Source: an uncultured Bacteroidales bacterium
GTDB lineage: Bacteria > Bacteroidota > Bacteroidia > Bacteroidales > F082
NCBI GenBank assembly: GCA_947303395.1
Contig: CAMYYD010000008.1
Span: 62,001-126,000 of the forward strand
Reading direction: 5' to 3'
Length of the DNA stretch: 64,000 bases
Shown: positions 1-64,000 of the stretch, in pieces
Layout: every line of letters starts with the position of its first letter
Numbering within the stretch: the first letter of the stretch is position 1
Position numbers and translations under genes: made by a program
Notes under the pieces: model-generated
Told to the model about the DNA's origin: nothing
Seen by the model: only the letters and a program-made list of their open reading frames with translations
Databases searched by the model: none

Positions 1-1137
1 GGCTTCATGCTCGACGTGGCCCGTGACTTCCGTCCGGTCAAAGAGGTGCTGAAAGTGCTCGACCTGATGGCTGAATATAAGTTCAACGTCTTCCATTTCC
101 ATATCGGTGACGACGAAGCTTGGTGTCTGGAAATCAAAGACTTGCCTGACTTGACCGACTTCAGCGGATATCATGCACTACCTGACTGGAACCTTCAGGA
201 AACAGAAGCTCTGAAGCCTACTGCAAACGGTCGTGTCAACAACGTAACTTATTATACCTCAGAAGAATACAAGCAGATACTGCGTTACGCTTGGGAGCGT
301 CACATAGCAGTAATCCCTGAGTTCGACGCTCCGGGTCATTCAAGGGCTTCAATTAAAGCTATGCAAGCTTACGAAAGGCGCACTGGCGACGCTTCTTACC
401 GTCTGCAAGACCCAGCCGACACCTCGCACTACTGGTCAGCACAGGATTTCACTGACAACGTGCTAAATGTCTATCTACCAAGCGTTTACAACTTCTACGG
501 CAAAGTCTTTGACGAGGTGATTCGTCTTCACAACGAAGCCGAGGTGCCGCTTCTTGCCATCCATATCGGTGGCGATGAGGTGCCAGGTGGCGCATGGGCG
601 AACCATGACCGCAAAGCGATGAAAGATTTCTTCACAAACAGCATGCTGGAACTCGCCGAACAACGTGGCATCAAACTCGCCGGATGGGAAGACATAGCCA
701 AAGGCATTGAGCCTGAGACACTTGAACGCCTCAAAAAATCGCTGTATTTCGTCAACATCTGGACAGGCAAAGGCATGGAGGGAATTCCTGTGGTGCTCTC
801 GCCTGCCACAAACAACTACGTTGACCTCGCCTACAGTGCTGATCCTGAGGAACTTGGACTTTTCTGGGCCGGATATGTCGACGAGCGCAAAACGTTCTCG
901 ATGAACCAGAGCGAATACACAGGCGACATCGTCGGAGTGTCGGCTCACCTTTGGTCGGAGCAGCTTCGCGACTTCAACGACGTCACCTTTCAGATGCTCC
1001 CGAAGGCTCTGGGAGTGGCGGAACGTGCCTGGAACACCACCTCGCCTGGCGACTTCAACCGTTTTTACAGCATCATCGTCGAACGCGAGATGCCTGTCTG
1101 GCGACAAAACAACTACAAATTCAAGAAAAGATATTAA
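1..1137 (+). CDS. beta-N-acetylhexosaminidase, GH20 family (5' end outside window)
   Basis: This glycosidase would remove terminal N-acetylglucosamine or N-acetylgalactosamine from glycans, probably in the periplasm or outside the cell. The frame is open from the first base, so the N-terminus (signal peptide and the N-terminal GH20 domain) lies upstream of the window. Visible parts are the barrel entry DVARDF, the segment FHFHIGDDEAW, and the catalytic pair in HIGGDE with Asp at 574-576 and Glu at 577-579, the residues used in substrate-assisted GH20 catalysis. The late Trp-rich stretch SAHLWSEQL and the run ending LGVAERAW are also typical. No T9SS tail follows. A thioesterase gene starts 11 bases downstream. 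The family is very sure; the exact substrate is not. Confidence 0.95.
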   Translation, partial: GFMLDVARDFRPVKEVLKVLDLMAEYKFNVFHFHIGDDEAWCLEIKDLPDLTDFSGYHALPDWNLQETEALKPTANGRVNNVTYYTSEEYKQILRYAWERHIAVIPEFDAPGHSRASIKAMQAYERRTGDASYRLQDPADTSHYWSAQDFTDNVLNVYLPSVYNFYGKVFDEVIRLHNEAEVPLLAIHIGGDEVPGGAWANHDRKAMKDFFTNSMLELAEQRGIKLAGWEDIAKGIEPETLERLKKSLYFVNIWTGKGMEGIPVVLSPATNNYVDLAYSADPEELGLFWAGYVDERKTFSMNQSEYTGDIVGVSAHLWSEQLRDFNDVTFQMLPKALGVAERAWNTTSPGDFNRFYSIIVEREMPVWRQNNYKFKKRY

Positions 1138-1148
1138 ATTTACATAAA

Positions 1149-1619
1149 ATGAAAGCAACTTATTCACAACGCCTTATCAAATTGGCAGACCTCAACCATC
1201 ATCAGACATTTTTCGCAGGCCGTTGCTCGGAGTATTTCTTGGAAAGCTCGTATTTCGCTGTGGCTCAATATGTTGACACAAAAGACACAGTGCTTCTCGT
1301 GCTCCACGGCATCGACTTCAAATTCCCGATTTTCGCTGGCGACATCGTCACCTACGAGAGCAAAGTCATCGCCGCTGGTCGCTCCACTTTGACCGTTTAC
1401 ACCAAGATGTACCGCAGCCGCGAGCCTGAAAAGATTGCCGCCGACGGATTCGCCACCTTCTCTTATCTCGATGAAAATCATCATTCCAAGCCGCACGGCG
1501 TGGTCATCACACCTGAGACGGAAGATGAGAAATGGCTTAACAAACAGGCTGTCGAGGTTCTTGAGGAATCGAAGCAACGCGCCAAGGCGATGAACTCGGC
1601 CGTTTCTTCAAACAAATAA
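1149..1619 (+). CDS. acyl-CoA thioesterase, hotdog fold (YciA-like)
   Basis: A 156-residue cytoplasmic protein predicted to hydrolyse acyl-CoA thioesters. It has the length and pattern of the single hotdog thioesterases: an early loop with NHHQTFFAG, then the strand-rich core GIDFKFPIFAGDIVTYESKV and STLTVYTKMY. The ATG at 1149 is chosen because it follows the GH20 stop by 11 bases; an earlier in-frame start would overlap the GH20 coding end. The last codon abuts the stop of the convergent C25 protease gene with no bases between, so no separate terminator fits here. Substrate chain length cannot be read from the sequence. Confidence 0.85.
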   Translation: MKATYSQRLIKLADLNHHQTFFAGRCSEYFLESSYFAVAQYVDTKDTVLLVLHGIDFKFPIFAGDIVTYESKVIAAGRSTLTVYTKMYRSREPEKIAADGFATFSYLDENHHSKPHGVVITPETEDEKWLNKQAVEVLEESKQRAKAMNSAVSSNK

Positions 1620-4600
1620 TCATCTGAGACTCACTTTCTTGCTGAAGCTGCCTTTTGGGGTGCTTATCTTGACGATGTAAAGTCCCGCGACTTGTTGGCT
1701 CAGGTCGATGCTGAATGATTCGCCATCAGGCAAATGACGAACATTCTTTGTGATTATTATTTCGCCTAACATGTTGAATACCTCCACCATGGCAGCGTCT
1801 CGTATCGTCTCATCACAACAGATGTTGATGATTCCGTTGGTCGGGTTCGGGAAGACACGGAACGGCGACGCGACTTGTTCTTCGATGTCAAGACTGCCGA
1901 GTTCTATGGTTTTGGTGAGCAACTGGCTGCAACCGGCATCGGCTGTGACCGTCAGAGTGGCTTCCGTGATGCCTGGGGCAAAACTCCACACAACGTCGGC
2001 TTCGTTGCCATGAGCGAAGACATGACCGACTTCTTCTGGCTCCAACATCCATAAATAGTCGATTCCGCTTTGTGAATCAACTGAATAATGGCTTGAAACC
2101 GTCGTCACCGGGTTAATGTAATCGTCACCGGAAATGGCATCGCCCAAAGTTATCTCGTCAGTGAAGATGAGCTGCAATGGATTGACAATGGCATCGACGT
2201 TTAATTGCAAAGTGGTGCCGCCATCATTCACGTCATTCAAACCAGGGAAATACTCCGGATGAAGTGCGTGCGGGTCGTCGAAATAGCCGTCACCGCTGGT
2301 GGTCCATTCCAGATTTTGGTAATTATAAGCATAACTGTTATCGATAAACACGCTTTCGTTGCGGCAAGCCATCAGAGAACCGCCTGAATATGCGATGGTT
2401 GTCTGCTTTGGAGCGATATTCACGTCATCAATCCAAGCGCAGTCATAAGTCAAACTCACCGAATTGTCCTTGGCGTAAGTCCATTTGAAAGTGTGGCTTC
2501 CCGCTGTCAAAGCGAAACGCTCCTCGCCCCAAGGTCTGGAGCCCGACCACTCGCCCATGTCCATATTGTCAATGGAAAACTGTAGCTTGTCGTAGTTATA
2601 CTCCGACGACACTTTTTTGAAGAAACTTATCTCCGTAGCTTGTGTCTCCCGCGTAATGGAAATCACACTTGACTGGCTGTTGCCGATTTCACCTGATTTC
2701 ATGCAATAGCCGTCAGAATGCGCTTCGTCATCCGACAAAACCCATGGCGCGGTGCCATAAAACTGCCAATTCTGCGCATTGAAATGGTCGGGGTCGAAAG
2801 TCTCGTTGAATCCGCCGTAAGGCAGCAAAGTGTCGATGATGGTTGGACTAACTCCGTCATCAACTGTAATCCTTGTCATAAGCCATCCTTCATCGCCAAC
2901 GATGTTATGGTTGCTGATGCTGAAAACCACGTCCTGAACGCTTTCTTTCTCGATGGTGTTGATGATTCGCGACGGAGAATCGACGGTGATGAATGGTGCC
3001 ATTATCTCCAAATAAACATTGACAGGATTACTGTCGAAATGTCCATTGTTGGCTATTTGGACATGCATATCTGTGTTGCCCGTTCCCTCGAGTTGAAGCA
3101 CCGCCTGATGATTGCTGTTTTCGTAAGTGATTTCAGGCTTGATTTCGAGCGCTGGCGCGACGATATTCTGTGCGATAACGCATTCTTTTGCACCGTTGCC
3201 ATCATTGACAATTACTGTGAATAAAACCTCTGTCATGTCGGGTATGTCGTCGGCAATTTTGATACGGAAAGCGTTGTTGACGGTGACCGTCTGAGCTGGT
3301 CCAATGTTCTGTGTTTGACACGTGGCTTGGGTGATTTCCACGAAAGGCGACGCGCAAGAAAGACTCAGCGTTACATTTCCAGCCACGTTGTTCCCGTAAT
3401 TATGCAGCTTGATGCCGATATTCACGTTTTCACCATTGTGGAGAATGTTTGGATTATTCCCGGTCAGCCATCCGTCGGTGTCAACAACCACATAGGCGCC
3501 ATGGTCGGAAATCACCGGCACCGCACGCTCATAGCGGAAATGGTTCTGTTTTGTGGCAGTGACGATGATCCTCTCCCCTTCCGCCAGCTCAGGCAAAGCG
3601 AAAGTGCATGCTTGTCCGTGGCTTTGCTGCACGCCGATAATCTCGCCATCTTTCGAAAGACAAATTATGGCGCCTTCTTCGGCAGTCACCGTAAACTCAT
3701 CAGCGTTTGACGGAAGATATTGTCCATGTGTGATTTGCAGCGGCTGAGGCACATCTGTAAACAGGTTGAGATATGTCTCACCTGTATAGCAGAATATATG
3801 TCTGGTGGAGTTTTCCTTGTTAACCCACCAATCGGGCAGGAAATAATGATAGTCGAAGTAAAACTTGGCATCCGCAAGCACAAATGAAGGCCTGATGAAC
3901 TCAGGAGGAGTATCGCTGCCGACGTTGGGCTGGAAATTTGGCCAGATGCAGTCGTAGATGCCCCATTCGAGAATATCGTTGAAATAAGAATATGTGAGCG
4001 GAACCGCTCCTATGCCACCGACAGCACCTCCATTAGGTTTGATGCAGAAAGCGTCGATAAGCCCTCTGGTTGACGAGGTGAAAGTGGCAGTGCTGCAGCT
4101 GATGGAAATAACAAAAGTCATAGGCTCACCGACAAGGCAACTCAAGCTTCCAGTAGTGAAAGACGGATACCACCATCCGTAAGGATAGGAATGTCCTCTG
4201 TATAATGTCAAAAACGCTCCTTCGTTGAGTGCGGAATGCAATGGCACCGTGTCGCTCTTTGTCAGCCATTCGTGCATCTCGCTGATCGACTCCGGAAGGT
4301 AACCCTGTCCGTTTGGACCGAAATAGTCGAGCAAGACGGGGATGTTATATCCTGTCGACCAGATGGAATCAGGCGGGTCGACAGAAGTGGCGTGGAGCAT
4401 GTATAAGTTGGTTGGGTTTTTCCCGAGCTTGTTTCTGTAGAATCCGTTGATGCTCTGCGAGCTTATGATAAACCATCTGTTTTCGTCGTGTCCCGACGAG
4501 ATTATCGGTTGGTTGTAATATGCCGCCTCAATTGGCGGATTGCATTCATATTCTATGGTTTTCTTCACAAAAGCCTGATACTCCGCCATGTTTCGCGCCG

Positions 4601-5522
4601 TGATTCGGCTGATTGACAAGTCAGGCAGACTGTCGCCGTTCATGTCGCAATAAGGATAGTCGGTGGCATATCGTTGGGAGGCGTAATCGCCTTCGATAGT
4701 GTAATGGTAAAACGGGACAATGCCCGAGTTGTTGTAATAGCCACCAAACAGAAGCACTGCCGCAGGCGGGATAGCCCAGTTGTTATAGGCATTGAGGATG
4801 TAGTTGCGGATACTGGTGGTTGTGTTGCCTCCGCATTCCGACAGACTCACCACCTTGGTCAGGATGCCTTGTTTTTGGCGGAAAGCTTTCAGAGTGTCAG
4901 CCAAAGCCATGACTTCCGTGTTATCCGGAGCGATGATGAGATACTCACAGCCTTCACCGTCTTTATCAAAATTCGACTTGAGCAAACTGTAATAGTCTGA
5001 TTCCGGAATCATCTCCTTGTTGAGAACTATGCTGCGCAGTATGTGTTTCCAATCAGGGTTGAGGTAACGCGCTTCACCGAATTGACCGTTGCCGCCTTCA
5101 AAACGGATGTCGATATTTATGTCTTGAATGAGTTCCAAAGTTTTTTGTTTCGGATTGTACCGATAAGGCGTAACTTTAAGCAGAACCACATCGAGACCAC
5201 GTATTGTCGTCGGTTTTATTTCGACTACATCCCTTTCCGAAATGTCGGCGCCTTCAATCATCTTGGCAATGGGCGACAAATCGATGTTGCCAAGCGTTCT
5301 GCCACCATGCTCTTGCACCTCCAAACATACTGTCGCCCCTTTTGGCACAGCGATATAATGGCTTTCGGATGGCAAGTTGGGCACACCACCTCTGACACTG
5401 ACTTTCGGCAGTGAATAATGTAAACTGAGACCCTTTTCAGTGCTGCTTTCCACTCGAAGACCCTGGGCGTTCATAACACCCGTCACAAGCAAAATGACTG
5501 CAAGCAATAAATATCGTTTCAT
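1620..5522 (-). CDS. gingipain-like C25 cysteine protease with T9SS sorting domain
   Basis: A 1300-residue secreted protease of peptidase family C25. Order of parts: signal peptide (1-19, ending MNAQ), a propeptide-like region to about 180, the caspase-like catalytic domain at about 190-560 with the catalytic His in YRGHSYP (about residue 444) and Cys in ISISCSTATF (about 474), Ig-like segments, a MAM-like jelly-roll domain at about 860-1020, and a type A T9SS sorting domain from VFPNPTNG (about 1220) to the end. The family cleaves proteins after Arg or Lys, or processes T9SS cargo at the surface; specificity cannot be inferred here. It is the second gene of an operon, 18 bases after the Asp-box protein gene. 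Confidence 0.93.
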   Translation of the reverse strand: MKRYLLLAVILLVTGVMNAQGLRVESSTEKGLSLHYSLPKVSVRGGVPNLPSESHYIAVPKGATVCLEVQEHGGRTLGNIDLSPIAKMIEGADISERDVVEIKPTTIRGLDVVLLKVTPYRYNPKQKTLELIQDINIDIRFEGGNGQFGEARYLNPDWKHILRSIVLNKEMIPESDYYSLLKSNFDKDGEGCEYLIIAPDNTEVMALADTLKAFRQKQGILTKVVSLSECGGNTTTSIRNYILNAYNNWAIPPAAVLLFGGYYNNSGIVPFYHYTIEGDYASQRYATDYPYCDMNGDSLPDLSISRITARNMAEYQAFVKKTIEYECNPPIEAAYYNQPIISSGHDENRWFIISSQSINGFYRNKLGKNPTNLYMLHATSVDPPDSIWSTGYNIPVLLDYFGPNGQGYLPESISEMHEWLTKSDTVPLHSALNEGAFLTLYRGHSYPYGWWYPSFTTGSLSCLVGEPMTFVISISCSTATFTSSTRGLIDAFCIKPNGGAVGGIGAVPLTYSYFNDILEWGIYDCIWPNFQPNVGSDTPPEFIRPSFVLADAKFYFDYHYFLPDWWVNKENSTRHIFCYTGETYLNLFTDVPQPLQITHGQYLPSNADEFTVTAEEGAIICLSKDGEIIGVQQSHGQACTFALPELAEGERIIVTATKQNHFRYERAVPVISDHGAYVVVDTDGWLTGNNPNILHNGENVNIGIKLHNYGNNVAGNVTLSLSCASPFVEITQATCQTQNIGPAQTVTVNNAFRIKIADDIPDMTEVLFTVIVNDGNGAKECVIAQNIVAPALEIKPEITYENSNHQAVLQLEGTGNTDMHVQIANNGHFDSNPVNVYLEIMAPFITVDSPSRIINTIEKESVQDVVFSISNHNIVGDEGWLMTRITVDDGVSPTIIDTLLPYGGFNETFDPDHFNAQNWQFYGTAPWVLSDDEAHSDGYCMKSGEIGNSQSSVISITRETQATEISFFKKVSSEYNYDKLQFSIDNMDMGEWSGSRPWGEERFALTAGSHTFKWTYAKDNSVSLTYDCAWIDDVNIAPKQTTIAYSGGSLMACRNESVFIDNSYAYNYQNLEWTTSGDGYFDDPHALHPEYFPGLNDVNDGGTTLQLNVDAIVNPLQLIFTDEITLGDAISGDDYINPVTTVSSHYSVDSQSGIDYLWMLEPEEVGHVFAHGNEADVVWSFAPGITEATLTVTADAGCSQLLTKTIELGSLDIEEQVASPFRVFPNPTNGIINICCDETIRDAAMVEVFNMLGEIIITKNVRHLPDGESFSIDLSQQVAGLYIVKISTPKGSFSKKVSLR

Positions 5523-5540
5523 AGGCAGAAAGTTTTATTA

Positions 5541-7562
5541 TTAGTGCTGAATTGTTAATTTTCGAATACAAGAGGCATTGTCTCCCACAATTTTCACGAA
5601 ATAGATTCCGGTCAGGAAATCACTGGTTGATATCTCGTATCTGTCGCCTTGCATCTTGCAGTTGTAACAGAGCTTTCCTTGAATATCATAGACGGTCAGT
5701 TCGGCATTGCGTAATGGCTCGCTGACAGTAACTGTGACGAATGTTGAAGCCGGATTTGGCGCAACTGTCAGCATGACTTCATCAGATTCGCCAACAAAGT
5801 CTGGCATTGTGGGCAGTTCGGCAAACCAGATGCCACCAGCCATTGGCGAAGCGTAAATACGCTCTCCGTCGATGTAGATGTCGAGTATTGGTCCAACGAC
5901 TGGAATATTGTCCATCTGCAGCCATTTGTTGCAATGGTCGTATTTCAGGTAAATGGAGCCGTCTTCGCAACCCACGGCAACGATGGTGTCGGTGGTGGTG
6001 ATGCGCCTGATGGTGGCATCGCCAGGCAGCGCGTCGACAGCGTACCAAGTCGATCCCATGTCGCCAGTGAAGTGAAGGCCGTGCTCGCGAGTGCCTAAAT
6101 ACAAACCGTTGTCATGGTAGCGCAATGTGGTGTAGTTGACTCCCTCAAACGGGGAGTTGAGGACTTGCCAATTGCTGCCTTGTTCACGGCTGTGGCGCAA
6201 CACGCCGTCGTAGGAGACATGAAACATAGTGGCTCCGTCCCAGGTGAGGTCAACGACATCGATTTCATAAGGAAGACAAGTCGGCACATACCAATGCTGG
6301 CCAAGACCATAGGAGACATACATCCTGTCTTTGCTTCCCACAATGATTTGCGAACCGCAGCGCACGAGGCTTTGAAGCCATTGTGCCTCGGGTAATCCTG
6401 AACCTGCAGCAGTGAACGATGTGCCTCTGTTGGTGGAGAGGAAGCTGCCAAGCATGTCGGTGCCGATAAACACATTGTTGTTTTCAACCATCATGCCGCG
6501 GATTTCCACCGTCCCGATGCCAGTGCTCTGTGTCCAAGTGATGCCATCGTCGGTGTAAAACATATCGGAGCCGTGGGTAGCTGCCAGCATACGTCCGTTG
6601 CTGATACCCATGTTGCCCACAGATGCGAGAAACGTAGGTGTGTTGGTACGAATCCATCCTGTGCCGTCGCTGTTGCCACGGAAGATGCGACCTTGTGTGT
6701 CGCCCACGAAGAGATACCCGTCGCGAGCTTCCATGCACCAGAGGTTCTTCGACGAAAGGTTGGAGTTGAAATCATGCCAGGAGGCACCGTTGTCGTATGT
6801 TGCGAAGACTCCTTCGCCGATGCAGGCGGCATAAAGGGTGTCGCCTAAATGGGCATAGCCTTTCGCTTGCTTGTTGAGACCGCTGCTCGTCCACGTGTCG
6901 CCGTTGTCGCTTGAGACCATCACTCCTTGACCGATCACAGTGGCGAAAACTTTTCCATTGTGGCAGTAGATGCCGAGGACATCGCTGTTCAGACCATTAT
7001 TGCACGACTCCCATGAGGCTCCATCATCGAAAGAACGGTAGATGCCACGCTTATATGTGGCGATGAACATGGCATCTTCGTTGGCGGCCATGAAATATGG
7101 ATAACGCACGTCGCTGGGGAAAAGACCAGTGACATATTCACCATGAGTGCCTTCAGTGGATTGGAAAACACCTTGTACATAAGTTGAGGCTAGTAGCGAG
7201 CCGTTGTGTACCAATATGTGCTTGATGTAATGGTTGTGCAAATAAGGGTCGGGTGTCCAGTGAACACCGCCGTCAGTGCTGCGGAAAATGTTCTCGTCGG
7301 TGGAGAGAAAGACAGTGTCATTATACGCGGCAAGGCATTTTGTGTCGCATGAAGTGAGTCCGTTGTTGCGGAACTCCCAGTTTAAGCCTCGGTCGCTGCT
7401 CACCATGACGCCGCCTCCTGTGGCGGCATAATACAGACTGTCGGTGCAGAGAATACTCCTGACGTAGCGACCCTGCGGACCGTCCATCGACTGCCATTGT
7501 GCTTGTGCATTATGAGCAAGCAACGTGAAAACAAAGAGAAATAATAAAGCAGTGTTTTTCAT
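5541..7562 (-). CDS. secreted Asp-box (BNR/sortilin-type) beta-propeller protein with T9SS tail
   Basis: A 673-residue secreted protein with a signal peptide (1-21, ending NAQAQ) and at least seven Asp-box repeats such as SSDRGLNW, STDGGVHW, SFDDGASW, SSDNGDTW, TYDNGASW and TDDGITW, which form the turns of beta-propeller blades. Residues from about 600 on hold APNPAST and the rest of a T9SS type A sorting domain ending CIRKLTIQH. It is the first gene of a two-gene operon with the C25 protease. Propellers of this kind usually bind proteins or glycans. No catalytic sialidase residues were recognised, so an enzymatic role is not supported. A partner or substrate-presenting role with the protease is inference. 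Confidence 0.88.
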   Translation of the reverse strand: MKNTALLFLFVFTLLAHNAQAQWQSMDGPQGRYVRSILCTDSLYYAATGGGVMVSSDRGLNWEFRNNGLTSCDTKCLAAYNDTVFLSTDENIFRSTDGGVHWTPDPYLHNHYIKHILVHNGSLLASTYVQGVFQSTEGTHGEYVTGLFPSDVRYPYFMAANEDAMFIATYKRGIYRSFDDGASWESCNNGLNSDVLGIYCHNGKVFATVIGQGVMVSSDNGDTWTSSGLNKQAKGYAHLGDTLYAACIGEGVFATYDNGASWHDFNSNLSSKNLWCMEARDGYLFVGDTQGRIFRGNSDGTGWIRTNTPTFLASVGNMGISNGRMLAATHGSDMFYTDDGITWTQSTGIGTVEIRGMMVENNNVFIGTDMLGSFLSTNRGTSFTAAGSGLPEAQWLQSLVRCGSQIIVGSKDRMYVSYGLGQHWYVPTCLPYEIDVVDLTWDGATMFHVSYDGVLRHSREQGSNWQVLNSPFEGVNYTTLRYHDNGLYLGTREHGLHFTGDMGSTWYAVDALPGDATIRRITTTDTIVAVGCEDGSIYLKYDHCNKWLQMDNIPVVGPILDIYIDGERIYASPMAGGIWFAELPTMPDFVGESDEVMLTVAPNPASTFVTVTVSEPLRNAELTVYDIQGKLCYNCKMQGDRYEISTSDFLTGIYFVKIVGDNASCIRKLTIQH

Positions 7563-7594
7563 ATTTCTGTCACCATCTTCATAGAATTAGATTG

Positions 7595-7627
7595 CAAAGT
7601 TAAACAATAATTTGTATACTATGACAA
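7595..7627 (-). promoter_or_regulatory. promoter of the Asp-box/C25 protease operon
   Basis: On the minus strand TAACTTTG (7595-7602) matches the Bacteroidetes -7 box TAnnTTTG, with TTG (7625-7627) 22 bases upstream, slightly longer than the usual 19-21. It lies 33 bases from the start codon at 7562. Confidence 0.65.
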
Positions 7628-7649
7628 ATAACATTCGATTTTTGAGCAC

Positions 7650-7685
7650 AAAAAAAGACCCTTAGTTAACCTAAGAGCCTTTTTA
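7650..7685 (-). terminator. intrinsic terminator after the DUF2795 gene
   Basis: Read on the minus strand, an imperfect stem (arms around CTTAG/CTAAG, with outer mispairs) is followed by seven Ts. It lies 29 bases after the stop at 7714 and ahead of the next promoter. Confidence 0.6.
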
Positions 7686-7713
7686 TTTGATTGACAATCA
7701 ATTATTTAGCTAA

Positions 7714-7935
7714 TCAATATTCATCCTCATGGAAAAAGAAATCATCCTTTGTCGGATAATCTGGCCAAAGGTCCTCGATGCGTTCGTAGACATCACCCTC
7801 GTCCTCAATCTCCTGAAGATTCTCTATAACTTCCTGCGGAGCGCCTGTTCTCATTGCCCACTCAAGAAGCTCGTCTCTCGTTGCCGGCCATGGAGCATCC
7901 TCCATTTTCGATGCTAATTCTAGTGTCCAATACAT
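7714..7935 (-). CDS. DUF2795 family small acidic protein
   Basis: A 73-residue acidic protein of the DUF2795 family, which is widespread in Bacteroidetes and has no known function. The N-terminal block MYWTLELASKMEDAPWPATR followed by DELLEWA and the acidic tail with DLWPDYPTKDDF are the hallmarks. No signal peptide or membrane segment is present, so it should be cytoplasmic. It is a single-gene unit with its own promoter (7962-7991) and terminator (7650-7685), in keeping with a constitutive housekeeping protein. The family name is firm; the role is unknown. Confidence 0.85.
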   Translation of the reverse strand: MYWTLELASKMEDAPWPATRDELLEWAMRTGAPQEVIENLQEIEDEGDVYERIEDLWPDYPTKDDFFFHEDEY

Positions 7936-7961
7936 ATTCTTACCTTTTTTATTTTGGGGTG

Positions 7962-7991
7962 CAAAAATACTACAATTTTTTATTTTGTCAA
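7962..7991 (-). promoter_or_regulatory. promoter of the DUF2795 gene (full consensus)
   Basis: TATTTTTG (7962-7969) with TTG (7989-7991) exactly 19 bases upstream on the minus strand fits the Bacteroidetes -7/-33 consensus. Transcription would start about 20-25 bases before the ATG. Confidence 0.8.
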
Positions 7992-8039
7992 GAAAAATTT
8001 TATAAAAATTTTAAGCCATCAGGTGATAGCCATTAGCCA

Positions 8040-8567
8040 TTAGGGATTCCATTTTATATCGCCCTCTGAAAACACTCTCGACATCACAAAAAACATGTCG
8101 GATAAACGATTTAAGTATCTCATTATCACTGGATTAACATCGTGCTGCCTGCTCATCCTCACAACGGCTCTCTCCGCTCTTCTGCACACCGTCCGGCACA
8201 CATGGCACTTCGATGCAAGCAGATTTCCGCCAGGAATGATGAGACTGTTCAATGGTTTCAACGTCTCATTCATCTCGTCGATGAATTTTTCTATGCCTTC
8301 CACGTCGCTTTCCTCCATCTGCGGAAGCTGTTTACGCAGCTCGCTGGTCTCGTCGGTGGCAAGCAGACACTCTGCGACGAGCAATCGCTCCTGGATGCGC
8401 TTGAAAACGTCGTTATATCTTTCTGTCGAGTCCATCAGCACCGCGATGAAAGCGCTCAGCTCGTCCAAGGTGCCGTAAGCCTCCAAACGCACGTCGTCTT
8501 TGCCTACTCTCGTGCCGTTGACCAGCGATGTGGTGCCTTTGTCGCCTGTCTTAGTGTAAACTTTCAT
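8040..8567 (-). CDS. corrinoid adenosyltransferase, PduO type
   Basis: A 175-residue cytoplasmic enzyme that transfers adenosyl from ATP to cob(I)alamin, making the coenzyme B12 needed by mutases. It starts with the family signature MKVYTKTGDKGTT (residues 1-13, ATP binding), then VRLEAYGTLDELSAF, and ends with CRRAERAVV and the helix NRLSDMFFVMSR. The start at 8567 is set by this signature; a longer frame reading upstream would duplicate the preceding gene's 3' end. The ATG overlaps the TGA of the methyltransferase remnant by four bases. Length and motifs are complete, so it should be functional. Confidence 0.93.
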   Translation of the reverse strand: MKVYTKTGDKGTTSLVNGTRVGKDDVRLEAYGTLDELSAFIAVLMDSTERYNDVFKRIQERLLVAECLLATDETSELRKQLPQMEESDVEGIEKFIDEMNETLKPLNSLIIPGGNLLASKCHVCRTVCRRAERAVVRMSRQHDVNPVIMRYLNRLSDMFFVMSRVFSEGDIKWNP

Positions 8568-8923
8568 ACCTTTAATATATAATGCTCTTTTTTTATCCTG
8601 TCCATTATGAAAACTATGCCGAAACGCCAACAGTCGATGCTCAGCCGCACCTTTTCGTCGTCTTTCAGCCTTTCCCAATCCGCCTCGTTCGCTTTACTGC
8701 GATGAATGTCCTTCACAATCATCACAACATCATCAGATTTGAAAATCAAAGGATTATCGTTGATATAATCTTTTAATTTTTTATCCAACATATCGTGGGA
8801 CGCATGCGATGCGTCCTTACAGCAGGGTTCCAAAACCTTTTCATAAAGGTCGTAAACCATCGGCGAATGCAGATGGTATTTCCCCTGCGCCTTCCTTCGA
8901 TATTTCAAATAACTGATAATCAT
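8564..8923 (-). pseudogene. remnant of a class I SAM methyltransferase, central domain deleted
   Basis: The N-terminal part (YLKYRRKAQGKYHLHSP, residues about 5-21, then VYDLYEKV) resembles the start of a Bacteroidetes SAM-dependent methyltransferase family, and the C-terminal part (VKDIHRSKANEADW, then RLSIDCWRFGIVFI) resembles the end of the same family. About 120 residues that should hold the glycine-rich SAM loop and most of the Rossmann fold are missing. The seam near residue 38 encodes CCKDASHASHD and coincides with a palindrome at 8798-8816. The frame is still open and overlaps the start of the adenosyltransferase gene, so it may be kept for translational coupling. The ATG at 8923 is preferred because the next one upstream (8950) lies inside another palindrome. 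Enzyme activity is not expected. Confidence 0.6.
8798..8816. repeat. REP palindrome at a deletion seam
   Basis: Arms GGACGCAT / ATGCGTCC (8 bp) flank a 3-base centre, inside the coding remnant at 8564-8923. The form resembles the GTAGAGACG-type palindromes at 8936. Confidence 0.75.
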
Positions 8924-8935
8924 TGATTTTAAAAC

Positions 8936-8995
8936 GTAGAGACGCGCCATGGCACGTCTCTACATATTTTATTGAGACGGTTTTGCATCCGTCTC
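8936..8995. repeat. pair of REP palindromes
   Basis: The first (8936-8963) is a 28-base near-perfect palindrome: arms GTAGAGACG / CGTCTCTAC around GCCATGGC. The second (8974-8995) has arms GAGACGG / CCGTCTC. Close relatives occur in frame inside the adhesin genes at 31033, 34581 and 34853. Confidence 0.85.
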
Positions 8996-9003
8996 TACAC
9001 AAA

Positions 9004-10629
9004 TTATTTCTTAACGAATTTCACGACAGCGCCGTTCATTCTCACGAAATAAACACCGCTCTCGAGGTCTGCCACGTTGATAGTGTTCTCGCCTTCAACG
9101 ACGTTGACAACCATCACCATGCGGCCTGTCATGTCGATAATCTGAGCCTGAGCGTCTTTTTCAGCAACGATGTTGATGTCGTCGTTTGCCGGGTTCGGAT
9201 AGAGGTTGAATGAAACAGCCTCGTTCTCCTCGACTGCCAACACTACATTTGTAACTCTCACATAGTCAATCTCCCATGATGATGCGGCTTCATCAGTACT
9301 GTTGTAAATGAATGCCACGCGGAAGTAGTCACCACTTGGTTCAAGAGTCTGGATGTAATATGTGATGTCAACCATTCCTGACTCAACCCATTCGTAGTTA
9401 CCTTCTGAGAATGCGAAAAATTCTGTAAGATCACACCATTGTACAGGATCTTCAGCAGGATTCATTCCATCCTCAAAATCAACAGCGATAAGAACGCGAA
9501 GCGGTTCGCCATTGAATTTCATAGCGGTTCTGAATTCCAAATTGACATTTTCAGTAATTTCGATATTAGAACTGATCAGCCAATCTTCGTTCGCATGAGC
9601 TGCGCCATCAGCATAACCGTTCATATAAGCGTAATTCACATCGTTATGTGTAGCCCAAATCCATTCCTGCTCACCGACTGTGTTATATGCGGTAAACTGG
9701 CCGAGGTCGCTGTCAAATCCTTCAAAGAACAACTCGTCAACTGTAGGAATTGTAACACCTGCTGTAGGATATGTGCCGTCGCCTTTGTAATCGATGTTGA
9801 TACCGCTGTTGGTATATGGGAAGATAGCGAAATGATATGTCATGCCGCTCTCCAGATTGTCAAATGTAACAGTCTGGACGCCATAGTTGACATTCTTTGC
9901 CATTGGGCCATTATCTACAGGAACGCCATCGGTTGGGATTGTGATGCTGCCTGTTGAGGCAAGGATCAGATATCTGTGTGGAAGCTGTGCGCCTGTTGCG
10001 TCAGTCCATGTCACGTTAACACTTGTACCATTGGCTGTTGCTGCGAAATGTGTAGGATAGTTGCTCGGTTCAGGATAGATTGTCGAGCCGCCGCCTGCTT
10101 TGTAGATGTAAACCAAGCCATTAACACTTGAAGTTGGCTTGTAGCATCCGAACAATGTGCTTGTTGTGTTGTAGCGCATGATGTTCTGCTCAACGCCGCC
10201 AATTGAAGTAGGAACGAAGCCGTCTTCCTCGGCATCGATAGTCCATTTGCCTTTCTCGTCGAGAGTTGTCTGTGTCTTGAGGTAGTTGCCACCGCCTGCT
10301 GCATACAGATAGCCGCCTTTCACTTCATCGAAGAATGTCCAATTGCCGCCTTCCATGCCGATTGTGATCTCAAAAGGATCTGTCTGGTTGTTAGGATCTG
10401 TTGCGACAACAGCTGTAATCTCGTCACCAGTGGCATAAACCTCAACGGCGTGACGGTTGTTTGACTTCTGATATGACATGGCATAGGCGCCATTTTCGTA
10501 GTAACCCACGAGGAGCACCTTGTCACCAGCGCTCAGTTCTGAAAGTGATGTCACCTTTGTGTAGGTGGTCTGAGCCATCATGCTCACGCCCATAAACACC
10601 ACTGCTAAGAATAGTAAAACTTTTTTCAT
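9004..10629 (-). CDS. T9SS-secreted protein with choice-of-anchor J domain
   Basis: A 541-residue exported protein: signal peptide (1-19, ending SMMAQ), a beta-trefoil-like module at about 20-175 (SELSAGDKVLLVG and the FGCYKP strand), a fibronectin III-like domain at about 185-290, a cleaved-adhesin/choice-of-anchor J jelly-roll at about 298-465 (FFEGFDSDLGQF; EDWLISSNIEI), and a T9SS type A sorting domain from FNLYPNPAND to KFVKK. The trefoil-like module also occurs in the 1655-residue adhesin, so the two share domain stock. It is 39 bases downstream of nfu in the same direction and may be read with mrp-nfu, though the functions are unrelated. Ligand unknown. Confidence 0.85.
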   Translation of the reverse strand: MKKVLLFLAVVFMGVSMMAQTTYTKVTSLSELSAGDKVLLVGYYENGAYAMSYQKSNNRHAVEVYATGDEITAVVATDPNNQTDPFEITIGMEGGNWTFFDEVKGGYLYAAGGGNYLKTQTTLDEKGKWTIDAEEDGFVPTSIGGVEQNIMRYNTTSTLFGCYKPTSSVNGLVYIYKAGGGSTIYPEPSNYPTHFAATANGTSVNVTWTDATGAQLPHRYLILASTGSITIPTDGVPVDNGPMAKNVNYGVQTVTFDNLESGMTYHFAIFPYTNSGINIDYKGDGTYPTAGVTIPTVDELFFEGFDSDLGQFTAYNTVGEQEWIWATHNDVNYAYMNGYADGAAHANEDWLISSNIEITENVNLEFRTAMKFNGEPLRVLIAVDFEDGMNPAEDPVQWCDLTEFFAFSEGNYEWVESGMVDITYYIQTLEPSGDYFRVAFIYNSTDEAASSWEIDYVRVTNVVLAVEENEAVSFNLYPNPANDDINIVAEKDAQAQIIDMTGRMVMVVNVVEGENTINVADLESGVYFVRMNGAVVKFVKK

Positions 10630-10668
10630 GTTGTTAAATTTAGTTATTAATCTGTTATCTGTTACAAT

Positions 10669-10908
10669 TCAATCGATTTTTTCCACTGCCTTAATCTCCG
10701 GAATCACGCTTTTCATCGTCTTCTCGATTCCGTTTTTCAGCGTCTGCGTGCTATGCGGACAATTGGCGCAATGACCGGTAAGCTTCACCCACACCGTCAT
10801 GTCGTCGTCCAAACGGATATACTCCAAACCACCGCCATCGGCCTTCAGATAAGGCTCAATCTGCGTCAAAACGTTCTTGACTTTCTTTTCTATCGCTTCT
10901 TTTTCCAT
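10669..10908 (-). CDS. NifU-like C-terminal domain protein, Fe-S cluster scaffold (Nfu)
   Basis: A 79-residue cytoplasmic protein made of one Nfu domain. These proteins bind a [4Fe-4S] cluster at the interface of a dimer through a CxxC pair and pass it to target enzymes. The pair is visible as CANC in KLTGHCANCPHST, with the usual GGGLEYIRLDD before it and TLKNGIE after it. The start codon lies two bases after the stop of mrp, so the two Fe-S carriers are almost certainly cotranscribed and may act in the same delivery path. It lacks the A-type or IscU-like N-terminal domain seen in longer NifU proteins. Confidence 0.9.
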   Translation of the reverse strand: MEKEAIEKKVKNVLTQIEPYLKADGGGLEYIRLDDDMTVWVKLTGHCANCPHSTQTLKNGIEKTMKSVIPEIKAVEKID

Positions 10909-10910
10909 GA

Positions 10911-11933
10911 CTATACCAATTCAATAACTTTTCTTGCCACTTTCTCGAATGCCGCCGTCACCGGACCGAAGTTGCCGAAGGTGTAAGGTGTTCCCTTATC
11001 GCCTGCACTTGCGATGTTTTCATCCATCGGGATGGCGCCGAGGAACGGGATGCCGAGTTCTTCAGCGAATTCTTTTCCGTGACCTTGTCCGAAGATGTAA
11101 TATTTCTTCTCAGGCATGTCGCTTGGAGTGAAATATGCCATATTTTCGACCAAACCGAGGATAGGGATGCTCACGCCCTTGTGTTTGAACATGTTAGCTG
11201 CACGGCGCACATCGGCGAACGCCACCTTCTGAGGGGTCGTCACGATGACAGAACCCGATACCTTGAAATTCTGTGCCAGACAGAGCTGGATGTCGCCTGT
11301 TCCCGGAGGCATGTCGACGACCAAAAAGTCGATCTCGCCCCAGTCGGTCTCGGTCATGAGCTGAGTCAGGGCACTCGTCGCCATAGGTCCACGCCAGATG
11401 AGCGGAGTCTCAGGATTCACCATCATGCCGATACTCATTAGCTTGATGCCGTATTTCTGCAGCGGCACCATGTATGTCTTGCCGTCCTTGTCGTAGCACT
11501 CCGGCTGCTCGCCTTCTGTTCCGAACATAATCGGCACCGACGGACCGTAGATATCCGCGTCGAGCATGCCGACTTTGAATCCCTGAACTGCCAATGCCAC
11601 CGCAAGATTCACAGCGACTGTCGACTTACCCACGCCGCCTTTGCCCGATGCCACCGCGATGATATGTTTCACCTTCGAAAGCATCGTCACCGGCGCTGTC
11701 GGGATGATGTCAACGTCAATATCTCCAAAATTATCATTTAAAATCTTCTTCGCATTCTCGATAACGAATTTGTTTTTCTCGTCATCGACATCGTCAAGAA
11801 CGAGTTTGAAACGAACCAGGTTCTCTCCAACTTCAACGTCCTTAACCATCTCTGCATCAACGATGTTACTTCCTTTCGGGAAATAAACCACGTCTTTCAA
11901 AACTTCTAAAACTCTCTGTTTCGATGGAATCAT
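10911..11933 (-). CDS. Mrp/NBP35-type ATPase, Fe-S cluster carrier
   Basis: A 340-residue cytoplasmic P-loop ATPase with an N-terminal MIP18/DUF59 domain (about 5-75) and a deviant Walker A SGKGGVGKST near residue 98, followed by DADIYGPSVP and the Walker B region VVDMPPGTGD. The family loads and delivers Fe-S clusters. The spot that in many Mrp proteins holds a CxxC cluster ligand reads ENMAYFTPSDMPEKKYYIF and has no cysteine, as I recall for other Bacteroidetes homologues. The nfu gene follows after two bases and could supply the missing cysteine pair; that is inference. The promoter is at 11963-11990. Confidence 0.93.
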   Translation of the reverse strand: MIPSKQRVLEVLKDVVYFPKGSNIVDAEMVKDVEVGENLVRFKLVLDDVDDEKNKFVIENAKKILNDNFGDIDVDIIPTAPVTMLSKVKHIIAVASGKGGVGKSTVAVNLAVALAVQGFKVGMLDADIYGPSVPIMFGTEGEQPECYDKDGKTYMVPLQKYGIKLMSIGMMVNPETPLIWRGPMATSALTQLMTETDWGEIDFLVVDMPPGTGDIQLCLAQNFKVSGSVIVTTPQKVAFADVRRAANMFKHKGVSIPILGLVENMAYFTPSDMPEKKYYIFGQGHGKEFAEELGIPFLGAIPMDENIASAGDKGTPYTFGNFGPVTAAFEKVARKVIELV

Positions 11934-11962
11934 TACTAAAATTTTTTGTTTAAATAAGACTA

Positions 11963-11990
11963 CAAAGATACATTATTTTTTAATATGCAA
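11963..11990 (-). promoter_or_regulatory. promoter of mrp-nfu
   Basis: TATCTTTG (11963-11970, minus strand) is a good -7 box, with TTG at 11988-11990 only 17 bases upstream. It overlaps the 3' end of the hydrolase gene. Confidence 0.6.
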
Positions 11991-12761
11991 TAAAAACTTT
12001 TCTGTTTCGCTCATAAATCCTTGTGGGTCATCAACATGAATCCAATGCCCCGATTCAGGCAATGTAACCAATTTATAATCAGTGAATTGTAACTTTATCT
12101 GTTCAACATCCCTCTCCAAGATGTAATCCGACTGTCCGCCACGGATAAACAAGGTCGGACCATTGTAAACGCCTTTGTCTTCAAGGCCTTTGCTGATTTC
12201 AGTGATGTTTTTGTAAATCGACTTGAGATATGGCTTCCAACGGAAACCGTGCTCGTGGCTGTACGACAGGTTTTTCAGCAAAAATAGCAAAACACGTTTC
12301 TCGAAGTTGTATTTCGCCAACTGTTCCTCCACGTCGGCGCGGCGTTTCACATGTTTCAGGTCGACTTTCCCCATCGCGTCGATGAATCCGAGATGCTCTA
12401 GCGGATGGTTGAATTTCAGCGGACTGATGTCGAGAACCTCCAGTCGCTCAACGAGTTGCGGGTTTTCAAATGCCAGCATCATGGCGATTTTGCCGCCCAT
12501 GCTGTGCCCGATGACGTAACATTTCTTAATATGTTCATACTCAAGCACTTTCTTCACATCGCGAGCCATCACCTTGTAGTTGAACGTCTCGTAGTGCGGC
12601 GACTGCCCATGATTTCGCATGTCGGGCACGATGACGTAAAACCCCAGCTCCGCAAAGCGTTTCCCGAAATAATCCCAGTTGTCGGAAAGACCAAGCACGC
12701 CGTGCAACACCACTATAGGCTTGTTCTTCGGATCGCCATATTTTCTATAAAAAAGCAGCAT
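11973..12761 (-). CDS. alpha/beta hydrolase (YbfF-like esterase)
   Basis: A 262-residue cytoplasmic hydrolase of the alpha/beta fold. The oxyanion region is VVLHGVLGLSDNW (about 17-29), the nucleophile elbow GHSMGGK has Ser near residue 88, and the catalytic His is in GHWIHVDDPQGF near the C-terminus; the acid is probably the Asp in RGGQSDYI. This matches the YbfF/acyl-ester hydrolase group, but the natural substrate is unknown. Its ATG shares a base with the stop of the upstream SIMPL gene (TGATG), so the pair is translationally coupled. Confidence 0.87.
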   Translation of the reverse strand: MLLFYRKYGDPKNKPIVVLHGVLGLSDNWDYFGKRFAELGFYVIVPDMRNHGQSPHYETFNYKVMARDVKKVLEYEHIKKCYVIGHSMGGKIAMMLAFENPQLVERLEVLDISPLKFNHPLEHLGFIDAMGKVDLKHVKRRADVEEQLAKYNFEKRVLLFLLKNLSYSHEHGFRWKPYLKSIYKNITEISKGLEDKGVYNGPTLFIRGGQSDYILERDVEQIKLQFTDYKLVTLPESGHWIHVDDPQGFMSETEKFLLHIKK

Positions 12762-13459
12762 CAGTCTTCGAGGAAATAAGTCACGTTGGTAACCACTCTC
12801 ACATGCTTGATGTTTGGAGTGTATTCGTCAACATTTTCGATGGTGAACAAGCCCTGATTTGCCGTTTTGATCTTGCCGAGTTTGCTGTCGGAGTCTTTAG
12901 CGAACTTTTCAGCGGCGGCGCGGGCGTTCTTTGTAGCCTCCTCGATCATCTGCGGCTTGATGCTGTTGAGCTCGGTGTATTCGTAGATGGTGTAGTTGCT
13001 GTATTCGCTCGAGTTGATGGCGACGCCTTTTTCAATCAGCTCACCCTGACGGGAAATCAGCTCCATAACGAGTTTCACTTTGTTTGATGTCACCACGATA
13101 TTGGCAGTCACGTTGTAACGCTGACGCCAATTGTTGTCATAATAATTTGCTGCGCGGTCGACCACATTTGGTGCTGTGACGCTAATTTCTTCGTCGCTTA
13201 ATCCGTTGTCTTTCAAGAATTTAACGACTTCATTAGCATTTTTACTGATTTTTGAATAAACGTCGGTAAGGTCATTACCCACCTCCTTGACGGCGATAGG
13301 CCAGGTCACCTTGTTGGCTTCGACATTCATCTCCGCGAGGCCTCTCACGTTGACGGTTCTCACATCGTGGTTCACTTTGCCCAAACCGAGCATCACACAA
13401 AATCCCATGATAATCAATCCGATCATCAATAGAAACGCTTCAAATTTGTAGTTTTTCAT
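12761..13459 (-). CDS. SIMPL domain (DUF541) membrane-anchored protein
   Basis: A 232-residue protein with an N-terminal signal anchor (about 8-27, LLMIGLIIMGFCVMLGLG) and one SIMPL/DUF541 domain. The domain begins VRTVNVRGLAEMNVEAN and includes a late ARAAAEKFAKDSDSKLG block typical of YggE-like proteins. It should sit in the periplasm attached to the inner membrane. YggE relatives are linked to oxidative stress, but the biochemical role is open. It is the first gene of a two-gene unit with the hydrolase. A 133-bp inverted repeat occupies the space upstream, with no clear promoter box seen. Confidence 0.82.
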   Translation of the reverse strand: MKNYKFEAFLLMIGLIIMGFCVMLGLGKVNHDVRTVNVRGLAEMNVEANKVTWPIAVKEVGNDLTDVYSKISKNANEVVKFLKDNGLSDEEISVTAPNVVDRAANYYDNNWRQRYNVTANIVVTSNKVKLVMELISRQGELIEKGVAINSSEYSNYTIYEYTELNSIKPQMIEEATKNARAAAEKFAKDSDSKLGKIKTANQGLFTIENVDEYTPNIKHVRVVTNVTYFLED

Positions 13460-13486
13460 ATTTATTAAATTTAATTTTTCTTTATC

Positions 13487-13619
13487 CTCTCGCAGATTTC
13501 GCTGATATCACAGATTTCTTCCATTCTTCCTCTGCGGGATTGCTCGCGTCGCGAGCTGCAGATTATCGCAGATCGGACTGTGATAGTATTTCTGCGGTAT
13601 CTGCGGTATCTGCGAGAGA
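13487..13619. repeat. 133-bp imperfect inverted repeat (MITE-like)
   Basis: The ends are CTCTCGCAGAT (13487) and ATCTGCGAGAG (13619), and the symmetry continues inward over about 28 bases with a few mismatches. The centre contains GCTCGCG / CGCGAGC (about 13551-13565). The right end touches the stop codon of dtd. Confidence 0.75.
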
Positions 13620-14069
13620 CTATTTTTCTTTGGTGTCAATTATTATCGTCACCGGGCCGTCGTTGATGAGTTCCACTTGCATGTCGGCACCGAACTCTCC
13701 GCATTCCACTTTGCGTCCCGAAACCTCAGCTAACCTCTTGAGAAACAATTCATAAAGTGGAATAGCGTGCTCAGGTCTCGCCGCGCGGATAAAACTCGGT
13801 CGGTTGCCTTTTTTCGTCATTGCATGAAGCGTAAACTGGCTCACCACGAGGAAATCGCCTTCCACTTGATTAACGTCGAGATTCATCGCATTATTGTCAT
13901 CGGCGAAAATTCTCAGCTTCGTCAGCTTCTGGCAAAGATATTCCACATCTTCCTGATTATCAGCGTCTTCGATGCCAAGAAGAATCATCATCCCCTTCCC
14001 TATCTGCGATTTCAAAACGCCGTCGATGGTGACGGAAGCGCGACTGACTCTTTGTGCTACTATTCTCAT
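13620..14069 (-). CDS. dtd: D-aminoacyl-tRNA deacylase
   Basis: A 149-residue cytoplasmic enzyme that hydrolyses D-amino acids (and glycine) wrongly charged onto tRNA. It begins MRIVAQRVSRASVTIDG, the usual DTD start, and has both active-site signatures: SQFTL (in VVSQFTLHAMTKKGNRPSF) and the C-terminal GPVT motif in NDGPVTIIID that forms the chiral proofreading site with the partner subunit. Length is normal. It is a single gene bounded on both sides by inverted repeats (13487-13619 and 14084-14163). Confidence 0.96.
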   Translation of the reverse strand: MRIVAQRVSRASVTIDGVLKSQIGKGMMILLGIEDADNQEDVEYLCQKLTKLRIFADDNNAMNLDVNQVEGDFLVVSQFTLHAMTKKGNRPSFIRAARPEHAIPLYELFLKRLAEVSGRKVECGEFGADMQVELINDGPVTIIIDTKEK

Positions 14070-14083
14070 ATTTTTCTTCTTTT

Positions 14084-14163
14084 AACACTAATTATCACAA
14101 ATTAACCATAAATCCTCATTAATATTTGATAATTCGTGGTTAATTGATGTTAATTCATGTTAT
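14084..14163. repeat. AT-rich inverted repeat upstream of dtd
   Basis: Arms AATTAACCA / TGGTTAATT (9 bp) with AT-rich flanks containing repeated TTAAT/ATTAA blocks. It lies between the divergent dtd and rbfA genes. Confidence 0.6.
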
Positions 14164-14250
14164 AATTGTCGTTTCCTTTTTCCAGATTTTTTATTTGCAA
14201 AATTATGAAAATAATATCAATAAATGGCAGTCCCGAATTAAAAATTTATG

Positions 14251-14258
14251 TAATTTTG
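14251..14258 (+). promoter_or_regulatory. promoter of rbfA-lolE, almost leaderless
   Basis: TAATTTTG ends eight bases before the ATG at 14266. A start site about 5-7 bases after the box would leave only a few untranslated bases. No TTG is seen at -33. Confidence 0.6.
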
Positions 14259-14265
14259 CGCCACT

Positions 14266-14607
14266 ATGGAAACAAAAAGACAACAGAAAATCTCGAAGCT
14301 GATTCAGAAGGAACTCAGCGAAATATTCCAGCGGGAAATCAAAACCCAGGGAAATATAATGATTACGGTGACTAAGGTCAACGTGACCAGCGACATGTCG
14401 TATGCCCGCGTCTACCTCAGCGTGTTCGGTCCTGACCGTGAGGCGAAGACAAGCGTAGTGAAAGAGGTCAACGCGATGACAAAAGTGCTCCGTGGCAAGC
14501 TCGGCGACCGCATCAGAATGCAAGTCAGGGTGATTCCGGAGCTGCAGTTTTTCGAGGACGACTCGCTGGATTATATTGAAAACATTGACAATCTGCTCAA
14601 ATCTTGA
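14266..14607 (+). CDS. rbfA: ribosome-binding factor A
   Basis: A 113-residue cytoplasmic KH-like protein that binds the 30S subunit and helps late 16S rRNA maturation. It shows the family start (KRQQKISKLIQKELSEIFQ), the central VTKVNVTSDMSYARVYLSVF and the C-terminal RIRMQVRVIPELQFFEDDSL. Length is normal. Its stop TGA overlaps the TTG start of the transporter gene by four bases, so the two are translationally coupled. The transcript probably begins within a few bases of the ATG. Confidence 0.95.
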   Translation: METKRQQKISKLIQKELSEIFQREIKTQGNIMITVTKVNVTSDMSYARVYLSVFGPDREAKTSVVKEVNAMTKVLRGKLGDRIRMQVRVIPELQFFEDDSLDYIENIDNLLKS

Positions 14608-15821
14608 AGCTGCCGTTATTCATAGCGCAACGTTATCTTCTCGCCAAGAAGAGCCACAACCTCATCAACATCGTGACATGGATTTCGATTGTGAGCGTGG
14701 GTGTCGCCGCCTTCGCCATGATTTTCGTGCTTTCGGTGTTCAACGGCTTCAACGTGGTCATCAGCGACTCGATTCACAAGATGACGGCCGATTTGCAGAT
14801 AACGTCCGTTAACGGTAAAACATTGAATGTCAACGATTTTCCTTTTGAAGAAATCAAAAAAATCAAGAACGTGGATTTGGTTTTGCCGACGATAACCGAG
14901 GACGCGCTTTTCCGTAATCAGGAGAAACAGCAGATCGGACAAATCAAAGGTGTGCCGGCGGAATTCTACACGGTTGAACGAATAGACAATTCCATAATAA
15001 AATCTGAGCGTTTCAGAAATAACAACGAAGTCGGTTATGGAACTCCCGGCATTGGGATGGCATATTTTTTAGGCATCAACCCTAACAATCCGTTCTCGAT
15101 GATTCAGGTTTATGTTCCACGTCGCGGAAACGCATCTTCGTTTAACCTCGAAAACAGCTTCAACACTGGACAACTGTTTGTAAATCAGACTTTTGAGACC
15201 AACCAAGACATCGACGAGACGATGATTCTCGCACCACACGAATGGCTATCAGAACTTGTTGGTTATCAAGGGCTTGCCTCTGACGTTGAGATTTTTGTAG
15301 ACCAATCATCCAACGTCAACAAGATAAAAAAGGAAATCAAAAAAATCGTCGGCCCGGATTTCAACGTCCACGACCAATACGAGCAGCAGTCGACGCTTTA
15401 CAAGATGATGAAATCGGAGAAACTCGCTGTGTATCTGATACTTGTGTTCATTTTGGTGATGGCGACGTTCAACGTCATCGGGTCGCTGAGCATGCTCATC
15501 ATCGAGAAGAAGAAAGACACCGCCACGCTTCGTGCCATGGGAGGCGATAACTCATTGATTCGCAGCATCTTCCTAAACGAAGGAACGATTATTTCCATAG
15601 TCGGCGGCATTCTCGGCCTGATTCTTGGCATCATCGCGGTGCTGCTCCAGCAATATGTCGGCATCATCCGCCTCGGTGACGGCACCGGCAGCTACATCGT
15701 TGAGTATTATCCCGTTGCGCTGCAAATGCAGGACGTTCTCATCGTCCTCGCCACGATAACGGTTATAGGTGGCATTGCAGCGTATACGACGGTGAGAATT
15801 TCAATGAAGAACCTTAACTAA
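14604..15821 (+). CDS. ABC transporter permease, LolC/LolE type
   Basis: A 405-residue inner-membrane protein of the FtsX/MacB permease family. The start KLPLFIAQRYLLAKKSHNLI and first membrane helix (about 20-45) are typical of LolC/LolE, which extract lipoproteins from the inner membrane. A large periplasmic domain (about 46-265) is followed by three helices at about 270-300, 322-352 and 372-395. The start codon is TTG, overlapping the rbfA stop (TTGA). No ATPase gene (LolD) is next to it, as often happens in Bacteroidetes. The last 21 bases overlap the convergent rsmA gene. Confidence 0.87.
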   Translation: MKLPLFIAQRYLLAKKSHNLINIVTWISIVSVGVAAFAMIFVLSVFNGFNVVISDSIHKMTADLQITSVNGKTLNVNDFPFEEIKKIKNVDLVLPTITEDALFRNQEKQQIGQIKGVPAEFYTVERIDNSIIKSERFRNNNEVGYGTPGIGMAYFLGINPNNPFSMIQVYVPRRGNASSFNLENSFNTGQLFVNQTFETNQDIDETMILAPHEWLSELVGYQGLASDVEIFVDQSSNVNKIKKEIKKIVGPDFNVHDQYEQQSTLYKMMKSEKLAVYLILVFILVMATFNVIGSLSMLIIEKKKDTATLRAMGGDNSLIRSIFLNEGTIISIVGGILGLILGIIAVLLQQYVGIIRLGDGTGSYIVEYYPVALQMQDVLIVLATITVIGGIAAYTTVRISMKNLN

Positions 15822-16580
15822 TTCTACAAACTCCGCTACTGACAACTGCTCAGGCCTCTTATTAAAAATTTCATTATCAATGATTTCTGCCGGAATCATC
15901 GAGCGAAGGGAGTTGCGCAAGGTCTTGCGACGCTGGTTGAAGGCCTGTTTCACGACGGCGACAAACATCTTTTCGTCGCAGTCCAACTCCTTCACATTGT
16001 TGCGTTTAAGACGAATTACTGCCGACTTCACCTTTGGTGGCGGGTTGAAGACGTTCTCGTGGACTGTGAACAGATATTCGATGTCGTACCATGCCTGCAA
16101 TAGCACGCTCAGGATGCCGTAGGTTTTGCTTCCCGGACCTGCCGCGATGCGCTCGGCGACTTCTTTTTGTATCATTCCGACGCATTCGGAGACGTTGTTG
16201 CGGTATTTCAGGATTTGGAAAAAGATTTGCGAACTGATGTTGTAAGGGAAATTGCCAATGACGGCCGTGTCGCCACCAGTCATGTCATATTTCAAAAAGT
16301 CCCCAAGCACCAAATGTCCATCCAGTTCAGGAAATTTCTTTTTCAGAAACTCCACCGACTCCTTGTCGATTTCCACCACTTGCAGTTTTTCCAACTGATT
16401 TTCAATGAGATACTGGGTCAGAACACCCATTCCGGCGCCGACTTCAATCACCACGTCGTGGTCGGTCGACAAGGCGTTGACGATGTTTCGGGCGATGTTC
16501 AAATCGACTAAGAAGTGCTGTCCGAGGGCTTTTTTCGGCCTTACAAAATCGTTATTCGAGTAGTTTTCCATAATCATCAT
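15801..16580 (-). CDS. rsmA: 16S rRNA (adenine1518-N6/adenine1519-N6)-dimethyltransferase
   Basis: A 259-residue cytoplasmic enzyme (KsgA) that dimethylates two adjacent adenines near the 3' end of 16S rRNA during 30S maturation. The start region has KKALGQHFLVD, the SAM loop is EVGAGMGVLTQYL, and the catalytic motif IV reads NFPYNIS (the common form is NLPY). The ATG at 16580 overlaps the stop of the upstream TPR gene (ATGA), which supports this start over the internal ATG at 16571. It ends the serS operon and overlaps the convergent lolE end by 21 bases. Confidence 0.95.
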   Translation of the reverse strand: MMIMENYSNNDFVRPKKALGQHFLVDLNIARNIVNALSTDHDVVIEVGAGMGVLTQYLIENQLEKLQVVEIDKESVEFLKKKFPELDGHLVLGDFLKYDMTGGDTAVIGNFPYNISSQIFFQILKYRNNVSECVGMIQKEVAERIAAGPGSKTYGILSVLLQAWYDIEYLFTVHENVFNPPPKVKSAVIRLKRNNVKELDCDEKMFVAVVKQAFNQRRKTLRNSLRSMIPAEIIDNEIFNKRPEQLSVAEFVELVKVLH

Positions 16581-18433
16581 TTTTGTTCGTCACGCAAACG
16601 GCGGTAGCTCTTTCGGGCCTGCGCCACATAAACGCTCGCTGTGTAATAATCAAATAGTTTCGAATAGCATTCCATCGCTTCTTCACTCCTATTCAACTGG
16701 TTTTCAAGAAGTTGTGCATCTTCAACCAATGCTTCGTCGGCGATATAGCTGTCGGCATAGCCAAGATAAACTCGCTTGTAGAGACTATCAGCAAGCTCGT
16801 AATCGCCAGCATTCATTGCTATTTTAGCCTTGCGGTAAAACACATTCGGCAAACTGACTTCGTTGGGATTATATGCCACAACCGAGTCAAGTATTTGATT
16901 TGCGAGGTTATTATTGCGTTTGTAAATGTTATAATCAGCTTTTGCGATGCGTTTCAATCCAATAGTATCGTACTCCAAATTGTCGCTGATGGTCAGCGAG
17001 AGCGTCATCGCGTCGTTGGCAACGAGTTTGGATGTGGCGGCCGTCAGCACCTTCAAAGCGGCCTGTGCCCATTCGAATTCACCAATAAAATAACGCAGTT
17101 GCGCGTTTTTAAACCTCGCCTCGTGCGCTATCGGCTCGTTTTTCATCGACTTCTCGACTTGCGAATAAAGCAATGTGGCTTCCCAGACTTCATCGGTCAA
17201 CAAATAAATGTCGGCAAGTTTCATCTTCAGCTCGGCATTGATTCTTGGTGAAAAACCGAGTTCTAAAGCCCTGTTTAACAACGCTTTAGCCTCGTCATAA
17301 CGACTGAGTTCAAACGCCAGAATGTCGGCTTGCACAAGCACCAGCGGCATCATGTCGTTAGTAAATCCAATATTTTCGAAAGCGTCGTCGATTTTCTTCG
17401 AGAGATTCTCGTAAAATTTCTTGTCGTGATTGCCTTCCGCCACCGCTTTTGCATAGCTGTTCTTGATGAATCCGACGGTTGCCTGCACGTAAAAAACGCC
17501 AGCTCCCGACTTCTTCAAGACATAGTCGTAAGCCTCGATCGCGATGTCGTATTGCCTGTTGTCGCCCGCAATCTGCGCCACAGTAACAATGTCGTTTTCG
17601 TAATCGCCTTTGCCGCGTTTATCCAAAGCTTTGAGCTGCATCAGGGCGAGCTCATAGTCTTGCATCTGCAGCGAATACCACATCAGCAGCGACGCAAACT
17701 CTTCATTTTCAGGCTCTTCCTGAGTTTTCCGCAGCAGCGCCATACGAATCACGTCGTCGACATTGCCGTTGAGGTCGTACATCATCATCACGCGGAAACG
17801 GTTTTTCACCATGTCGTATTGCTCCGGTTTCTCCTTTAAAAACAGGAGATAACACTCGGTGGCGTTCTCAAAGTCGAGCATCGAGTTGTAGGTGTAGGCC
17901 TTCTCGAGATAAAAATTGTAGTTGACATTCGGATTTTTCGCGCCACGTTCGAACAATGCTATCGCTAAATCATTAAAGTTTCTGGCTCTCAATAAGTTAG
18001 AGACTTCAATAATCGCATTTTTCGTATCGGGAACGTCCTTTATCACCTTGTTAAGATACTTCACAGCCTTCGGATTGTCGCCCTGCTGCTGATAAACATA
18101 CGCCAAATCGACATGCGACTTCCAGTTGTTAGGATTTTTCTTCAAAAAAGATTTGTAAGCCTTCTCCGCCTCATCGTAATCGCCCGTAAGTATCAGACAA
18201 TCAGCGTATTGGTTGAAATAACCCGCCTGACCGTAATTATCGTAAAGGTTTTTGTAGATATCGCGTGCCTTCTCGTAATCTTTCTTGTAATAAAACTCGC
18301 GCGCCAGACGCTCATCAAGTTGTCTTTGGTTATGACCATTCTGAGCATCAATGCTTTGCGCCGATGCGAATGTCAAAAAAACGATAAAAAACAAGGTAAA
18401 AATCCGGAAAAAGCGCGACGACCTCATCATCAC
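16577..18433 (-). CDS. exported tetratricopeptide repeat protein
   Basis: A 618-residue protein with a signal peptide (about 1-31, ending SIDAQ) and TPR repeats through most of its length, e.g. FYYKKDYEKARDIYKNLYD, GDYDEAEKAYKSFLKKNP and GDNPKAVKYLNKVIKD. No lipobox and no T9SS tail are present, so it is probably periplasmic. TPR arrays serve as protein-binding scaffolds, and no partner can be named. It overlaps its upstream neighbour (a coiled-coil lipoprotein) by four bases and the downstream rsmA by four bases, so it is a tight member of the serS operon. The lipoprotein and this protein may work together at the envelope. Confidence 0.85.
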   Translation of the reverse strand: MMMRSSRFFRIFTLFFIVFLTFASAQSIDAQNGHNQRQLDERLAREFYYKKDYEKARDIYKNLYDNYGQAGYFNQYADCLILTGDYDEAEKAYKSFLKKNPNNWKSHVDLAYVYQQQGDNPKAVKYLNKVIKDVPDTKNAIIEVSNLLRARNFNDLAIALFERGAKNPNVNYNFYLEKAYTYNSMLDFENATECYLLFLKEKPEQYDMVKNRFRVMMMYDLNGNVDDVIRMALLRKTQEEPENEEFASLLMWYSLQMQDYELALMQLKALDKRGKGDYENDIVTVAQIAGDNRQYDIAIEAYDYVLKKSGAGVFYVQATVGFIKNSYAKAVAEGNHDKKFYENLSKKIDDAFENIGFTNDMMPLVLVQADILAFELSRYDEAKALLNRALELGFSPRINAELKMKLADIYLLTDEVWEATLLYSQVEKSMKNEPIAHEARFKNAQLRYFIGEFEWAQAALKVLTAATSKLVANDAMTLSLTISDNLEYDTIGLKRIAKADYNIYKRNNNLANQILDSVVAYNPNEVSLPNVFYRKAKIAMNAGDYELADSLYKRVYLGYADSYIADEALVEDAQLLENQLNRSEEAMECYSKLFDYYTASVYVAQARKSYRRLRDEQK

Positions 18434-18903
18434 TCCTTCCTCAGTTGTTTCACGACTTTTTTCTGTGCGTCAAACCTTTCCTGAAAATATTTGATTTGAG
18501 CCTCCATCATGCGAAGCTCGGTTTCTTCGTCATTGATGTAATTCGACACCGTGGCATCATCGTAGAGATTATTTCCGATGTCATCTTTCAAATCGGAGAG
18601 CTGCTGTCTCGAATAATCGACGTTTTCTTTTATCACAACTCTTTGATCTTCAAACTGTTGCAGATAAGCTTGAAGAAGTTCCATCTCTTTGCTGATGTCT
18701 TTGGTTCTCGCGATGGTGGTGTCGAGTGCCTGATATTCTCCAACCAAGAAGTTAAAGTCTTGATTATAAAGCGTTTCCACCTGACGCTCCACTGCATCCA
18801 CGCGTTTCTGCATCGCGTCGATTGTTCCCGACGGTGACTTGGAAGTGCAAGCCACCATCAGGAATAATCCTATGATTGTCAATATTTTACTTAATGATTT
18901 CAA
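18430..18903 (-). CDS. coiled-coil lipoprotein
   Basis: A 157-residue predicted lipoprotein: signal peptide with lipobox LMVAC (Cys near residue 19) followed by TSKSPSG. The mature part is nearly all heptad-rich helix (AMQKRVDAVERQVETLY; EMELLQAYLQQFEDQR; MMEAQIKYFQERFDAQ), so a long coiled coil is expected. It overlaps the end of serS by 17 bases and the start of the TPR gene by four. I do not recognise a named family. A role with the TPR protein in the periplasm is inference from coupling. Confidence 0.75.
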   Translation of the reverse strand: MKSLSKILTIIGLFLMVACTSKSPSGTIDAMQKRVDAVERQVETLYNQDFNFLVGEYQALDTTIARTKDISKEMELLQAYLQQFEDQRVVIKENVDYSRQQLSDLKDDIGNNLYDDATVSNYINDEETELRMMEAQIKYFQERFDAQKKVVKQLRKE

Positions 18904-20158
18904 AGCCTGTGTATGGTTGAAGTGCCTTAGGAATCAAAATACCGTCTTCTGTCTGATTGTTTTCGAGCAATGCCGCCACGATTCTCGGAAGAGCGAGGGC
19001 GCTGCCGTTGAGTGTGTGTGCCAAGCGGATGTTACCGTCTTTGTCTTTGAATCTCAGCTTCATACGGTTAGCCTGGAATGTCTCGAAGCACGACACCGAG
19101 CTCACCTCGAGCCACAGCTGCTGTGCTGCCGACCACACCTCGTAGTCGTAGGTCATTGCTGATGTCCAGCTCATGTCGCCGCCGCAGAGACGCAACACAT
19201 GGAATGGCAGCTCGAGTTTGCGAAGCAGACCTGCCACATGTTCCTTCATCGCCTCGAGGCGTTCGTATGAGTTGTCAGGATGTGCTATTTCGACGATTTC
19301 CACCTTGTCGAACTGGTGCAGACGGTTCAAGCCGCGCACGTTTTTGCCCCATGAGCCGGCCTCGCGACGGAAGCAGTTGGAGTAAGCCACGCGTTTAATA
19401 GGGAGTTCGCTTTCTTGAACAATCTGGTCGCGGAAGATGTTGGTCACCGGCACTTCGGCGGTTGGGATCATATACATCTTATCGAGCGGCACAGCATACA
19501 TCTGAGCTTCCTTATCCGGCAGCTGACCTGTTGCGTAAGCCGATGCCTCGTTCACCACGATAGGTGGCTGCACCTCGTAGTATCCGTCTTTCACAGCCTC
19601 ATCGAGGAAGAAGTTGATGAGAGCGCGCTGCAGACGTGCGCCTTGTCCGGTGTAGAACGGGAATCCCGCGCCTGTTACCTTGTTGCCGAGTTCGAAGTCG
19701 GCGAGTTTATATTTGTTGAGAAGCTCCCAATGAGGAAGAGCGTTTTTCGGGAGGTTAGGCATCTTACCTTCTTCGCTCACCACGAGGTTGTCGGCGGCAG
19801 TCTTGCCACGAGGCACCATCAGGTTAGGGGTATTAGGAATCTCAACTAACTTATTCTGAATCAACACCTTCAGTTCTTCTAGACGGTCGCCTTTCACCTT
19901 GGTGAATTCTTTCAGTTCGGCCACGCGAGCTTTCAGAGGAGCTGCTTCGGCTGCCTTTCCCTGCTTGCAGAGGTCGCCCACCTGACGTGCTATGCTGTTG
20001 GCTTCAGCCAGAGCCTCGTCGTTTTCCTGTTGTGTCTTGCGGCGTTCGTCGTCGAGCGCTAAAATCTCGTCGAGGAGTTCAAACCGAGTGAAGTTCTTGA
20101 TACTCAGACGGTTGATACATTCCTCTTTATGTTCTCTAATATAAGGTATTGTTAACAT
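18887..20158 (-). CDS. serS: serine--tRNA ligase
   Basis: A 423-residue class II aminoacyl-tRNA synthetase. The N-terminal coiled-coil arm that grips tRNA-Ser spans about 1-105 (LDDERRKTQQENDEALAEAN). The catalytic core has motif 2 in YSNCFRREAGSWGKN and motif 3 near ALPRIVAALLENNQ. HFFL is replaced by a family-typical LINFFLDEAV. Length is full. It is the first gene of an operon with a coiled-coil lipoprotein, a TPR protein and rsmA. The promoter box lies 23 bases upstream. Confidence 0.97.
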   Translation of the reverse strand: MLTIPYIREHKEECINRLSIKNFTRFELLDEILALDDERRKTQQENDEALAEANSIARQVGDLCKQGKAAEAAPLKARVAELKEFTKVKGDRLEELKVLIQNKLVEIPNTPNLMVPRGKTAADNLVVSEEGKMPNLPKNALPHWELLNKYKLADFELGNKVTGAGFPFYTGQGARLQRALINFFLDEAVKDGYYEVQPPIVVNEASAYATGQLPDKEAQMYAVPLDKMYMIPTAEVPVTNIFRDQIVQESELPIKRVAYSNCFRREAGSWGKNVRGLNRLHQFDKVEIVEIAHPDNSYERLEAMKEHVAGLLRKLELPFHVLRLCGGDMSWTSAMTYDYEVWSAAQQLWLEVSSVSCFETFQANRMKLRFKDKDGNIRLAHTLNGSALALPRIVAALLENNQTEDGILIPKALQPYTGFEIIK

Positions 20159-20180
20159 AAGACAAAAAATATTTTGACTG

Positions 20181-20188
20181 CAAAGATA
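20181..20188 (-). promoter_or_regulatory. promoter of the serS operon
   Basis: TATCTTTG on the minus strand, 22 bases before the serS ATG. No TTG at the expected -33 spacing. Confidence 0.6.
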
Positions 20189-20206
20189 ATAAAATAGTTT
20201 GATTGG

Positions 20207-20242
20207 TGAAAAAATGACAAAAAATTTACAAGATTGTCATTT
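20207..20242 (-). terminator. terminator of the 183-aa ORF6N gene, overlapping its stop codon
   Basis: Arms AAATGACAA / TTGTCATTT (9 bp, 20212-20220 and 20234-20242) followed on the minus strand by six Ts. The TGA stop is within the stem. Confidence 0.65.
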
Positions 20243-20788
20243 ATTTTTCCTCACAATCTTATGTCTCAGTTTCACAACTGCAAAATTAAGTTCGAATTCC
20301 GATTCGGTTTCAGTGGTTTTCAGGTCGTCGCCGATAATATCGGAAATGATGTTGTCGCTCTTTTCAACCAGTTGCTGCTGCATCTCATTATCTTGAGGTT
20401 GAGCAAGCTGTGAAATGGTTCTTCCAAGTTCTCTAATCTTTGCAAATGTATCGATGATTTTAATGGTTGTATCGGTAGCAACATCACCTTTTAAAATAGT
20501 AGCGAGCATGTAAAGTCCTCTTTCAGTGAAGGCCTTCAATGGTACTGTTGAATGCTTCAAATTAGCAAACCGGTCAAAATTTTTGACCAGTTCAGTTTCT
20601 TCGTCAGTAGTAGTAAATACATAGCCTTTCGGAAATTTCCTTGGATTATTCTTTACTGCTTGGTTGATTTCTTTTGTCTCTACTTCGTACAATGCAGCTA
20701 CATCTGCGTCAATGAGGACCTGTTTGCCTCTCAATTCGATGATCAAATCTTCAATCTGATCAAATTTTACAATACTTTTCTTTGCCAT
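20237..20788 (-). CDS. ORF6N domain protein (intact)
   Basis: A 183-residue protein with an N-terminal ORF6N domain (about 10-105): the signature ELRGKQVLIDADVAALYEVE, then INQAVKNNPRKFP and AFTERGLYML. ORF6N is a putative DNA-binding domain best known from phage antirepressors and common in Bacteroidetes genomes. The C-terminal part is helical (ISQLAQPQDNEMQQQLVEK) with a basic end. It has its own promoter (20817-20846) and terminator (20207-20242). Two relatives in this window (26919-27887 and 48000-48578) are each broken by an in-frame stop; this one is intact. Function unknown. Confidence 0.82.
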   Translation of the reverse strand: MAKKSIVKFDQIEDLIIELRGKQVLIDADVAALYEVETKEINQAVKNNPRKFPKGYVFTTTDEETELVKNFDRFANLKHSTVPLKAFTERGLYMLATILKGDVATDTTIKIIDTFAKIRELGRTISQLAQPQDNEMQQQLVEKSDNIISDIIGDDLKTTETESEFELNFAVVKLRHKIVRKNK

Positions 20789-20816
20789 AATAAATAGTTT
20801 TTAAAAGTTTACATGG

Positions 20817-20846
20817 CAAAGTTAAACTTCAAAAATCAAGCATCAA
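20817..20846 (-). promoter_or_regulatory. promoter of the intact ORF6N gene (full consensus)
   Basis: TAACTTTG (20817-20824) with TTG (20844-20846) exactly 19 bases upstream on the minus strand. Confidence 0.75.
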
Positions 20847-20944
20847 ATACAATGCTATCGCTTTTTGCAGGGAAAAAGTGACATTTAACTTAATATGCGG
20901 AAAAATGAATGAAATCTTAAAATATTTTAAGAGTTTGTACAAAA

Positions 20945-21171
20945 AAATGCCTGATGACCAGGCATTTACTAACAAATTTCAGTTACACCACTATTTTGGG
21001 GTGAGCTTCCATTTTACTCGACGGAAATCTGGGGAAACCTCAAGTTTGGAAGCGAAACGCTTTTAAAAAGGCCCCGCGCTGTCGCAGCGTTGAGGGGCCA
21101 ACTAAAACTAAAACAAAACCAAGCTACATTTCTGATAGCTTATGGGGGAAAGCCCGCTCTTGCGAGCGGGC
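20945..21171. repeat. three palindromes in a gene-free stretch (20789-21243)
   Basis: AAATGCCTG / CAGGCATTT at 20945-20967; GGCCCC / GGGGCC with inner CGCTG / CAGCG at 21070-21099; GCCCGCTC / GAGCGGGC at 21152-21171. The rest of this 455-base gap holds only the ORF6N promoter. The last two hairpins follow the small anchor-protein gene and may act as its terminator or as REP elements; neither has a clear T-run. Confidence 0.75.
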
Positions 21172-21243
21172 CGAACTACTCAAAATTATCAAGTGTCATT
21201 TTGAAGTTTCCCGTGAGATTACAGGAAAGAATTTTGGGTAGTA

Positions 21244-21501
21244 TTATTTATTACGTTTGCGAACAACGGCATAGCCGGCACCCAATGCTGTTAACACGAG
21301 GAGGCCAGAGCCGAGAGGGGCTTGCTCATTATTACCATTACCGAAGTTTCCCATACCAGGATTAGAAATGTTAAGAGTTGTATTTTCTTCAAGAACTCTA
21401 TTTCCGTTGTCCCAGTTGCTGAAGAATACATCACGACCTTGGGCGTTGGCAAAAAGACCGACCATCATTATAAATGCTGTTGCTAATAATATCTTTTTCA
21501 T
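21244..21501 (-). CDS. small secreted protein with APLGSG-type C-terminal anchor (copy 1)
   Basis: An 85-residue protein: signal peptide (about 1-20, ending FANAQ), a short Asn/Gly-rich middle, and a C-terminal tripartite tail reading APLGSGLLVLTALGAGYAVV followed by RKRNK. Motif, hydrophobic helix and basic end give it the shape of an exosortase/archaeosortase sorting signal. I recall that small Bacteroidetes PID-CTERM proteins look similar, but identity is not proven. It lies 83 bases downstream of the 1655-aa adhesin gene. A close relative (30693-30962) lies directly after the 1181-aa adhesin gene with 21 of 24 tail residues the same by eye. A processed surface partner of the adhesin is inference. 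Confidence 0.75.
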   Translation of the reverse strand: MKKILLATAFIMMVGLFANAQGRDVFFSNWDNGNRVLEENTTLNISNPGMGNFGNGNNEQAPLGSGLLVLTALGAGYAVVRKRNK

Positions 21502-21584
21502 TTTATTTTTCCTTTCTTTATTTAGTTAATAGAATTTCTAGACCGCTGACGCTCAGCTAGAGCGCTGTGCTATTCTAGGGTTTA

Positions 21585-24500
21585 TTATCTTACTACTATC
21601 TTTTGAGTTTTGATTTCTGTACCTACAATTCTTAAAACATAAACTCCTTTTGATAGAGCATCAGCATTGAATGATTGTACGCCGTTGATGTATTCGCTCG
21701 TTACGAAGCGACCCATAACGTCGAAGATTTGGAGTTCACCATTGCCACGGACGATGATGTCGTTTCCGTTTTGATAGGCGAAGACGTCACTTTCGGTGTC
21801 GATGTTGGCCGCATTGTAGTTGAGGCGCAACACGAAACGGTCTTTACGGTCATTTGGTGTGCCAACAAATGTGTAGCTATCTTCAAGAAGCATATCAACA
21901 TCGAGGTTTGCGACTTTGTCATATAGACTCATATAGCTATATTGACCTTCTGTTTTGATGCTGAAGGTGTATTGCCCCATTGTCTTAGCCTCGAAACCGA
22001 TATTGATAACTTCGGTGTCGTCGCTCATGTCGGCGATTGCGTAGTTCTGACCGTTGTTAATGATATAGAGCATTGGAATTTCGCTGTTGCGGTGCTCAAT
22101 CTTGTTCAAGCCGTGACCTTCGGCAAACATCACGTAGGCTTCATCGCTGCATTTGCTGTTCTTCACTGAGAACATTATGTTGTCTTTAGCGTAGTTAACG
22201 CCCTTGCTGCTACCAGCTGTGTTCTTAAATGTGATTGAAGCAGTTTCGTTTGTTGTCTGAACGAAGAAAGCCTGCATTGGTTTTACTGTGACGTTAGCGG
22301 CCAAAACAGCTTTCCATTTACCATGGTCGTTATCAGCAGGATCTTCGACCAGCATGTAGCAGCCTGTTGTTTCAACATTTGATAATGTCAAATTGCTCCA
22401 TGAGATGTCGTGTGTGAATGGGTTGCCCACGAGATTTAAGCCTTTGTATGCTGCAATTCCATAGGCATATGACAAATCGGTATTAGAGATTTCGCCACTC
22501 GCATTGCCACCAGTTACATCGCCTGCAAGGTCAATTCCTTCCACACTTGAACGGTAGAGATAGCCACGTCCGATTGCAAGTTTTGTGAATGAATCAAGAT
22601 AAGGTGCAACTGTGTTATTAGACCTGTACTCATTCCAATAGCTTGTAGGCTCGTCGAAACGGTAAACGTTGTGTGTGCCTTGAGCAAATGATGAAATTAA
22701 GATATCATTGACAGGTGATGCTATTGCATAAAGGTTATTAGCTACTGCTTTTTCAGTAGAAGAAGCCGCTGTAGTTTTTTTAACAGTAGCTTTCACGGTG
22801 TTATTGTTTTTTAGAATAAGCTGACCGCCGTCTTCGATGATGAGGGTTCCACCATCTGCGATAGAAAGGGCGTGTGAACCCATATCCAAAACCGCATCTT
22901 TTGCTATGAGTGTTGGTCCTTCAATGGTTATGTCGGCTGTTGCACTATTGTTACCCGTATAGACGTGGGTGTATGGTACAGCTTCAATCTTCTTGAAGAG
23001 ATAGAAACCTCTATATTTTGTTTCACCAGCATATCCTCGTATTGCGCCAGTACCAGTAGAATTCTCTGAAACTGTATAATATTTATTATTTTGGTAATTC
23101 TGCATATAGAGAGCACCCGTTGACAAGCCATTATCAAGGGCATAGAATTTCCACAAAATAGTGCTGTAATCCTTATCAAATGCAAGTGCACGAGATGAGG
23201 TAGCAGATGTATAACCTAAATATTTAGAGTCGTAACAAATTGTAAAACCATCAGAATTATTGCCTGATAATTCGAACTCAACTCCACCACTAGGAACTGT
23301 CGTATATATATTGTTAGTATTTGGTGCATGTTTATCAGAAGTAACAACGATATCTCCACTTGATATAGATCCAGTAGCTATAGAATATTCTATAGCTTCT
23401 GGCAATGTAGTAGCTCTTAATGCGGCGAATAAATATTTACCTGCTGTAATCTGACTTGTTGAAGTGATCAATTGATAGCCTGTTCCTGCTGGCACCAACA
23501 CTGCATACAATGTTGCATCATCGTCTGGTGTGAAACTGTCTACAATTACTGTACTGCCTGCGCTTGTGCTCCAACCAGCAAGAGAGAATCCTGAAGGAAG
23601 CTCTACACTAGCAGCTTCAAGGTCGTCTTCATCCCAAAGACTGGCATTATTACCACATGTGATATTAGCATGGACCAAATCACTTTCGATAATTCCATTA
23701 ACTGAATAATTAACTGTGAATTTCTTTTGTGTGAATGTTGCCGTTGCTGTGACAGGATAGCCTGGCATTTTAAATTGACCATTCTCATCAACATTTTCTG
23801 TCGTACTTTGATCACCTGTCTTATAAACTGTCCAACTTGTAAAGTCATAGCAATCGTCCAAATCAGAATAACTCAATGTGACTGTCGTTCCTTCTGAAGC
23901 GACCGACTTGTCAGCTGCGATAGTGCCACCTGTGGTCTGAACTAAAGAGATCGCATATGTTGCAACAGTGCTTACTGATCCTTGCAATGGCACGTTAACA
24001 GCATCAAGTGTTGTGGCTGTGAATGAAAGGTTGCCGTTGTAAGTGCCTTCATTATGACCAGCTGCCAAACGGATGTACAAGTCTGCAGCAACTGCACCTT
24101 GAGAAGGAGTCAGGTCAATATATTGTGCGTATGTTCCATTTTCTGTAGAGCAAACTTCATAACCTTGAGGAGCTGTAGCTCTGAGTGTATTAGTGCCCAA
24201 ATCATCACATAAAACTTCAATATGCTGTGCTGCAGAAGGACCATTGTTGACAACGTATGAGAAAGCTGTCAATCCACTGAAATCTGTCAATGACATATCA
24301 GCTTTAAGAACGATATCGGCAGAAGTGCGAGGGTTAATTCTTAATGTAGAATTATTCAACACAAATACACCTGTGATATCATATGTTTTACCATTAGAAA
24401 GATAGTCGGCGTAATTATCAAGGAGTGTTTTATATGCTTGAACAGTTGTTGTTCCATCGGTAAGATTATAGTTGGTATAGTTACCTGAGGTTTCCTTGCT

Positions 24501-26552
24501 GCATGTAAGGTTGCTATAACTTACCAGAGCGCCTGTGTTAACAGCTTCGAGGTCTGCCATGGCTATGTCGGCAACTGTTACGTTTCCACCAGTATTAACT
24601 GTAAGACCAGATGTATTGCTTTTAAGCTCAGTAAGTTCAACAGCTCCATTATATTTTTGAGATTTACATTGTACAGTTCCACTAAGGATATCTCCGGCAG
24701 AGAATCCATGGCTAGACGCATATATAATGCATCCCTTTGTTCCATCAGTTAGGAAGGCATGTGATGAGTTGTTTGCTCCTGAAATAACCCAATTATTGCC
24801 AAAAGTGATGTAAACAGTATGTTCGGCAGTATTAGTCATTGCATCATCATAAATAGCCTGCATGGTTGTGAATGGCTGGGTTATTGTGTATGCAGCCGAT
24901 TTCAAAGCACTATATTCACCTTCCTTGTAAGCTCTAGCTTTTAATGTTGTAGTTGTAGCAATATCAACGGTAGTATTATTAACATATGTGTATGTTCCTT
25001 CTGCGTCTTTTGTCGGTAATGAGCCATTAGTTGTGTAATAAATTGTGGCACCTGTCGTAGTGCAACCGATTGTAACATGCTGAGTTCCAATATATGCCTC
25101 GCCGTCAGGGTCGAATGTAGGAGTTGCAACTGTTGATGGTTTCCATTTAATGTTAATTGAATTTAAATAAAGTGCACCATTTGCCACAATACCTATATAC
25201 TCATAATCACTAGTAATAGCAAGCGAAGTGTTTGTGCCCATTTTTATAGTGCCCAAGCTAGAAGCGGAAGACATATTAATAGAAGTAAATGCTGTGTTGC
25301 TTCCATATATAGTAATATAACGACCGCTAGTAGTATTAGTGTTCCAATCAACGGATATGCTTTTTACTTTACCACCAGAAGCAGTAGTTATGATTCCATT
25401 TCCAGTAGTATTATTCATTTGGATTGAATTGTAGTTGCCTGCAGTTTTACCAGCATAAACAGCTTGCGAATTGCTTGTTTTACCACTCCATGATGTATAA
25501 GTCGTTGAACCGTTCGTCACACCTGTTTTTGCACGGTCTAAAACATCATCAACAAAAACAGCAACTTCAGCTGTTACGATAACATCGGTGTCTGGCATTG
25601 TAAAGGTGTTGCCAACTATTGGAGTATCATTAATGCTCCATATTGCGGAATAGCCATTATAGCCTTCTGCTGGATCGTATGTAAGAGTAATTGTTGAACC
25701 GTATTCATAATCACCACTTGCCGCATTGCTTGCTGCGGAATATGTTCCGTAAGCATTAGAAGGCATTGTTATATTATGAGTATGAGGTGCCCATATCGCA
25801 TACAATGTAATAGCTCCAGTGAGATTAAATGTTGAGTTTGCTGCGTGACCAGTTCCTGAACCATTTGCTGCTTCATTCCATGTGCTAAAATCATAACCCG
25901 TTCTGGTGAAGCTTGGATTTTCATTGCTCTCAGGATTGTTTGCAAGAACAGTATAATTTCCAGCAGACTGTCCACTATGAGCGAAAGTTGCTGGAGTTTG
26001 AGAACCGTCATTGGCGTTGTAGGTCACAGTGTAAGTAGTACCGCCGCCACCACCGCCAGTTGCAATTGTCACAGTAACCGTCTTTATCGTCTTATTACCA
26101 CTTGTTTGACTGCATGTGAATTCAACCGCAGTAACACCTCCAGATTGTGGCTGTGACCAAGTTTGACTTGATATACTTCCACCTGTTGAACTATATTCAG
26201 TTAATACACAAGATCCTGTAAAAGCAATGCTTTCAATTGTTCCGTTTGATGTAGCAATTTTAAATCTATTGCCGCTATAAGAACGTAGACCATCAGTTGT
26301 ACTCCACCAGCGTAAGTTTGTACTACCACTTCCTTTTGCTGTATATGTGAATGTGATATCTCCGTTAGTGAACACATCATTAACAGCTAAATCTGTACTG
26401 TTTGCTGGTGTTCCTGACCATCCATAAGCATTTGAGTTTTGTGTAAAAGTAAATGTTGGATCTGTCTTTGTTTGTCCCACTACCATCTTCGGCTGGGCCA
26501 TTATCAATATCGCGGCAATTGCTGCGATTAAGATTGTAAATGTTTTTTTCAT
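21585..26552 (-). CDS. giant T9SS-secreted adhesin-like protein (1655 aa)
   Basis: Signal peptide about 1-27 (ending MVVGQ). Parts in order: a jelly-roll-like N-terminal region (30-165), an InlB-type Listeria-Bacteroides repeat at about 170-255 (YTVTYNANDGSQTPATF; TGYDFSTW; ITLYAIW), a divergent similar unit to about 335, a chitobiase C-terminal-like module at 474-560 (ATIYYTTNGSLPT), a DUF5689-like OB-fold region at 560-755, Ig-like domains, a beta-trefoil-like module at 1024-1190, and a T9SS type A domain at about 1584-1655 (GELQIFDVMGRFV to KTQKIVVR). This suggests a surface or matrix-binding protein. Ligand unknown. Its transcript has a long structured leader (26610-26790). The small anchor protein gene follows. 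Confidence 0.85.
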   Translation of the reverse strand: MKKTFTILIAAIAAILIMAQPKMVVGQTKTDPTFTFTQNSNAYGWSGTPANSTDLAVNDVFTNGDITFTYTAKGSGSTNLRWWSTTDGLRSYSGNRFKIATSNGTIESIAFTGSCVLTEYSSTGGSISSQTWSQPQSGGVTAVEFTCSQTSGNKTIKTVTVTIATGGGGGGTTYTVTYNANDGSQTPATFAHSGQSAGNYTVLANNPESNENPSFTRTGYDFSTWNEAANGSGTGHAANSTFNLTGAITLYAIWAPHTHNITMPSNAYGTYSAASNAASGDYEYGSTITLTYDPAEGYNGYSAIWSINDTPIVGNTFTMPDTDVIVTAEVAVFVDDVLDRAKTGVTNGSTTYTSWSGKTSNSQAVYAGKTAGNYNSIQMNNTTGNGIITTASGGKVKSISVDWNTNTTSGRYITIYGSNTAFTSINMSSASSLGTIKMGTNTSLAITSDYEYIGIVANGALYLNSINIKWKPSTVATPTFDPDGEAYIGTQHVTIGCTTTGATIYYTTNGSLPTKDAEGTYTYVNNTTVDIATTTTLKARAYKEGEYSALKSAAYTITQPFTTMQAIYDDAMTNTAEHTVYITFGNNWVISGANNSSHAFLTDGTKGCIIYASSHGFSAGDILSGTVQCKSQKYNGAVELTELKSNTSGLTVNTGGNVTVADIAMADLEAVNTGALVSYSNLTCSKETSGNYTNYNLTDGTTTVQAYKTLLDNYADYLSNGKTYDITGVFVLNNSTLRINPRTSADIVLKADMSLTDFSGLTAFSYVVNNGPSAAQHIEVLCDDLGTNTLRATAPQGYEVCSTENGTYAQYIDLTPSQGAVAADLYIRLAAGHNEGTYNGNLSFTATTLDAVNVPLQGSVSTVATYAISLVQTTGGTIAADKSVASEGTTVTLSYSDLDDCYDFTSWTVYKTGDQSTTENVDENGQFKMPGYPVTATATFTQKKFTVNYSVNGIIESDLVHANITCGNNASLWDEDDLEAASVELPSGFSLAGWSTSAGSTVIVDSFTPDDDATLYAVLVPAGTGYQLITSTSQITAGKYLFAALRATTLPEAIEYSIATGSISSGDIVVTSDKHAPNTNNIYTTVPSGGVEFELSGNNSDGFTICYDSKYLGYTSATSSRALAFDKDYSTILWKFYALDNGLSTGALYMQNYQNNKYYTVSENSTGTGAIRGYAGETKYRGFYLFKKIEAVPYTHVYTGNNSATADITIEGPTLIAKDAVLDMGSHALSIADGGTLIIEDGGQLILKNNNTVKATVKKTTAASSTEKAVANNLYAIASPVNDILISSFAQGTHNVYRFDEPTSYWNEYRSNNTVAPYLDSFTKLAIGRGYLYRSSVEGIDLAGDVTGGNASGEISNTDLSYAYGIAAYKGLNLVGNPFTHDISWSNLTLSNVETTGCYMLVEDPADNDHGKWKAVLAANVTVKPMQAFFVQTTNETASITFKNTAGSSKGVNYAKDNIMFSVKNSKCSDEAYVMFAEGHGLNKIEHRNSEIPMLYIINNGQNYAIADMSDDTEVINIGFEAKTMGQYTFSIKTEGQYSYMSLYDKVANLDVDMLLEDSYTFVGTPNDRKDRFVLRLNYNAANIDTESDVFAYQNGNDIIVRGNGELQIFDVMGRFVTSEYINGVQSFNADALSKGVYVLRIVGTEIKTQKIVVR

Positions 26553-26609
26553 TTTGTTTTGTTAGATTTAGTTAATAAATTATTTTGTTTGATTATTTTG
26601 CTCAGAAAA

Positions 26610-26790
26610 AGACATAAAAAAAACCGCGAACTTCTTTTGCGCAAGTTCGAGGTCGTAGGATTACCTTTAGCACGCCAACAAGAAAGCTCACGGTAAGTTC
26701 CGCGAGCGTCTTGGCTTTCATGAGCGTGCTGTTTGAAATTTCCTACGTTTCGAACTTGCCTCTGAAAAGCGAAAACGCTTTTATATGTCT
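26610..26790 (-). promoter_or_regulatory. structured leader RNA, copy 1 (candidate attenuator)
   Basis: Lies between a consensus promoter (26871-26902) and the adhesin ATG at 26552. Helices: P1 26641-26650/26750-26759, P2 26654-26660/26741-26747, P3 26669-26675/26724-26730, P5 26686-26693/26700-26707. A 5' GCGTTTTCGC hairpin is at 26769-26778. The end is CGCGG plus eight Ts (26616-26628). CGCGG can pair with the loop strand CCGTG (26689-26693), and a local hairpin CGAACTT / AAGTTCG (26627-26633, 26643-26649) competes with P1. G-U pairs exist only on the minus strand. No other function is seen in this 366-base gap. Confidence 0.72.
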
Positions 26791-26870
26791 ATTTTTTACT
26801 TAATTTTTTCTATCTGTTTCTTTTTATCTGTTTGATTATCAATATTGTTTTATTTTTTCATTTGACGGTG

Positions 26871-26902
26871 CAAAATTAGGAATAATTTTCACACAATTAC
26901 AA
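26871..26902 (-). promoter_or_regulatory. promoter of the leader copy 1 / adhesin transcript
   Basis: TAATTTTG (26871-26878) with TTG (26900-26902) 21 bases upstream on the minus strand. The resulting leader would be about 310 bases. Confidence 0.7.
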
Positions 26903-26918
26903 ATTGTTGAAAACTATT

Positions 26919-27887
26919 TTAGGAGTGTCGTAACTCAAGCCTGGTATTATGCCGCAAACTGCCAATAATATCACGATAAAGCATCACATCTTCCACCTTT
27001 GTAATAGATGTAACTCTTTTTCCGCCGTCTTTTGACGAGCCTCCGCAGTGAAAAATCATCTCGTTTTTAGTGCCATTGTCTATAAAAATGTATCTATCGT
27101 GATAAATGCCGCCTGTCGTTTTTAAAGTGATATCAACATTAGGATATTCGATTTTAAAATCATCAAATTCTGTCTGATGAAGACCATGATTTACGTTATC
27201 GCTGAAGATAGTAACTTTTATTCTAGACGCCACTTCTTTCAGTAAAACCAATGTTTTCAAACTGATATAATTGTCAATAATATGAATGGTTTTCTTAGCG
27301 TAGGAGTAGATTTCTGAGTAAGCGATGTCGGCTTCAACTGTCTTGCCGTTAAAAAGTAAATAATCTTTTTTGATGTTTGAATCAGTAAAATCTTAGATAA
27401 CAACGGTTAGGTCATCGACTCGTTGTTTAATCTGGCGAATATCTTCGGTATTGTGTTGAGTTTGAATGGCAAGAATCTGTATTTCCGTACTCGGCAACAC
27501 ATTCTGCATTTGAATGGCAAAATCTTTCAACTTCTTAAAAAGCCTTAATAATTTTTTACTTTGGTTAACTGCAAGTTCACCTTTCAGCACCGTCATCAGC
27601 GTATAGATACCGAGTTCTGTAAAAGCATACGGATTGTATCTCACACCTCCCCAACTTGAGGTGCAATTTTTGCACCTCAAGATTTCTACTTCAGTATCAG
27701 TGAGTTGAAATCTAAAATCATCATCAAACCGTTCGATATTATTTTTAACTTGACGATTGAAGTTTTTTGTAGTATACCCATAAATATCAGCCAAATCTGC
27801 ATCAAGCATCACCTGAACTCCTCTGATGATGTAAATCTTTGATTTTAAATAATTTTCGTCATAAATTGACAATTCGTTGTTTTCCAT
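26919..27887 (-). pseudogene. ORF6N protein with phospholipase D-like C-terminal domain, split by in-frame TAA
   Basis: Residues 1-164 hold an ORF6N domain (IIRGVQVMLDADLADIYGY; FNRQVKNN; AFTELGIYTLM). A TAA at 27393-27395 then interrupts, and the same frame runs on for 158 codons with an HDRYIFIDN motif, DNYISLKTLVLLK, and FHCGGSSKDGGKR, the C-terminal half seen in full-length ORF6N proteins of Bacteroidetes. Frame and family both continue across the stop, so this is one gene with a nonsense mutation at the domain border (323 codons in all). The N-terminal part could still be made alone. A palindrome TCGCCA / TGGCGA lies upstream at 27930-27943. Confidence 0.82.
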
Positions 27888-28003
27888 ATTAGCATCGTTT
27901 TAAAATTTATAATATAATTCAAATCGTTTTCGCCATCTGGCGATTTCATTTTCTTTAATAAATTTACGATGCTCTTTGGAGTTTGATACTGTAAATCAGG
28001 AAC

Positions 28004-28011
28004 AAAATTAC
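28004..28011 (-). promoter_or_regulatory. promoter box upstream of the split ORF6N gene
   Basis: TAATTTTG on the minus strand, about 117 bases before the start codon, in the gap between this gene and the 605-aa gene. No exact -33 TTG spacing. Confidence 0.5.
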
Positions 28012-28052
28012 GATTAATTTTCAAACAATAATGTATTGTTGAAAACTATTTT

Positions 28053-29870
28053 TTAATTAAACCTCACGTCGCTCATGTTCATTAATTTTTCGAGGTCCAC
28101 TTTGTCGGGCTGCCAGGCGCGGACGTGGATCAGAGGCTGGACGCCGCGGAGGTCGACAAGGAGGAACAGGTAGCCGACATCGCCGTACGACGAGGAGAAA
28201 TACTCCTGGCGCACGCGCACGCCGTAAACGTCGCTTCTGTTGTTGGCCTTGGTGAAATCAGTCTCGGTGAAACGCAGGCGGATGTATTCGTTGTTGCCAA
28301 AGCACATCGCGAGGTTTTTCATGTAGGTGTCCTTGTCGTATTTGGTCAACTCGGCCTCTTCATCGGTGAGTTTCAACGTCATACGGTCGGGAATCTCGGT
28401 CTTTTTCACCATTCGGCCAACGATGATGAGAGCGTCGTCGGAATAGATGCTTTCGAGATATCTGTGGCGTTTCAGGGCGTAGGCTGTCTGATAATCTTCA
28501 AGGAAATTGACCAGAATGAGTCGTGATTCCTCGGGCCATTTCGTCTTCGAGATGATGTCGTATTCGGCCTTGTCCGACAAGCGGAATGCCAGCGAGGTCA
28601 CCACCTTATTAATAGTATCGAAGCGGAACACCACCTCCTGCGAGAAGCCGACGGTGTTGCGAAACTCGAACTGCATCAGGATGCTGCGGCAAATCACTTC
28701 GTCCTTGTATTTCAACAACTTATACTCAGGTTTTCCTATCACGGTCATCTTGCCGTAATGCGACAGGGTGTCGAGCATGTTGAAGCCGTCGGTTGAGAAA
28801 CAATTGCGTACAGAGGCGATGTTTCCCGAGCGTAAAGCGTTCTCTATCAGCGACATCTTGGCAAGATACTCGTTTTCTTCAACCGCGCGGTTCCTCTCAA
28901 CCTTATCCCAGCCAGCCACTTCCTCGTCTTTCTTCAAACTCTTGGTTTTCTCGAGGTCGACGATGTAGATATTATTTGAAAAACGCGGCACTTTTATCAT
29001 CTCGATGGCGTTGGAAACCGCCGAGTTCATCTTTTTGGCGTCGTCTTTGAAATCGTAGTTGACTTTAATCTTGAAACTCTTGGTCTGTTTGTCGTGAAGC
29101 TGAACTATCAGCTTGCCGTCGCGCACTGTGTTTGGCATGTATTTTCGGCCGTCGTGGCATTCGCAGCGGAGGTTCACCACATCGTTGTCGCCGTCAGTTC
29201 TCACCTTCAGTTTCACTATCATTCCGTCGGCAGTCTCCTCTATTCCGTTTTCTTTCGGAACGATGAAATTAAACGATTTCAGGATGCCGTCGGTGCCGCT
29301 AATTCTTTCGACAATCCATTCATAATCAACTGTTTCGCTATCTCCATGAAAACGCAGTTTCTTGCCTTGCGGATGTGCGTAGGTCAGCATGAGAGCCCAG
29401 TAATACGATTTCAGGGCGTCCTCGTAGCAGAGGTTTTCCTCCATTTTCACGCCTTTTGAGATATAACGCTGGATATCGTCGCGGCGGTCGTCGCACATCG
29501 ATCTGAACTCGCTACGTTTCAGGCACATAACATATTGATATTCTTCATCTTTATCGTTCTCAACCACAGCTTTGTCGTATGCTTTTTCATCGATACTTTC
29601 CTTAAAAGTGCGGATGATGGTCTCGAGCTGTTTGTTCACGTCGCCGTTATCAGCGAAATAGATGGCATGCGAGCCGCAGTTTTTGGCGATATTGGCATAA
29701 AGCTCGTTTTTAGCGTTCTCCATCGCCTCATCTTGTGAGTCGCTAATGCCGCCAATTCCGTAAAATATTGTGGTGTCGTTTTTTATCGCTTCCAGCTCTT
29801 TCGGCTTCATCTGGGCGAATGCGATGTTCGACAAGATGGTGATTATCAATAAGATGTAGAATTTTTTCAT
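28053..29870 (-). CDS. exported protein with LPP20-like N-terminus and NTF2-like C-terminus
   Basis: A 605-residue protein with signal peptide (about 1-19, ending NIAFAQ). The next 100 residues (GIGGISDSQDEAMENAKNEL and LKRSEFRSMCDD) resemble the LPP20-like domain that is common in Bacteroidetes envelope proteins. A helical repeat-like block follows (YEDALKSYYWALMLTY), then a beta-rich middle, and an NTF2-like region near 470-560 (EDYQTAYALKRHRYLESIY). No T9SS tail. I do not recognise a named family. It is a single-gene unit with a promoter at 29905-29933. Role unknown. Confidence 0.65.
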   Translation of the reverse strand: MKKFYILLIITILSNIAFAQMKPKELEAIKNDTTIFYGIGGISDSQDEAMENAKNELYANIAKNCGSHAIYFADNGDVNKQLETIIRTFKESIDEKAYDKAVVENDKDEEYQYVMCLKRSEFRSMCDDRRDDIQRYISKGVKMEENLCYEDALKSYYWALMLTYAHPQGKKLRFHGDSETVDYEWIVERISGTDGILKSFNFIVPKENGIEETADGMIVKLKVRTDGDNDVVNLRCECHDGRKYMPNTVRDGKLIVQLHDKQTKSFKIKVNYDFKDDAKKMNSAVSNAIEMIKVPRFSNNIYIVDLEKTKSLKKDEEVAGWDKVERNRAVEENEYLAKMSLIENALRSGNIASVRNCFSTDGFNMLDTLSHYGKMTVIGKPEYKLLKYKDEVICRSILMQFEFRNTVGFSQEVVFRFDTINKVVTSLAFRLSDKAEYDIISKTKWPEESRLILVNFLEDYQTAYALKRHRYLESIYSDDALIIVGRMVKKTEIPDRMTLKLTDEEAELTKYDKDTYMKNLAMCFGNNEYIRLRFTETDFTKANNRSDVYGVRVRQEYFSSSYGDVGYLFLLVDLRGVQPLIHVRAWQPDKVDLEKLMNMSDVRFN

Positions 29871-29904
29871 AAAAAAGAAAAATTAATCATGATATAATGA
29901 ATTG

Positions 29905-29933
29905 CAAAAATACAAAAAAAAACGTTGGGACAA
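29905..29933 (-). promoter_or_regulatory. promoter of the 605-aa gene, -33 box inside a palindrome
   Basis: TATTTTTG (29905-29912) with TTG (29931-29933) 18 bases upstream on the minus strand. The TTG is within the palindrome at 29925-29950. Confidence 0.65.
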
Positions 29934-29995
29934 ATCATTATTTGCCCCAACCGTTATTTTCTGTTCGTTTTCAATGGGCGAATGATGATTCGCCC
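29925..29995. repeat. two REP palindromes between rpmA and the 605-aa gene
   Basis: TTGGG-CAAAT / ATTTG-CCCAA (29925-29950, one mismatched position) and GGGCGAAT / ATTCGCCC (29976-29995). The pair is a second REP type, distinct from the GTAGAGACG family. Confidence 0.75.
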
Positions 29996-30001
29996 CCACG
30001 T

Positions 30002-30274
30002 TTATTCTGTCACTTCGCCGTTAACCGGGATGACATTAACGTATGAACGATCTTCTCTTTTTCTTGTGAATTCCACGATGCCGTCTGTCAAAGCGAACAA
30101 AGTATGATCTTTGCCCATTCCGACATTGTCACCAGGATAATGCTGTGTACCACGCTGACGAACGATGATGTTGCCTGCGATAACTGCCTGTCCACCGAAA
30201 ACTTTCACTCCGAGTCGTTTGCTATGTGATTCACGACCGTTTTCGGAACTACCAACGCCTTTCTTGTGTGCCAT
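30002..30274 (-). CDS. rpmA: 50S ribosomal protein L27
   Basis: A 90-residue protein of the large ribosomal subunit. The N-terminus [16 protein letters not shown] is the region that reaches toward the peptidyl transferase centre. The core [20 protein letters not shown] is canonical. Ala follows the initiator Met directly, so there is no cleavable N-terminal extension of the Firmicutes kind. It follows rplU by 23 bases, as in most bacteria, and is read with it. Confidence 0.98.
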
Positions 30275-30297
30275 AATTCTTTAATTTTTTCGGTTTA

Positions 30298-30609
30298 TTA
30301 TTCAGTGATGTTTTCAATGCGCACCTTGCTCAAATCCTGACGGTGGCCGTTTAAGGTCTGATAACCTTTTCTTCTTTTCTTTTTGAAAACCAGAACTTTG
30401 TCTGCTCTGAGATGCTTGATAATCTTAGCATCAACCTTAGCACCTTCGAGGACGGGGGTGCCTACCCTTGTGTTGCCGTCATTGTCGATCAACAACACCT
30501 TGTCGAAGCTGATAGCGCTGTCGACATCGCCATTCAAGCGGTTGCAGAAGATTTCGTCTCCCTTGCTCACTTTGAACTGCTGCCCTGCTATTTCTACGAT
30601 TGCGTACAT
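30298..30609 (-). CDS. rplU: 50S ribosomal protein L21
   Basis: A 103-residue large-subunit protein that binds 23S rRNA. It has the family start MYAIVEIAGQQFKVSKGDEI and the C-terminal basic block KKKRRKGYQTLNGHRQD that contacts RNA. It is the first gene of the rplU-rpmA pair, with a promoter box at 30649-30656. The 5' leader is about 35 bases and shows no large hairpin. Confidence 0.98.
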   Translation of the reverse strand: MYAIVEIAGQQFKVSKGDEIFCNRLNGDVDSAISFDKVLLIDNDGNTRVGTPVLEGAKVDAKIIKHLRADKVLVFKKKRRKGYQTLNGHRQDLSKVRIENITE

Positions 30610-30648
30610 TAATTTGTATTTAAACTTTTATTCAAATTTTTCGGACTG

Positions 30649-30656
30649 CAAAATTA
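30649..30656 (-). promoter_or_regulatory. promoter of rplU-rpmA
   Basis: TAATTTTG on the minus strand, 39 bases before the rplU ATG. No clear TTG at -33. Confidence 0.55.
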
Positions 30657-30692
30657 CAATTAATTTTTATACGAAAAACATTTTTCTGAAAA

Positions 30693-30962
30693 TTAATTTT
30701 GACAACGAGTAGCTCGACCACGACGAACTACCGCGTAACCTGCGCCAAGAGCAGTAAGAACAAGCATTCCGCTGCCTAGTGGGGCTTCAGCATCGTTGTT
30801 CAGACCATGTGCTGTCGGCAATCCGAAATTCACATTATCGTAGGTATTGTCGCGATACATCTCGTTATCGACTTCCGAATAATGGAAAAACATGTCGCTT
30901 TGGGCTTTACAGCAGAATCCCATCAACATAAAAACTGCGATTGTTAAAAAGAACTTTTTCAT
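30693..30962 (-). CDS. small secreted protein with APLGSG-type C-terminal anchor (copy 2)
   Basis: An 89-residue protein: signal peptide about 1-20 (LMGFCCKAQ), an acidic middle with Tyr and Asn, and the tail EAPLGSG / MLVLTALGAGYAVV / RRGRATRCQN. The Pro-Leu-Gly-Ser-Gly motif, the hydrophobic helix and the Arg-rich end match the small protein at 21244-21501 almost residue for residue, while the middle regions differ. The last few residues run longer (ATRCQN), perhaps by a shifted stop. It starts nine bases after the 1181-aa adhesin stop, so it is the last gene of the giant adhesin operon. Confidence 0.75.
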   Translation of the reverse strand: MKKFFLTIAVFMLMGFCCKAQSDMFFHYSEVDNEMYRDNTYDNVNFGLPTAHGLNNDAEAPLGSGMLVLTALGAGYAVVRRGRATRCQN

Positions 30963-30971
30963 TTATTTAAA

Positions 30972-33900
30972 TTATTTAATGATTATTTTCTGTGTTTTTT
31001 CGTTTAATTTCATAATATACATGCCGGTTTGAGACGGTTTTGCAACCGTCTGTACACCTGACACACGACAAGTTGACACCATGCGGCCCAACACATCGAA
31101 GATTTGCAATTCGCCTTCGCCGGTGATGATGATATCGGTGCCGGATTGATAGGCGAAGATGGAGTTCTCGGAGCTCTCAAAGTGCTCAGAACCATCAAAT
31201 GTGATTATAAACCTTTCTTGTCTGTCAGTCGGTGAACCGACAAATGTGTAGGTGTTGTTTTCGTTCAAATCGATAACCAAATTTTCAAATTTATCAATCA
31301 ATTTGATATTATTCATATCCGTTCCGTTAAAATTGATTGTATATTTTCCAAATTCTTTTGCCTTGAAATTCAACGGGATACTACCTTGACGGTTGCTGGA
31401 AACCATAGCGTAATCGGTGCCTTCTTGCGGGATGTAGAGTTTTGTGCTGCCGTCGAAGATTTGCAATTTTGGCAGGGTGTTCTTGCCGTCGAAACAAATA
31501 ATGGCGCGATCAATGACGCTGCCGCGGTTTCCATTGCCGAGGTTAATCACCAACGATTCGTTGTTACCACTGCCTTTGCTTGGCGCTTCGGTGGTGAAGG
31601 TCATCGTCTCGCCGTCTTCGTCTGCATGCACGAAGATGCCTTCCATGGCTTCAACATAGTTGTTTGAGCGTTCAGCGACTATAATCTCACTGCCGCCGTC
31701 ATTCATAACATAGTAGAAATCGCGGTCGATGTAAGCCGTTTCAGCAAACGGGTTACCCACAAGGTTCCAGCCGGAAAAGTCAGCATTGTCATCCTTGTCC
31801 AAAGTGACTGTGCCATCGCTGCTGTAAGGCACGCCAGTGAAGCTTAGTTTCACATCCTCGCTGTTGGCGTAGAGGTAGCCTCTTCCCGATTCAAGGTTGA
31901 AATGGTAGTGGTCGCCGGTTTGTTTCCAGTTTTCCCATTCACTTTCAGCGGATTGGTTGAAACGATAGAGGTCGTGGATGTTGGCAAGAAAACCGTCTTC
32001 CACAGTAGGTGTAATCGGAGATGAAACAGGCGAAGCAATCAGATACCAGCCGCCAGGGTTATCGTAGTTACCATAGCCGGTGATGTTCTTGGTGAACTGG
32101 GCGGCATTCGGGGCGAGCTCCAGTGTCACGAGGACGGTGGCATCGGCGGCAGGCATTGTGAAAGAATACACTCCGCCAACTGATGCGATGTTGTGGTTGT
32201 TGCCGCCGTAGGTTAGTGTAGCAGAGGTGATGGTATAGGATGGTGCACTTGTTCCAAGCGTGACTTCTGTGCCTTCAATGTAGTATCGGACACCGTCGTA
32301 GGTGGCGTTAGGAACTGGTGTGGCAGTGAGATGCGAGCTCAAAGTGAGGGTGTAAGCCTGCACCGCTCCATTGTGTGAAGTGATGTCGCCAACGATCATG
32401 TTCCCGATACTTGCAACACCACAACCTATGTTGGAAGCCTCACCATTTAAAGTGCAGTTGTGATAGTAGTTATAACCGATACTGCCAGATTGTTGTGATC
32501 CAATGATAGCACCACCTGTCACAATTAATTCAGAGTCGTCACAGGTGATTGCAGTGTTTAAGACCATGTTGTTCTCAATTGTTTGGTTCGCGCCGTGACC
32601 AGCTATGCCGCCGACCAAACTATTGCCAGTTATGTTGGTGTTGATGACGCGACAGTTCTCAATGGTGCCCAGTTTATTGCCCGCAATGCCACCGACACAA
32701 ATTCTTCCTATGACAACGGCATCGTCAAGGATGACATTTTTCACAGTTCCGGAGGAAGCAATCACTCCAAATAAACCTTGTAAATTGTAATCAGGCTTGT
32801 TGATACGGATACCGCTGATGATATGGTTATCACCGTCAAAGGTACCATTGAATTGATAGTTTTCATTACCATAATCATTTCCGATAGCGGTATAATTCTC
32901 ACCGTTGATGAGTTCGTTAGGATTATAGTTGATATCAGCGCCAAGTTTGAAGTATTTGCCGTTGTATCCGCTGCTGGCATAGTCATCGCCAATACCAGTA
33001 TTCAGATGGGTAGCCAACATGTCGAGCTGGTCGGCATTAAGAATGATGTATGGATAATCGCTGGTGCCGGCACCTTCCCACGGAAGGCTATTGAAGTTAG
33101 TGGTTACAGTGACATTGTTGGCTGGCATCACAAAGGTGTTGCCCTCGACTGGGGAACCGTTCACGTAGAAGCCAAGGAAATCGAAGCCCGAGGGCGGGGT
33201 GCCATTGTAGCTTAATGTAATTTCGGTGCCAGGGGTATAATATTTTATGCTGTTATAGGTTGATGCAGGAGATGGTGTAGCGGTGATGCCATTCTCCAAA
33301 ACGAGGACGTAGGCGAAGCGCGTCCAATTAGCAGTGTAGCTGCGGTCGCCCGTCGAACCTTGGGCGATGGTCACCGTCTGTGTTGCCTCGTTGAGGCCTG
33401 TCCCTGTCCAGCCATCGAAAGTGAAGCCTGGTTGGGTCGGGTTGTTAAGCGTGAATGTCGGCGTTGTGACCCTGTAGGTGTTTGGATTTGTTATCGCCAC
33501 ACTGCCGCCGCCGAGGTCGTAGGTGATATTGTATGTGATGGCATCCCATTTGGCATAGAGGTTGATAATCTCGCCATCGTTGACACTGAGATTATTGACA
33601 CTTTGCTGGTCGGTATATGCCACTGCTCCATTGGGCGTGGTGCTCCAGCCTTCGAAAGAGTAGCCTGTACGGCTGAAGGCGTTGGCAGTTAGATTCTGCG
33701 TCGTGTGGTAGGTAAACTGCTGGTCGCTCATCGTGCCGGTGGCGTCGTTATGGTTCTTATCGAAGTGGATGGTGTAAGTAGCCCATCGGATAGGGAAAGT
33801 TCCTGTTGCCGAGCCTGCGTAGTTGCCACCTCCTGTAACGGTAACGGTGCCTGTACCTGCGCTGCCGTTATTGCTCCACGAGAGGGTATAGTCGGTGCCT

Positions 33901-34517
33901 TGCGTTAATGTTGTGTTGCCGTAGGCGACGGTAGGCATAGGCATTGGCTTGTGGTTGGCGTCGCTCACCCAGTAGTCGCCAGCAGGCACGGTGACCGTAG
34001 TGTTGCTGTTGGTCATCGGTGCGTTGGGCACGAAGTCAAGATACACCTTGCCGAAGGTCTTTCCTTGCGGTATGGTGACTGTGATGGTGTTCTTGTTGCT
34101 GTTAGTCGAGTAAGTACATCCAGTGACATTGGCATCGCTCAAGGTCTTAACCGTGGCGCCGTAGAACCAAAAATGGGAACTTTCGAATACCAATGTAACG
34201 ACACTTCCAGTGTAAACATCGGTAAAGGTGTTTGTCACAGTAAAGTTGAGTGTGCCGTTGATGGTCACTCTGTTGCCTCCGCTGTTGATTACTTGCACAT
34301 TGTCGAAGGTCTGGCTAGTACCCGATACTGGCTGTTGGCTCGATGCCATTCCCAAGAAACCTTGTATGCGCCAAACATGCAAACTTGTGTTGCCATTGGT
34401 GTTCGAATAGCCATCAAAGGTCATTGGTTCTGTCACCATGGCTTGAGCCGTCTGTCCGAAAGCGAGTGCCACAAAAAGCAGCATCGCCGAAAACACATAT
34501 TTATAAAGAGTCTTCAT
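30972..34517 (-). CDS. giant T9SS-secreted adhesin-like protein (1181 aa)
   Basis: Signal peptide about 1-26 (ending TAQA). Order: N-terminal Ig-like part with a GNTTLTQGTDYTLSWSNN motif (about 195-245), two InlB-type repeats at about 246-395 (YTIHFDKNHNDATGTMSDQ; TGYSFEGW; NITYDLGGGSVA), a GLUG repeat block at about 492-705 (GLFGVIASSGTVKNVILDD; VGGIAGN), more Ig-like strands, and a T9SS domain at about 1115-1181 (GELQIFDVLGRMV to KTQKIIIK). A palindrome at 31033-31050 lies in frame in the tail. The ATG directly follows the stop of the 2358-aa gene with no gap. Probable surface adhesin; ligand unknown. Confidence 0.85.
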   Translation of the reverse strand: MKTLYKYVFSAMLLFVALAFGQTAQAMVTEPMTFDGYSNTNGNTSLHVWRIQGFLGMASSQQPVSGTSQTFDNVQVINSGGNRVTINGTLNFTVTNTFTDVYTGSVVTLVFESSHFWFYGATVKTLSDANVTGCTYSTNSNKNTITVTIPQGKTFGKVYLDFVPNAPMTNSNTTVTVPAGDYWVSDANHKPMPMPTVAYGNTTLTQGTDYTLSWSNNGSAGTGTVTVTGGGNYAGSATGTFPIRWATYTIHFDKNHNDATGTMSDQQFTYHTTQNLTANAFSRTGYSFEGWSTTPNGAVAYTDQQSVNNLSVNDGEIINLYAKWDAITYNITYDLGGGSVAITNPNTYRVTTPTFTLNNPTQPGFTFDGWTGTGLNEATQTVTIAQGSTGDRSYTANWTRFAYVLVLENGITATPSPASTYNSIKYYTPGTEITLSYNGTPPSGFDFLGFYVNGSPVEGNTFVMPANNVTVTTNFNSLPWEGAGTSDYPYIILNADQLDMLATHLNTGIGDDYASSGYNGKYFKLGADINYNPNELINGENYTAIGNDYGNENYQFNGTFDGDNHIISGIRINKPDYNLQGLFGVIASSGTVKNVILDDAVVIGRICVGGIAGNKLGTIENCRVINTNITGNSLVGGIAGHGANQTIENNMVLNTAITCDDSELIVTGGAIIGSQQSGSIGYNYYHNCTLNGEASNIGCGVASIGNMIVGDITSHNGAVQAYTLTLSSHLTATPVPNATYDGVRYYIEGTEVTLGTSAPSYTITSATLTYGGNNHNIASVGGVYSFTMPAADATVLVTLELAPNAAQFTKNITGYGNYDNPGGWYLIASPVSSPITPTVEDGFLANIHDLYRFNQSAESEWENWKQTGDHYHFNLESGRGYLYANSEDVKLSFTGVPYSSDGTVTLDKDDNADFSGWNLVGNPFAETAYIDRDFYYVMNDGGSEIIVAERSNNYVEAMEGIFVHADEDGETMTFTTEAPSKGSGNNESLVINLGNGNRGSVIDRAIICFDGKNTLPKLQIFDGSTKLYIPQEGTDYAMVSSNRQGSIPLNFKAKEFGKYTINFNGTDMNNIKLIDKFENLVIDLNENNTYTFVGSPTDRQERFIITFDGSEHFESSENSIFAYQSGTDIIITGEGELQIFDVLGRMVSTCRVSGVQTVAKPSQTGMYIMKLNEKTQKIIIK
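31033..31050. repeat. REP palindrome in frame in an adhesin tail
   Basis: GACGGTT / AACCGTC (7 bp arms, 4-base centre), encoding part of VQTVAKPSQTG in the 1181-aa protein. Like the 8974-8995 palindrome it has a GAGACGG-type arm. Confidence 0.8.
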
Positions 34518-37500
34518 TTATTTTATTAAGATTTTTTGTGTCTTTTCATTTAATTTCAAAATGTAAACGCTGGTTTGTACGGACGCGGCGCGCCACGTCC
34601 CAACACCATTGATATATTGTGTGGCAATCATGCGACCCATCACGTCGAAAACTCGTAATTCGCCTTCGCCGGTGATGATGATGTCGTTGCCGCTTTGATA
34701 AGCGAAAATATCGGCCCCTGAGCCTGTCGAAGGGCTGAACACTATCACGAATCTGTCGTGTCTATCGGTTGGCGAGCCAACAAATGTGTAGCTGCTGGTT
34801 TCGGTTAAATCGACAACCACATCTTCTGATTTATCAATCAATTTTACGTTCTGTACGGACGCGCCACGGCACGTCTCTACGGCAATTGTATATTTTCCCA
34901 TTTCTTTTGCCTTGAAATTCAACGGCATCTCGCCTTGGCGTTCTGAACCGACAATAGCGTAATCTTTGCCGTCTTGCGGAATATACAGTTTTGTGCTGCC
35001 GTCGAAGATCTGCAATTTCGTCATGGTGCGGTCGCTGTCGAAACGCACGATGGCACGGTCGATGACACTGCCGTTGTTTCCTTTGCTGAGGTTAATAACC
35101 AATGAGGCATCATCGTCACGGTTGCCTTTTACGTTTTTCGAACTTGAAGTGAATGTCACAACATCGCCGTCAGCATCTGCATGAACGAAGATGCCTTCCA
35201 TCGCGTTAACAGCGCTGCTTGTTGCAGGAATTATCTCCGAACCTTCAGCATTCATACAATAAAAATCTTTATCGACAGTGGCATTCTCACCCCAAGGGTT
35301 ACCCACAAGGTTCCAGCCTTCAAAATCAACATCATCGGTCTTGGTGAGCGTGACAGTGCCGTCGCCGCTGTAAGGTGCGCCTACAAAGTTGAGCGTCACA
35401 TCGTCGCTGTTGGCGTAGAGGTAGCCTTGACCATTTTCCAAAGCATGGAATGGATTCTCATTGTCATCTTGATGGGCTTTATAGTTCTCCCATTCAGCAT
35501 CGGCCGATTGGTTGAAACGGTAGAGGTCGTAGGTGTTGCTGGTGAGAGTATTCACATTCGTAACCCAGGTTTTTCCTGCCAAAGGAGAAGCGATAAGGTA
35601 CCAGCCGGTTTTCACGTTGTTGTCAGCGCCATAACCCACGATGTCTTTTGACAAGGTGACTGTATTCGGGGCTGCGGTGAGATACCCTGGATCGCTATAA
35701 CCGCCATCAATGTGTGCATATCTAACATCATTGTTATTCCAATCATATGATGTATCCATGCCGCCCTTCAAACTTTGACATGCATAAAACATTCCACCAC
35801 TATCATCAATATTAACTTTGTCAGTATCCCATAATGTGCTGACATAAATAGTGGTGAGGTCGTAGCAACTGTAGAACATGCATGCCATATTTCGTACTTC
35901 CGATGTGTTCCACCCAGAAAGGTCTAATGTGGTAAGTTGATGGCATTCGATGAACAAATATGACATATCTTGTACTGCCGACGTGTTCCACCTGGAGATG
36001 TTTAATGAGAACAGTGCCGTGCAGTGGGAAAACAATCCATCTAAATCAGTGGCTTTGGAGGTATCCCATCCAGAGAGATCTAATGTGGTCAGACTTGAGC
36101 AGCCAGTGAACATATTACTCATGTCGACCACTTTGGATGTATTCCATTCAGAGATACCTGTAATTGTGGTCAGGCCATCGCAACCGAAGAACATTTGCTC
36201 CATTGTTGTAACATTTGCGGTGTTCCATCCCGATACATTAATTGTGGTAAGGTTGAAATTGCTGACGAACATCATTTGACAACTTGTCATATTGTCGGTG
36301 TTAACATTGTGAAGGTCAATGGTCGTGCAGTTTTTCATAAAATAGAACAATCTAAAACAACTGCCTGTGAAACTGACATTGCCGGTGGCAGTAACACTTG
36401 TCACATTTGATGTCACGACGTCGTCGCCCCATTTGTTTTCAGCGTTAAACTCACCCCAGTTGAGCGAAAGCGCTCCGGTGGTGCTGTCGTATGTGTAGCG
36501 CGCCAAGACTTCCACTGTGACAGTGGCATCTTCGTCAGCCATAACAAAAGTGTTGTCTTTGATGTAATTGCCGTTAACTAAAAACAGAGCTCTCTCTCCC
36601 TCAGGCACAGTGCCAGTGTAGCTCAACGTGACCTCAGTACCAGGTGTGTAGTATGAAACGTCGTTGAAGCTGGCAGCCGCTGTGGCGGTAGCTGTTATGT
36701 CATCGCCAAGTGTGATGGTGTAAACCTGACGTGCACCATCCTGGTCGCTCGAAGCGCTTGAGCCACCGTTCTCGCTGCCTACACCCACATTTGAGGCATT
36801 TGCTGTGCCCGCCACGGTGCAGTTGTAGTAATAGTTTTGGCTGAGGTATCCTCGATTATAACCAGCGATTGTTCCTACATATTGACCCACTTCCGAAATG
36901 CTCGCTTCCAACACAAGACAATTATTGATTTCTCCATAATTATAGCCTACAATACCACCATAACCTTTATGACCAGAACCATTATAGGTAATACTTGCTG
37001 AACATGTGCAATCCGTAATGATTCCTTCATTTGAATTTGTACCTGCAATGCCTCCGTGAACATCGCAATAAGATCCATGGATATTGACGGTGCCTGTAAC
37101 GTGACAGTTTTGCACTAAGCCCGAGTAATTATTGCCGACGATGCCACCTATTCTGTTTCCACCAGTAATGCGAGTGTCGGAGAGGGTTAGATTCTTAATA
37201 GTTCCAGCGTACAAGCAGCCAATGAAACCAATATCGTCATTTAAAGTGTTGTAAATGCGGATACCTCTAACAGTGTAGCCACAGCCATCAAAGATGCCTT
37301 GGAATGGTGTTAATACTCGACGACCGATGGCGGTGTAGTTGTTCTCAGTGCTGGTGACATTGTCCCAGTTTGTAGTGTATGAATAGGTGATATCGTTACC
37401 CAACTTGAAATACTTTTCATAGAAATCGTTGGCTGTGTAGCTATCGATGCCGTTCACGTTCTTGGCCAATAGGTTGAGACCGGTAGTGGTGGTGATGATA

Positions 37501-40500
37501 TATGGATGCTCCTCACTGCCGTCGGCGCCGTCAGCGATACCCCACACGTCGGTGAATGTGGCGCTGACAGTAACATCAGATGCTGGCATATCAAAACTGT
37601 TGCCGCTGATGGCATGCATGCTGCCGTCGTCGTATGTGTAAGCTAAGTTATATCCGGTGTTAACAGTGCCAGTATAGCTTAGTGCGACGTTCTGTGTGGC
37701 ACCGCTGTAGATAGTAGTAGCGGTGCCGTTATTGTAGCTGAGAGCCGTGATGCCGATGGCGGTGAGGCCACTCAAACTGTACGCTGTCTGGTTTCCCGCC
37801 AAGGCGATGTTCTCTTCCAATGTGATGACACGTGCACGACGGGCACCGTTGCAGTCGCTACCGTTCACGCCGCCAATGCTGGAGGTGTAGTAGTTGTTTG
37901 TTAGCATACCCCCATTATTAGTGCCTACAATGGATCCCCTACTTCCACCATTATATATAGTACCGATAAAGATACAGTCTTTTATAGTGCCTTGATAAGT
38001 GTTTCCCGCAATTCCGCCGAAGTTAGATCCGATACCATCAGTGAGGGTGGCTGCACTGACACAGCCACTAATAGTACCATACGACTGTTGTCCCACGATG
38101 CCGCCATGATAAGACACACCATTTTTACAAAGGCGAATGGTCACATCGTTTTCAACACGGCAATTTGTCACGGTACAATGATCAGTTTCTCCAATGATAC
38201 CACCGACATTTTGAGCGCCAACAATAATGCTATTGGCAAGTATGACGTTCTTAACCGTACCATGACTAACTTTTCCGAAAAGACCTTGACATTTGATATC
38301 TGTATGGATACGAATGCCGCTTATGGTTTTGTTGTTGCCATCGAAGGTGCCGTAGAATTTATAGCTGCCAGTGCCGATGGGAGTATAGTTGCTCTCATCC
38401 TCGTCGAGGCCTTCATAGCTATAGGTGATGTCGGCACCCAATTTGAAATGCGTTCCATTGAAGTTGTTGGAGGTGTAGCCATCGATGCCGTTCACATTCT
38501 TGGCCAATAAGTCGAGACCTGTGGTGTTAGTAATAATATATGGATGCTCCTCTGTGCCGTCGGCAGCTGGTGTGTTGGTGACACCCCAAACGTCGGAGAC
38601 GATGGCGCTCACACTGACGTTATTGTCAGGCATGGTGAGAGTGTTGCCATTGACGGTGGCGTTATTTGTGGCAGTAAAGCCAGTGCATCCGTAACCCAAA
38701 GCCAGCGCACTATTGTATCTCAGCTTGACGTTTTGTGTGGCTCCGCTGTAGAGAGTAGTGGTGGTGCCGTCGTTGTAGTTGAGGGCCGTGGTGCCAATGG
38801 CGGTGAGACCAGTCAAGCTGTACGCTGTCTGGTCGCCCACAAGAGCTATGTTTTCATCTAAAGTGATGACACGGGCACGGCGAGCACCGTCACAGTCGTT
38901 GCCGCTGGGGTTTGCTATGCCAACGCCAACGCCCCAAATACCCTCTGTGGTGTAGTAGTTGTTGGTAAGGATGCCTGCGTTTGTTCCTGCAATGGCACCG
39001 TAGTAATTATATGCATCGACGGTGCTTCCAGTATACAAACAGTTCTTGACAGTACCAGTAGAGGCGTTCCCACCAACGATGCCACCATAATTTCTGACGT
39101 TAAGCATATCATTTCTGTCGACGATGGCTGCGCTGATGCAGCCGGAGACAGTACCTAGGTTCTCACCAACGATGCCTCCATGATAAAGAGAAATATAGTC
39201 TTTCGGTAATATTTCAACAGAACCTTCTATGCGGCAATTCGTCAAGATACCATTATTCCGACCTGCGATGCCACCGACATTAGTTTTGCCTTTAAATATG
39301 CTGTTAGCAAGAACAACGTTCTTCACCGTGCCATTGATACCGACACTTTTGAATACACCTTGGGAATCGTTGGTAGTGTAGACTCGGATGCCGCTGATGG
39401 TCTTGTTGTCGCCGTCGAAGGTGCCATGGAATTTATAGCTGCCAGTGCCGATGGGTGTATAGTTGCTCTCATTCTCGTCGAGGCCTTCATAGCCATAGGT
39501 GATGTCGGCGCCCAGCTTGAAGAACTTGTTGTTGTATTCATTGCCTCCGTTCACGTTGGATGCCAGCAGGTCGAGTTGAGAAGGATACATAATGACGTAT
39601 GGGTCTTCCTCACTGTCGCCGCTGCCAGTCCAAGGGATGGTAGTCCATTGCGCGTAAAGATCGATGATGGCTCCGTCCTCGGTGGTGAGACCTAAGACTT
39701 CCTGGCTGTTGCTGTAGCTATCGCCGTTTCCGCCAGGCTGGGTGTTCCATCCTGCAAAGTTGAATCCCTCGCGGATGAAAGCATTGACGGTGAGATTCTG
39801 CGCCACGCCATATTCGAAGACCTGATCGCTCATAGTCCCTGTAACAGGGAAGACAACACTTCCATTCCCATTGAAACGGAAGGTGTAGGTGCTCCAGCGA
39901 ATTGGGAATGTGGTGCTGGCTGAGCCGGTGTAGCTGCCCGTGCCAGTAGCGGTGACGATGCCGTTGCCAGCCGAGGTGTTGTTAGCCCATGCTAAAGTGT
40001 AGTTAGTGCTCTCAGTGAGTTGCACCCTATTTTCAACATTCACGATACCCTTGTAGAAATACACCGTCGGATGCGGCTCGATGGCAGTGGTGTTCACCAC
40101 ATATTCGTTTGCCAACCCAGCGAATGAGGTGTTGGTGGCGGCAAGAGTGTAAGTGGCTGTACAAGTGACACCTGTAAAGGTCTTGTTGAAACTGCTGTTG
40201 CTGCCTTGATAATAGTTACCCGAAAGGTCGTTGAAGAGACTGTTTTCAATGCCAGTAATCGCCAAAGTGGTACCCGCATTGGCGTTGATAGTGCCTTTGA
40301 AAGTAATCACATTGGTGTTGTCACCTGCCACATATTCCACATCGCCCCATGATGTGTTCAATTTTTTGTATGCTCCTGAGATATGAACAATCTCGTTGAA
40401 CGGCACGCTGATATAGAAAGTGTTGCCTTTGACATAAGGTCCTGCCGAGACCGTGATACCTGTTGTGCTGTTGTTGAGGAGATTCGGATTGGTGGCGTCG

Positions 40501-41594
40501 CAAAGTGCCATGCGGACGAAGAAGTCCTTGTAACCCCAAGTGTCGTCGTTGTCACCGCCGGCATCGAAACGGGTGGTGATGTACGACACGTCAGCGTCGA
40601 GGATCACTGAGCCTGTGCCACTGCCGCTGGTGCCACTCTTGTACTTCTGTTGCCAAAGCTTTCCGGTGGATAGGCTGAACTCGTCGGTGCCTGTGCCACG
40701 GTGTGGGAAGTAGGCCTTGCCTGTGGAGTTGCTGCCATCAGCAAGCTCATAGCAAACTTTGTAAACGGAGTTGGTTGGACCATTGTTTATCACTCCGTTT
40801 CCATCGGCACCATCGTAGGAGTGAGTAGCGCTACCTGCGACAATCTGCACGTACTGATAGCCGTCGTCGCGCTCTTTTTCAGTGAAGCACACGGTGGCGT
40901 ATATCTTGTAACCTATAGCTTTCAGGTAGCTGGCCGTAGCGCCTGTGCTGTTGATAAGGCTGCTGGTGCTCACCTGGGCAGGCTTATTTGCGTAGTCGTA
41001 GCTGTCGTCGATAAGCACGTATCCTTTGAGTCCGTTGTCGTCGTTTGCCTCAACCCAACCTGATGGCGGTGTGAAGCTGACATCGAGATATTTGCTGCTG
41101 CTCATGCCGCTTGAGAAACTGCTGCCGCTGAAAGTGACAAGATTGGAGACGCTTTTGCTCACCTTGGCATTGCTGAACTGAGTGCCAGTAGTCATATTGC
41201 GGTCGTAATAAGCCAGCTGGAATCCGTTGACATCGAGCACCTCGAAGCGATAGGAACGCTGACTGGTGCTCTGATATTTGAAAGCGTCGGTATCCGCCGC
41301 ACGTTCAGTAACTTCCACTGTCTTGGTAGTAATGCCTTCAGGGAAGATGTAGTCGTTGCTCACTGCAGTGTAGTGCTCTACAGCATATGCCGAGAGGTTC
41401 ACCGTGCGGTATTTGATGGTCTGTGCCGGCAGACTGCTTCCGCTACGCGTGATGGTGAACGTGGTTTTGTGGGTGCTACCGTTGTACGATGCCTCAATGG
41501 TGAAGGTCTGAGCCCAGACATTCTGTCCAAAAGCGACAGCCGCCAAAACCATTATTGTTGAAATGATTTGCTTGAAAGTAAAAGTTTTTCTCAT
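34518..41594 (-). CDS. giant T9SS-secreted adhesin-like protein (2358 aa)
   Basis: Signal peptide about 1-28 (NVWAQ). N-terminal Calx-beta-like strands (30-100), Ig-like parts, an InlB-type repeat at about 570-645, then three long tandem modules starting near residues 650, 1000 and 1350. Each opens with a W-rich DPY or HPYI segment, then LLA.NVNG and KLGADITY, then GLUG repeats (GTFDGDNKTISGIRV; VGGIAGR). After these come Ig-like strands, a BspA/DUF285 leucine-rich block at about 1715-1965 (TTLDLSGWDTSKATD; NMFTGCSSL), and a T9SS domain at about 2278-2358. Two in-frame palindromes lie at 34581 and 34853. It starts the adhesin operon, divergent from the AraC gene. Confidence 0.87.
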   Translation of the reverse strand: MRKTFTFKQIISTIMVLAAVAFGQNVWAQTFTIEASYNGSTHKTTFTITRSGSSLPAQTIKYRTVNLSAYAVEHYTAVSNDYIFPEGITTKTVEVTERAADTDAFKYQSTSQRSYRFEVLDVNGFQLAYYDRNMTTGTQFSNAKVSKSVSNLVTFSGSSFSSGMSSSKYLDVSFTPPSGWVEANDDNGLKGYVLIDDSYDYANKPAQVSTSSLINSTGATASYLKAIGYKIYATVCFTEKERDDGYQYVQIVAGSATHSYDGADGNGVINNGPTNSVYKVCYELADGSNSTGKAYFPHRGTGTDEFSLSTGKLWQQKYKSGTSGSGTGSVILDADVSYITTRFDAGGDNDDTWGYKDFFVRMALCDATNPNLLNNSTTGITVSAGPYVKGNTFYISVPFNEIVHISGAYKKLNTSWGDVEYVAGDNTNVITFKGTINANAGTTLAITGIENSLFNDLSGNYYQGSNSSFNKTFTGVTCTATYTLAATNTSFAGLANEYVVNTTAIEPHPTVYFYKGIVNVENRVQLTESTNYTLAWANNTSAGNGIVTATGTGSYTGSASTTFPIRWSTYTFRFNGNGSVVFPVTGTMSDQVFEYGVAQNLTVNAFIREGFNFAGWNTQPGGNGDSYSNSQEVLGLTTEDGAIIDLYAQWTTIPWTGSGDSEEDPYVIMYPSQLDLLASNVNGGNEYNNKFFKLGADITYGYEGLDENESNYTPIGTGSYKFHGTFDGDNKTISGIRVYTTNDSQGVFKSVGINGTVKNVVLANSIFKGKTNVGGIAGRNNGILTNCRIEGSVEILPKDYISLYHGGIVGENLGTVSGCISAAIVDRNDMLNVRNYGGIVGGNASTGTVKNCLYTGSTVDAYNYYGAIAGTNAGILTNNYYTTEGIWGVGVGIANPSGNDCDGARRARVITLDENIALVGDQTAYSLTGLTAIGTTALNYNDGTTTTLYSGATQNVKLRYNSALALGYGCTGFTATNNATVNGNTLTMPDNNVSVSAIVSDVWGVTNTPAADGTEEHPYIITNTTGLDLLAKNVNGIDGYTSNNFNGTHFKLGADITYSYEGLDEDESNYTPIGTGSYKFYGTFDGNNKTISGIRIHTDIKCQGLFGKVSHGTVKNVILANSIIVGAQNVGGIIGETDHCTVTNCRVENDVTIRLCKNGVSYHGGIVGQQSYGTISGCVSAATLTDGIGSNFGGIAGNTYQGTIKDCIFIGTIYNGGSRGSIVGTNNGGMLTNNYYTSSIGGVNGSDCNGARRARVITLEENIALAGNQTAYSLSGLTAIGITALSYNNGTATTIYSGATQNVALSYTGTVNTGYNLAYTYDDGSMHAISGNSFDMPASDVTVSATFTDVWGIADGADGSEEHPYIITTTTGLNLLAKNVNGIDSYTANDFYEKYFKLGNDITYSYTTNWDNVTSTENNYTAIGRRVLTPFQGIFDGCGYTVRGIRIYNTLNDDIGFIGCLYAGTIKNLTLSDTRITGGNRIGGIVGNNYSGLVQNCHVTGTVNIHGSYCDVHGGIAGTNSNEGIITDCTCSASITYNGSGHKGYGGIVGYNYGEINNCLVLEASISEVGQYVGTIAGYNRGYLSQNYYYNCTVAGTANASNVGVGSENGGSSASSDQDGARQVYTITLGDDITATATAAASFNDVSYYTPGTEVTLSYTGTVPEGERALFLVNGNYIKDNTFVMADEDATVTVEVLARYTYDSTTGALSLNWGEFNAENKWGDDVVTSNVTSVTATGNVSFTGSCFRLFYFMKNCTTIDLHNVNTDNMTSCQMMFVSNFNLTTINVSGWNTANVTTMEQMFFGCDGLTTITGISEWNTSKVVDMSNMFTGCSSLTTLDLSGWDTSKATDLDGLFSHCTALFSLNISRWNTSAVQDMSYLFIECHQLTTLDLSGWNTSEVRNMACMFYSCYDLTTIYVSTLWDTDKVNIDDSGGMFYACQSLKGGMDTSYDWNNNDVRYAHIDGGYSDPGYLTAAPNTVTLSKDIVGYGADNNVKTGWYLIASPLAGKTWVTNVNTLTSNTYDLYRFNQSADAEWENYKAHQDDNENPFHALENGQGYLYANSDDVTLNFVGAPYSGDGTVTLTKTDDVDFEGWNLVGNPWGENATVDKDFYCMNAEGSEIIPATSSAVNAMEGIFVHADADGDVVTFTSSSKNVKGNRDDDASLVINLSKGNNGSVIDRAIVRFDSDRTMTKLQIFDGSTKLYIPQDGKDYAIVGSERQGEMPLNFKAKEMGKYTIAVETCRGASVQNVKLIDKSEDVVVDLTETSSYTFVGSPTDRHDRFVIVFSPSTGSGADIFAYQSGNDIIITGEGELRVFDVMGRMIATQYINGVGTWRAASVQTSVYILKLNEKTQKILIK
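34581..34600. repeat. REP palindrome in frame in the 2358-aa adhesin tail
   Basis: GGACG / CGTCC arms around GGCGCGCC, with one mismatched pair. In the protein this reads TWRAASVQ just before the final SVYILKL strand. Confidence 0.85.
34853..34880. repeat. 28-base REP palindrome in frame in the 2358-aa adhesin
   Basis: Same length as the element at 8936-8963 and identical at 25 of 28 positions by eye. It encodes VETCRGASVQ where the sister adhesin has NFNGTDMNN. Confidence 0.88.
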
Positions 41595-41633
41595 GTATAA
41601 TTTTTATTATTTATATCTTGATTTTTGAGAGTG

Positions 41634-41641
41634 CAAAAATA
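41634..41641 (-). promoter_or_regulatory. promoter of the giant adhesin operon
   Basis: TATTTTTG on the minus strand, 39 bases before the 41594 ATG, with no -33 TTG. A direct repeat (41661-41698) sits where -33 and upstream contacts should be, so activation by a bound regulator is likely. Confidence 0.65.
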
Positions 41642-41660
41642 TACTAAAAATAGCGAACGG

Positions 41661-41698
41661 ATTTTATTCTGCGTGTAAAAGATTTTATTTTGCGTGTA
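41661..41698. promoter_or_regulatory. two 17-base direct repeats spaced one 21-bp period apart (operator candidate)
   Basis: ATTTTATTCTGCGTGTA (41661-41677) and ATTTTATTTTGCGTGTA (41682-41698) differ at one position. The 21-bp period is two helical turns, as in many AraC-family binding sites. The pair is between the adhesin operon and the AraC regulator gene. Confidence 0.75.
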
Positions 41699-41738
41699 TT
41701 TGGTGTCGCAATTTTAAGAATTGAGACAAATATTTTTG

Positions 41739-41746
41739 TATTTTTG
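41739..41746 (+). promoter_or_regulatory. promoter of the membrane AraC regulator
   Basis: TATTTTTG, 27 bases before the ATG at 41774. The upstream repeats at 41661-41698 would be near -50 to -90 for this promoter. Confidence 0.65.
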
Positions 41747-41773
41747 CGCCCTCAAATATTAATAAAAGGTATA

Positions 41774-42808
41774 ATGAAGGAGATGCAGTTTTCGGCAGTG
41801 GTGATGACGACGCTGATGGCGCTGGCGCTGTTGTTCATGTTGCCGACCAAGGTCAATGAAGACCATGCGGCGAATCGCTCGCGCTGGCTCATGACAGGCG
41901 GTCTCGTGCTGATTGGAGTGCAGTTCCTCATTCAATATCTCAGTGGCATGCGCTCTTCCAACATAATGCATGCCGTGATGATAAACCTGGTGCATTTCAT
42001 CCCAGCCGCGGTGCTGATGTCGCTCAGCATCATCAACCTGGAACGTCAGGGAAACATCAAACGCATAGAATGGATTATAGGATTGGCGACTTGGATTGTG
42101 GCTACCGGACTCGTGCTCTGCAAAGCGCTTGTGGCAGCCAGTGTGATTTATGGAATCATGCAGATTTACTATAGCTTTCTGCAACTTCATGAGCTGTCGC
42201 GTCTTGAGTTTATGCTCGACGACTATTACGACGACGGTCGCCAAGGACTCCTCTGGTGGATGAGGCTCACCATTATGATTCTCGCCTTCACCACGGTGAT
42301 GGTGCCACTCATGATTTTCAGCGAAGGCTTGATTCTTGGATGTTTCGCGATGCTGCTGTTTATTGGTATTTTTTACATGTGGTTCTGCTTTGTGCGTTAC
42401 GTCGTCACCGGCGCGTCGAGTCATGTGCTTGAAGCCGAGCAGAGCGCCGAACAGGAGGAACACGCGATATCAGCGACACCTGAATCGCTGCAAAGAGCCG
42501 AAAAAGCTGTGGAAAAATGGACATCAGCAGGCGGACATCTGCACAGCGGCACCACCAAGCCTATGGCGGCTCAAGAGATGAAACTGCCGCAATATCTGTT
42601 GTCGGCCTGGATCAAGGCGCAAGGCCACTCCTCTTATTCAAAATGGATCACCACATTGCGCGTTGAAGAGGCGAAACATGCGCTCCGCGAGCATCCCGAA
42701 TGGTCAAACGAAGCCGTCGCCGACCACTGCGGCATCAGCCGCTCCCACTTCCAGCGAGTGTTTTTGGAAATAACAGGAGTTACTCCGACACAGTTTCAGA
42801 AAAATTAA
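41774..42808 (+). CDS. membrane-anchored AraC-family transcription regulator
   Basis: A 344-residue protein with six or seven hydrophobic helices in residues about 4-210 (e.g. VVMTTLMALALLFMLP; FAMLLFIGIFYMWFCFV), a linker, and a C-terminal AraC-type double helix-turn-helix at about 245-344 ending with HCGISRSHFQRVF and GVTPTQFQKN. It would sense a signal at the membrane and bind DNA at the inner face. The ATG at 41774 is chosen because an aaaagg site precedes it and upstream codons extend past the promoter box. It is divergent from the giant adhesin operon, with a repeat operator between, so it is the likely regulator; that is inference. Confidence 0.85.
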   Translation: MKEMQFSAVVMTTLMALALLFMLPTKVNEDHAANRSRWLMTGGLVLIGVQFLIQYLSGMRSSNIMHAVMINLVHFIPAAVLMSLSIINLERQGNIKRIEWIIGLATWIVATGLVLCKALVAASVIYGIMQIYYSFLQLHELSRLEFMLDDYYDDGRQGLLWWMRLTIMILAFTTVMVPLMIFSEGLILGCFAMLLFIGIFYMWFCFVRYVVTGASSHVLEAEQSAEQEEHAISATPESLQRAEKAVEKWTSAGGHLHSGTTKPMAAQEMKLPQYLLSAWIKAQGHSSYSKWITTLRVEEAKHALREHPEWSNEAVADHCGISRSHFQRVFLEITGVTPTQFQKN

Positions 42809-42828
42809 CTGACTAACTGAACAACTGA

Positions 42829-43293
42829 CTAACTGAATAACTTCAAGAGCCCTTTACATCCTTCGGTGATATCCCTAATCGTCGTCTCAAAATCCCCAGT
42901 ATACCAAGGATCCGCAACGTCGCGATGCTTCCCGGCATAGTCCATCAGGAGCGATATTTTATGTTCGGCGTCTTCACCAAGCATCCTTTTCAAATTCCTT
43001 AGATTATTCTCATCCATTGCGATGATGAAATCGTAATAATCATAGTCTTTTCTGGTGATTTGCCTTGCCTGCCTCGAGTTGAATGTTATGCCTTTCTGAG
43101 TCAAAATCCTTTTCGCCGGCGGATAGATGTCGTTCCCAATTTCCTCGGTCGATGTCGCCGCCGACGCAATCTCAAACTCCCCTGCCCTTCCAGCCTTCTC
43201 AACCATATCTTTCAGAATAAACTCCGCCATCGGACTCCGGCAGATATTGCCATGGCAGATGAAAAGAATGCGATGGTTTTGCATAAGATTCAT
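42829..43293 (-). CDS. low molecular weight protein-tyrosine phosphatase
   Basis: A 154-residue cytoplasmic phosphatase of the LMW-PTP family. The signature ILFICHGNICRSPMAEFI has the catalytic Cys (in C-x5-R, about residues 14-20), and the general acid is the Asp in DPWYTGDF near residue 121. Such enzymes remove phosphate from tyrosine in polysaccharide-export kinases or other targets. No kinase gene is adjacent. The HicB-like gene lies four bases upstream in the same direction, so they may be cotranscribed. Confidence 0.93.
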   Translation of the reverse strand: MNLMQNHRILFICHGNICRSPMAEFILKDMVEKAGRAGEFEIASAATSTEEIGNDIYPPAKRILTQKGITFNSRQARQITRKDYDYYDFIIAMDENNLRNLKRMLGEDAEHKISLLMDYAGKHRDVADPWYTGDFETTIRDITEGCKGLLKLFS

Positions 43294-43297
43294 TCAA

Positions 43298-43711
43298 TTA
43301 ACAAACCGACAACAATTCTCGTCCTATTTCATGAACGCCATCGACAATACGCTGACGTTGCGCTGGACGCGGATTGCGCAAGCCGTTGGCATAATGAGAT
43401 AAAAGCCGTTGGTTTATACCAGTAACACGGCTCAATGCAGCCATCTTAGCATACGGCTCACAAGCATGAAGCAGCGACGCCACATCAACATAATTATAAT
43501 CAAAAGTATAATCGCCTGTGACTAGCCATTGTGGAACAAAATCGCCATCTTGAAGCATGCCGTCTATATGAAAACGGAGGGTGTCGGAAATTTCCTTTTT
43601 TAACTCATTGATATCATGAGCTGTAACAACAACAGAACCCGGCACATTGTCGCCCAATGCCGCACAGAAGTTCTTTTCAATCCATTCAATATTAACTTTA
43701 ATTGTTTCCAT
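43298..43711 (-). CDS. HicB-like antitoxin with helix-turn-helix, no HicA partner
   Basis: A 137-residue protein. The N-terminal part is the HicB partial RNase H-like fold (VNIEWIEKNFCAALGDNVPG; LRFHIDGMLQDGDFVP), and the C-terminal part has a helix-turn-helix (MAALSRVTGINQRLLSHYANG) typical of HicB antitoxins that repress their own operon. No HicA toxin gene (about 60-80 codons) is visible on either side, so this is an orphan or the toxin was lost. The ATG at 43711 is used; a TTG codon 12 bases further upstream is less likely. It lies just upstream of the phosphatase gene. Confidence 0.72.
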   Translation of the reverse strand: METIKVNIEWIEKNFCAALGDNVPGSVVVTAHDINELKKEISDTLRFHIDGMLQDGDFVPQWLVTGDYTFDYNYVDVASLLHACEPYAKMAALSRVTGINQRLLSHYANGLRNPRPAQRQRIVDGVHEIGRELLSVC

Positions 43712-43902
43712 AAAATATATCAAAATACTAATCCACCCATTAAATTAACGATGCAAAGATATAAAAAATAATATCATGAAGATATTTTTTGAAAAATAAT
43801 TTTTACATCAACTTTATCCAGATTTGGATGTCCAGTTTTTTATTAAAAGTGTTATGATTCTGCAAGTATGATTGCAAAATCCCAACAATCTACACAAAAT
43901 AG

Positions 43903-43948
43903 TAAAAAAACTGTGCCAAACTAACAGTTTTATAGAATGGCACAGTTT
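43903..43948 (-). terminator. intrinsic terminator of the four-gene lipoprotein operon
   Basis: Arms AAACTGTGCCA / TGGCACAGTTT (11 bp, 43908-43918 and 43938-43948), followed on the minus strand by a run of Ts. It lies 22 bases after the stop at 43971. Confidence 0.85.
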
Positions 43949-43970
43949 GGTTTACACACTCTATGTGTTA

Positions 43971-44675
43971 TTATCTCCTATTGTTCCAATTTTGCCAACG
44001 ATTCAAGTTTTGAGACGCCCAATACCCTTGCCAATAGCTATTAATCTGAGCATTTCTCTGACCGGCATTTTGGTTGGCCTTATACATATATTCTTTTGTT
44101 ATTTTATCAAGTCCCGATACTGATCCCGCCTGTGATAAAATCATAATAATTGCGTCATAATTTCTGTCGGATATTATTTCTGGAACTGTTGCAATTTTTA
44201 ATCTATTTCCATTATATTTAATTGTAATATATTTGAGTTGTGTATCACCGCTATAGTCAAAACAAACAGACAAATTTTTTAGAGGTCCATTTAATTCATT
44301 AGCACCTTGAGTCCTTATGAATACGAGACCATTAGAATATTTAAATGTGTCAATTAAATTGTTTGACGATGTAAGATTTAATATTTTTCTGCCAAGAGAT
44401 AAAGCCTCACCTTTGATGAAAAGATTTGAAATAGGTTTATTATTTAAAGAACAATCTACTTGTTTACCACAGGACGGACAAAACTTTATATTGTTCTCTA
44501 ATTTAGTGCCACAAGATGGACAAAACGAGATTTTTGTTATTGGGTAGGATGGTTCAGAATAGTTGTTATAAGTTGATTGTGTATAATTCGTTTGGTTGTT
44601 CCCTTTTGAATTTCTACCTTTTATGGCTTTTACTATAACTACTATTATTATTGTCCAAATAATTATACTTAACAT
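43971..44675 (-). CDS. membrane-anchored double zinc-ribbon protein
   Basis: A 234-residue protein with an N-terminal signal anchor (about 1-17, SIIIWTIIIVVIVKAI), an Asn/Ser/Tyr-rich linker, and two zinc-ribbon halves at about 52-72, CPSCGTKL and CPSCGKQV, which together make one four-cysteine zinc site. The remaining 150 residues are a mixed domain ending in an Asn/Trp/Gln-rich tail (NSYWQGYWASQNLNRWQNW). I do not recognise a family. It is the last gene of a four-gene operon with lipoproteins. A cytoplasmic ribbon on a membrane anchor could recruit a partner; that is a guess. Confidence 0.65.
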   Translation of the reverse strand: MLSIIIWTIIIVVIVKAIKGRNSKGNNQTNYTQSTYNNYSEPSYPITKISFCPSCGTKLENNIKFCPSCGKQVDCSLNNKPISNLFIKGEALSLGRKILNLTSSNNLIDTFKYSNGLVFIRTQGANELNGPLKNLSVCFDYSGDTQLKYITIKYNGNRLKIATVPEIISDRNYDAIIMILSQAGSVSGLDKITKEYMYKANQNAGQRNAQINSYWQGYWASQNLNRWQNWNNRR

Positions 44676-44689
44676 AATTCTATTATTTT

Positions 44690-45328
44690 TTAGAATTTCT
44701 TTTCTTTCACTGCTTTATTATAATTTTCTTTAGCCCTCTGTTTAGGCTCATCAGAGTACTCAAAGTTGTATTCGTCGCTACTAAAAGTATGGGTATCGTG
44801 CAAAGTTTTTGTGAGTGTTGGCTTATACATTTCCAACAATTTTTCAGCCAAATATTGGTTACGGACAGCAATAGCCCGATTTAAAACTCCATCCAGCATT
44901 TGATTGTATTTTGCAGCTTGCAACATGTACTCTTCGTTGCTTTTTATTATTTTTTTAACACGCGTAACCCCTATAACTGGAGAACCATAAAAACCATAAT
45001 CCGCAATTAATTGCACAATTCTGTCTGAAGCCTCAAAAGAATTGTCATTAAGCAAATATGTCACTTCCGCATTAAAAACTTTGGCGTGATATAATTTATA
45101 ATCATCCTCTTCATTATTCCACCAACGTTCATTTTTGTCCTCAAAACGTTTCAACCATTTATGCGCTTTTCTGAAATCTTTTTCAACGAGAGCATTATCT
45201 ATTTTGCTTTCAATTCTTTCATAACTGTTTAAATAGCTATACAACTTGTATGCTCCATAAAACGCAATATGAATTACAACTAAAATAATTATAACCTTAA
45301 GGCATCCTTTTTCATCAATTAAGCTCAT
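44690..45328 (-). CDS. membrane-anchored hypothetical protein
   Basis: A 212-residue protein with one N-terminal membrane helix (about 10-27, LKVIIILVVIHIAFYGAY) and a helical body with charged heptad-like stretches (VEKDFRKAHKWLKRFEDKNERW; NRAIAVRNQYLAEKLLEM). The helices are TPR-like in length but no consensus TPR is clear. No family recognised. It is the third gene in the operon 47578 to 43971, with 13- and 14-base gaps on its two sides. Function unknown. Confidence 0.6.
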   Translation of the reverse strand: MSLIDEKGCLKVIIILVVIHIAFYGAYKLYSYLNSYERIESKIDNALVEKDFRKAHKWLKRFEDKNERWWNNEEDDYKLYHAKVFNAEVTYLLNDNSFEASDRIVQLIADYGFYGSPVIGVTRVKKIIKSNEEYMLQAAKYNQMLDGVLNRAIAVRNQYLAEKLLEMYKPTLTKTLHDTHTFSSDEYNFEYSDEPKQRAKENYNKAVKEKKF

Positions 45329-45341
45329 ATTTTTTTTTAAT

Positions 45342-46517
45342 TTAAATTAATAATCCTAAAACTCCTAAAATCTTTACACCTGATGTAAAAATTGTAACGG
45401 TTTTATCCATTATATCATTAATATTCCTTTTATTTGATTTATTTTGACCTTCAAGCTCCGCCGTTTGTCTTTGTGCTTCCATCTGATTATGAATAACCAA
45501 AGCTTCGCTTGCTTTAAGATTAGTCTCGGCATTAATGCGTTCTATTGCCAAATTTTCATTTTCCATAAACATTTCATGAGCGCGTTTTGCATCCTCAACA
45601 TCAATACAATGCATGACATAGCTGTTAAAAGTACTGTCCGCTTTTGCATAAACACTTGATTTTGGAGAAATAAGCCTCATATATGCCCCTGCTTCCGGAT
45701 TATATTTGTCACTAACAGCCATAGCATCAAGCATTACATAATAATAATCTGTGCTGAATTTGTCATATACTTCATCAAGATATTTTTGGGCAGCTGCAAA
45801 ACATGTTTTCGCATCTCGAGGAATAGACTGCAACAACGCATACGCTTTGTCGTATTCCTCCAACTGTACTTGCCGACTAATTTGTGATATTACAGTTGCT
45901 TTATTCGCCTCATACCAACTGATAATCTTTTTTGATGTCTCATTTATAAAAACCTGGATATCATTATTGTTTTCAATTGATAGAATTGCATTAACGCTCG
46001 CCGATTCATCCGTATTCCCCACACCGGTAACATCTTGAGAAAAACAACCAAAAACATCTCCTGTCAATATATTTGCAATATAAAAGCTTATGTTATAAGC
46101 AACATAGTTTTTCTTCGGAATCGTACTGGTAATTCCTTTTCGAGTAGAAGTTATTACCCCGGCGAACACAAACGACGGATCTCCGCCATACCCCGCCACC
46201 CCATTTTCAGCTGTTATTTGAAGCATCCGAGTCGCCATAACCTCCGCCGATTGCATTGTAAAATCTTCAGTAATTTTAGGCACCCTTATTGTCAGTTTAA
46301 CTGCATTTTTATATTCGGCTGGTGTCAAAAGCATGTTTAATTCTTTGCGTTTTTGGGCGATAGCCGCCTGCCTTTGCTCGTCTGACATAACACTGCTTTT
46401 AGGTTGTGGATTGTACGTTACCCCCTGAGGCTGCTCGTTTTCCTGACAAGCAAAGCACATTAGAACAATGCCCCAAAGAAACAGTATAATAACACTGAAA
46501 ACTGTTGGTCTTTTCAT
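45342..46517 (-). CDS. lipoprotein with LPP20-like and helical domains
   Basis: A 391-residue predicted lipoprotein: signal peptide with lipobox LMCFAC (Cys near residue 24). A beta-rich block (about 75-210) includes TMQSAEVMATRMLQITAEN and is followed by helical repeats (EYDKAYALLQSIPRDAKTCF and EVYDKFSTDYYYVMLDAM) and a coiled-coil end (ASEALVIHNQMEAQRQTAEL) with a short C-terminal hydrophobic segment. The N-terminal part looks related to LPP20-type proteins, and the upstream gene product (DUF6175-like) is similar in style. It starts eight bases after that gene. Function unknown. Confidence 0.65.
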   Translation of the reverse strand: MKRPTVFSVIILFLWGIVLMCFACQENEQPQGVTYNPQPKSSVMSDEQRQAAIAQKRKELNMLLTPAEYKNAVKLTIRVPKITEDFTMQSAEVMATRMLQITAENGVAGYGGDPSFVFAGVITSTRKGITSTIPKKNYVAYNISFYIANILTGDVFGCFSQDVTGVGNTDESASVNAILSIENNNDIQVFINETSKKIISWYEANKATVISQISRQVQLEEYDKAYALLQSIPRDAKTCFAAAQKYLDEVYDKFSTDYYYVMLDAMAVSDKYNPEAGAYMRLISPKSSVYAKADSTFNSYVMHCIDVEDAKRAHEMFMENENLAIERINAETNLKASEALVIHNQMEAQRQTAELEGQNKSNKRNINDIMDKTVTIFTSGVKILGVLGLLI

Positions 46518-46525
46518 AATACAAT

Positions 46526-47578
46526 TTATAATCCGTTAATCATTATATGAACGTTTCCTAATCCTTGAGCTTTATTAGAGCATTTAACTCCACACTCACT
46601 ACGAAATGTTTTTATCATTTCTCTTGCCCAATTATAAGAACTATATTGTGTGCCATCTGATTTCAGGACAGGAATTCTAACATTGACAAAATATAACTCG
46701 TAATCCGTGTTCGTCTGCATTTTATAGGTGCCTTTTTTAGCGTGAAAATCCATATAATCCATAATCCAATCGCTGTATGTATCTCCAGTAATAGACTCAC
46801 TTGACAAATTGATATTTGATTTTGGTGAAACAGTAATACGAACCGTTATTTCACGACCATTGGTGACAATATCCTTGAAATACTTACCAATTTCTCTTTC
46901 TATATCCTTAATATTTTTACAAAACGATTGCACAAAAGTCGTAACAATATCTTTAGTAGATGTTTCTTTTATCGTCTTTGAAGAAAATGCCTTGTTAGTA
47001 TATGCATCAAAAGCTGTAATAGTGTATGATATGTTTTTCTTAAAATTTGGATCCATTACGTCTATTTTGCTGGCGTAATCAAGTTCAATAATTATGTCTG
47101 GCGATGCTGTTTGCAGCAATAAAGTCTTAGCATCCTGCGCAACTCCATCTGCTAAATTTGTCGCCTCCCTGTTTTGAAGCTGTTTCAATGTTTGTTCAAG
47201 GTCATTCAACGGATAGTCCATTTGAACAAATTCATTTTGAATGATTGAAATAATGGCTTTATTGTCTTTGTTAGCCAATATATATTTGTTATAATCACGA
47301 TCCAAAAAACTGCCTCCGTTTATCGAGACTGTTTTAATTGCATCATATAAAAGCAAAAGATTATCACTTGGCAACACCATAATTGAGGGTTTTGCCTGTT
47401 CAATAGCGTTAACAACAGTGTTTTCTTTTATTTCAGCTGCATTTCCGTAATTTGTCAGTTTTTGTTGTTGACCGTTATTTTCACATGAATAGCTGATTAG
47501 CATAATCAACAAGCACATAGCGCTTGTTTTAAACGCAAAAAATATTTTATTGACCGTTCTTTTGTATTTTTCAATCAT
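46526..47578 (-). CDS. DUF6175-like lipoprotein, first gene of four-gene operon
   Basis: A 350-residue predicted lipoprotein with a signal peptide ending in a lipobox-like ISYSC (Cys near 32). The motif KPSIMVLPSDNLLLLY and later IIIELDYASKIDV resemble the DUF6175 family of Bacteroides, which I recall but could not check. The rest alternates beta strands and helices. It begins the operon 47578-43971 and is preceded by the second copy of a structured leader RNA (47616-47794), so its expression may be set by attenuation. Another ATG at codon 21 is also possible as start. Function unknown. Confidence 0.65.
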   Translation of the reverse strand: MIEKYKRTVNKIFFAFKTSAMCLLIMLISYSCENNGQQQKLTNYGNAAEIKENTVVNAIEQAKPSIMVLPSDNLLLLYDAIKTVSINGGSFLDRDYNKYILANKDNKAIISIIQNEFVQMDYPLNDLEQTLKQLQNREATNLADGVAQDAKTLLLQTASPDIIIELDYASKIDVMDPNFKKNISYTITAFDAYTNKAFSSKTIKETSTKDIVTTFVQSFCKNIKDIEREIGKYFKDIVTNGREITVRITVSPKSNINLSSESITGDTYSDWIMDYMDFHAKKGTYKMQTNTDYELYFVNVRIPVLKSDGTQYSSYNWAREMIKTFRSECGVKCSNKAQGLGNVHIMINGL

Positions 47579-47615
47579 TTTGTTATTCTTTTTGTATTAT
47601 CCAATTTTCCTTTTT

Positions 47616-47794
47616 GACAATAAAAAAAACCGTGAAACTTTTTGTTCTGAAACTGAGGTTCGGCAAAACCTTTACTACTGAACAAGAAAGCCCACGGCAA
47701 TCGTGAGCGTTTCTCCTTTCTTGAAGTAGTAAAGAACTAAAATTTGCCGATTTCAGTTTCAACAAGAAAAGCGAAAACGCCTTTTTATATGTCT
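47616..47794 (-). promoter_or_regulatory. structured leader RNA, copy 2 (candidate attenuator)
   Basis: Between a consensus promoter (47848-47877) and the DUF6175-like gene. P1 47649-47656/47753-47760, P2 47660-47667/47743-47750, P3 47671-47679/47725-47733, P4 47683-47690/47716-47723, P5 47690-47696/47702-47708. A GCG hairpin is near 47771-47780. The end CACGG plus eight Ts (47622-47634) can pair with CCGTG (47693-47697). Helix sequences differ from copy 1 while base-pairing is kept. P5 has a U-G pair only on the minus strand. Confidence 0.72.
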
Positions 47795-47847
47795 TTAAAT
47801 TCTTTTACTTTTTTCTGTTTCTTAATTACTTTTTAGATTTAACCCTG

Positions 47848-47877
47848 CAAAGATAGGGATTTTTTTGAACAAAACAA
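47848..47877 (-). promoter_or_regulatory. promoter of the leader copy 2 / lipoprotein operon
   Basis: TATCTTTG (47848-47855) with TTG (47875-47877) exactly 19 bases upstream, minus strand. Confidence 0.78.
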
Positions 47878-47922
47878 AATTATTTTGAAAATGTGGCTGA
47901 CATTTCGAAAAATACAAAATCC

Positions 47923-47979
47923 AACCGCCTTTGTAGTAGAGTAGCACCGTAATCGGGTTAGCAAACTACAAAGGCGGTT
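47923..47979 (-). terminator. long hairpin after the broken ORF6N gene
   Basis: Perfect 15-bp arms starting AACCGCC (47923-47937) and ending GGCGGTT (47965-47979), with a 27-base loop. The minus strand continues into a T-rich run. It lies 20 bases beyond the gene's final stop at 48000. Confidence 0.65.
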
Positions 47980-47999
47980 TCTATTTTTATATCTTCGTC

Positions 48000-48578
48000 C
48001 TAATATTCTCCGTTATCTCTCCGTTTTTGAATGGCATTATATCCTATTTCAGGCAATGGAGATTGTTGCATTCCAATTTGAGTAAGAGTTTCATAAACTT
48101 GTTCCAAATCTTGCTGAGAATCTTCAAGTGCCTTAACTCGCTGTTTTAAATCTTCAACATCTCTTTACGTTGCAATAAGTGGTAACGCATGACGAATAGC
48201 CACAAAAGCTCGTGTTATTTTAATACTCATGTCGACTGCAATTGAACTATGCAGAACGCTTGACAACATAAGTGCACCATGTTCAGTAAACGCCATTGGT
48301 AAAGCCGATTTTGGACGTTTTGCTCTTGATGTCATCACAAAATGTGATGAGATACTTGCCCATTCTTTTTCAGTAATTTTGAACATAAAATCATCAGGAA
48401 AACGTTTAATATTACGCTTTACAGCTTGATTTAGAGCACGTGTTTCAACTCTGTACAAATCTGCTAAATCAAAATCAAGCATTACACGTAACCCTCGCAA
48501 TTCAAAAATCTTTTGTTTAATAGCTTCTAACCCATCATTAGGATTACATTCATTTTCGTAAAACTCATTGTTTGCCAT
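48000..48578 (-). pseudogene. ORF6N domain protein, split by in-frame TAA
   Basis: Residues 1-137 carry an ORF6N domain (ELRGLRVMLDFDLADLYRVE; LNQAVKRNIKRFPDDF; AFTEHGALMLSSVLHS). A TAA at 48165-48167 ends the open part, but the same frame continues for 54 codons (RDVEDLKQRVKALEDSQQDL and TQIGMQQSPLPEIGY) to a TAG at 48000-48002, a typical ORF6N coiled-coil tail. Replacing the TAA by one sense codon would restore a 192-residue protein. This is the second ORF6N gene in the window broken by TAA right after the ORF6N domain. The N-terminal part could still fold alone. Confidence 0.82.
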
Positions 48579-48741
48579 ACTTTATATTTTTAATTGTTAA
48601 ACAATATAATCACTTCGCTATTCTGCGAATTCTCATCCCATTATTTCTGTTTTACGATGCTCTTTTAGTTTCGATTCTAATTCAAGTGCAAAATTATAAA
48701 AAAAACTTCAAACTCCACACTACAAACTTCAAACTATTTTG

Positions 48742-48749
48742 TATCTTTG
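48742..48749 (+). promoter_or_regulatory. promoter of purL
   Basis: TATCTTTG, 20 bases before the ATG at 48770. No TTG at the expected -33 spacing. Confidence 0.65.
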
Positions 48750-48769
48750 CGCCTTGAAAAATTAATACC

Positions 48770-51700
48770 ATGATAATCTTTTTCAAAACCCGTCAGAACA
48801 CTGTCATCGCTGTTGAAAGCGTTGAAAATCACAATGATAACGATATCAAAAAATTTAACTGGCTCTTCGGCGACGCCACAAAAATTGAAGAAAATGTCGT
48901 CAAAGGCTTCTTCTTCGGTCCACGCCGCGAGATGATAACCCCTTGGAGCACCAACGCCGTCGAAATAACTCAAAACATGGGCATTCGCGGCGTTTCTCGT
49001 ATCGAGGAATTCCATCCCGTCGAGGAAAACGACAACAGCTTCGACCCGATGCTGCAAAACAAATACCACGACCTCGACCAGAACGTGTTTTTCATCGACC
49101 GCAAGCCTGAGCCGCTGAAATATATCACCGACATCGACGCCTACAACAACGAGGAAGGTCTCGCACTCAGCCAGGAAGAGATTGATTATCTGAAAGGTAT
49201 AAGCAAAAAGATAGGCCGCGCCCTCACCGACTCGGAGGTCTACGGCTTCGCACAGGTCAACTCGGAGCACTGCCGCCACAAAATCTTCAACGGCACCTTT
49301 ATTATTAATGGCAAGGAGATGCCCGACACTCTCTTCGCGCTCATCAAGAAGACCTCGAAAACCAACACCAACCGCCTCGTTTCGGCCTACAAAGACAACG
49401 TCGCCTTCATCCTCGGACCGAAGGTCGAACAGTTTGCGCCGGCAACACAGCATAAAGCCGACTTCTTCAAAATCAAAGATATAGACACTGTTATTTCTGT
49501 TAAAGCAGAAACACATAACTTCCCAACCACTGTCGAGCCGTTCAACGGAGCAGCTACTGGCACCGGCGGTGAGATTCGTGACCGTCTTGCTGGCGGTAGA
49601 GGCTCGATTCCGTTGGCAGGAACAGCTGTTTACATGACTTGCTACCCTCGTAACGACGAAAGTCGCGAGTGGGAAGACAACTTCAAGGCGCGTCCGTGGC
49701 TCTACCAGACCCCTGAAGAGCTGCTCATCAAGGCTTCGAACGGCGCATCTGACTTCGGAAACAAGTTCGGACAGCCGCTCATCAACGGATCGCTCCTCAC
49801 CTTCGAACATAGCGAAAACGACAATAAAACCAACGACTACGGCTACGACAAGGTCATCATGCTCGCAGGCGGCATCGGATTTGCTCCAGCCGACGACAGC
49901 ATGAAGGAAGACCCTGAGCCGGGCGACCTCATCATCGTTCTTGGCGGCGATAACTACCGCATCGGAATGGGCGGCGCCGCGGTCTCGAGCGTGGGTACAG
50001 GTCAGTATTCCAACGCCATCGAGCTCAACGCCGTGCAGCGTGCCAACCCTGAGATGCAGAAACGTGTGGCTAACGTCATCCGCGCCATGGTGGAGAACGA
50101 CAGCAACCCAGTTCGTTCGATCCACGACCACGGCGCCGGCGGTCACCTCAACTGCCTCAGCGAGCTCATCGACAAGAGCGGCGGCACAGTTTACGTCGAT
50201 AACCTTCCTGTCGGCGACCCTACACTTTCCGACAAGGAAATCATCGGAAACGAGTCGCAGGAACGTATGGGACTCCTTGTAAACAAACAAGATACGGAGA
50301 TCATCCGCCAGACTGCTGAACGCGAGCGCGCACCTTATTATATGGTTGGCGAATCGACCGACGACCAGCGTTTGAGATTTGTCCGCAAAAACGGCGTAAA
50401 TCCTATCGATCTGAGTCTTTCCGACTTCTTCGGAAGCGCTCCAAAGACCGTTTTGACCGACAACGACGTCGATTACAAATTCAAGAAAGTTGAATATCAA
50501 AATAATAAATTCGAAGATTACCTCAAGAAGGTGCTTCAGCTCGAAGGCGTAGCTTGCAAAGACTGGCTCACTAACAAGGTTGACCGCTCGGTTACAGGTC
50601 GCGTCGCCTTGCAGCAGTGCGCCGGCGAGGTGCAGCTTCCACTCACCGACCTTGGCATCATGGCACTTGACTATCAAGGTGTTAGAGGCATCGGAACAGC
50701 ACTCGGACACGCTCCTGCAGCAGCTTTGATAAGCCCTGAAGCAGGCTCGAGACTCTCTGTGGCTGAGTCACTTACCAACTTGGTTTGGGCACCTATCGAA
50801 GAAAACCTCAAAGGCGTTTCGTTGAGCGCCAACTGGATGTGGCCAGCCAAGAACCAGGGCGAGAACGCACGACTTTATCGCGCCGTTAAAGCATTGAGCG
50901 ACTTCGTGTTAGCACTTGGCATCAACGTCCCGACAGGTAAAGACTCGCTCTCGATGACGCAGAAATACAAAAACGGTCAGAAGGTCCTTGCTCCTGGCAC
51001 CGTCATAGTGACAGCAGCAGGCGAAGTCACCGACATCCGTAAAGCTGTTAAGCCAGTGGTTGTCAACGACAAAGACAGCGAAATTCTGTACATCGACTTC
51101 TCGAAAGACGCATTCAAACTCGGAGGCAGCAGCTTCGCGCAGATCATCAACAGAGTCGGTGAAAGCACACCAGATATCGTTGATACTGAATACTTTAAGA
51201 AGTGCTTCAACACCTTACAGAAACTCCTCGAGCAGAAACTCGTCCTCGCAGGTCACGACGTGTCGGCAGGCGGCTTGATCACCACCTTGCTTGAGATGAC
51301 ATTCGCCAACAACGAAGGCGGCATGGACATCGACCTAAGCGCACTCGGCAACGACCTCATCAGCGTAGCGTTCAGCGAGCAACCAGCTGTCGTTATCCAA
51401 GTTAAAGATAAGAAAGCCAAGGAGTTACTCGATAAAGAAGGCATCAAATATGCTGTCATCGGAAAGCCAAACAGCAAGCGCAGCATCAATCTTAAGAAAG
51501 ACAAAGAGTCTTATGAATTGGATATCAATGCTTTGCGCAACCTTTGGTACAAGAGTTCATATCTCTTAGACAGGAAACAAAGTGGCGAGGCGAAGGCTAA
51601 AGAGCGTTTCGAAAACTATAAGAATCAGGCACTTAAGTTTGATTTCGGCAGCTTCACCGGCAAGGCCAAGGATTTGGGCATCGACATGCACCGTCGCACT

Positions 51701-52462
51701 CCTACAGGCGTGAAGGCAGCTATAATCCGTGAGAAAGGCTGCCAATGTGACCGCGAGATGGCTTACGCACTCTACACTGCCGGCTTCGATGTCAAGGACG
51801 TGCACATGACCGACCTCGTAAGCGGCCGCGAAGACCTCAGCGACGTGAATATGATAGTGTTTGTTGGCGGTTTCAGCAACTCCGACGTTCTCGGTTCGGC
51901 AAAAGGCTGGGCTGGAGCGTTCCTCTTCAACGAGAAGGCACGCATGGCTCTCGAGAACTTCTACAAACGTCCGGATACCATGAGTCTCGGCGTCTGCAAC
52001 GGCTGCCAGCTCATGACCGAGCTTAACCTCATCTACCCTGACCATGACAAGCATCCGCGCATGATTCACAACGACTCGCATAAGTTCGAGTCGGGATTCG
52101 TGAACGTGAACATCGCCGACAGCAACAGCATCATGCTTTCGAGCCTCAAAGGCCGTCGTCTCGGTGTGTGGATCGCCCACGGCGAGGGCAAGTTCAACTT
52201 CCCATACGGCAAGGAGAAATACAACATCGCGTTGACCTACAGCTATGACGGATACCCAGCCAATCCTAACGGTTCGCCATGGTCCGTGGCCGGCATCTGC
52301 TCTGCCGACGGCCGTCATCTCGCGATGATGCCTCACCTCGAAAGAGCGTTCCTCCCATGGCAGTGGGCTTACTATCCGCAGAACCGCAAAGACGATGAAG
52401 TGGCGCCGTGGATTGAAGCGTTTGTGAATGCAAAAGAATGGATTAAGAAAAATAAAAAGTAG
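48770..52462 (+). CDS. purL: phosphoribosylformylglycinamidine synthase, single-chain form
   Basis: A 1230-residue cytoplasmic enzyme of purine synthesis (FGAR + Gln + ATP to FGAM). The single chain holds the PurS-like N-terminal part, two AIRS-type halves with the ATP-binding domain (motif [24 protein letters not shown]), and a C-terminal class I glutamine amidotransferase domain with the nucleophile in [10 protein letters not shown] (Cys near 1075) and the His in IAHGEGKF (about 1137). Long PurL proteins of about 1230-1300 residues are usual in Bacteroidetes and gamma-proteobacteria. The stop touches the stop of the convergent YhcG gene. Confidence 0.97.
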
Positions 52463-53575
52463 TTATATCAGCTTCTTCAAATCCTCCATATCCGGCAAGG
52501 CTTCCCGAAGTCTTGCCGGAAGTTCTTTTGATGTACGATAAGTCGCGACACCCATTGGTTTCGAGGTATCTGAAAACGATAGTTGTACAATCTCTTCATT
52601 TTTCGATTTACACAAAATTATTCCAATTGACGGATTCTCATCTGGGAGTTTCACATATTTATCCAATGCTGCAAGATAAAAATTGAGTTTCCCAGTATAT
52701 TCAGGCTTAAACTCACCTCTTTTTAATTCAAAAGCCACCAAGCTTCTCAGCTTACGCGAATAAAAAAGCAGATCGACGAAATATTCCTTTCCTGCCACTT
52801 CCACTCGGAACTGATTGCCGATGTAAGCGAAATCGGAACCAAAAGCCATTATAAAATTCTTGATATTTCTGATGATCTCGTTTTCAATAACACGTTCATC
52901 AACTACATCATCATTTTCAACATCAACAAAATCAATCACATAGTTATCTTTAAATGACTGCAGTGCCTTTTGTTTAAACTTCGATTCATTGAGAGTTGTC
53001 TCAAAATTAGTCTGATGAATTTTGCCTTCTTTCTCGTAAAGGTTTTCGTTGATGTGGTATCTTGTTGTATCAACATCCCAGAACTCAGATGCACATCTTC
53101 TGATATAAAACAATCGCTCTTTAAATGATTTAGTTTTCGATAATATTACATTATGATTCGTAAAACTAACATTTAAAAAAGCATTCAAATCGTCGTCGGT
53201 AAATTCGTCAGTTGACAACTGACGAATTTCTAACTCTTTGACTATTATCCGATTAAAATCGTCAGTTGATAATTGACGATTTTCAAAAACATCTTCCCAA
53301 CCTTCATAAAAGAGCCTCATCAACTTAATATTTGTTTCTGAATACCCCCTTAATCCCGGCAATTCTTTTTGCAATAGCTCGGAAATGATTTTGATTGCAT
53401 TGCTGCCCCACTTTGCTGTACGGCTATTAATTGAAATGAACCTGCCGATGGCATAATTCAGATATAGCACTTCCTTATTGACGTGCTGTGCTGCGCGGTA
53501 ACGGCTTTTGGTTATCGCGTCTTTCATGGCTTTTACCGCCTCCATATAATCTTTTGTAATCATCAAAGATTCCAT
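52463..53575 (-). CDS. YhcG/DUF1016 PD-(D/E)XK nuclease family protein
   Basis: A 370-residue protein of the DUF1016/YhcG group, predicted nucleases often found near mobile DNA or defence genes. The N-terminal DUF1016_N part (RAAQHVNKEVLYLNYAIGRFI) is followed by the catalytic domain: FAYIGNQFRVEVAGKEYFVD, then FELKRGEFKPEY, with the Asp in YFVDLLFY and the ELK (about residue 275) as the PD-(D/E)XK residues. Complete by length. The substrate is unknown; a phage-defence or restriction role is only suggested by family distribution. It ends flush with purL. Confidence 0.88.
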   Translation of the reverse strand: MESLMITKDYMEAVKAMKDAITKSRYRAAQHVNKEVLYLNYAIGRFISINSRTAKWGSNAIKIISELLQKELPGLRGYSETNIKLMRLFYEGWEDVFENRQLSTDDFNRIIVKELEIRQLSTDEFTDDDLNAFLNVSFTNHNVILSKTKSFKERLFYIRRCASEFWDVDTTRYHINENLYEKEGKIHQTNFETTLNESKFKQKALQSFKDNYVIDFVDVENDDVVDERVIENEIIRNIKNFIMAFGSDFAYIGNQFRVEVAGKEYFVDLLFYSRKLRSLVAFELKRGEFKPEYTGKLNFYLAALDKYVKLPDENPSIGIILCKSKNEEIVQLSFSDTSKPMGVATYRTSKELPARLREALPDMEDLKKLI

Positions 53576-53714
53576 AAATCTATAATTAAACTGTTAAACA
53601 AATAAAACTATGATAACATCCACTTTATCGGAGTTTCATGATGCAAAAATACATAATTTTACCGACTTTATCAAGATTTTTTCAAATAATTTCTATTGTA
53701 TTTCGATTTTTTAC

Positions 53715-53722
53715 TATCTTTG
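53715..53722 (+). promoter_or_regulatory. promoter of leader copy 3
   Basis: TATCTTTG; a TTG at 53696-53698 is 16 bases upstream, shorter than usual. Transcription would begin about 20 bases before the leader element. Confidence 0.55.
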
Positions 53723-53748
53723 TAGCGTTGTTTGTCGTTGCAAACAGC

Positions 53749-53990
53749 AGACATATTAAGAAAAGGCGTTGTACTACGCTTTATCTGCGGCTACTCGAAT
53801 CTGGTAAATTCAAATCATCCGCAAGGTAGAGCAATTAGCGACGTTCACTTGTATGATTATACATTTTCCAAAATTTGTATATCTTACAGCGTGGGCTTCG
53901 GTGTTGCTTATCCTCGGATGATGGGCATACCAGAGCCTGAGTAGCGGGGTGAGCAAAGTTCTGACTCCCACGCTTCTTTTTTGTATGTTC
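53749..53990 (+). promoter_or_regulatory. structured leader RNA, copy 3 (candidate attenuator)
   Basis: In the 471-base gap before the 244-aa exported protein. P1 53790-53796/53939-53945, P2 53801-53806/53928-53933, P3 53816-53821/53915-53920, P4 53830-53834/53904-53908; 5' hairpin GCGT/ACGC at 53766-53779; loop strand GCGTGGG (53889-53895) pairs with CCCACGC (53967-53973), followed by TTCTTTTTT. It opens with AGACATA like the other two. The loop between P2 and P3 (AATTCAAAT) matches copy 1 (AATTTCAAAC). Confidence 0.7.
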
Positions 53991-54046
53991 CTAAACAATT
54001 GATTAACAAATTTCGGGATTGGGAGCTCCCATAAATGAGTAGGACT

Positions 54047-54781
54047 ATGAAAACTCAAAAGCTATTCCTAATCGTCTCGCTGCTTTTCGTAGCAGGTATT
54101 ACCAAAGCACAAGATGTCATTGTTAAAAAAGACAGCTCAACAATTCTAAGCAAAGTAATTGAAGTCAGTAGTTCCGAAATTAAATACAAAAAATGGTCAA
54201 ATTTAGATGGACCTACGTATTCGATTAGTCGTAGTGAGATTGTAAGTATCAACTATCAAAATGGAGAAGTCGAAAAGTTTGAAAACAGTTCATCTAATCC
54301 TACAATTATACAACAAAACAACAGCTCCAAGAATGGATACATGGAACGCGACGGTAATAGTTTAACACTTGATGGACGTTATATGTCAGATGAAGAAGTT
54401 CATGCACTCGTTGGAGATGCCAACTACAAAACTTATATGAGTGCAAAAAGACAAATAAATGGTGGAGGATTTTTTACAGCAACATTCATTATTTCATTAG
54501 TTGGAACTGTAGGATTGGCAGCATATTCCATTACCAATAAAGATCCTTCTCTTTTACAGAGTGTTTATATCACTGGTGCAGTTGCGGATATCAGTTTATT
54601 ATTAATGTGTATTCTCAATGGTGCTGGTAAAGGACGTATGGATTGGGTAGCAAATGAATACAACAGAAAAAATAGTGGTTATGGGTATTCGTATAATCTT
54701 TCTCCATCAATTATGACAAGTAAAACGCCACAACTGCAAAACAGTTACGGTTTGGGAGTGACATTTAGTTTGAAGTTCTAA
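54047..54781 (+). CDS. exported membrane protein of unknown function
   Basis: A 244-residue protein with a signal peptide (about 1-22, VSLLFVAGITKAQ), an N-terminal beta-rich domain (DVIVKKDSSTILSKVIEV; SISRSEIVSINYQNG) common in Bacteroidetes envelope proteins, a Ser/Asn-rich linker, and two hydrophobic helices at about 143-165 and 172-192. The ATG at 54047 is preferred over one at 54035 because a GAGTAGGA site precedes it and the signal peptide fits better. It has a structured leader of about 320 bases. Function unknown. Confidence 0.6.
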   Translation: MKTQKLFLIVSLLFVAGITKAQDVIVKKDSSTILSKVIEVSSSEIKYKKWSNLDGPTYSISRSEIVSINYQNGEVEKFENSSSNPTIIQQNNSSKNGYMERDGNSLTLDGRYMSDEEVHALVGDANYKTYMSAKRQINGGGFFTATFIISLVGTVGLAAYSITNKDPSLLQSVYITGAVADISLLLMCILNGAGKGRMDWVANEYNRKNSGYGYSYNLSPSIMTSKTPQLQNSYGLGVTFSLKF

Positions 54782-54783
54782 AA

Positions 54784-55009
54784 GTGCCGAAGGCACGACA
54801 CTTCAATTACCCCGCACAAGCACAGCGCAGTGTGGGGGCCTCGCAGAGACTGGACATCCCCAAAATAATGGTGAGGCGCGCCGGAACGGCGCGCCTCACC
54901 ATTTTAATATATAATATCCCATCACAAATCGCCCCAGGCGATGCCTGGGGCTAATAAAATAGCGTGCCTTCAGCACGCTTAGTCTTCCTCGTTTTTGTGC
55001 CTGCGGCAC
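54784..55009. repeat. cluster of palindromes between the 244-aa gene and holA
   Basis: GTGCC / GGCAC (54784-54796); a 17-bp-arm hairpin from AATGGTGAGGCGCGCCG (54867-54903, 3-base centre); GCCCCAGGC / GCCTGGGGC (54931-54951); AGCGTGC / GCACGCT (54961-54979); GTGCC / GGCAC (54997-55009). These occupy most of the 263-base gap. A GC-rich imperfect repeat lies at 54811-54838. The last ones could end transcription for either side. Confidence 0.85.
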
Positions 55010-55044
55010 TTTTTATCTTCACTCCCTCTTTTCTCTGTTATCTA

Positions 55045-56043
55045 TTATCTCATGAGTTTGTAAATCATCTCCCGATACAAATCTTTCTGGTCGACATCGC
55101 CGATGTTGTAACCTTTTGATTTTAGGTCGAAATCGCGTAAGACGGCGATGTTGTCTACACATTTTTTGATGTTGTAACGTCGGGCGGCTTCGAAGTAGTC
55201 TTCAACGAAGAATGGGCTCACGCCAAGGACGGCGGCGACGCTATTTTTCGATTTATCGGTGGCGTAATGCAGCTTCAAAACCTTGCAGTAATAAGCGTAA
55301 AGCATTATCACTGTGGCGATTAGCGGGTTTTCCTTGGTGTTGTCACCGAAATAATTGATGATTTGCACCGCCTTCGGGAAGTCACCGTAGCTGATGGCTT
55401 TCTGAAGCTCGAAGATATTGAAATCCTTTGAGATTCCGATGTTGTATTCCACGTCGAAATCGTCGATTTCCTTTTTCTGAGGCACCGCAACCATCAGCTT
55501 TTCAAGCTCATTGCGCACTTTCAGCAGGTCGGTTCCGAGATAGTCGGCAAGCATCTGACAAGCCTTCTGCGAAATCTTATAGTTGTGATTGCCCAAGAAA
55601 TTGACAATCCACTTCGGGATATCTCTGTCGTAAAGCTTTTTAGACTCGAACAAAACATAGTCTTTGTCGAGTGTTTTCGCGAACTTCAGACGTTTGTCGA
55701 GTTTTTTGTATTTGTAGTTTAAAACTAAAATCGTGGTCTCAGGAATCATCTCCAAAAACGGCTCCATCGACTCGATGTTTTTCACATCTTGAGCCTCTTT
55801 CACTATGATTACCAAGTAGTTACCCATCATCGGGAAGTTGCGAGCCTGCGTCACGATGTCATGCACGTTGACGTCCTTTCCGTAAAGGATAATCTGGTTG
55901 AAAGCCTTGTCAGCCTCGTCCAGCACGGTGCTCTCGATGGCGTCGCTGATGGAGTCAATAAAATACGGCTCCTCGCCCATCAGGAAATACACCGGATGGT
56001 AAATCTTGTTTTTAATTTCCGAAAGAATCTGCTCGTAGGTCAT
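55045..56043 (-). CDS. holA: DNA polymerase III subunit delta
   Basis: A 332-residue cytoplasmic protein of the clamp loader that opens the sliding clamp. It starts MTYEQILSEIKNKIYHPVYF with the family core LMGEEPYFID, a middle with YLGTDLLKVRNELEKLM and a C-terminal domain with NPLIATVIMLYAYYCKVLKL. Length and order are normal. Its ATG overlaps the amn stop by one base, so the two are coupled. A palindrome cluster follows it. Confidence 0.93.
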   Translation of the reverse strand: MTYEQILSEIKNKIYHPVYFLMGEEPYFIDSISDAIESTVLDEADKAFNQIILYGKDVNVHDIVTQARNFPMMGNYLVIIVKEAQDVKNIESMEPFLEMIPETTILVLNYKYKKLDKRLKFAKTLDKDYVLFESKKLYDRDIPKWIVNFLGNHNYKISQKACQMLADYLGTDLLKVRNELEKLMVAVPQKKEIDDFDVEYNIGISKDFNIFELQKAISYGDFPKAVQIINYFGDNTKENPLIATVIMLYAYYCKVLKLHYATDKSKNSVAAVLGVSPFFVEDYFEAARRYNIKKCVDNIAVLRDFDLKSKGYNIGDVDQKDLYREMIYKLMR

Positions 56044-56813
56044 CAGAACTGCAAGTGTTTGACTGTCAGCTTATTATCTATAATCTGATGCAAAGCGTCG
56101 ATGCCGATTTTTATGTGCTCGTCGACGAACATCGAGCTCACTTTTTTGTCGCTCGCCTCGGTCTTGACGCCTTCCGGAATCATCGGCTGGTCGGAGACGA
56201 GAAGCAAAGCGCCGGTAGGAATCTCGTTGGCGAAGCCTGCCGCGAAGATGGTTGCCGTCTCCATATCCACTGCCATGCAGCGTGTCTTGTGCAGATATTC
56301 CTTAAAATCCTCGTCATGTTCCCACACTCGGCGGTTGGTGGTATATACGGTACCTGTCCAGTAGTCGTGACCGTGGTCGCGGATTGACGTCGAGATAGCT
56401 TTTTGCATCGAGAAGGCTGGCAAAGCCGGGACTTCAGGCAAAAGATAATTGTCAGACGTTCCCTCGCCACGGATAGCGGCGATAGGCAGGATAAGGTCAC
56501 CGACCTGGTTTTTCTTTTTCACGCCACCGCATTTTCCGAGGAAAAGCACGGCTTTCGGATGAATGGCCGTCAAAAGGTCCATGATGGTTGCAGCATTAGG
56601 ACTTCCCATTCCGAAATTTATCATCGTGATGTCACCGGAAGTGGCACAAGGCATCGAGCGGTCTTCGCCGATAATCCTGACATTGTTATACTCTGAAAAG
56701 AAATCCAGATAATGTTTGAAATTGGTCAGAATTATATATTTCCCAAACTTTTCGAGTTTCATGCCAGTGTAACGTGGCAGCCAGTTTTCAGTGATTTCTT
56801 GTTTTGTCTTCAT
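56043..56813 (-). CDS. amn: AMP nucleosidase
   Basis: A 256-residue cytoplasmic enzyme that cleaves AMP to adenine and ribose 5-phosphate, in the purine nucleoside phosphorylase fold. It shows INFGMGSPNAATIMDLL, LFLGKCGGVKKKNQVG, the catalytic-region strand MAVDMETATIFAAGFAN, and LVSDQPMIPEG. It is the short form without the N-terminal domain of the E. coli enzyme. It overlaps holA by one base, although the functions differ. A repeat of seven-base units upstream (56843-56870) is on the other side, near the radical SAM promoter. Confidence 0.93.
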   Translation of the reverse strand: MKTKQEITENWLPRYTGMKLEKFGKYIILTNFKHYLDFFSEYNNVRIIGEDRSMPCATSGDITMINFGMGSPNAATIMDLLTAIHPKAVLFLGKCGGVKKKNQVGDLILPIAAIRGEGTSDNYLLPEVPALPAFSMQKAISTSIRDHGHDYWTGTVYTTNRRVWEHDEDFKEYLHKTRCMAVDMETATIFAAGFANEIPTGALLLVSDQPMIPEGVKTEASDKKVSSMFVDEHIKIGIDALHQIIDNKLTVKHLQF

Positions 56814-56842
56814 GATACAATTTTTTGCAAAAATAATAAAAA

Positions 56843-56870
56843 GACTTTAGACTTTAGACCTTAGACCTTA
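56843..56870. repeat. four tandem heptamers GACyTTA in a promoter region
   Basis: GACTTTA twice, then GACCTTA twice (56843-56870). The array lies 10 bases upstream of the -7 box of the radical SAM gene and covers the place of its -33 contact, between two divergent genes. Confidence 0.85.
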
Positions 56871-56879
56871 GTTTTTTTA

Positions 56880-56887
56880 TATCTTTG
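56880..56887 (+). promoter_or_regulatory. promoter of the radical SAM gene
   Basis: TATCTTTG, 17 bases before the ATG at 56905, with the -33 zone inside the heptamer array. Confidence 0.65.
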
Positions 56888-56904
56888 CAGAAAATTTTTC
56901 AAAA

Positions 56905-57681
56905 ATGGCATTTTTATCAGAAGATTTGGTTTTCGGACCGATTCATAGTCGGAGATTAGGTAATTCGCTGGGTGTCAATTTGTTACCGAAGGTTGGAAAG
57001 ATTTGTACCTTCAACTGCGTTTATTGCGAATGCGGCTGGAATCCGGAGCATCGCGACGAGAAAGCACGTTTGGCGACACCTCAGGAATATGAGCAAACAT
57101 TGGAGAATGCGCTGAAATCGCTTGTCGGGACACCGAAAGAACCCGACAGCATCACGTTTTCGGGCAACGGCGAGCCGACTCTGCATCCTAACTTCCCGGA
57201 AATCATCGACATCACCATAAAACTCAGAGACAAATACGTTCCGAAGGCGGTCATCAGCGTGCTGACAAACGGAACAAATATTCATAACGAAAAGATTTTC
57301 AAGACTTTACAGCGCATCGACAACAACATCTGCAAGCTCGACGGCGGCACACTCGATGTCATCAACAAAATAAATCTGCCAAACGTAAAAATCGATCTTG
57401 AAAGATATGTCAAAGATTTGCAACGCTTTGAGGGTCAAGTGATTATCCAGACTTTATTCCTTCGCGGTGAGCATAACGGACAGAAAATCGACAACACCAC
57501 CGATGAGGAAATCAACCTCTGGCTCGGTCATCTGCAAAAGATAAAACCAAGAAAGACAATGATTTATGTCATCGACAGAGAAACGCCTGAGAAAAATCTC
57601 GAAAAACTGTCATCAGAGGAGATGAGTCGCATCGCCGAGAAAGTCAAGGCATTGGGACTCAACGTGGAATTTTATTCATAA
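56905..57681 (+). CDS. radical SAM protein
   Basis: A 258-residue cytoplasmic radical SAM enzyme. The cluster motif CTFNCVYC (C-x3-C-x2-C, residues about 34-41) binds the [4Fe-4S] and SAM, followed by FSGNGEPTLHPNFPEI, a GNGEPTL signature of the group. The C-terminal part is a mixed fold without an obvious second cluster. The start ECGWNP after the motif is typical of a Bacteroidetes group of unknown substrate. It stands alone between promoters. No maturation partner is near. Confidence 0.9.
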   Translation: MAFLSEDLVFGPIHSRRLGNSLGVNLLPKVGKICTFNCVYCECGWNPEHRDEKARLATPQEYEQTLENALKSLVGTPKEPDSITFSGNGEPTLHPNFPEIIDITIKLRDKYVPKAVISVLTNGTNIHNEKIFKTLQRIDNNICKLDGGTLDVINKINLPNVKIDLERYVKDLQRFEGQVIIQTLFLRGEHNGQKIDNTTDEEINLWLGHLQKIKPRKTMIYVIDRETPEKNLEKLSSEEMSRIAEKVKALGLNVEFYS

Positions 57682-57720
57682 AATATTTTTAAAATTTTTC
57701 ACTCCTATTAAAAAAAATAG

Positions 57721-57728
57721 TAACTTTG
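57721..57728 (+). promoter_or_regulatory. promoter of the 204-aa gene / DUF3822 / rsmD unit
   Basis: TAACTTTG, 32 bases before the ATG at 57761. No clear -33 TTG. Confidence 0.6.
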
Positions 57729-57760
57729 CAACGCAAAAAAAGTAAATAAATTTAAAAATC

Positions 57761-58375
57761 ATGAATAATAAGAATTTACCTTTCATCAACATCGCATTAG
57801 CGCTTGTTGCATGCTTTTTGGCTTATTTAGTATTCGACAGCATCAGACAGCCTGTGGCCTTCGAAAACACCCGTAGAGAAAGAGAAATCAAGGTTGTCCA
57901 GAGCTTGAAAGACATCAGAAGCACACAGACTCTGTTCAAGCAGACTTACAACAGATACACTGCCAACTTCGACTCTCTCATGGAATACGTCAGAACAGGC
58001 GAGCTCCCGATTGTTAACATGATTCCAGACCCTGAAGACACAACATTCACCAAGACTATCAACGATACAGTTGGTTACATCAAGGTCATCGACTCATTGT
58101 TCAGCAAGAGAGAAAACTTCGATATCAACAGTCTCCGCATCGTCCCGTTCTCACAGAACGAACAGTTCGAAATGCAGGCCGGCTACATCATGCGTGGCGG
58201 TTTGAAAGTGTCGGTGTTTGAGGCAAAGACCCCTTACAAATCATACCTCTGGGATCTTGACCCACAGCGCGTCAACAACTTAAGAGCAGAACAGGAAGAC
58301 ATGGAAAAATACGCAGGTTTGAAAGTCGGTTCGATGGACGAGCCTTCAGTGAGCGGTAACTGGGAATCATTGTAA
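57761..58375 (+). CDS. single-pass membrane protein, Bacteroidetes-conserved
   Basis: A 204-residue protein with an N-terminal membrane helix (about 8-27, INIALALVACFLAYLVFDSI) and a periplasmic mixed domain that opens with a coiled-coil-like stretch (REREIKVVQSLKDIRSTQTL). The pattern recalls small conserved membrane proteins of Bacteroidetes that accompany DUF3822-rsmD. No named family recognised. It is followed by DUF3822 after two bases, so it is cotranscribed and perhaps coupled. Confidence 0.75.
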   Translation: MNNKNLPFINIALALVACFLAYLVFDSIRQPVAFENTRREREIKVVQSLKDIRSTQTLFKQTYNRYTANFDSLMEYVRTGELPIVNMIPDPEDTTFTKTINDTVGYIKVIDSLFSKRENFDINSLRIVPFSQNEQFEMQAGYIMRGGLKVSVFEAKTPYKSYLWDLDPQRVNNLRAEQEDMEKYAGLKVGSMDEPSVSGNWESL

Positions 58376-58377
58376 TC

Positions 58378-59016
58378 ATGGTCCCGGAAACCGGAAATCT
58401 TAGCAAAGACGTTATAACCATCCAGCATCCGTTGGATGGTTTTTCGTGTATACTTATCGACAACGACAAGCACACCTTCGTGCCGGCTGCCGTCTATCAG
58501 GAGAAAAACAAAAGCCAATATCTTGATATTCTTGGATTTACCGAAAAAGACAGTGTTATCTGCGCAGATTTTGTAAAAAACGCCGACGCATACAACGTCT
58601 TCGCTGTCTCGAAACAAGACTACGACGAGCTGCGGAAACTCCCGAAAGACACAGCGATTCATCACACTTCAAGCGTGATAGTGGCAAGCCTGATAAAAGA
58701 CAACATGGAGCGCCCCGACGACGTCCGCGTGTATCTTAACATCAAGGACCAGAACTTCGAGATGACAGTACTGAAAGGTTGTAACTTGCTGTTTGACAAC
58801 AACTTCCGTTTCAAGACGAAAGAAGATTTTTTATATTTCCTGCTTTTCACCATCGAGCAGCTCCATCTTGACGCTGGCTCAGTGCCGGTTTATTTCCTCG
58901 GAATGATTGAGGAGAAATCGGCCATCGTGGAGGTCACGTCGAGATACATGCGCGACATCCGCTTCATGGGAAAAGACTATAACGCAATAAACAAAGCGAA
59001 GACATGCGAATTATAA
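58378..59016 (+). CDS. DUF3822 family protein
   Basis: A 212-residue cytoplasmic protein of the DUF3822 family, which in Bacteroidetes is nearly always next to rsmD. It has the actin-like/ASKHA-type beginning QHPLDGFSCILIDNDKHTFVP, a middle with VYLNIKDQNFEMTVLKGCNL and a late FTIEQLHLDAGSVPVYFLG. Function unknown. Its 3' end overlaps the rsmD start by 13 bases, and only two bases part it from the upstream gene. Confidence 0.85.
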   Translation: MVPETGNLSKDVITIQHPLDGFSCILIDNDKHTFVPAAVYQEKNKSQYLDILGFTEKDSVICADFVKNADAYNVFAVSKQDYDELRKLPKDTAIHHTSSVIVASLIKDNMERPDDVRVYLNIKDQNFEMTVLKGCNLLFDNNFRFKTKEDFLYFLLFTIEQLHLDAGSVPVYFLGMIEEKSAIVEVTSRYMRDIRFMGKDYNAINKAKTCEL

Positions 59017-59537
59017 GAGGACGACATCAGAGACGACAGATTGTGGCGCCCGACAACCTCCCGACGCGCCCCACGACAGACATGGCTAAGGAGAGCCTGT
59101 TCAACATCCTTGAAAATCAAATAGATTTGGAGGAAACGACAGCTTTGGACCTCTTCGCTGGCACAGGAAACATCTCCTACGAACTCGTCTCGAGAGGATG
59201 CCCGCACGTGACCTCCGTCGACGAGAACCAAAACTGCGTGAGATTCATCCGTGAGACAGCTAACAAACTGGAAATGAATGAGTTGTCGGTGGTGAAATCA
59301 GATGTTTTTCGATTCTTGCCGATGCACAAGGCGAAATACGACCTCATCTTCGCCGACCCGCCGTACGACTGCAAACATTATGAATTGCTCGTAAATCTCA
59401 TTTTTGAAAATGAACTTCTGAAAGAAGACGGAATCTTCGTCCTCGAACACGACAGAACCATTGATTTTTCTACACATTCGAACTATTACGACCATCGTAA
59501 ATACGGAAAAGTAAACTTTACGTTTTTTAAAAAATAA
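59004..59537 (+). CDS. rsmD: 16S rRNA (guanine966-N2)-methyltransferase
   Basis: A 177-residue cytoplasmic methyltransferase acting on G966 of 16S rRNA. It begins MRIIRGRHQRRQIVAP, has the SAM loop LDLFAGTGNISYE (about 50-62), and the catalytic DPPYDC motif (about residue 118). Normal length. The gene overlaps the DUF3822 gene by 13 bases and precedes the C69 peptidase by five bases, so it is inside a long run of genes on this strand. Confidence 0.94.
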   Translation: MRIIRGRHQRRQIVAPDNLPTRPTTDMAKESLFNILENQIDLEETTALDLFAGTGNISYELVSRGCPHVTSVDENQNCVRFIRETANKLEMNELSVVKSDVFRFLPMHKAKYDLIFADPPYDCKHYELLVNLIFENELLKEDGIFVLEHDRTIDFSTHSNYYDHRKYGKVNFTFFKK

Positions 59538-59542
59538 AAACC

Positions 59543-61126
59543 ATGAAAAAATTAATCTTATTATTAGCTATTATATTGAGCGTCAATATCATAAAGGCTC
59601 AGTATATCGTCGATGAAAACGAATTTGAAGGCGCCAACTGCACCAGCATCATGGTGGGCAAGAAAGCCTCTGCCGACGGCTCGGTGATGACATCGCACAC
59701 CTGCGACAGCTGGTATCGTACCTGGATGCGCTGGGAAAAAGCCGCCGACCATGAAGACAACGCATGGGCACCGGTTTACAAAGGCACGATGCACACCTCG
59801 AGTCCGAGCGAGACAAAAGGTCTGGAAGTGGCAGCCGAGATACCGCTCCCGAGCCACACCTACGCATACCTCAACACAGCATATCCTTGCTTCAACGAGA
59901 AACAGCTGGCCATCGGCGAGACCACATTCTCAGGTCCGGATACATTGGTAAATAAAGAAGGCGCATTCCTCATCGAGGAACTCGAACGCGTAGCCTTACA
60001 ACGCTGCGACAACGCCCGCGACGCCATCAAAACCATCGCTGAATTCATTAAAGAATACGGATATGGCGACGGCGGCGAGGCTATCACCATTGCCGACACC
60101 AAAGAAGTGTGGCTCATGGAAATCATGGGAGAAGGTCCCGACAAAATCGGAGGCATCTGGGCAGCACAGAGAGTGCCTGACGGCGAAGTCAGCGTTTCGG
60201 CTAACATCCCAAGAATCAAATACTTAAACCGTAAAGACGAGAAAAACTTCATGTGCTCCGACAACGTCGAGGAAGTGGCCAAGAAATACGGTCTCTGGGA
60301 CGGCGAAGGCGAGCTCATCTGGTATAAGGCTTTCGGCAGCAGCTACTCAAACGGAAAGAACTTCCGCGAACGCGAATGGTTCATCTTCAACGAGTTAGCT
60401 CCATCATTAAAACTCGACAGAGACGCTGAGGACCTCCCGTTCTCGGTGAAACCTGAGAAGAAAGTCGACGTGCGCGACGTGATGCGCCTGCTGCGCAGCT
60501 ACTACGAAGGCACCGACATGGACATCACACGCAACCTCAAGATAGTGACACGCGACGGCGACACCATCGTCTCCCCTACCGCAAATCCTTGGATGGGCGG
60601 CAACGAGCAGAAGGTTTACAACATGCTGAAACCTGGAACAATCGAGTTCAAACGCGGCGTGGCAATGTCGTGGTGCTCATATTCATTCGTGGCACAGCTC
60701 CGCGACTGGATGCCTGACGAGATCGGCGGAATCTGCTGGATCGGCGTGGAAAACCCTGGACAAAGCCCGAGAATCCCTGTCTACAGCGGCTGCACCAAGA
60801 TGCCTTCATGCTTCGACAGATGCGGTCACGGACATTACGACGAGCAAACAGTGCTGTGGCGTTACAGAAAAGCCAACAAACTCGCTCAGGTCAACTGGGG
60901 ATACGCCAAGGACATCATGTACAACAACATCCAGCGTTACGAAGACAAGGCCTTCGAAGAGATGCCTGAACTCGAGAAAAAAGTGGAGAAACTTCTCAAA
61001 AAAGGCGAAAAAGACGAAGCCGTCAAGATGCTCAACCGCTACACCGCCGACTTCGAAGCGGCAACAGCTGAGACCTGGAAAGAGATGGAGCACCACTTCT
61101 GGGAGAAATTCTGGACTGGATTCTGA
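59543..61126 (+). CDS. C69 family dipeptidase
   Basis: A 527-residue exported peptidase. Signal peptide about 1-19 (NIIKAQ), then the family C69 nucleophile in GANCTSIMVGKKASADGS (Cys near residue 32, made N-terminal by processing), and a long Ntn-hydrolase body with HTYAYLNTAYPCFNEKQLAI, GEAITIADTKEVWLMEIMG and a late GGICWIGVENPGQSPRIPVY. C69 enzymes split dipeptides and small peptides. The TGA stop shares one base with the ATG of the transmembrane Kelch-AraC regulator, so the enzyme and a sensor are translationally linked. Confidence 0.92.
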   Translation: MKKLILLLAIILSVNIIKAQYIVDENEFEGANCTSIMVGKKASADGSVMTSHTCDSWYRTWMRWEKAADHEDNAWAPVYKGTMHTSSPSETKGLEVAAEIPLPSHTYAYLNTAYPCFNEKQLAIGETTFSGPDTLVNKEGAFLIEELERVALQRCDNARDAIKTIAEFIKEYGYGDGGEAITIADTKEVWLMEIMGEGPDKIGGIWAAQRVPDGEVSVSANIPRIKYLNRKDEKNFMCSDNVEEVAKKYGLWDGEGELIWYKAFGSSYSNGKNFREREWFIFNELAPSLKLDRDAEDLPFSVKPEKKVDVRDVMRLLRSYYEGTDMDITRNLKIVTRDGDTIVSPTANPWMGGNEQKVYNMLKPGTIEFKRGVAMSWCSYSFVAQLRDWMPDEIGGICWIGVENPGQSPRIPVYSGCTKMPSCFDRCGHGHYDEQTVLWRYRKANKLAQVNWGYAKDIMYNNIQRYEDKAFEEMPELEKKVEKLLKKGEKDEAVKMLNRYTADFEAATAETWKEMEHHFWEKFWTGF

Positions 61127-62712
61127 TGAAAAGACTTCTTGTCTTATCACTAATATTGATATCGACGATATCGCTGGTCGGACAGACGTTGGATTTCGAG
61201 CGTCTGCCCGACCTCAACATACCTCGCGCCGGACATAACGTGTTTTATGCCAATGGCGAGCTGACAGTGGTCGGCGGTCACACCTCAGGCTTTGTGATGA
61301 CACCGACGGCAGAATATTTTTGCGATGGCGCATGGCATACGATTTCTACGGTTTATCATCACGACAACGGAATGGCAGTGGTGATGAGCGACGGCAAGAA
61401 GGTGCTCCTTGCTGGAGGCCACGACAAGAACCTCGGCATCGGACAAAGCTTCGAAGCGGAGATGTACAACAGCGCGACGCACACCTCTGAAGGCTTCGGA
61501 AGCCTCGAACGCAGCAGAGCGTTGGCACAAGGCGTAGAACTCACCGACGGGCAGGTGCTGATTGCTGGCAACCACAAAGACAACGATGGTTTTGAGATAT
61601 TCGACGGAAAGAAATCCTTTCATCATGTTAAAGACGTAAGCATTTGGCGCTCAGCGCCTTATCTTTTACCAATATCAGATAATGATGTAATGGCTTTCGG
61701 CTCCGTCTGGCGCGGACGTTTCGAGCCCTGCGACACGGTTTACAGATTGAATGGCGAGCCGTTCACCGAGCCGCTGCTGAACGATTGGATGCCGTTTTTG
61801 TACGATCAAAACAACCATGCCAACGAATCGTTTATCGGAGATGAAACCGCTGGCGACTATTCCTATCTCATCGCGGCATATAATCATGAAGGCAATGTTG
61901 CTTTCATTCATATTAAAGACACCGTTTTTTCGCTTTTGGAAACCACAATTCCAGTGCCAACGATGTCGGAATATGGAAAAATAAAGTACAACCGCCCTGC
62001 TATCGCCGACCGACTTTCTAAAAAGGCATATCTGGTCGGCACCGACACCACAAACCGTGTTTATGTAGTTGCGGTTGAATACGACAAGCAGCCGGCACCG
62101 CTCACCTTGTATAATATAGGTCCTTTGGAAGATTTCGGCGACGCCACCCCTATTTTGACACCTGAGGGCGACCTCATCGTCGCAGGAGGCATCACTGACG
62201 ACAACTTCGCGCCTTTGGCCTCGGTGTGGCTGATTCATATTGGCACTGAAAAAACCTTGGTGGATGCCGAAACCAGCCGTGATTTGACTTGGCTTTGGGT
62301 GCTTGGCGGACTTCTATTAGTGATAGCGATTGTCGCCGCAATCCGATACGACAGGCGGCACCGCACCAAATCGGATATCGCCACCGACGAGCTTATGGCT
62401 CGCATCATCCAGCTGATGGAGACACAACAGGTTTATCTTAACCAGGATTTGAAAGTTAGCGATGTGGCTGATGCGCTTGGAGTGCATCGCAACACAATTT
62501 CGGCCTGCATCAACGCGCAAAAAGGCTGTTCGTTCAACCAATTCATCAATGATTATCGCATTGAGTACGCCAAAAAACTGCTTCGCGAGACTGACGAAAT
62601 CAAGATTGCCCACATCTGCCACGAGGCCGGTTTCGCCACCGAGAGCACTTTCTTCCGCGCCTTCAAAGCCTCCACAGGAATGACTCCGAAGGAGTGGGCT
62701 GAAAAAAATTGA
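61126..62712 (+). CDS. transmembrane one-component regulator: Kelch-like sensor + AraC DNA-binding domain
   Basis: A 528-residue protein. Signal peptide about 1-20 (ISLVGQ); a periplasmic Kelch-like beta-propeller at about 25-380 (GELTVVGGHTSG; KKVLLAGGHDKN; DLIVAGGITDDN); a membrane helix at about 388-408 (WLWVLGGLLLVIAIVAAI); and a cytoplasmic AraC-type DNA-binding domain at about 425-525 (LKVSDVADALGVHRNTIS; EAGFATESTFFRAFKASTG; MTPKEWAEKN). A periplasmic ligand sensed by the propeller could be passed through one helix to DNA binding. Coupling to the upstream C69 peptidase by TGATG suggests that the peptide products or the peptidase are linked to the signal. Confidence 0.88.
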   Translation: MKRLLVLSLILISTISLVGQTLDFERLPDLNIPRAGHNVFYANGELTVVGGHTSGFVMTPTAEYFCDGAWHTISTVYHHDNGMAVVMSDGKKVLLAGGHDKNLGIGQSFEAEMYNSATHTSEGFGSLERSRALAQGVELTDGQVLIAGNHKDNDGFEIFDGKKSFHHVKDVSIWRSAPYLLPISDNDVMAFGSVWRGRFEPCDTVYRLNGEPFTEPLLNDWMPFLYDQNNHANESFIGDETAGDYSYLIAAYNHEGNVAFIHIKDTVFSLLETTIPVPTMSEYGKIKYNRPAIADRLSKKAYLVGTDTTNRVYVVAVEYDKQPAPLTLYNIGPLEDFGDATPILTPEGDLIVAGGITDDNFAPLASVWLIHIGTEKTLVDAETSRDLTWLWVLGGLLLVIAIVAAIRYDRRHRTKSDIATDELMARIIQLMETQQVYLNQDLKVSDVADALGVHRNTISACINAQKGCSFNQFINDYRIEYAKKLLRETDEIKIAHICHEAGFATESTFFRAFKASTGMTPKEWAEKN

Positions 62713-62754
62713 AAAAATTTTAAGTTTAGGCATCTCCATTTAAAAGTTTTTATC

Positions 62755-62781
62755 TATTTTTGCATTACGGAATTTCCGTAA
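62755..62781 (+). promoter_or_regulatory. promoter with operator palindrome of the AAA ATPase gene
   Basis: TATTTTTG (62755-62762) directly followed by TTACGGAA-T-TTCCGTAA (62765-62781), a perfect 8-bp-arm palindrome over the start site. A third half-site CGGAAA follows. A repressor bound here would block initiation. Confidence 0.72.
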
Positions 62782-62825
62782 CGGAAAATATGTAATGACA
62801 TTTTTAAAAATTTAATATGACAATT

Positions 62826-63956
62826 ATGAAAAAAAAGATTGTAAACCCCTTTATTTGCCAAGGTTACGATGGACCAGATTATTTTTGCGACCGTATTGAA
62901 GAAACAAAAACTCTGTCTTCAACACTCTATAACGGACGAAATATTACACTAATTTCACCCCGTAGATTGGGCAAAACAGGGCTTATTTGGAACACTTTTC
63001 ACCAGATAAAGACAGAAAACAAGGATGCCATTTGCATCTATATCGATATTTTCCCGACAAAGAACCAGAGTGAGTTGGTGCGAATGCTCGGCACGGCTGT
63101 TCTCAACGCGACGCTCTCCAAAACCCGTATGCTTGGTCGCAAAATTCTCGATGTGTTTGCCTCATTGCGCCCGGTTGTCGGTGTTGATCCTCTTACAGGA
63201 ATGCCCAACGTGTCGGTAAGTGTCGAACCATCGGAATCGGACATAACCCTACGCAACATTTTCGGTTATCTCAACAAGATGCAAAGCGAGGTATTTATTG
63301 CTATCGATGAGTTTCAGCAAATCAACGAATATCCTGAGCCAGGCACCGAGGCTTTGCTGCGCTCGCATATTCAATTCGCCCACAATGTGCATTTTATTTT
63401 CTCGGGCAGCAAACTGCATCTTATGTCAGAAATGTTCACTTCGCCTAAGCGTCCTTTCTATCAAAGCACTGATATTATTAATTTAACCCAGCTTGATGAA
63501 GAAACATATTACCAGTTTGCCAACAGCTTTTTCGAAGCTAAAAAAGGCAGTCTAAGTCGAGAGATTTTCCATGAACTTTACAGTAAATTTGACGGTTACA
63601 CATGGTATATACAGTCAGTTTTAAACAGATTTTACGAGCAATACAAAATTGTTTCATCGCTTTCTCAGCTTAATGAAACTATACTTGCCGTTGTAAAAAG
63701 CAAGTCGCCGCAATATGAAAGCATTGTGCTTCTCCTAACCGAAAATCAGTTTGCGCTATTGCGTTCTGTTGCGATGGAAGGCATAGTTGAGCAACCATTA
63801 AGCAAGGAGTTTATCAACAAATACAAGTTATCGAGCGCCAGCAGTGTCAAAACAGCCTTAGATGTGCTCAACGACAAGGAACTTTTATATCGTCTGCCAG
63901 AAGGATATATAGTTTACGACCGCTTCATGGACCAGTGGCTTAAGCGAATATTTTAA
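62826..63956 (+). CDS. archaeal-type ATPase (AAA+ P-loop) of unknown role
   Basis: A 376-residue cytoplasmic ATPase. The N-terminal NPFICQGYDGPDYFCDRIEE precedes an altered P-loop SPRRLGKTGL (Walker A) and a Walker B in VFIAIDEFQ, with a late winged-helix-like C-terminus (EFINKYKLSSASSVKTALDV). This is the archaeal ATPase/DUF-type group common in Bacteroidetes, often with mobile or toxin-related loci. The ATG at 62826 is preferred (family proteins start a few residues before NPF); an ATG at 62817 is also in frame. An operator palindrome is upstream (62765-62781). Function unknown. Confidence 0.85.
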   Translation: MKKKIVNPFICQGYDGPDYFCDRIEETKTLSSTLYNGRNITLISPRRLGKTGLIWNTFHQIKTENKDAICIYIDIFPTKNQSELVRMLGTAVLNATLSKTRMLGRKILDVFASLRPVVGVDPLTGMPNVSVSVEPSESDITLRNIFGYLNKMQSEVFIAIDEFQQINEYPEPGTEALLRSHIQFAHNVHFIFSGSKLHLMSEMFTSPKRPFYQSTDIINLTQLDEETYYQFANSFFEAKKGSLSREIFHELYSKFDGYTWYIQSVLNRFYEQYKIVSSLSQLNETILAVVKSKSPQYESIVLLLTENQFALLRSVAMEGIVEQPLSKEFINKYKLSSASSVKTALDVLNDKELLYRLPEGYIVYDRFMDQWLKRIF

Positions 63957-63963
63957 CTATTTT

Positions 63964-63999
63964 ACTTGCAATTTACAAAATCGACTTGCAATTTGCAAA
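63964..63999. repeat. two 16-base direct repeats after the ATPase gene
   Basis: ACTTGCAATTTACAAA (63964) and ACTTGCAATTTGCAAA (63984) differ at one position, 20 bases apart. The TTGCAAATTGCAA-like core is common in Bacteroidetes intergenic DNA. More copies may follow outside the window. Confidence 0.75.
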
Positions 64000-64000
64000 T

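Follow-up and report, generated by a model that had tools for sequence, protein, structure and literature searches.

A Bacteroidota leader RNA family with competing strands, predicted to act by transcription attenuation

Three leader elements and their genes

The window (the whole stretch of 64,000 nucleotides analyzed here, from an uncultured Bacteroidales bacterium) contains three copies of a structured element, each followed by a gene on the same strand. Copy 1 occupies positions 26615 to 26792 of the minus strand, copy 2 positions 47621 to 47794 of the minus strand and copy 3, which is divergent, positions 53753 to 53982 of the plus strand. All three are found by two covariance models, R1 (built from A2, an alignment of 30 relatives) and R2 (built from 60 diverse sequences), whose E-values are rough, and they are the only significant places in the window. 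R1 scores copy 2 at 167.2 bits, copy 1 at 125.3 bits and copy 3, which it delimits as 53753-53967, at 30.9 bits (E-value: 5e-5; next match: 0.31), while R2 scores them at 120.9, 99.9 and 41.4 bits, respectively (copy 3 E-value: 7e-5; next match: 0.12). These places are taken to be the three leaders described in the first-pass annotation of this DNA, and its placement of copy 1 on the minus strand, with perfectly paired helices P1, P2 and P3, is confirmed.

The gene after copy 1 (21585-26552, minus) starts 62 nt past the element and encodes a 1655-aa exported protein with Listeria-Bacteroides/InlB-type repeats; its match to a T9SS sorting domain is weak and below the cut-off. Copy 2 precedes a gene for a 350-aa lipoprotein-like DUF6175 protein (46526-47578, minus), and copy 3 precedes a gene for a 248-aa protein with a signal-peptide-like N-terminus and no Pfam match (54035-54781, plus). 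Elsewhere in the window, a 2358-aa ORF (34518-41594, minus) contains direct repeats with a spacing of approximately 1040-1075 nt (37383-39521).

Read from 5' to 3', the element has an A-rich stretch followed by a hairpin around AAAGCGTT..GCTTT, which gives strand S0; next come a long rod, a linker, strand S3 and a U-tract. The rod is made up, in order, of P1, an internal loop (AAA versus RCC), P2, a larger internal loop, P3, P4 and an apical hairpin, S1:S2, and its internal loops are strongly conserved in the alignments. The apical strands read GCTCACGC/GCGTGGGC, or GCTCACGG/CCGTGGGC in most close relatives, and the S3 consensus is AGTYCCACGC or GTTCRCGG.

In copy 1, the 5' hairpin (S0/S0', AAAAGCGTTTTCGCTTTT) lies at 26765-26782. 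The 5' strands of P1 (26750-26758), P2 (26741-26747) and P3 (26724-26730) pair with 3' strands at 26642-26650, 26654-26660 and 26669-26675, respectively. The 5' strand of the apical hairpin, S1 (GCTCGCGG), is at 26700-26707 and is followed by S2 (CCGTGAGC, 26686-26693), a shared strand that can pair with either S1 or S3. S3 (GTTCGCGG) is at 26624-26631 and is succeeded directly by a U-tract of 8 T (26616-26623). A promoter-like box, TAATTTTG, of the Bacteroidota -7 type lies 78 nt upstream of the element (26871-26878). All of these features are on the minus strand. Copy 1 also has AGACATA...TATGTCT ends. The corresponding parts of copy 2 (minus) are S1 at 47701-47708, S2 at 47690-47697, S3 at 47630-47637 and the U-tract at 47622-47629. 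Those of copy 3 (plus) are S1 at 53843-53848, S2 (GCGTGGG) at 53889-53895, S3 (CCCACGC) at 53967-53973, the U-tract at 53974-53982 and a further strand, S4, at 54019-54025.

Distribution, fold and strand of the element

The element is widespread, far beyond the three copies described in the first-pass annotation. Matches to copy 2 are found by blastn in 51 of 173 genomes of the same taxonomic family, and R1 detects the element in at least 93 of these 173 (E-value ≤0.01). At order level, R1 matches at least 130 of 393 genomes and 79 of 206 genera (E-value ≤0.001), falling in dozens of families. Across the phylum, at least 39 of 395 genomes are matched by R1 (E-value ≤0.001) and at least 58 of 395, in 29 of 171 genera, by R2 (E-value ≤1e-4). 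Only 7 or 16 candidates per genome were scored in these large surveys, so the counts are lower bounds. A pattern scan of named genomes returned 106 stretches; 78 of the 80 listed have titles that name a Bacteroidota taxon (among them Rikenella, Alistipes, Millionella, Prevotellaceae, Psychroserpens, Gelidibacter, Sphingobacterium, Chitinophaga and Candidatus Symbiothrix), and the other two are titled only "uncultured bacterium".

A single genome may hold several copies. The genome of the window has ten places with an R2 E-value ≤0.1, to which R1 adds L047 (E-value: 0.39). Eight genomes picked for their many matches, and scored more fully than in the surveys, have 24, 23, 20, 20, 19, 16, 13 and 8 copies (E-value ≤0.001). 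Tandem pairs on the same strand occur in three loci (L171, 247-411 and 451-636; L173, 1501-1665 and 1280-1465; L149, 2322-2508 and 2099-2269), where the second copies are degenerate (31-34 bits). In fragmented genomes some elements lie within approximately 600 nt of a contig end (for example, G188:C597:203-378, G188:C54:196-372 and G345:C120:225-398), as if the elements or their neighbors were repeats that break the assembly. Carriage by phages, plasmids or viruses was considered and rejected: blastn found no match for copy 1 in plasmids or for copy 2 in phages, and viral contigs contain no exact match to the core pattern.

The relatives stand in a fixed relation to genes. In 94 of 99 relatives, an ORF on the strand of the element begins no more than 450 nt downstream (median distance 61.5 nt), compared with 178 of 505 random positions and 17 of 72 on the antisense side, and in none of the 99 is there an opposite-strand ORF longer than the same-strand one. 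This test used ATG frames of at least 90 aa; three of 102 relatives had too short a flank, some true frames starting inside the element were missed, and in one case (L157) the wrong frame was chosen. The claim that the element always precedes an exported protein fits the three window genes, as judged by their N-termini, but not the family, in which 59 of the 94 downstream ORFs look exported by a crude hydrophobicity rule for signal peptides. Non-exported downstream genes include restriction-modification, LytTR and helix-turn-helix-like genes.

In a Pfam census of 85 of the 94 downstream ORFs (nine were left out because of a wrong frame, near-duplication or great length), 90 families were found, and the commonest among the best 25 occur in five proteins each: BspA leucine-rich repeats (5) and the T9SS sorting domain (5), followed by the TonB plug (4). 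The families listed also include Fib_succ_major (3), LytTR (3), C10 peptidases (2), MmeI and other DNA methylases (2 each), type III restriction helicase (2) and YhcG nuclease (1). A metabolite riboswitch would be expected to precede genes of a common pathway, and none was found among these 85 proteins and 90 families. A second subtype of the element in the genus of the window precedes PLD/helicase-like and HsdM-like genes (named by eye from their N-termini). In another part of the phylum (L185, L184, L198 and L191), the element lies 270-415 nt before SusC/RagA TonB-dependent receptor-like genes; these too were named by eye from their N-termini, and the gap is longer than usual.

The fold was assessed in a set of 102 sequences. 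This set was drawn from 220 records (alignments A3, A4 and A5, with some places represented twice) that were clustered at 85% (A5) or 80% (A3 and A4) identity. Four rows were dropped by hand, namely the second tandem copies of L171, L173 and L149 and the truncated L207, and copies 1 and 2 of the window (L043 and L041) were added back. The set contains neither copy 3 (L046), which was excluded, nor L047, which is not among the matches, so both are independent of the covariation test. Null alignments were simulated along a FastTree tree with per-column numbers of changes. Eleven column pairs covary beyond this null at E-value ≤0.05, of which P1 and P2 contribute five each and S2:S3 one, and the same eleven are obtained from 60 and from 200 simulations. 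The suggestion that covariation supports the fold is thus upheld. No pair in P3 or P4 reaches E-value ≤1 in this wide alignment, where the lengths of these helices vary; P3 covaries within the genus, in a genus-level alignment. RNAalifold predicts 40 pairs for the 30 relatives of A2, 20 of them with two-sided changes.

The S2:S3 pair (columns 94 and 163; G=114, E-value: 0.00 in 200 simulations) is paired in 92 of 102 sequences, as GC in 58, CG in 17 and UA in 9. The next best partner of the same S2 base is in S1 (columns 88 and 94; G=76, E-value: 0.10, which misses the 0.05 threshold). In A7, a hand-chosen 60 of the 102 sequences, 97.9% of cells are paired in S2:S3 and 98.1% in S1:S2, with three and two two-sided pairs, respectively. 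These two helices are mutually exclusive. A pairing of S0 with the strand before S1 is suggested in addition: columns 15 and 80 are paired in 99 of 102 sequences (G-C 73, G-U 16, A-U 7, U-A 3), with a per-pair p of 0.01 and an alignment-wide E-value of 2.7.

Partner swapping gives a second measure of these pairings. For S2:S3, S1:S2, S3:S4 and S0:S1, none of 2000 permutations equals the sequences' own duplexes, and the own duplex is better than the row mean in 73 of 102, 96 of 102, 58 of 100 and 79 of 102 relatives, respectively. The swap tests ignore kinship, for which the pairs without signal are a partial control. S2 gives no such signal with the downstream DNA (757 of 2000 swaps as good). 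A pairing of S0 with S3 (AAAAAAGCGU/ACGCUUUUUU) is attractive in many sequences but was rejected, as 1218 of 2000 swaps are as good. In L161 and L165 the S2:S3 pairing is kept in a shifted register (GTGGGCTT/AAGCCCAC, by eye), which argues against S3 merely imitating S1.

The first-pass annotation recognized a layout of competing helices but named a different pair, in which P1 would compete with a terminal hairpin, CGAACTT/AAGTTCG. The complementarity is present in copy 1, where the 3' strand of P1 carries the CGAACTT of that hairpin, but it is not a feature of the family: a duplex of -7 kcal/mol or better is found in 4 of 102 relatives, copy 1 included, and 107 of 2000 swaps are as good, compared with none of 2000 for S2:S3. 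Mutually exclusive helices beside a U-tract are retained, and the conserved competition is that of S1:S2 with S2:S3, whose 3' strand is the CRCGG/CCACGC strand. The duplex energies of S1:S2 and S2:S3 are comparable in magnitude, at -13.4 and -11.0 kcal/mol in copy 1, -11.1 and -8.1 kcal/mol in copy 2 and -5.3 and -13.1 kcal/mol in copy 3.

The sense strand of copy 1 folds with -70.7 kcal/mol (z -7.3; none of 200 shuffles as good), and the opposite (plus) strand has a comparable fold (-73.2 kcal/mol, z -7.6). Because both strands fold comparably, energy alone does not give the strand, which is indicated by the G-U bias, the promoter boxes and the gene orientation. G-U cells outnumber A-C cells in S2:S3 (104 to 6), S1:S2 (136 to 7), S0:S1 (44 to 4) and P1 (28 to 14), so the sense strand is the RNA, as had been proposed; P2 shows the opposite trend (7 to 17). 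The sequence TAnnTTTG, which we take to be the Bacteroidota -7 promoter consensus, occurs on the strand of the element in the 160 nt preceding it in 79 of 101 relatives, compared with 10.7 expected from shuffles and 23 on the reverse strand. At the other end of the element, 97 of 102 relatives have six or more T among the nine nucleotides that follow S3.

The 5' part of the element also occurs by itself: at approximately position 195 (plus) of L034 (G063:C80), AACATATTGATATAAAGCGTTTTTGCTTTT is present without a rod, directly before a YhcG/DUF1016-like gene (by eye). This points to the 5' hairpin as a module that can be separated from the rod.

A predicted attenuator and its alternatives

Three features of an attenuator leader are present, namely mutually exclusive helices with covariation, a U-tract and a location downstream of a promoter-like box and ahead of a gene on the same strand. 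On this evidence, we somewhat favor the view that the element represents a Bacteroidota-wide leader RNA family that is likely cis-acting and is a predicted transcription attenuator, in which S2 pairs with either S1 or S3. From the position of the U-tract next to S3, we infer that S2:S3 together with the U-tract would terminate transcription and that S1:S2 would be the read-through state. A chain in which each strand competes for its neighbors, S0-S1-S2-S3-S4, with S4 in part of the relatives, is also suggested, but more weakly.

The proposed attenuator would act in the following way. S1:S2 would form first and RNA polymerase would then read on into the gene. A factor or ligand may open the apex, perhaps by stabilizing the pairing of S0 with the strand before S1, and S2 would be freed. 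Freed S2 would pair with S3 beside the U-tract, and the transcript would likely end there. The balance between S1:S2 and S2:S3 would be set by a protein or ligand bound to the conserved internal loops of the rod. Given the diversity of the downstream genes, a pathway metabolite is less likely than a trans factor or a general signal. After read-through only, S3:S4 could keep S3 off S2 or could affect translation or decay. Ribosome-mediated attenuation by a leader peptide was rejected, as an ATG ORF of at least eight codons occurs in only 12 of 79 leaders (those with a promoter box, with starts allowed from the box up to the first 40 nt of the element).

Three observations on copy 1 count against an attenuator. 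Its S2:S3 stem closes a 54-nt loop, which is longer than in usual intrinsic terminators, and would form a pseudoknot while the P1-P3 rod is intact. In addition, a scan for simple terminators, limited to loops of 3-8 nt, lists S1:S2 with its U-rich tail and not S2:S3. At the place concerned, 26707-26686 (minus), the U-rich sequence TTTCTTGTTG follows the S1:S2 hairpin, which the scan rates as terminator-like; S1:S2 may therefore be a site at which the polymerase pauses. Within the family, further points against an attenuator are the E-values of S0:S1 and S1:S2, which miss alignment-wide significance, the excess of A-C cells in P2, the absence of pairs at E-value ≤1 in P3 and P4 and the limited share of relatives (73 of 102) in which the own S2:S3 duplex is better than its row mean.

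The strand S4 gives rise to another explanation, which we consider unlikely although it deserves serious attention: the element would be a post-transcriptional leader in which the completed mRNA takes up a tertiary fold, with S3 as the bridge from S2 to S4, that governs translation or mRNA stability, while the U-tract would serve as a linker or bind a protein. In 47 of 100 relatives, a strand a median of 29 nt further on is complementary to the 5' portion of S3 (score ≥9), and no swap among 2000 is as good; S3:S4 pairs better than the average of shuffled sequences in 69 of 100 (Wilcoxon p 4e-7), and in 26 of the 47 S4 is mostly unpaired, often in a hairpin loop, in the local fold. S4 is transcribed after the U-tract, so S3:S4 cannot affect termination there, which points to a later role. 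In the genome of the window the pairing is strong in copy 3 (-10.9 kcal/mol), L044 (-15.1), L047 (-17.3) and L310 (-10.7). However, copy 1 (-4.5 kcal/mol), copy 2 (-2.0) and L045 (-3.0) hardly have an S4 and yet keep S3 and the U-tract, and a U run directly after a GC-rich stem in nearly all relatives would be superfluous for such a leader.

Processive antitermination was considered by analogy: the RNA would recruit a factor or contact RNA polymerase such that later terminators, mainly in long surface or defense operons, are resisted. The conserved internal loops of the rod, the early position in the transcript and the diverse, often long downstream genes would all suit an RNA of this kind, but it would not need S2:S3 beside a U-tract, and many of the downstream ORFs are short. 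We regard this explanation as improbable.

The presence of a promoter-like box at one end and a terminator-like structure at the other would also be expected of a free small RNA with its own terminator, to which the downstream genes are mere neighbors; against this, a same-strand ORF follows the element far more often than it follows random positions and is never outdone by a longer ORF on the opposite strand, making this origin very doubtful. Least credible of all is that the element is a DNA repeat (a MITE or recombination site) with inverted repeats that only look RNA-like, as the several copies per genome and the AGACATA...TATGTCT ends of copy 1 might indicate, since G-U cells far exceed A-C cells in S1:S2 and S2:S3, these ends are missing in the second subtype (by eye), orientation to genes is constant and the searches of viral contigs, plasmids and phages described above found no match. 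Neither conserved terminal inverted repeats nor a gene-independent orientation, which would mark a MITE, was found. A related retron-like or MITE reading, in which an A-rich/U-rich closing helix and a hairpin with a UUUU loop would be the defining parts, was rejected in view of the leader position and the lack of conserved closing ends.

Beyond the predicted attenuator, a wider proposal can be put forward tentatively, as one that we hold to be possible but less than probable. The element may belong to a new class of riboregulator, a five-strand chain (S0-S1-S2-S3-S4) present throughout the Bacteroidota in up to two dozen copies per genome, in which the loops of the rod would read one common signal for scattered surface-protein, regulator and anti-phage genes. 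Bacteroidota are a dominant phylum in the gut and many other environments and, to our knowledge, their global RNA regulation is poorly known. An element that precedes adhesins, TonB-dependent receptors, lipoproteins and restriction systems would mark out a regulon through an RNA instead of a DNA-binding protein. The competing strands are defined so precisely that a handful of point mutations, with compensating changes, would suffice to test them.

Relation to known RNA families

A known Rfam family was rejected as the identity of the element. Rfam 15 has no match within the window, and in 39 distinct loci (L046, which is window copy 3, among these) no family reaches its gathering score on the element. 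In permissive Rfam searches the best E-values were 1.3 for copy 1, which is nothing above chance, and 0.099 for L169, both far below the gathering score. By these sequence comparisons, Rfam has no entry for the predicted RNA family, which is unusual in its chain of apparently competing strands and in the spread of its copies.

No published description was found in the parts of the literature consulted, and the element may be listed without a name among the candidates of PMC8040213 or PMC9723704. The first of these reports thousands (3161) of candidates from the human microbiome. The second describes 64 structured 5' transcribed regions in Flavobacterium psychrophilum, some of which are conserved in the family and lack Rfam matches. 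The examples given there precede pheA, hisG, ftsY, acsA, alaS and rimP, and overlap with the element is possible. Comparative genomics also yielded Flavo-1, Bacteroidales-1, 6S-Flavo and other motifs of the Bacteroidetes (Weinberg et al. 2010; PMC2864571). These motifs are from the same phylum, and those with RF numbers went to Rfam, where the copies of the element that were compared match nothing. Flavo-1 matches in F. psychrophilum have no fixed strand, according to PMC9723704, unlike the element, whose orientation is fixed.

Two cis-regulatory RNAs, DUF805 (RF03081) and DUF805b (RF02914), occur in some of the same loci (L174, 1712-1777; L129, 458-525; L159, 1475-1440; L160, 551-517). Both are distinct from the element and shorter than it (68 and 35 positions), and neither is matched by the element itself. 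In L174 and L159 the DUF805/DUF805b RNA lies within 40 nt downstream of the element.

Antitermination RNAs such as EAR/LoaP and put are early structured leaders with bulges that serve long operons. The element resembles them in its early position as a structured leader; it matches none of the Rfam families, epsC (RF01735) included.

The mechanism of the element is predicted, from the arrangement of its strands, to belong with the attenuators. Intrinsic-terminator attenuators and terminator-type riboswitches have mutually exclusive helices that share a strand, a U-tract and a position between promoter and gene. The element is like them in its exclusive helices with a shared strand, in the U-tract that follows one of these helices and in its place between promoter-like box and gene. 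It is unlike them in having neither a conserved leader ORF nor a shared downstream pathway, and in the placement of its shared strand, which lies at the tip of a long rod, far from its 3' partner; S0 and S4 may be further members of the competition.
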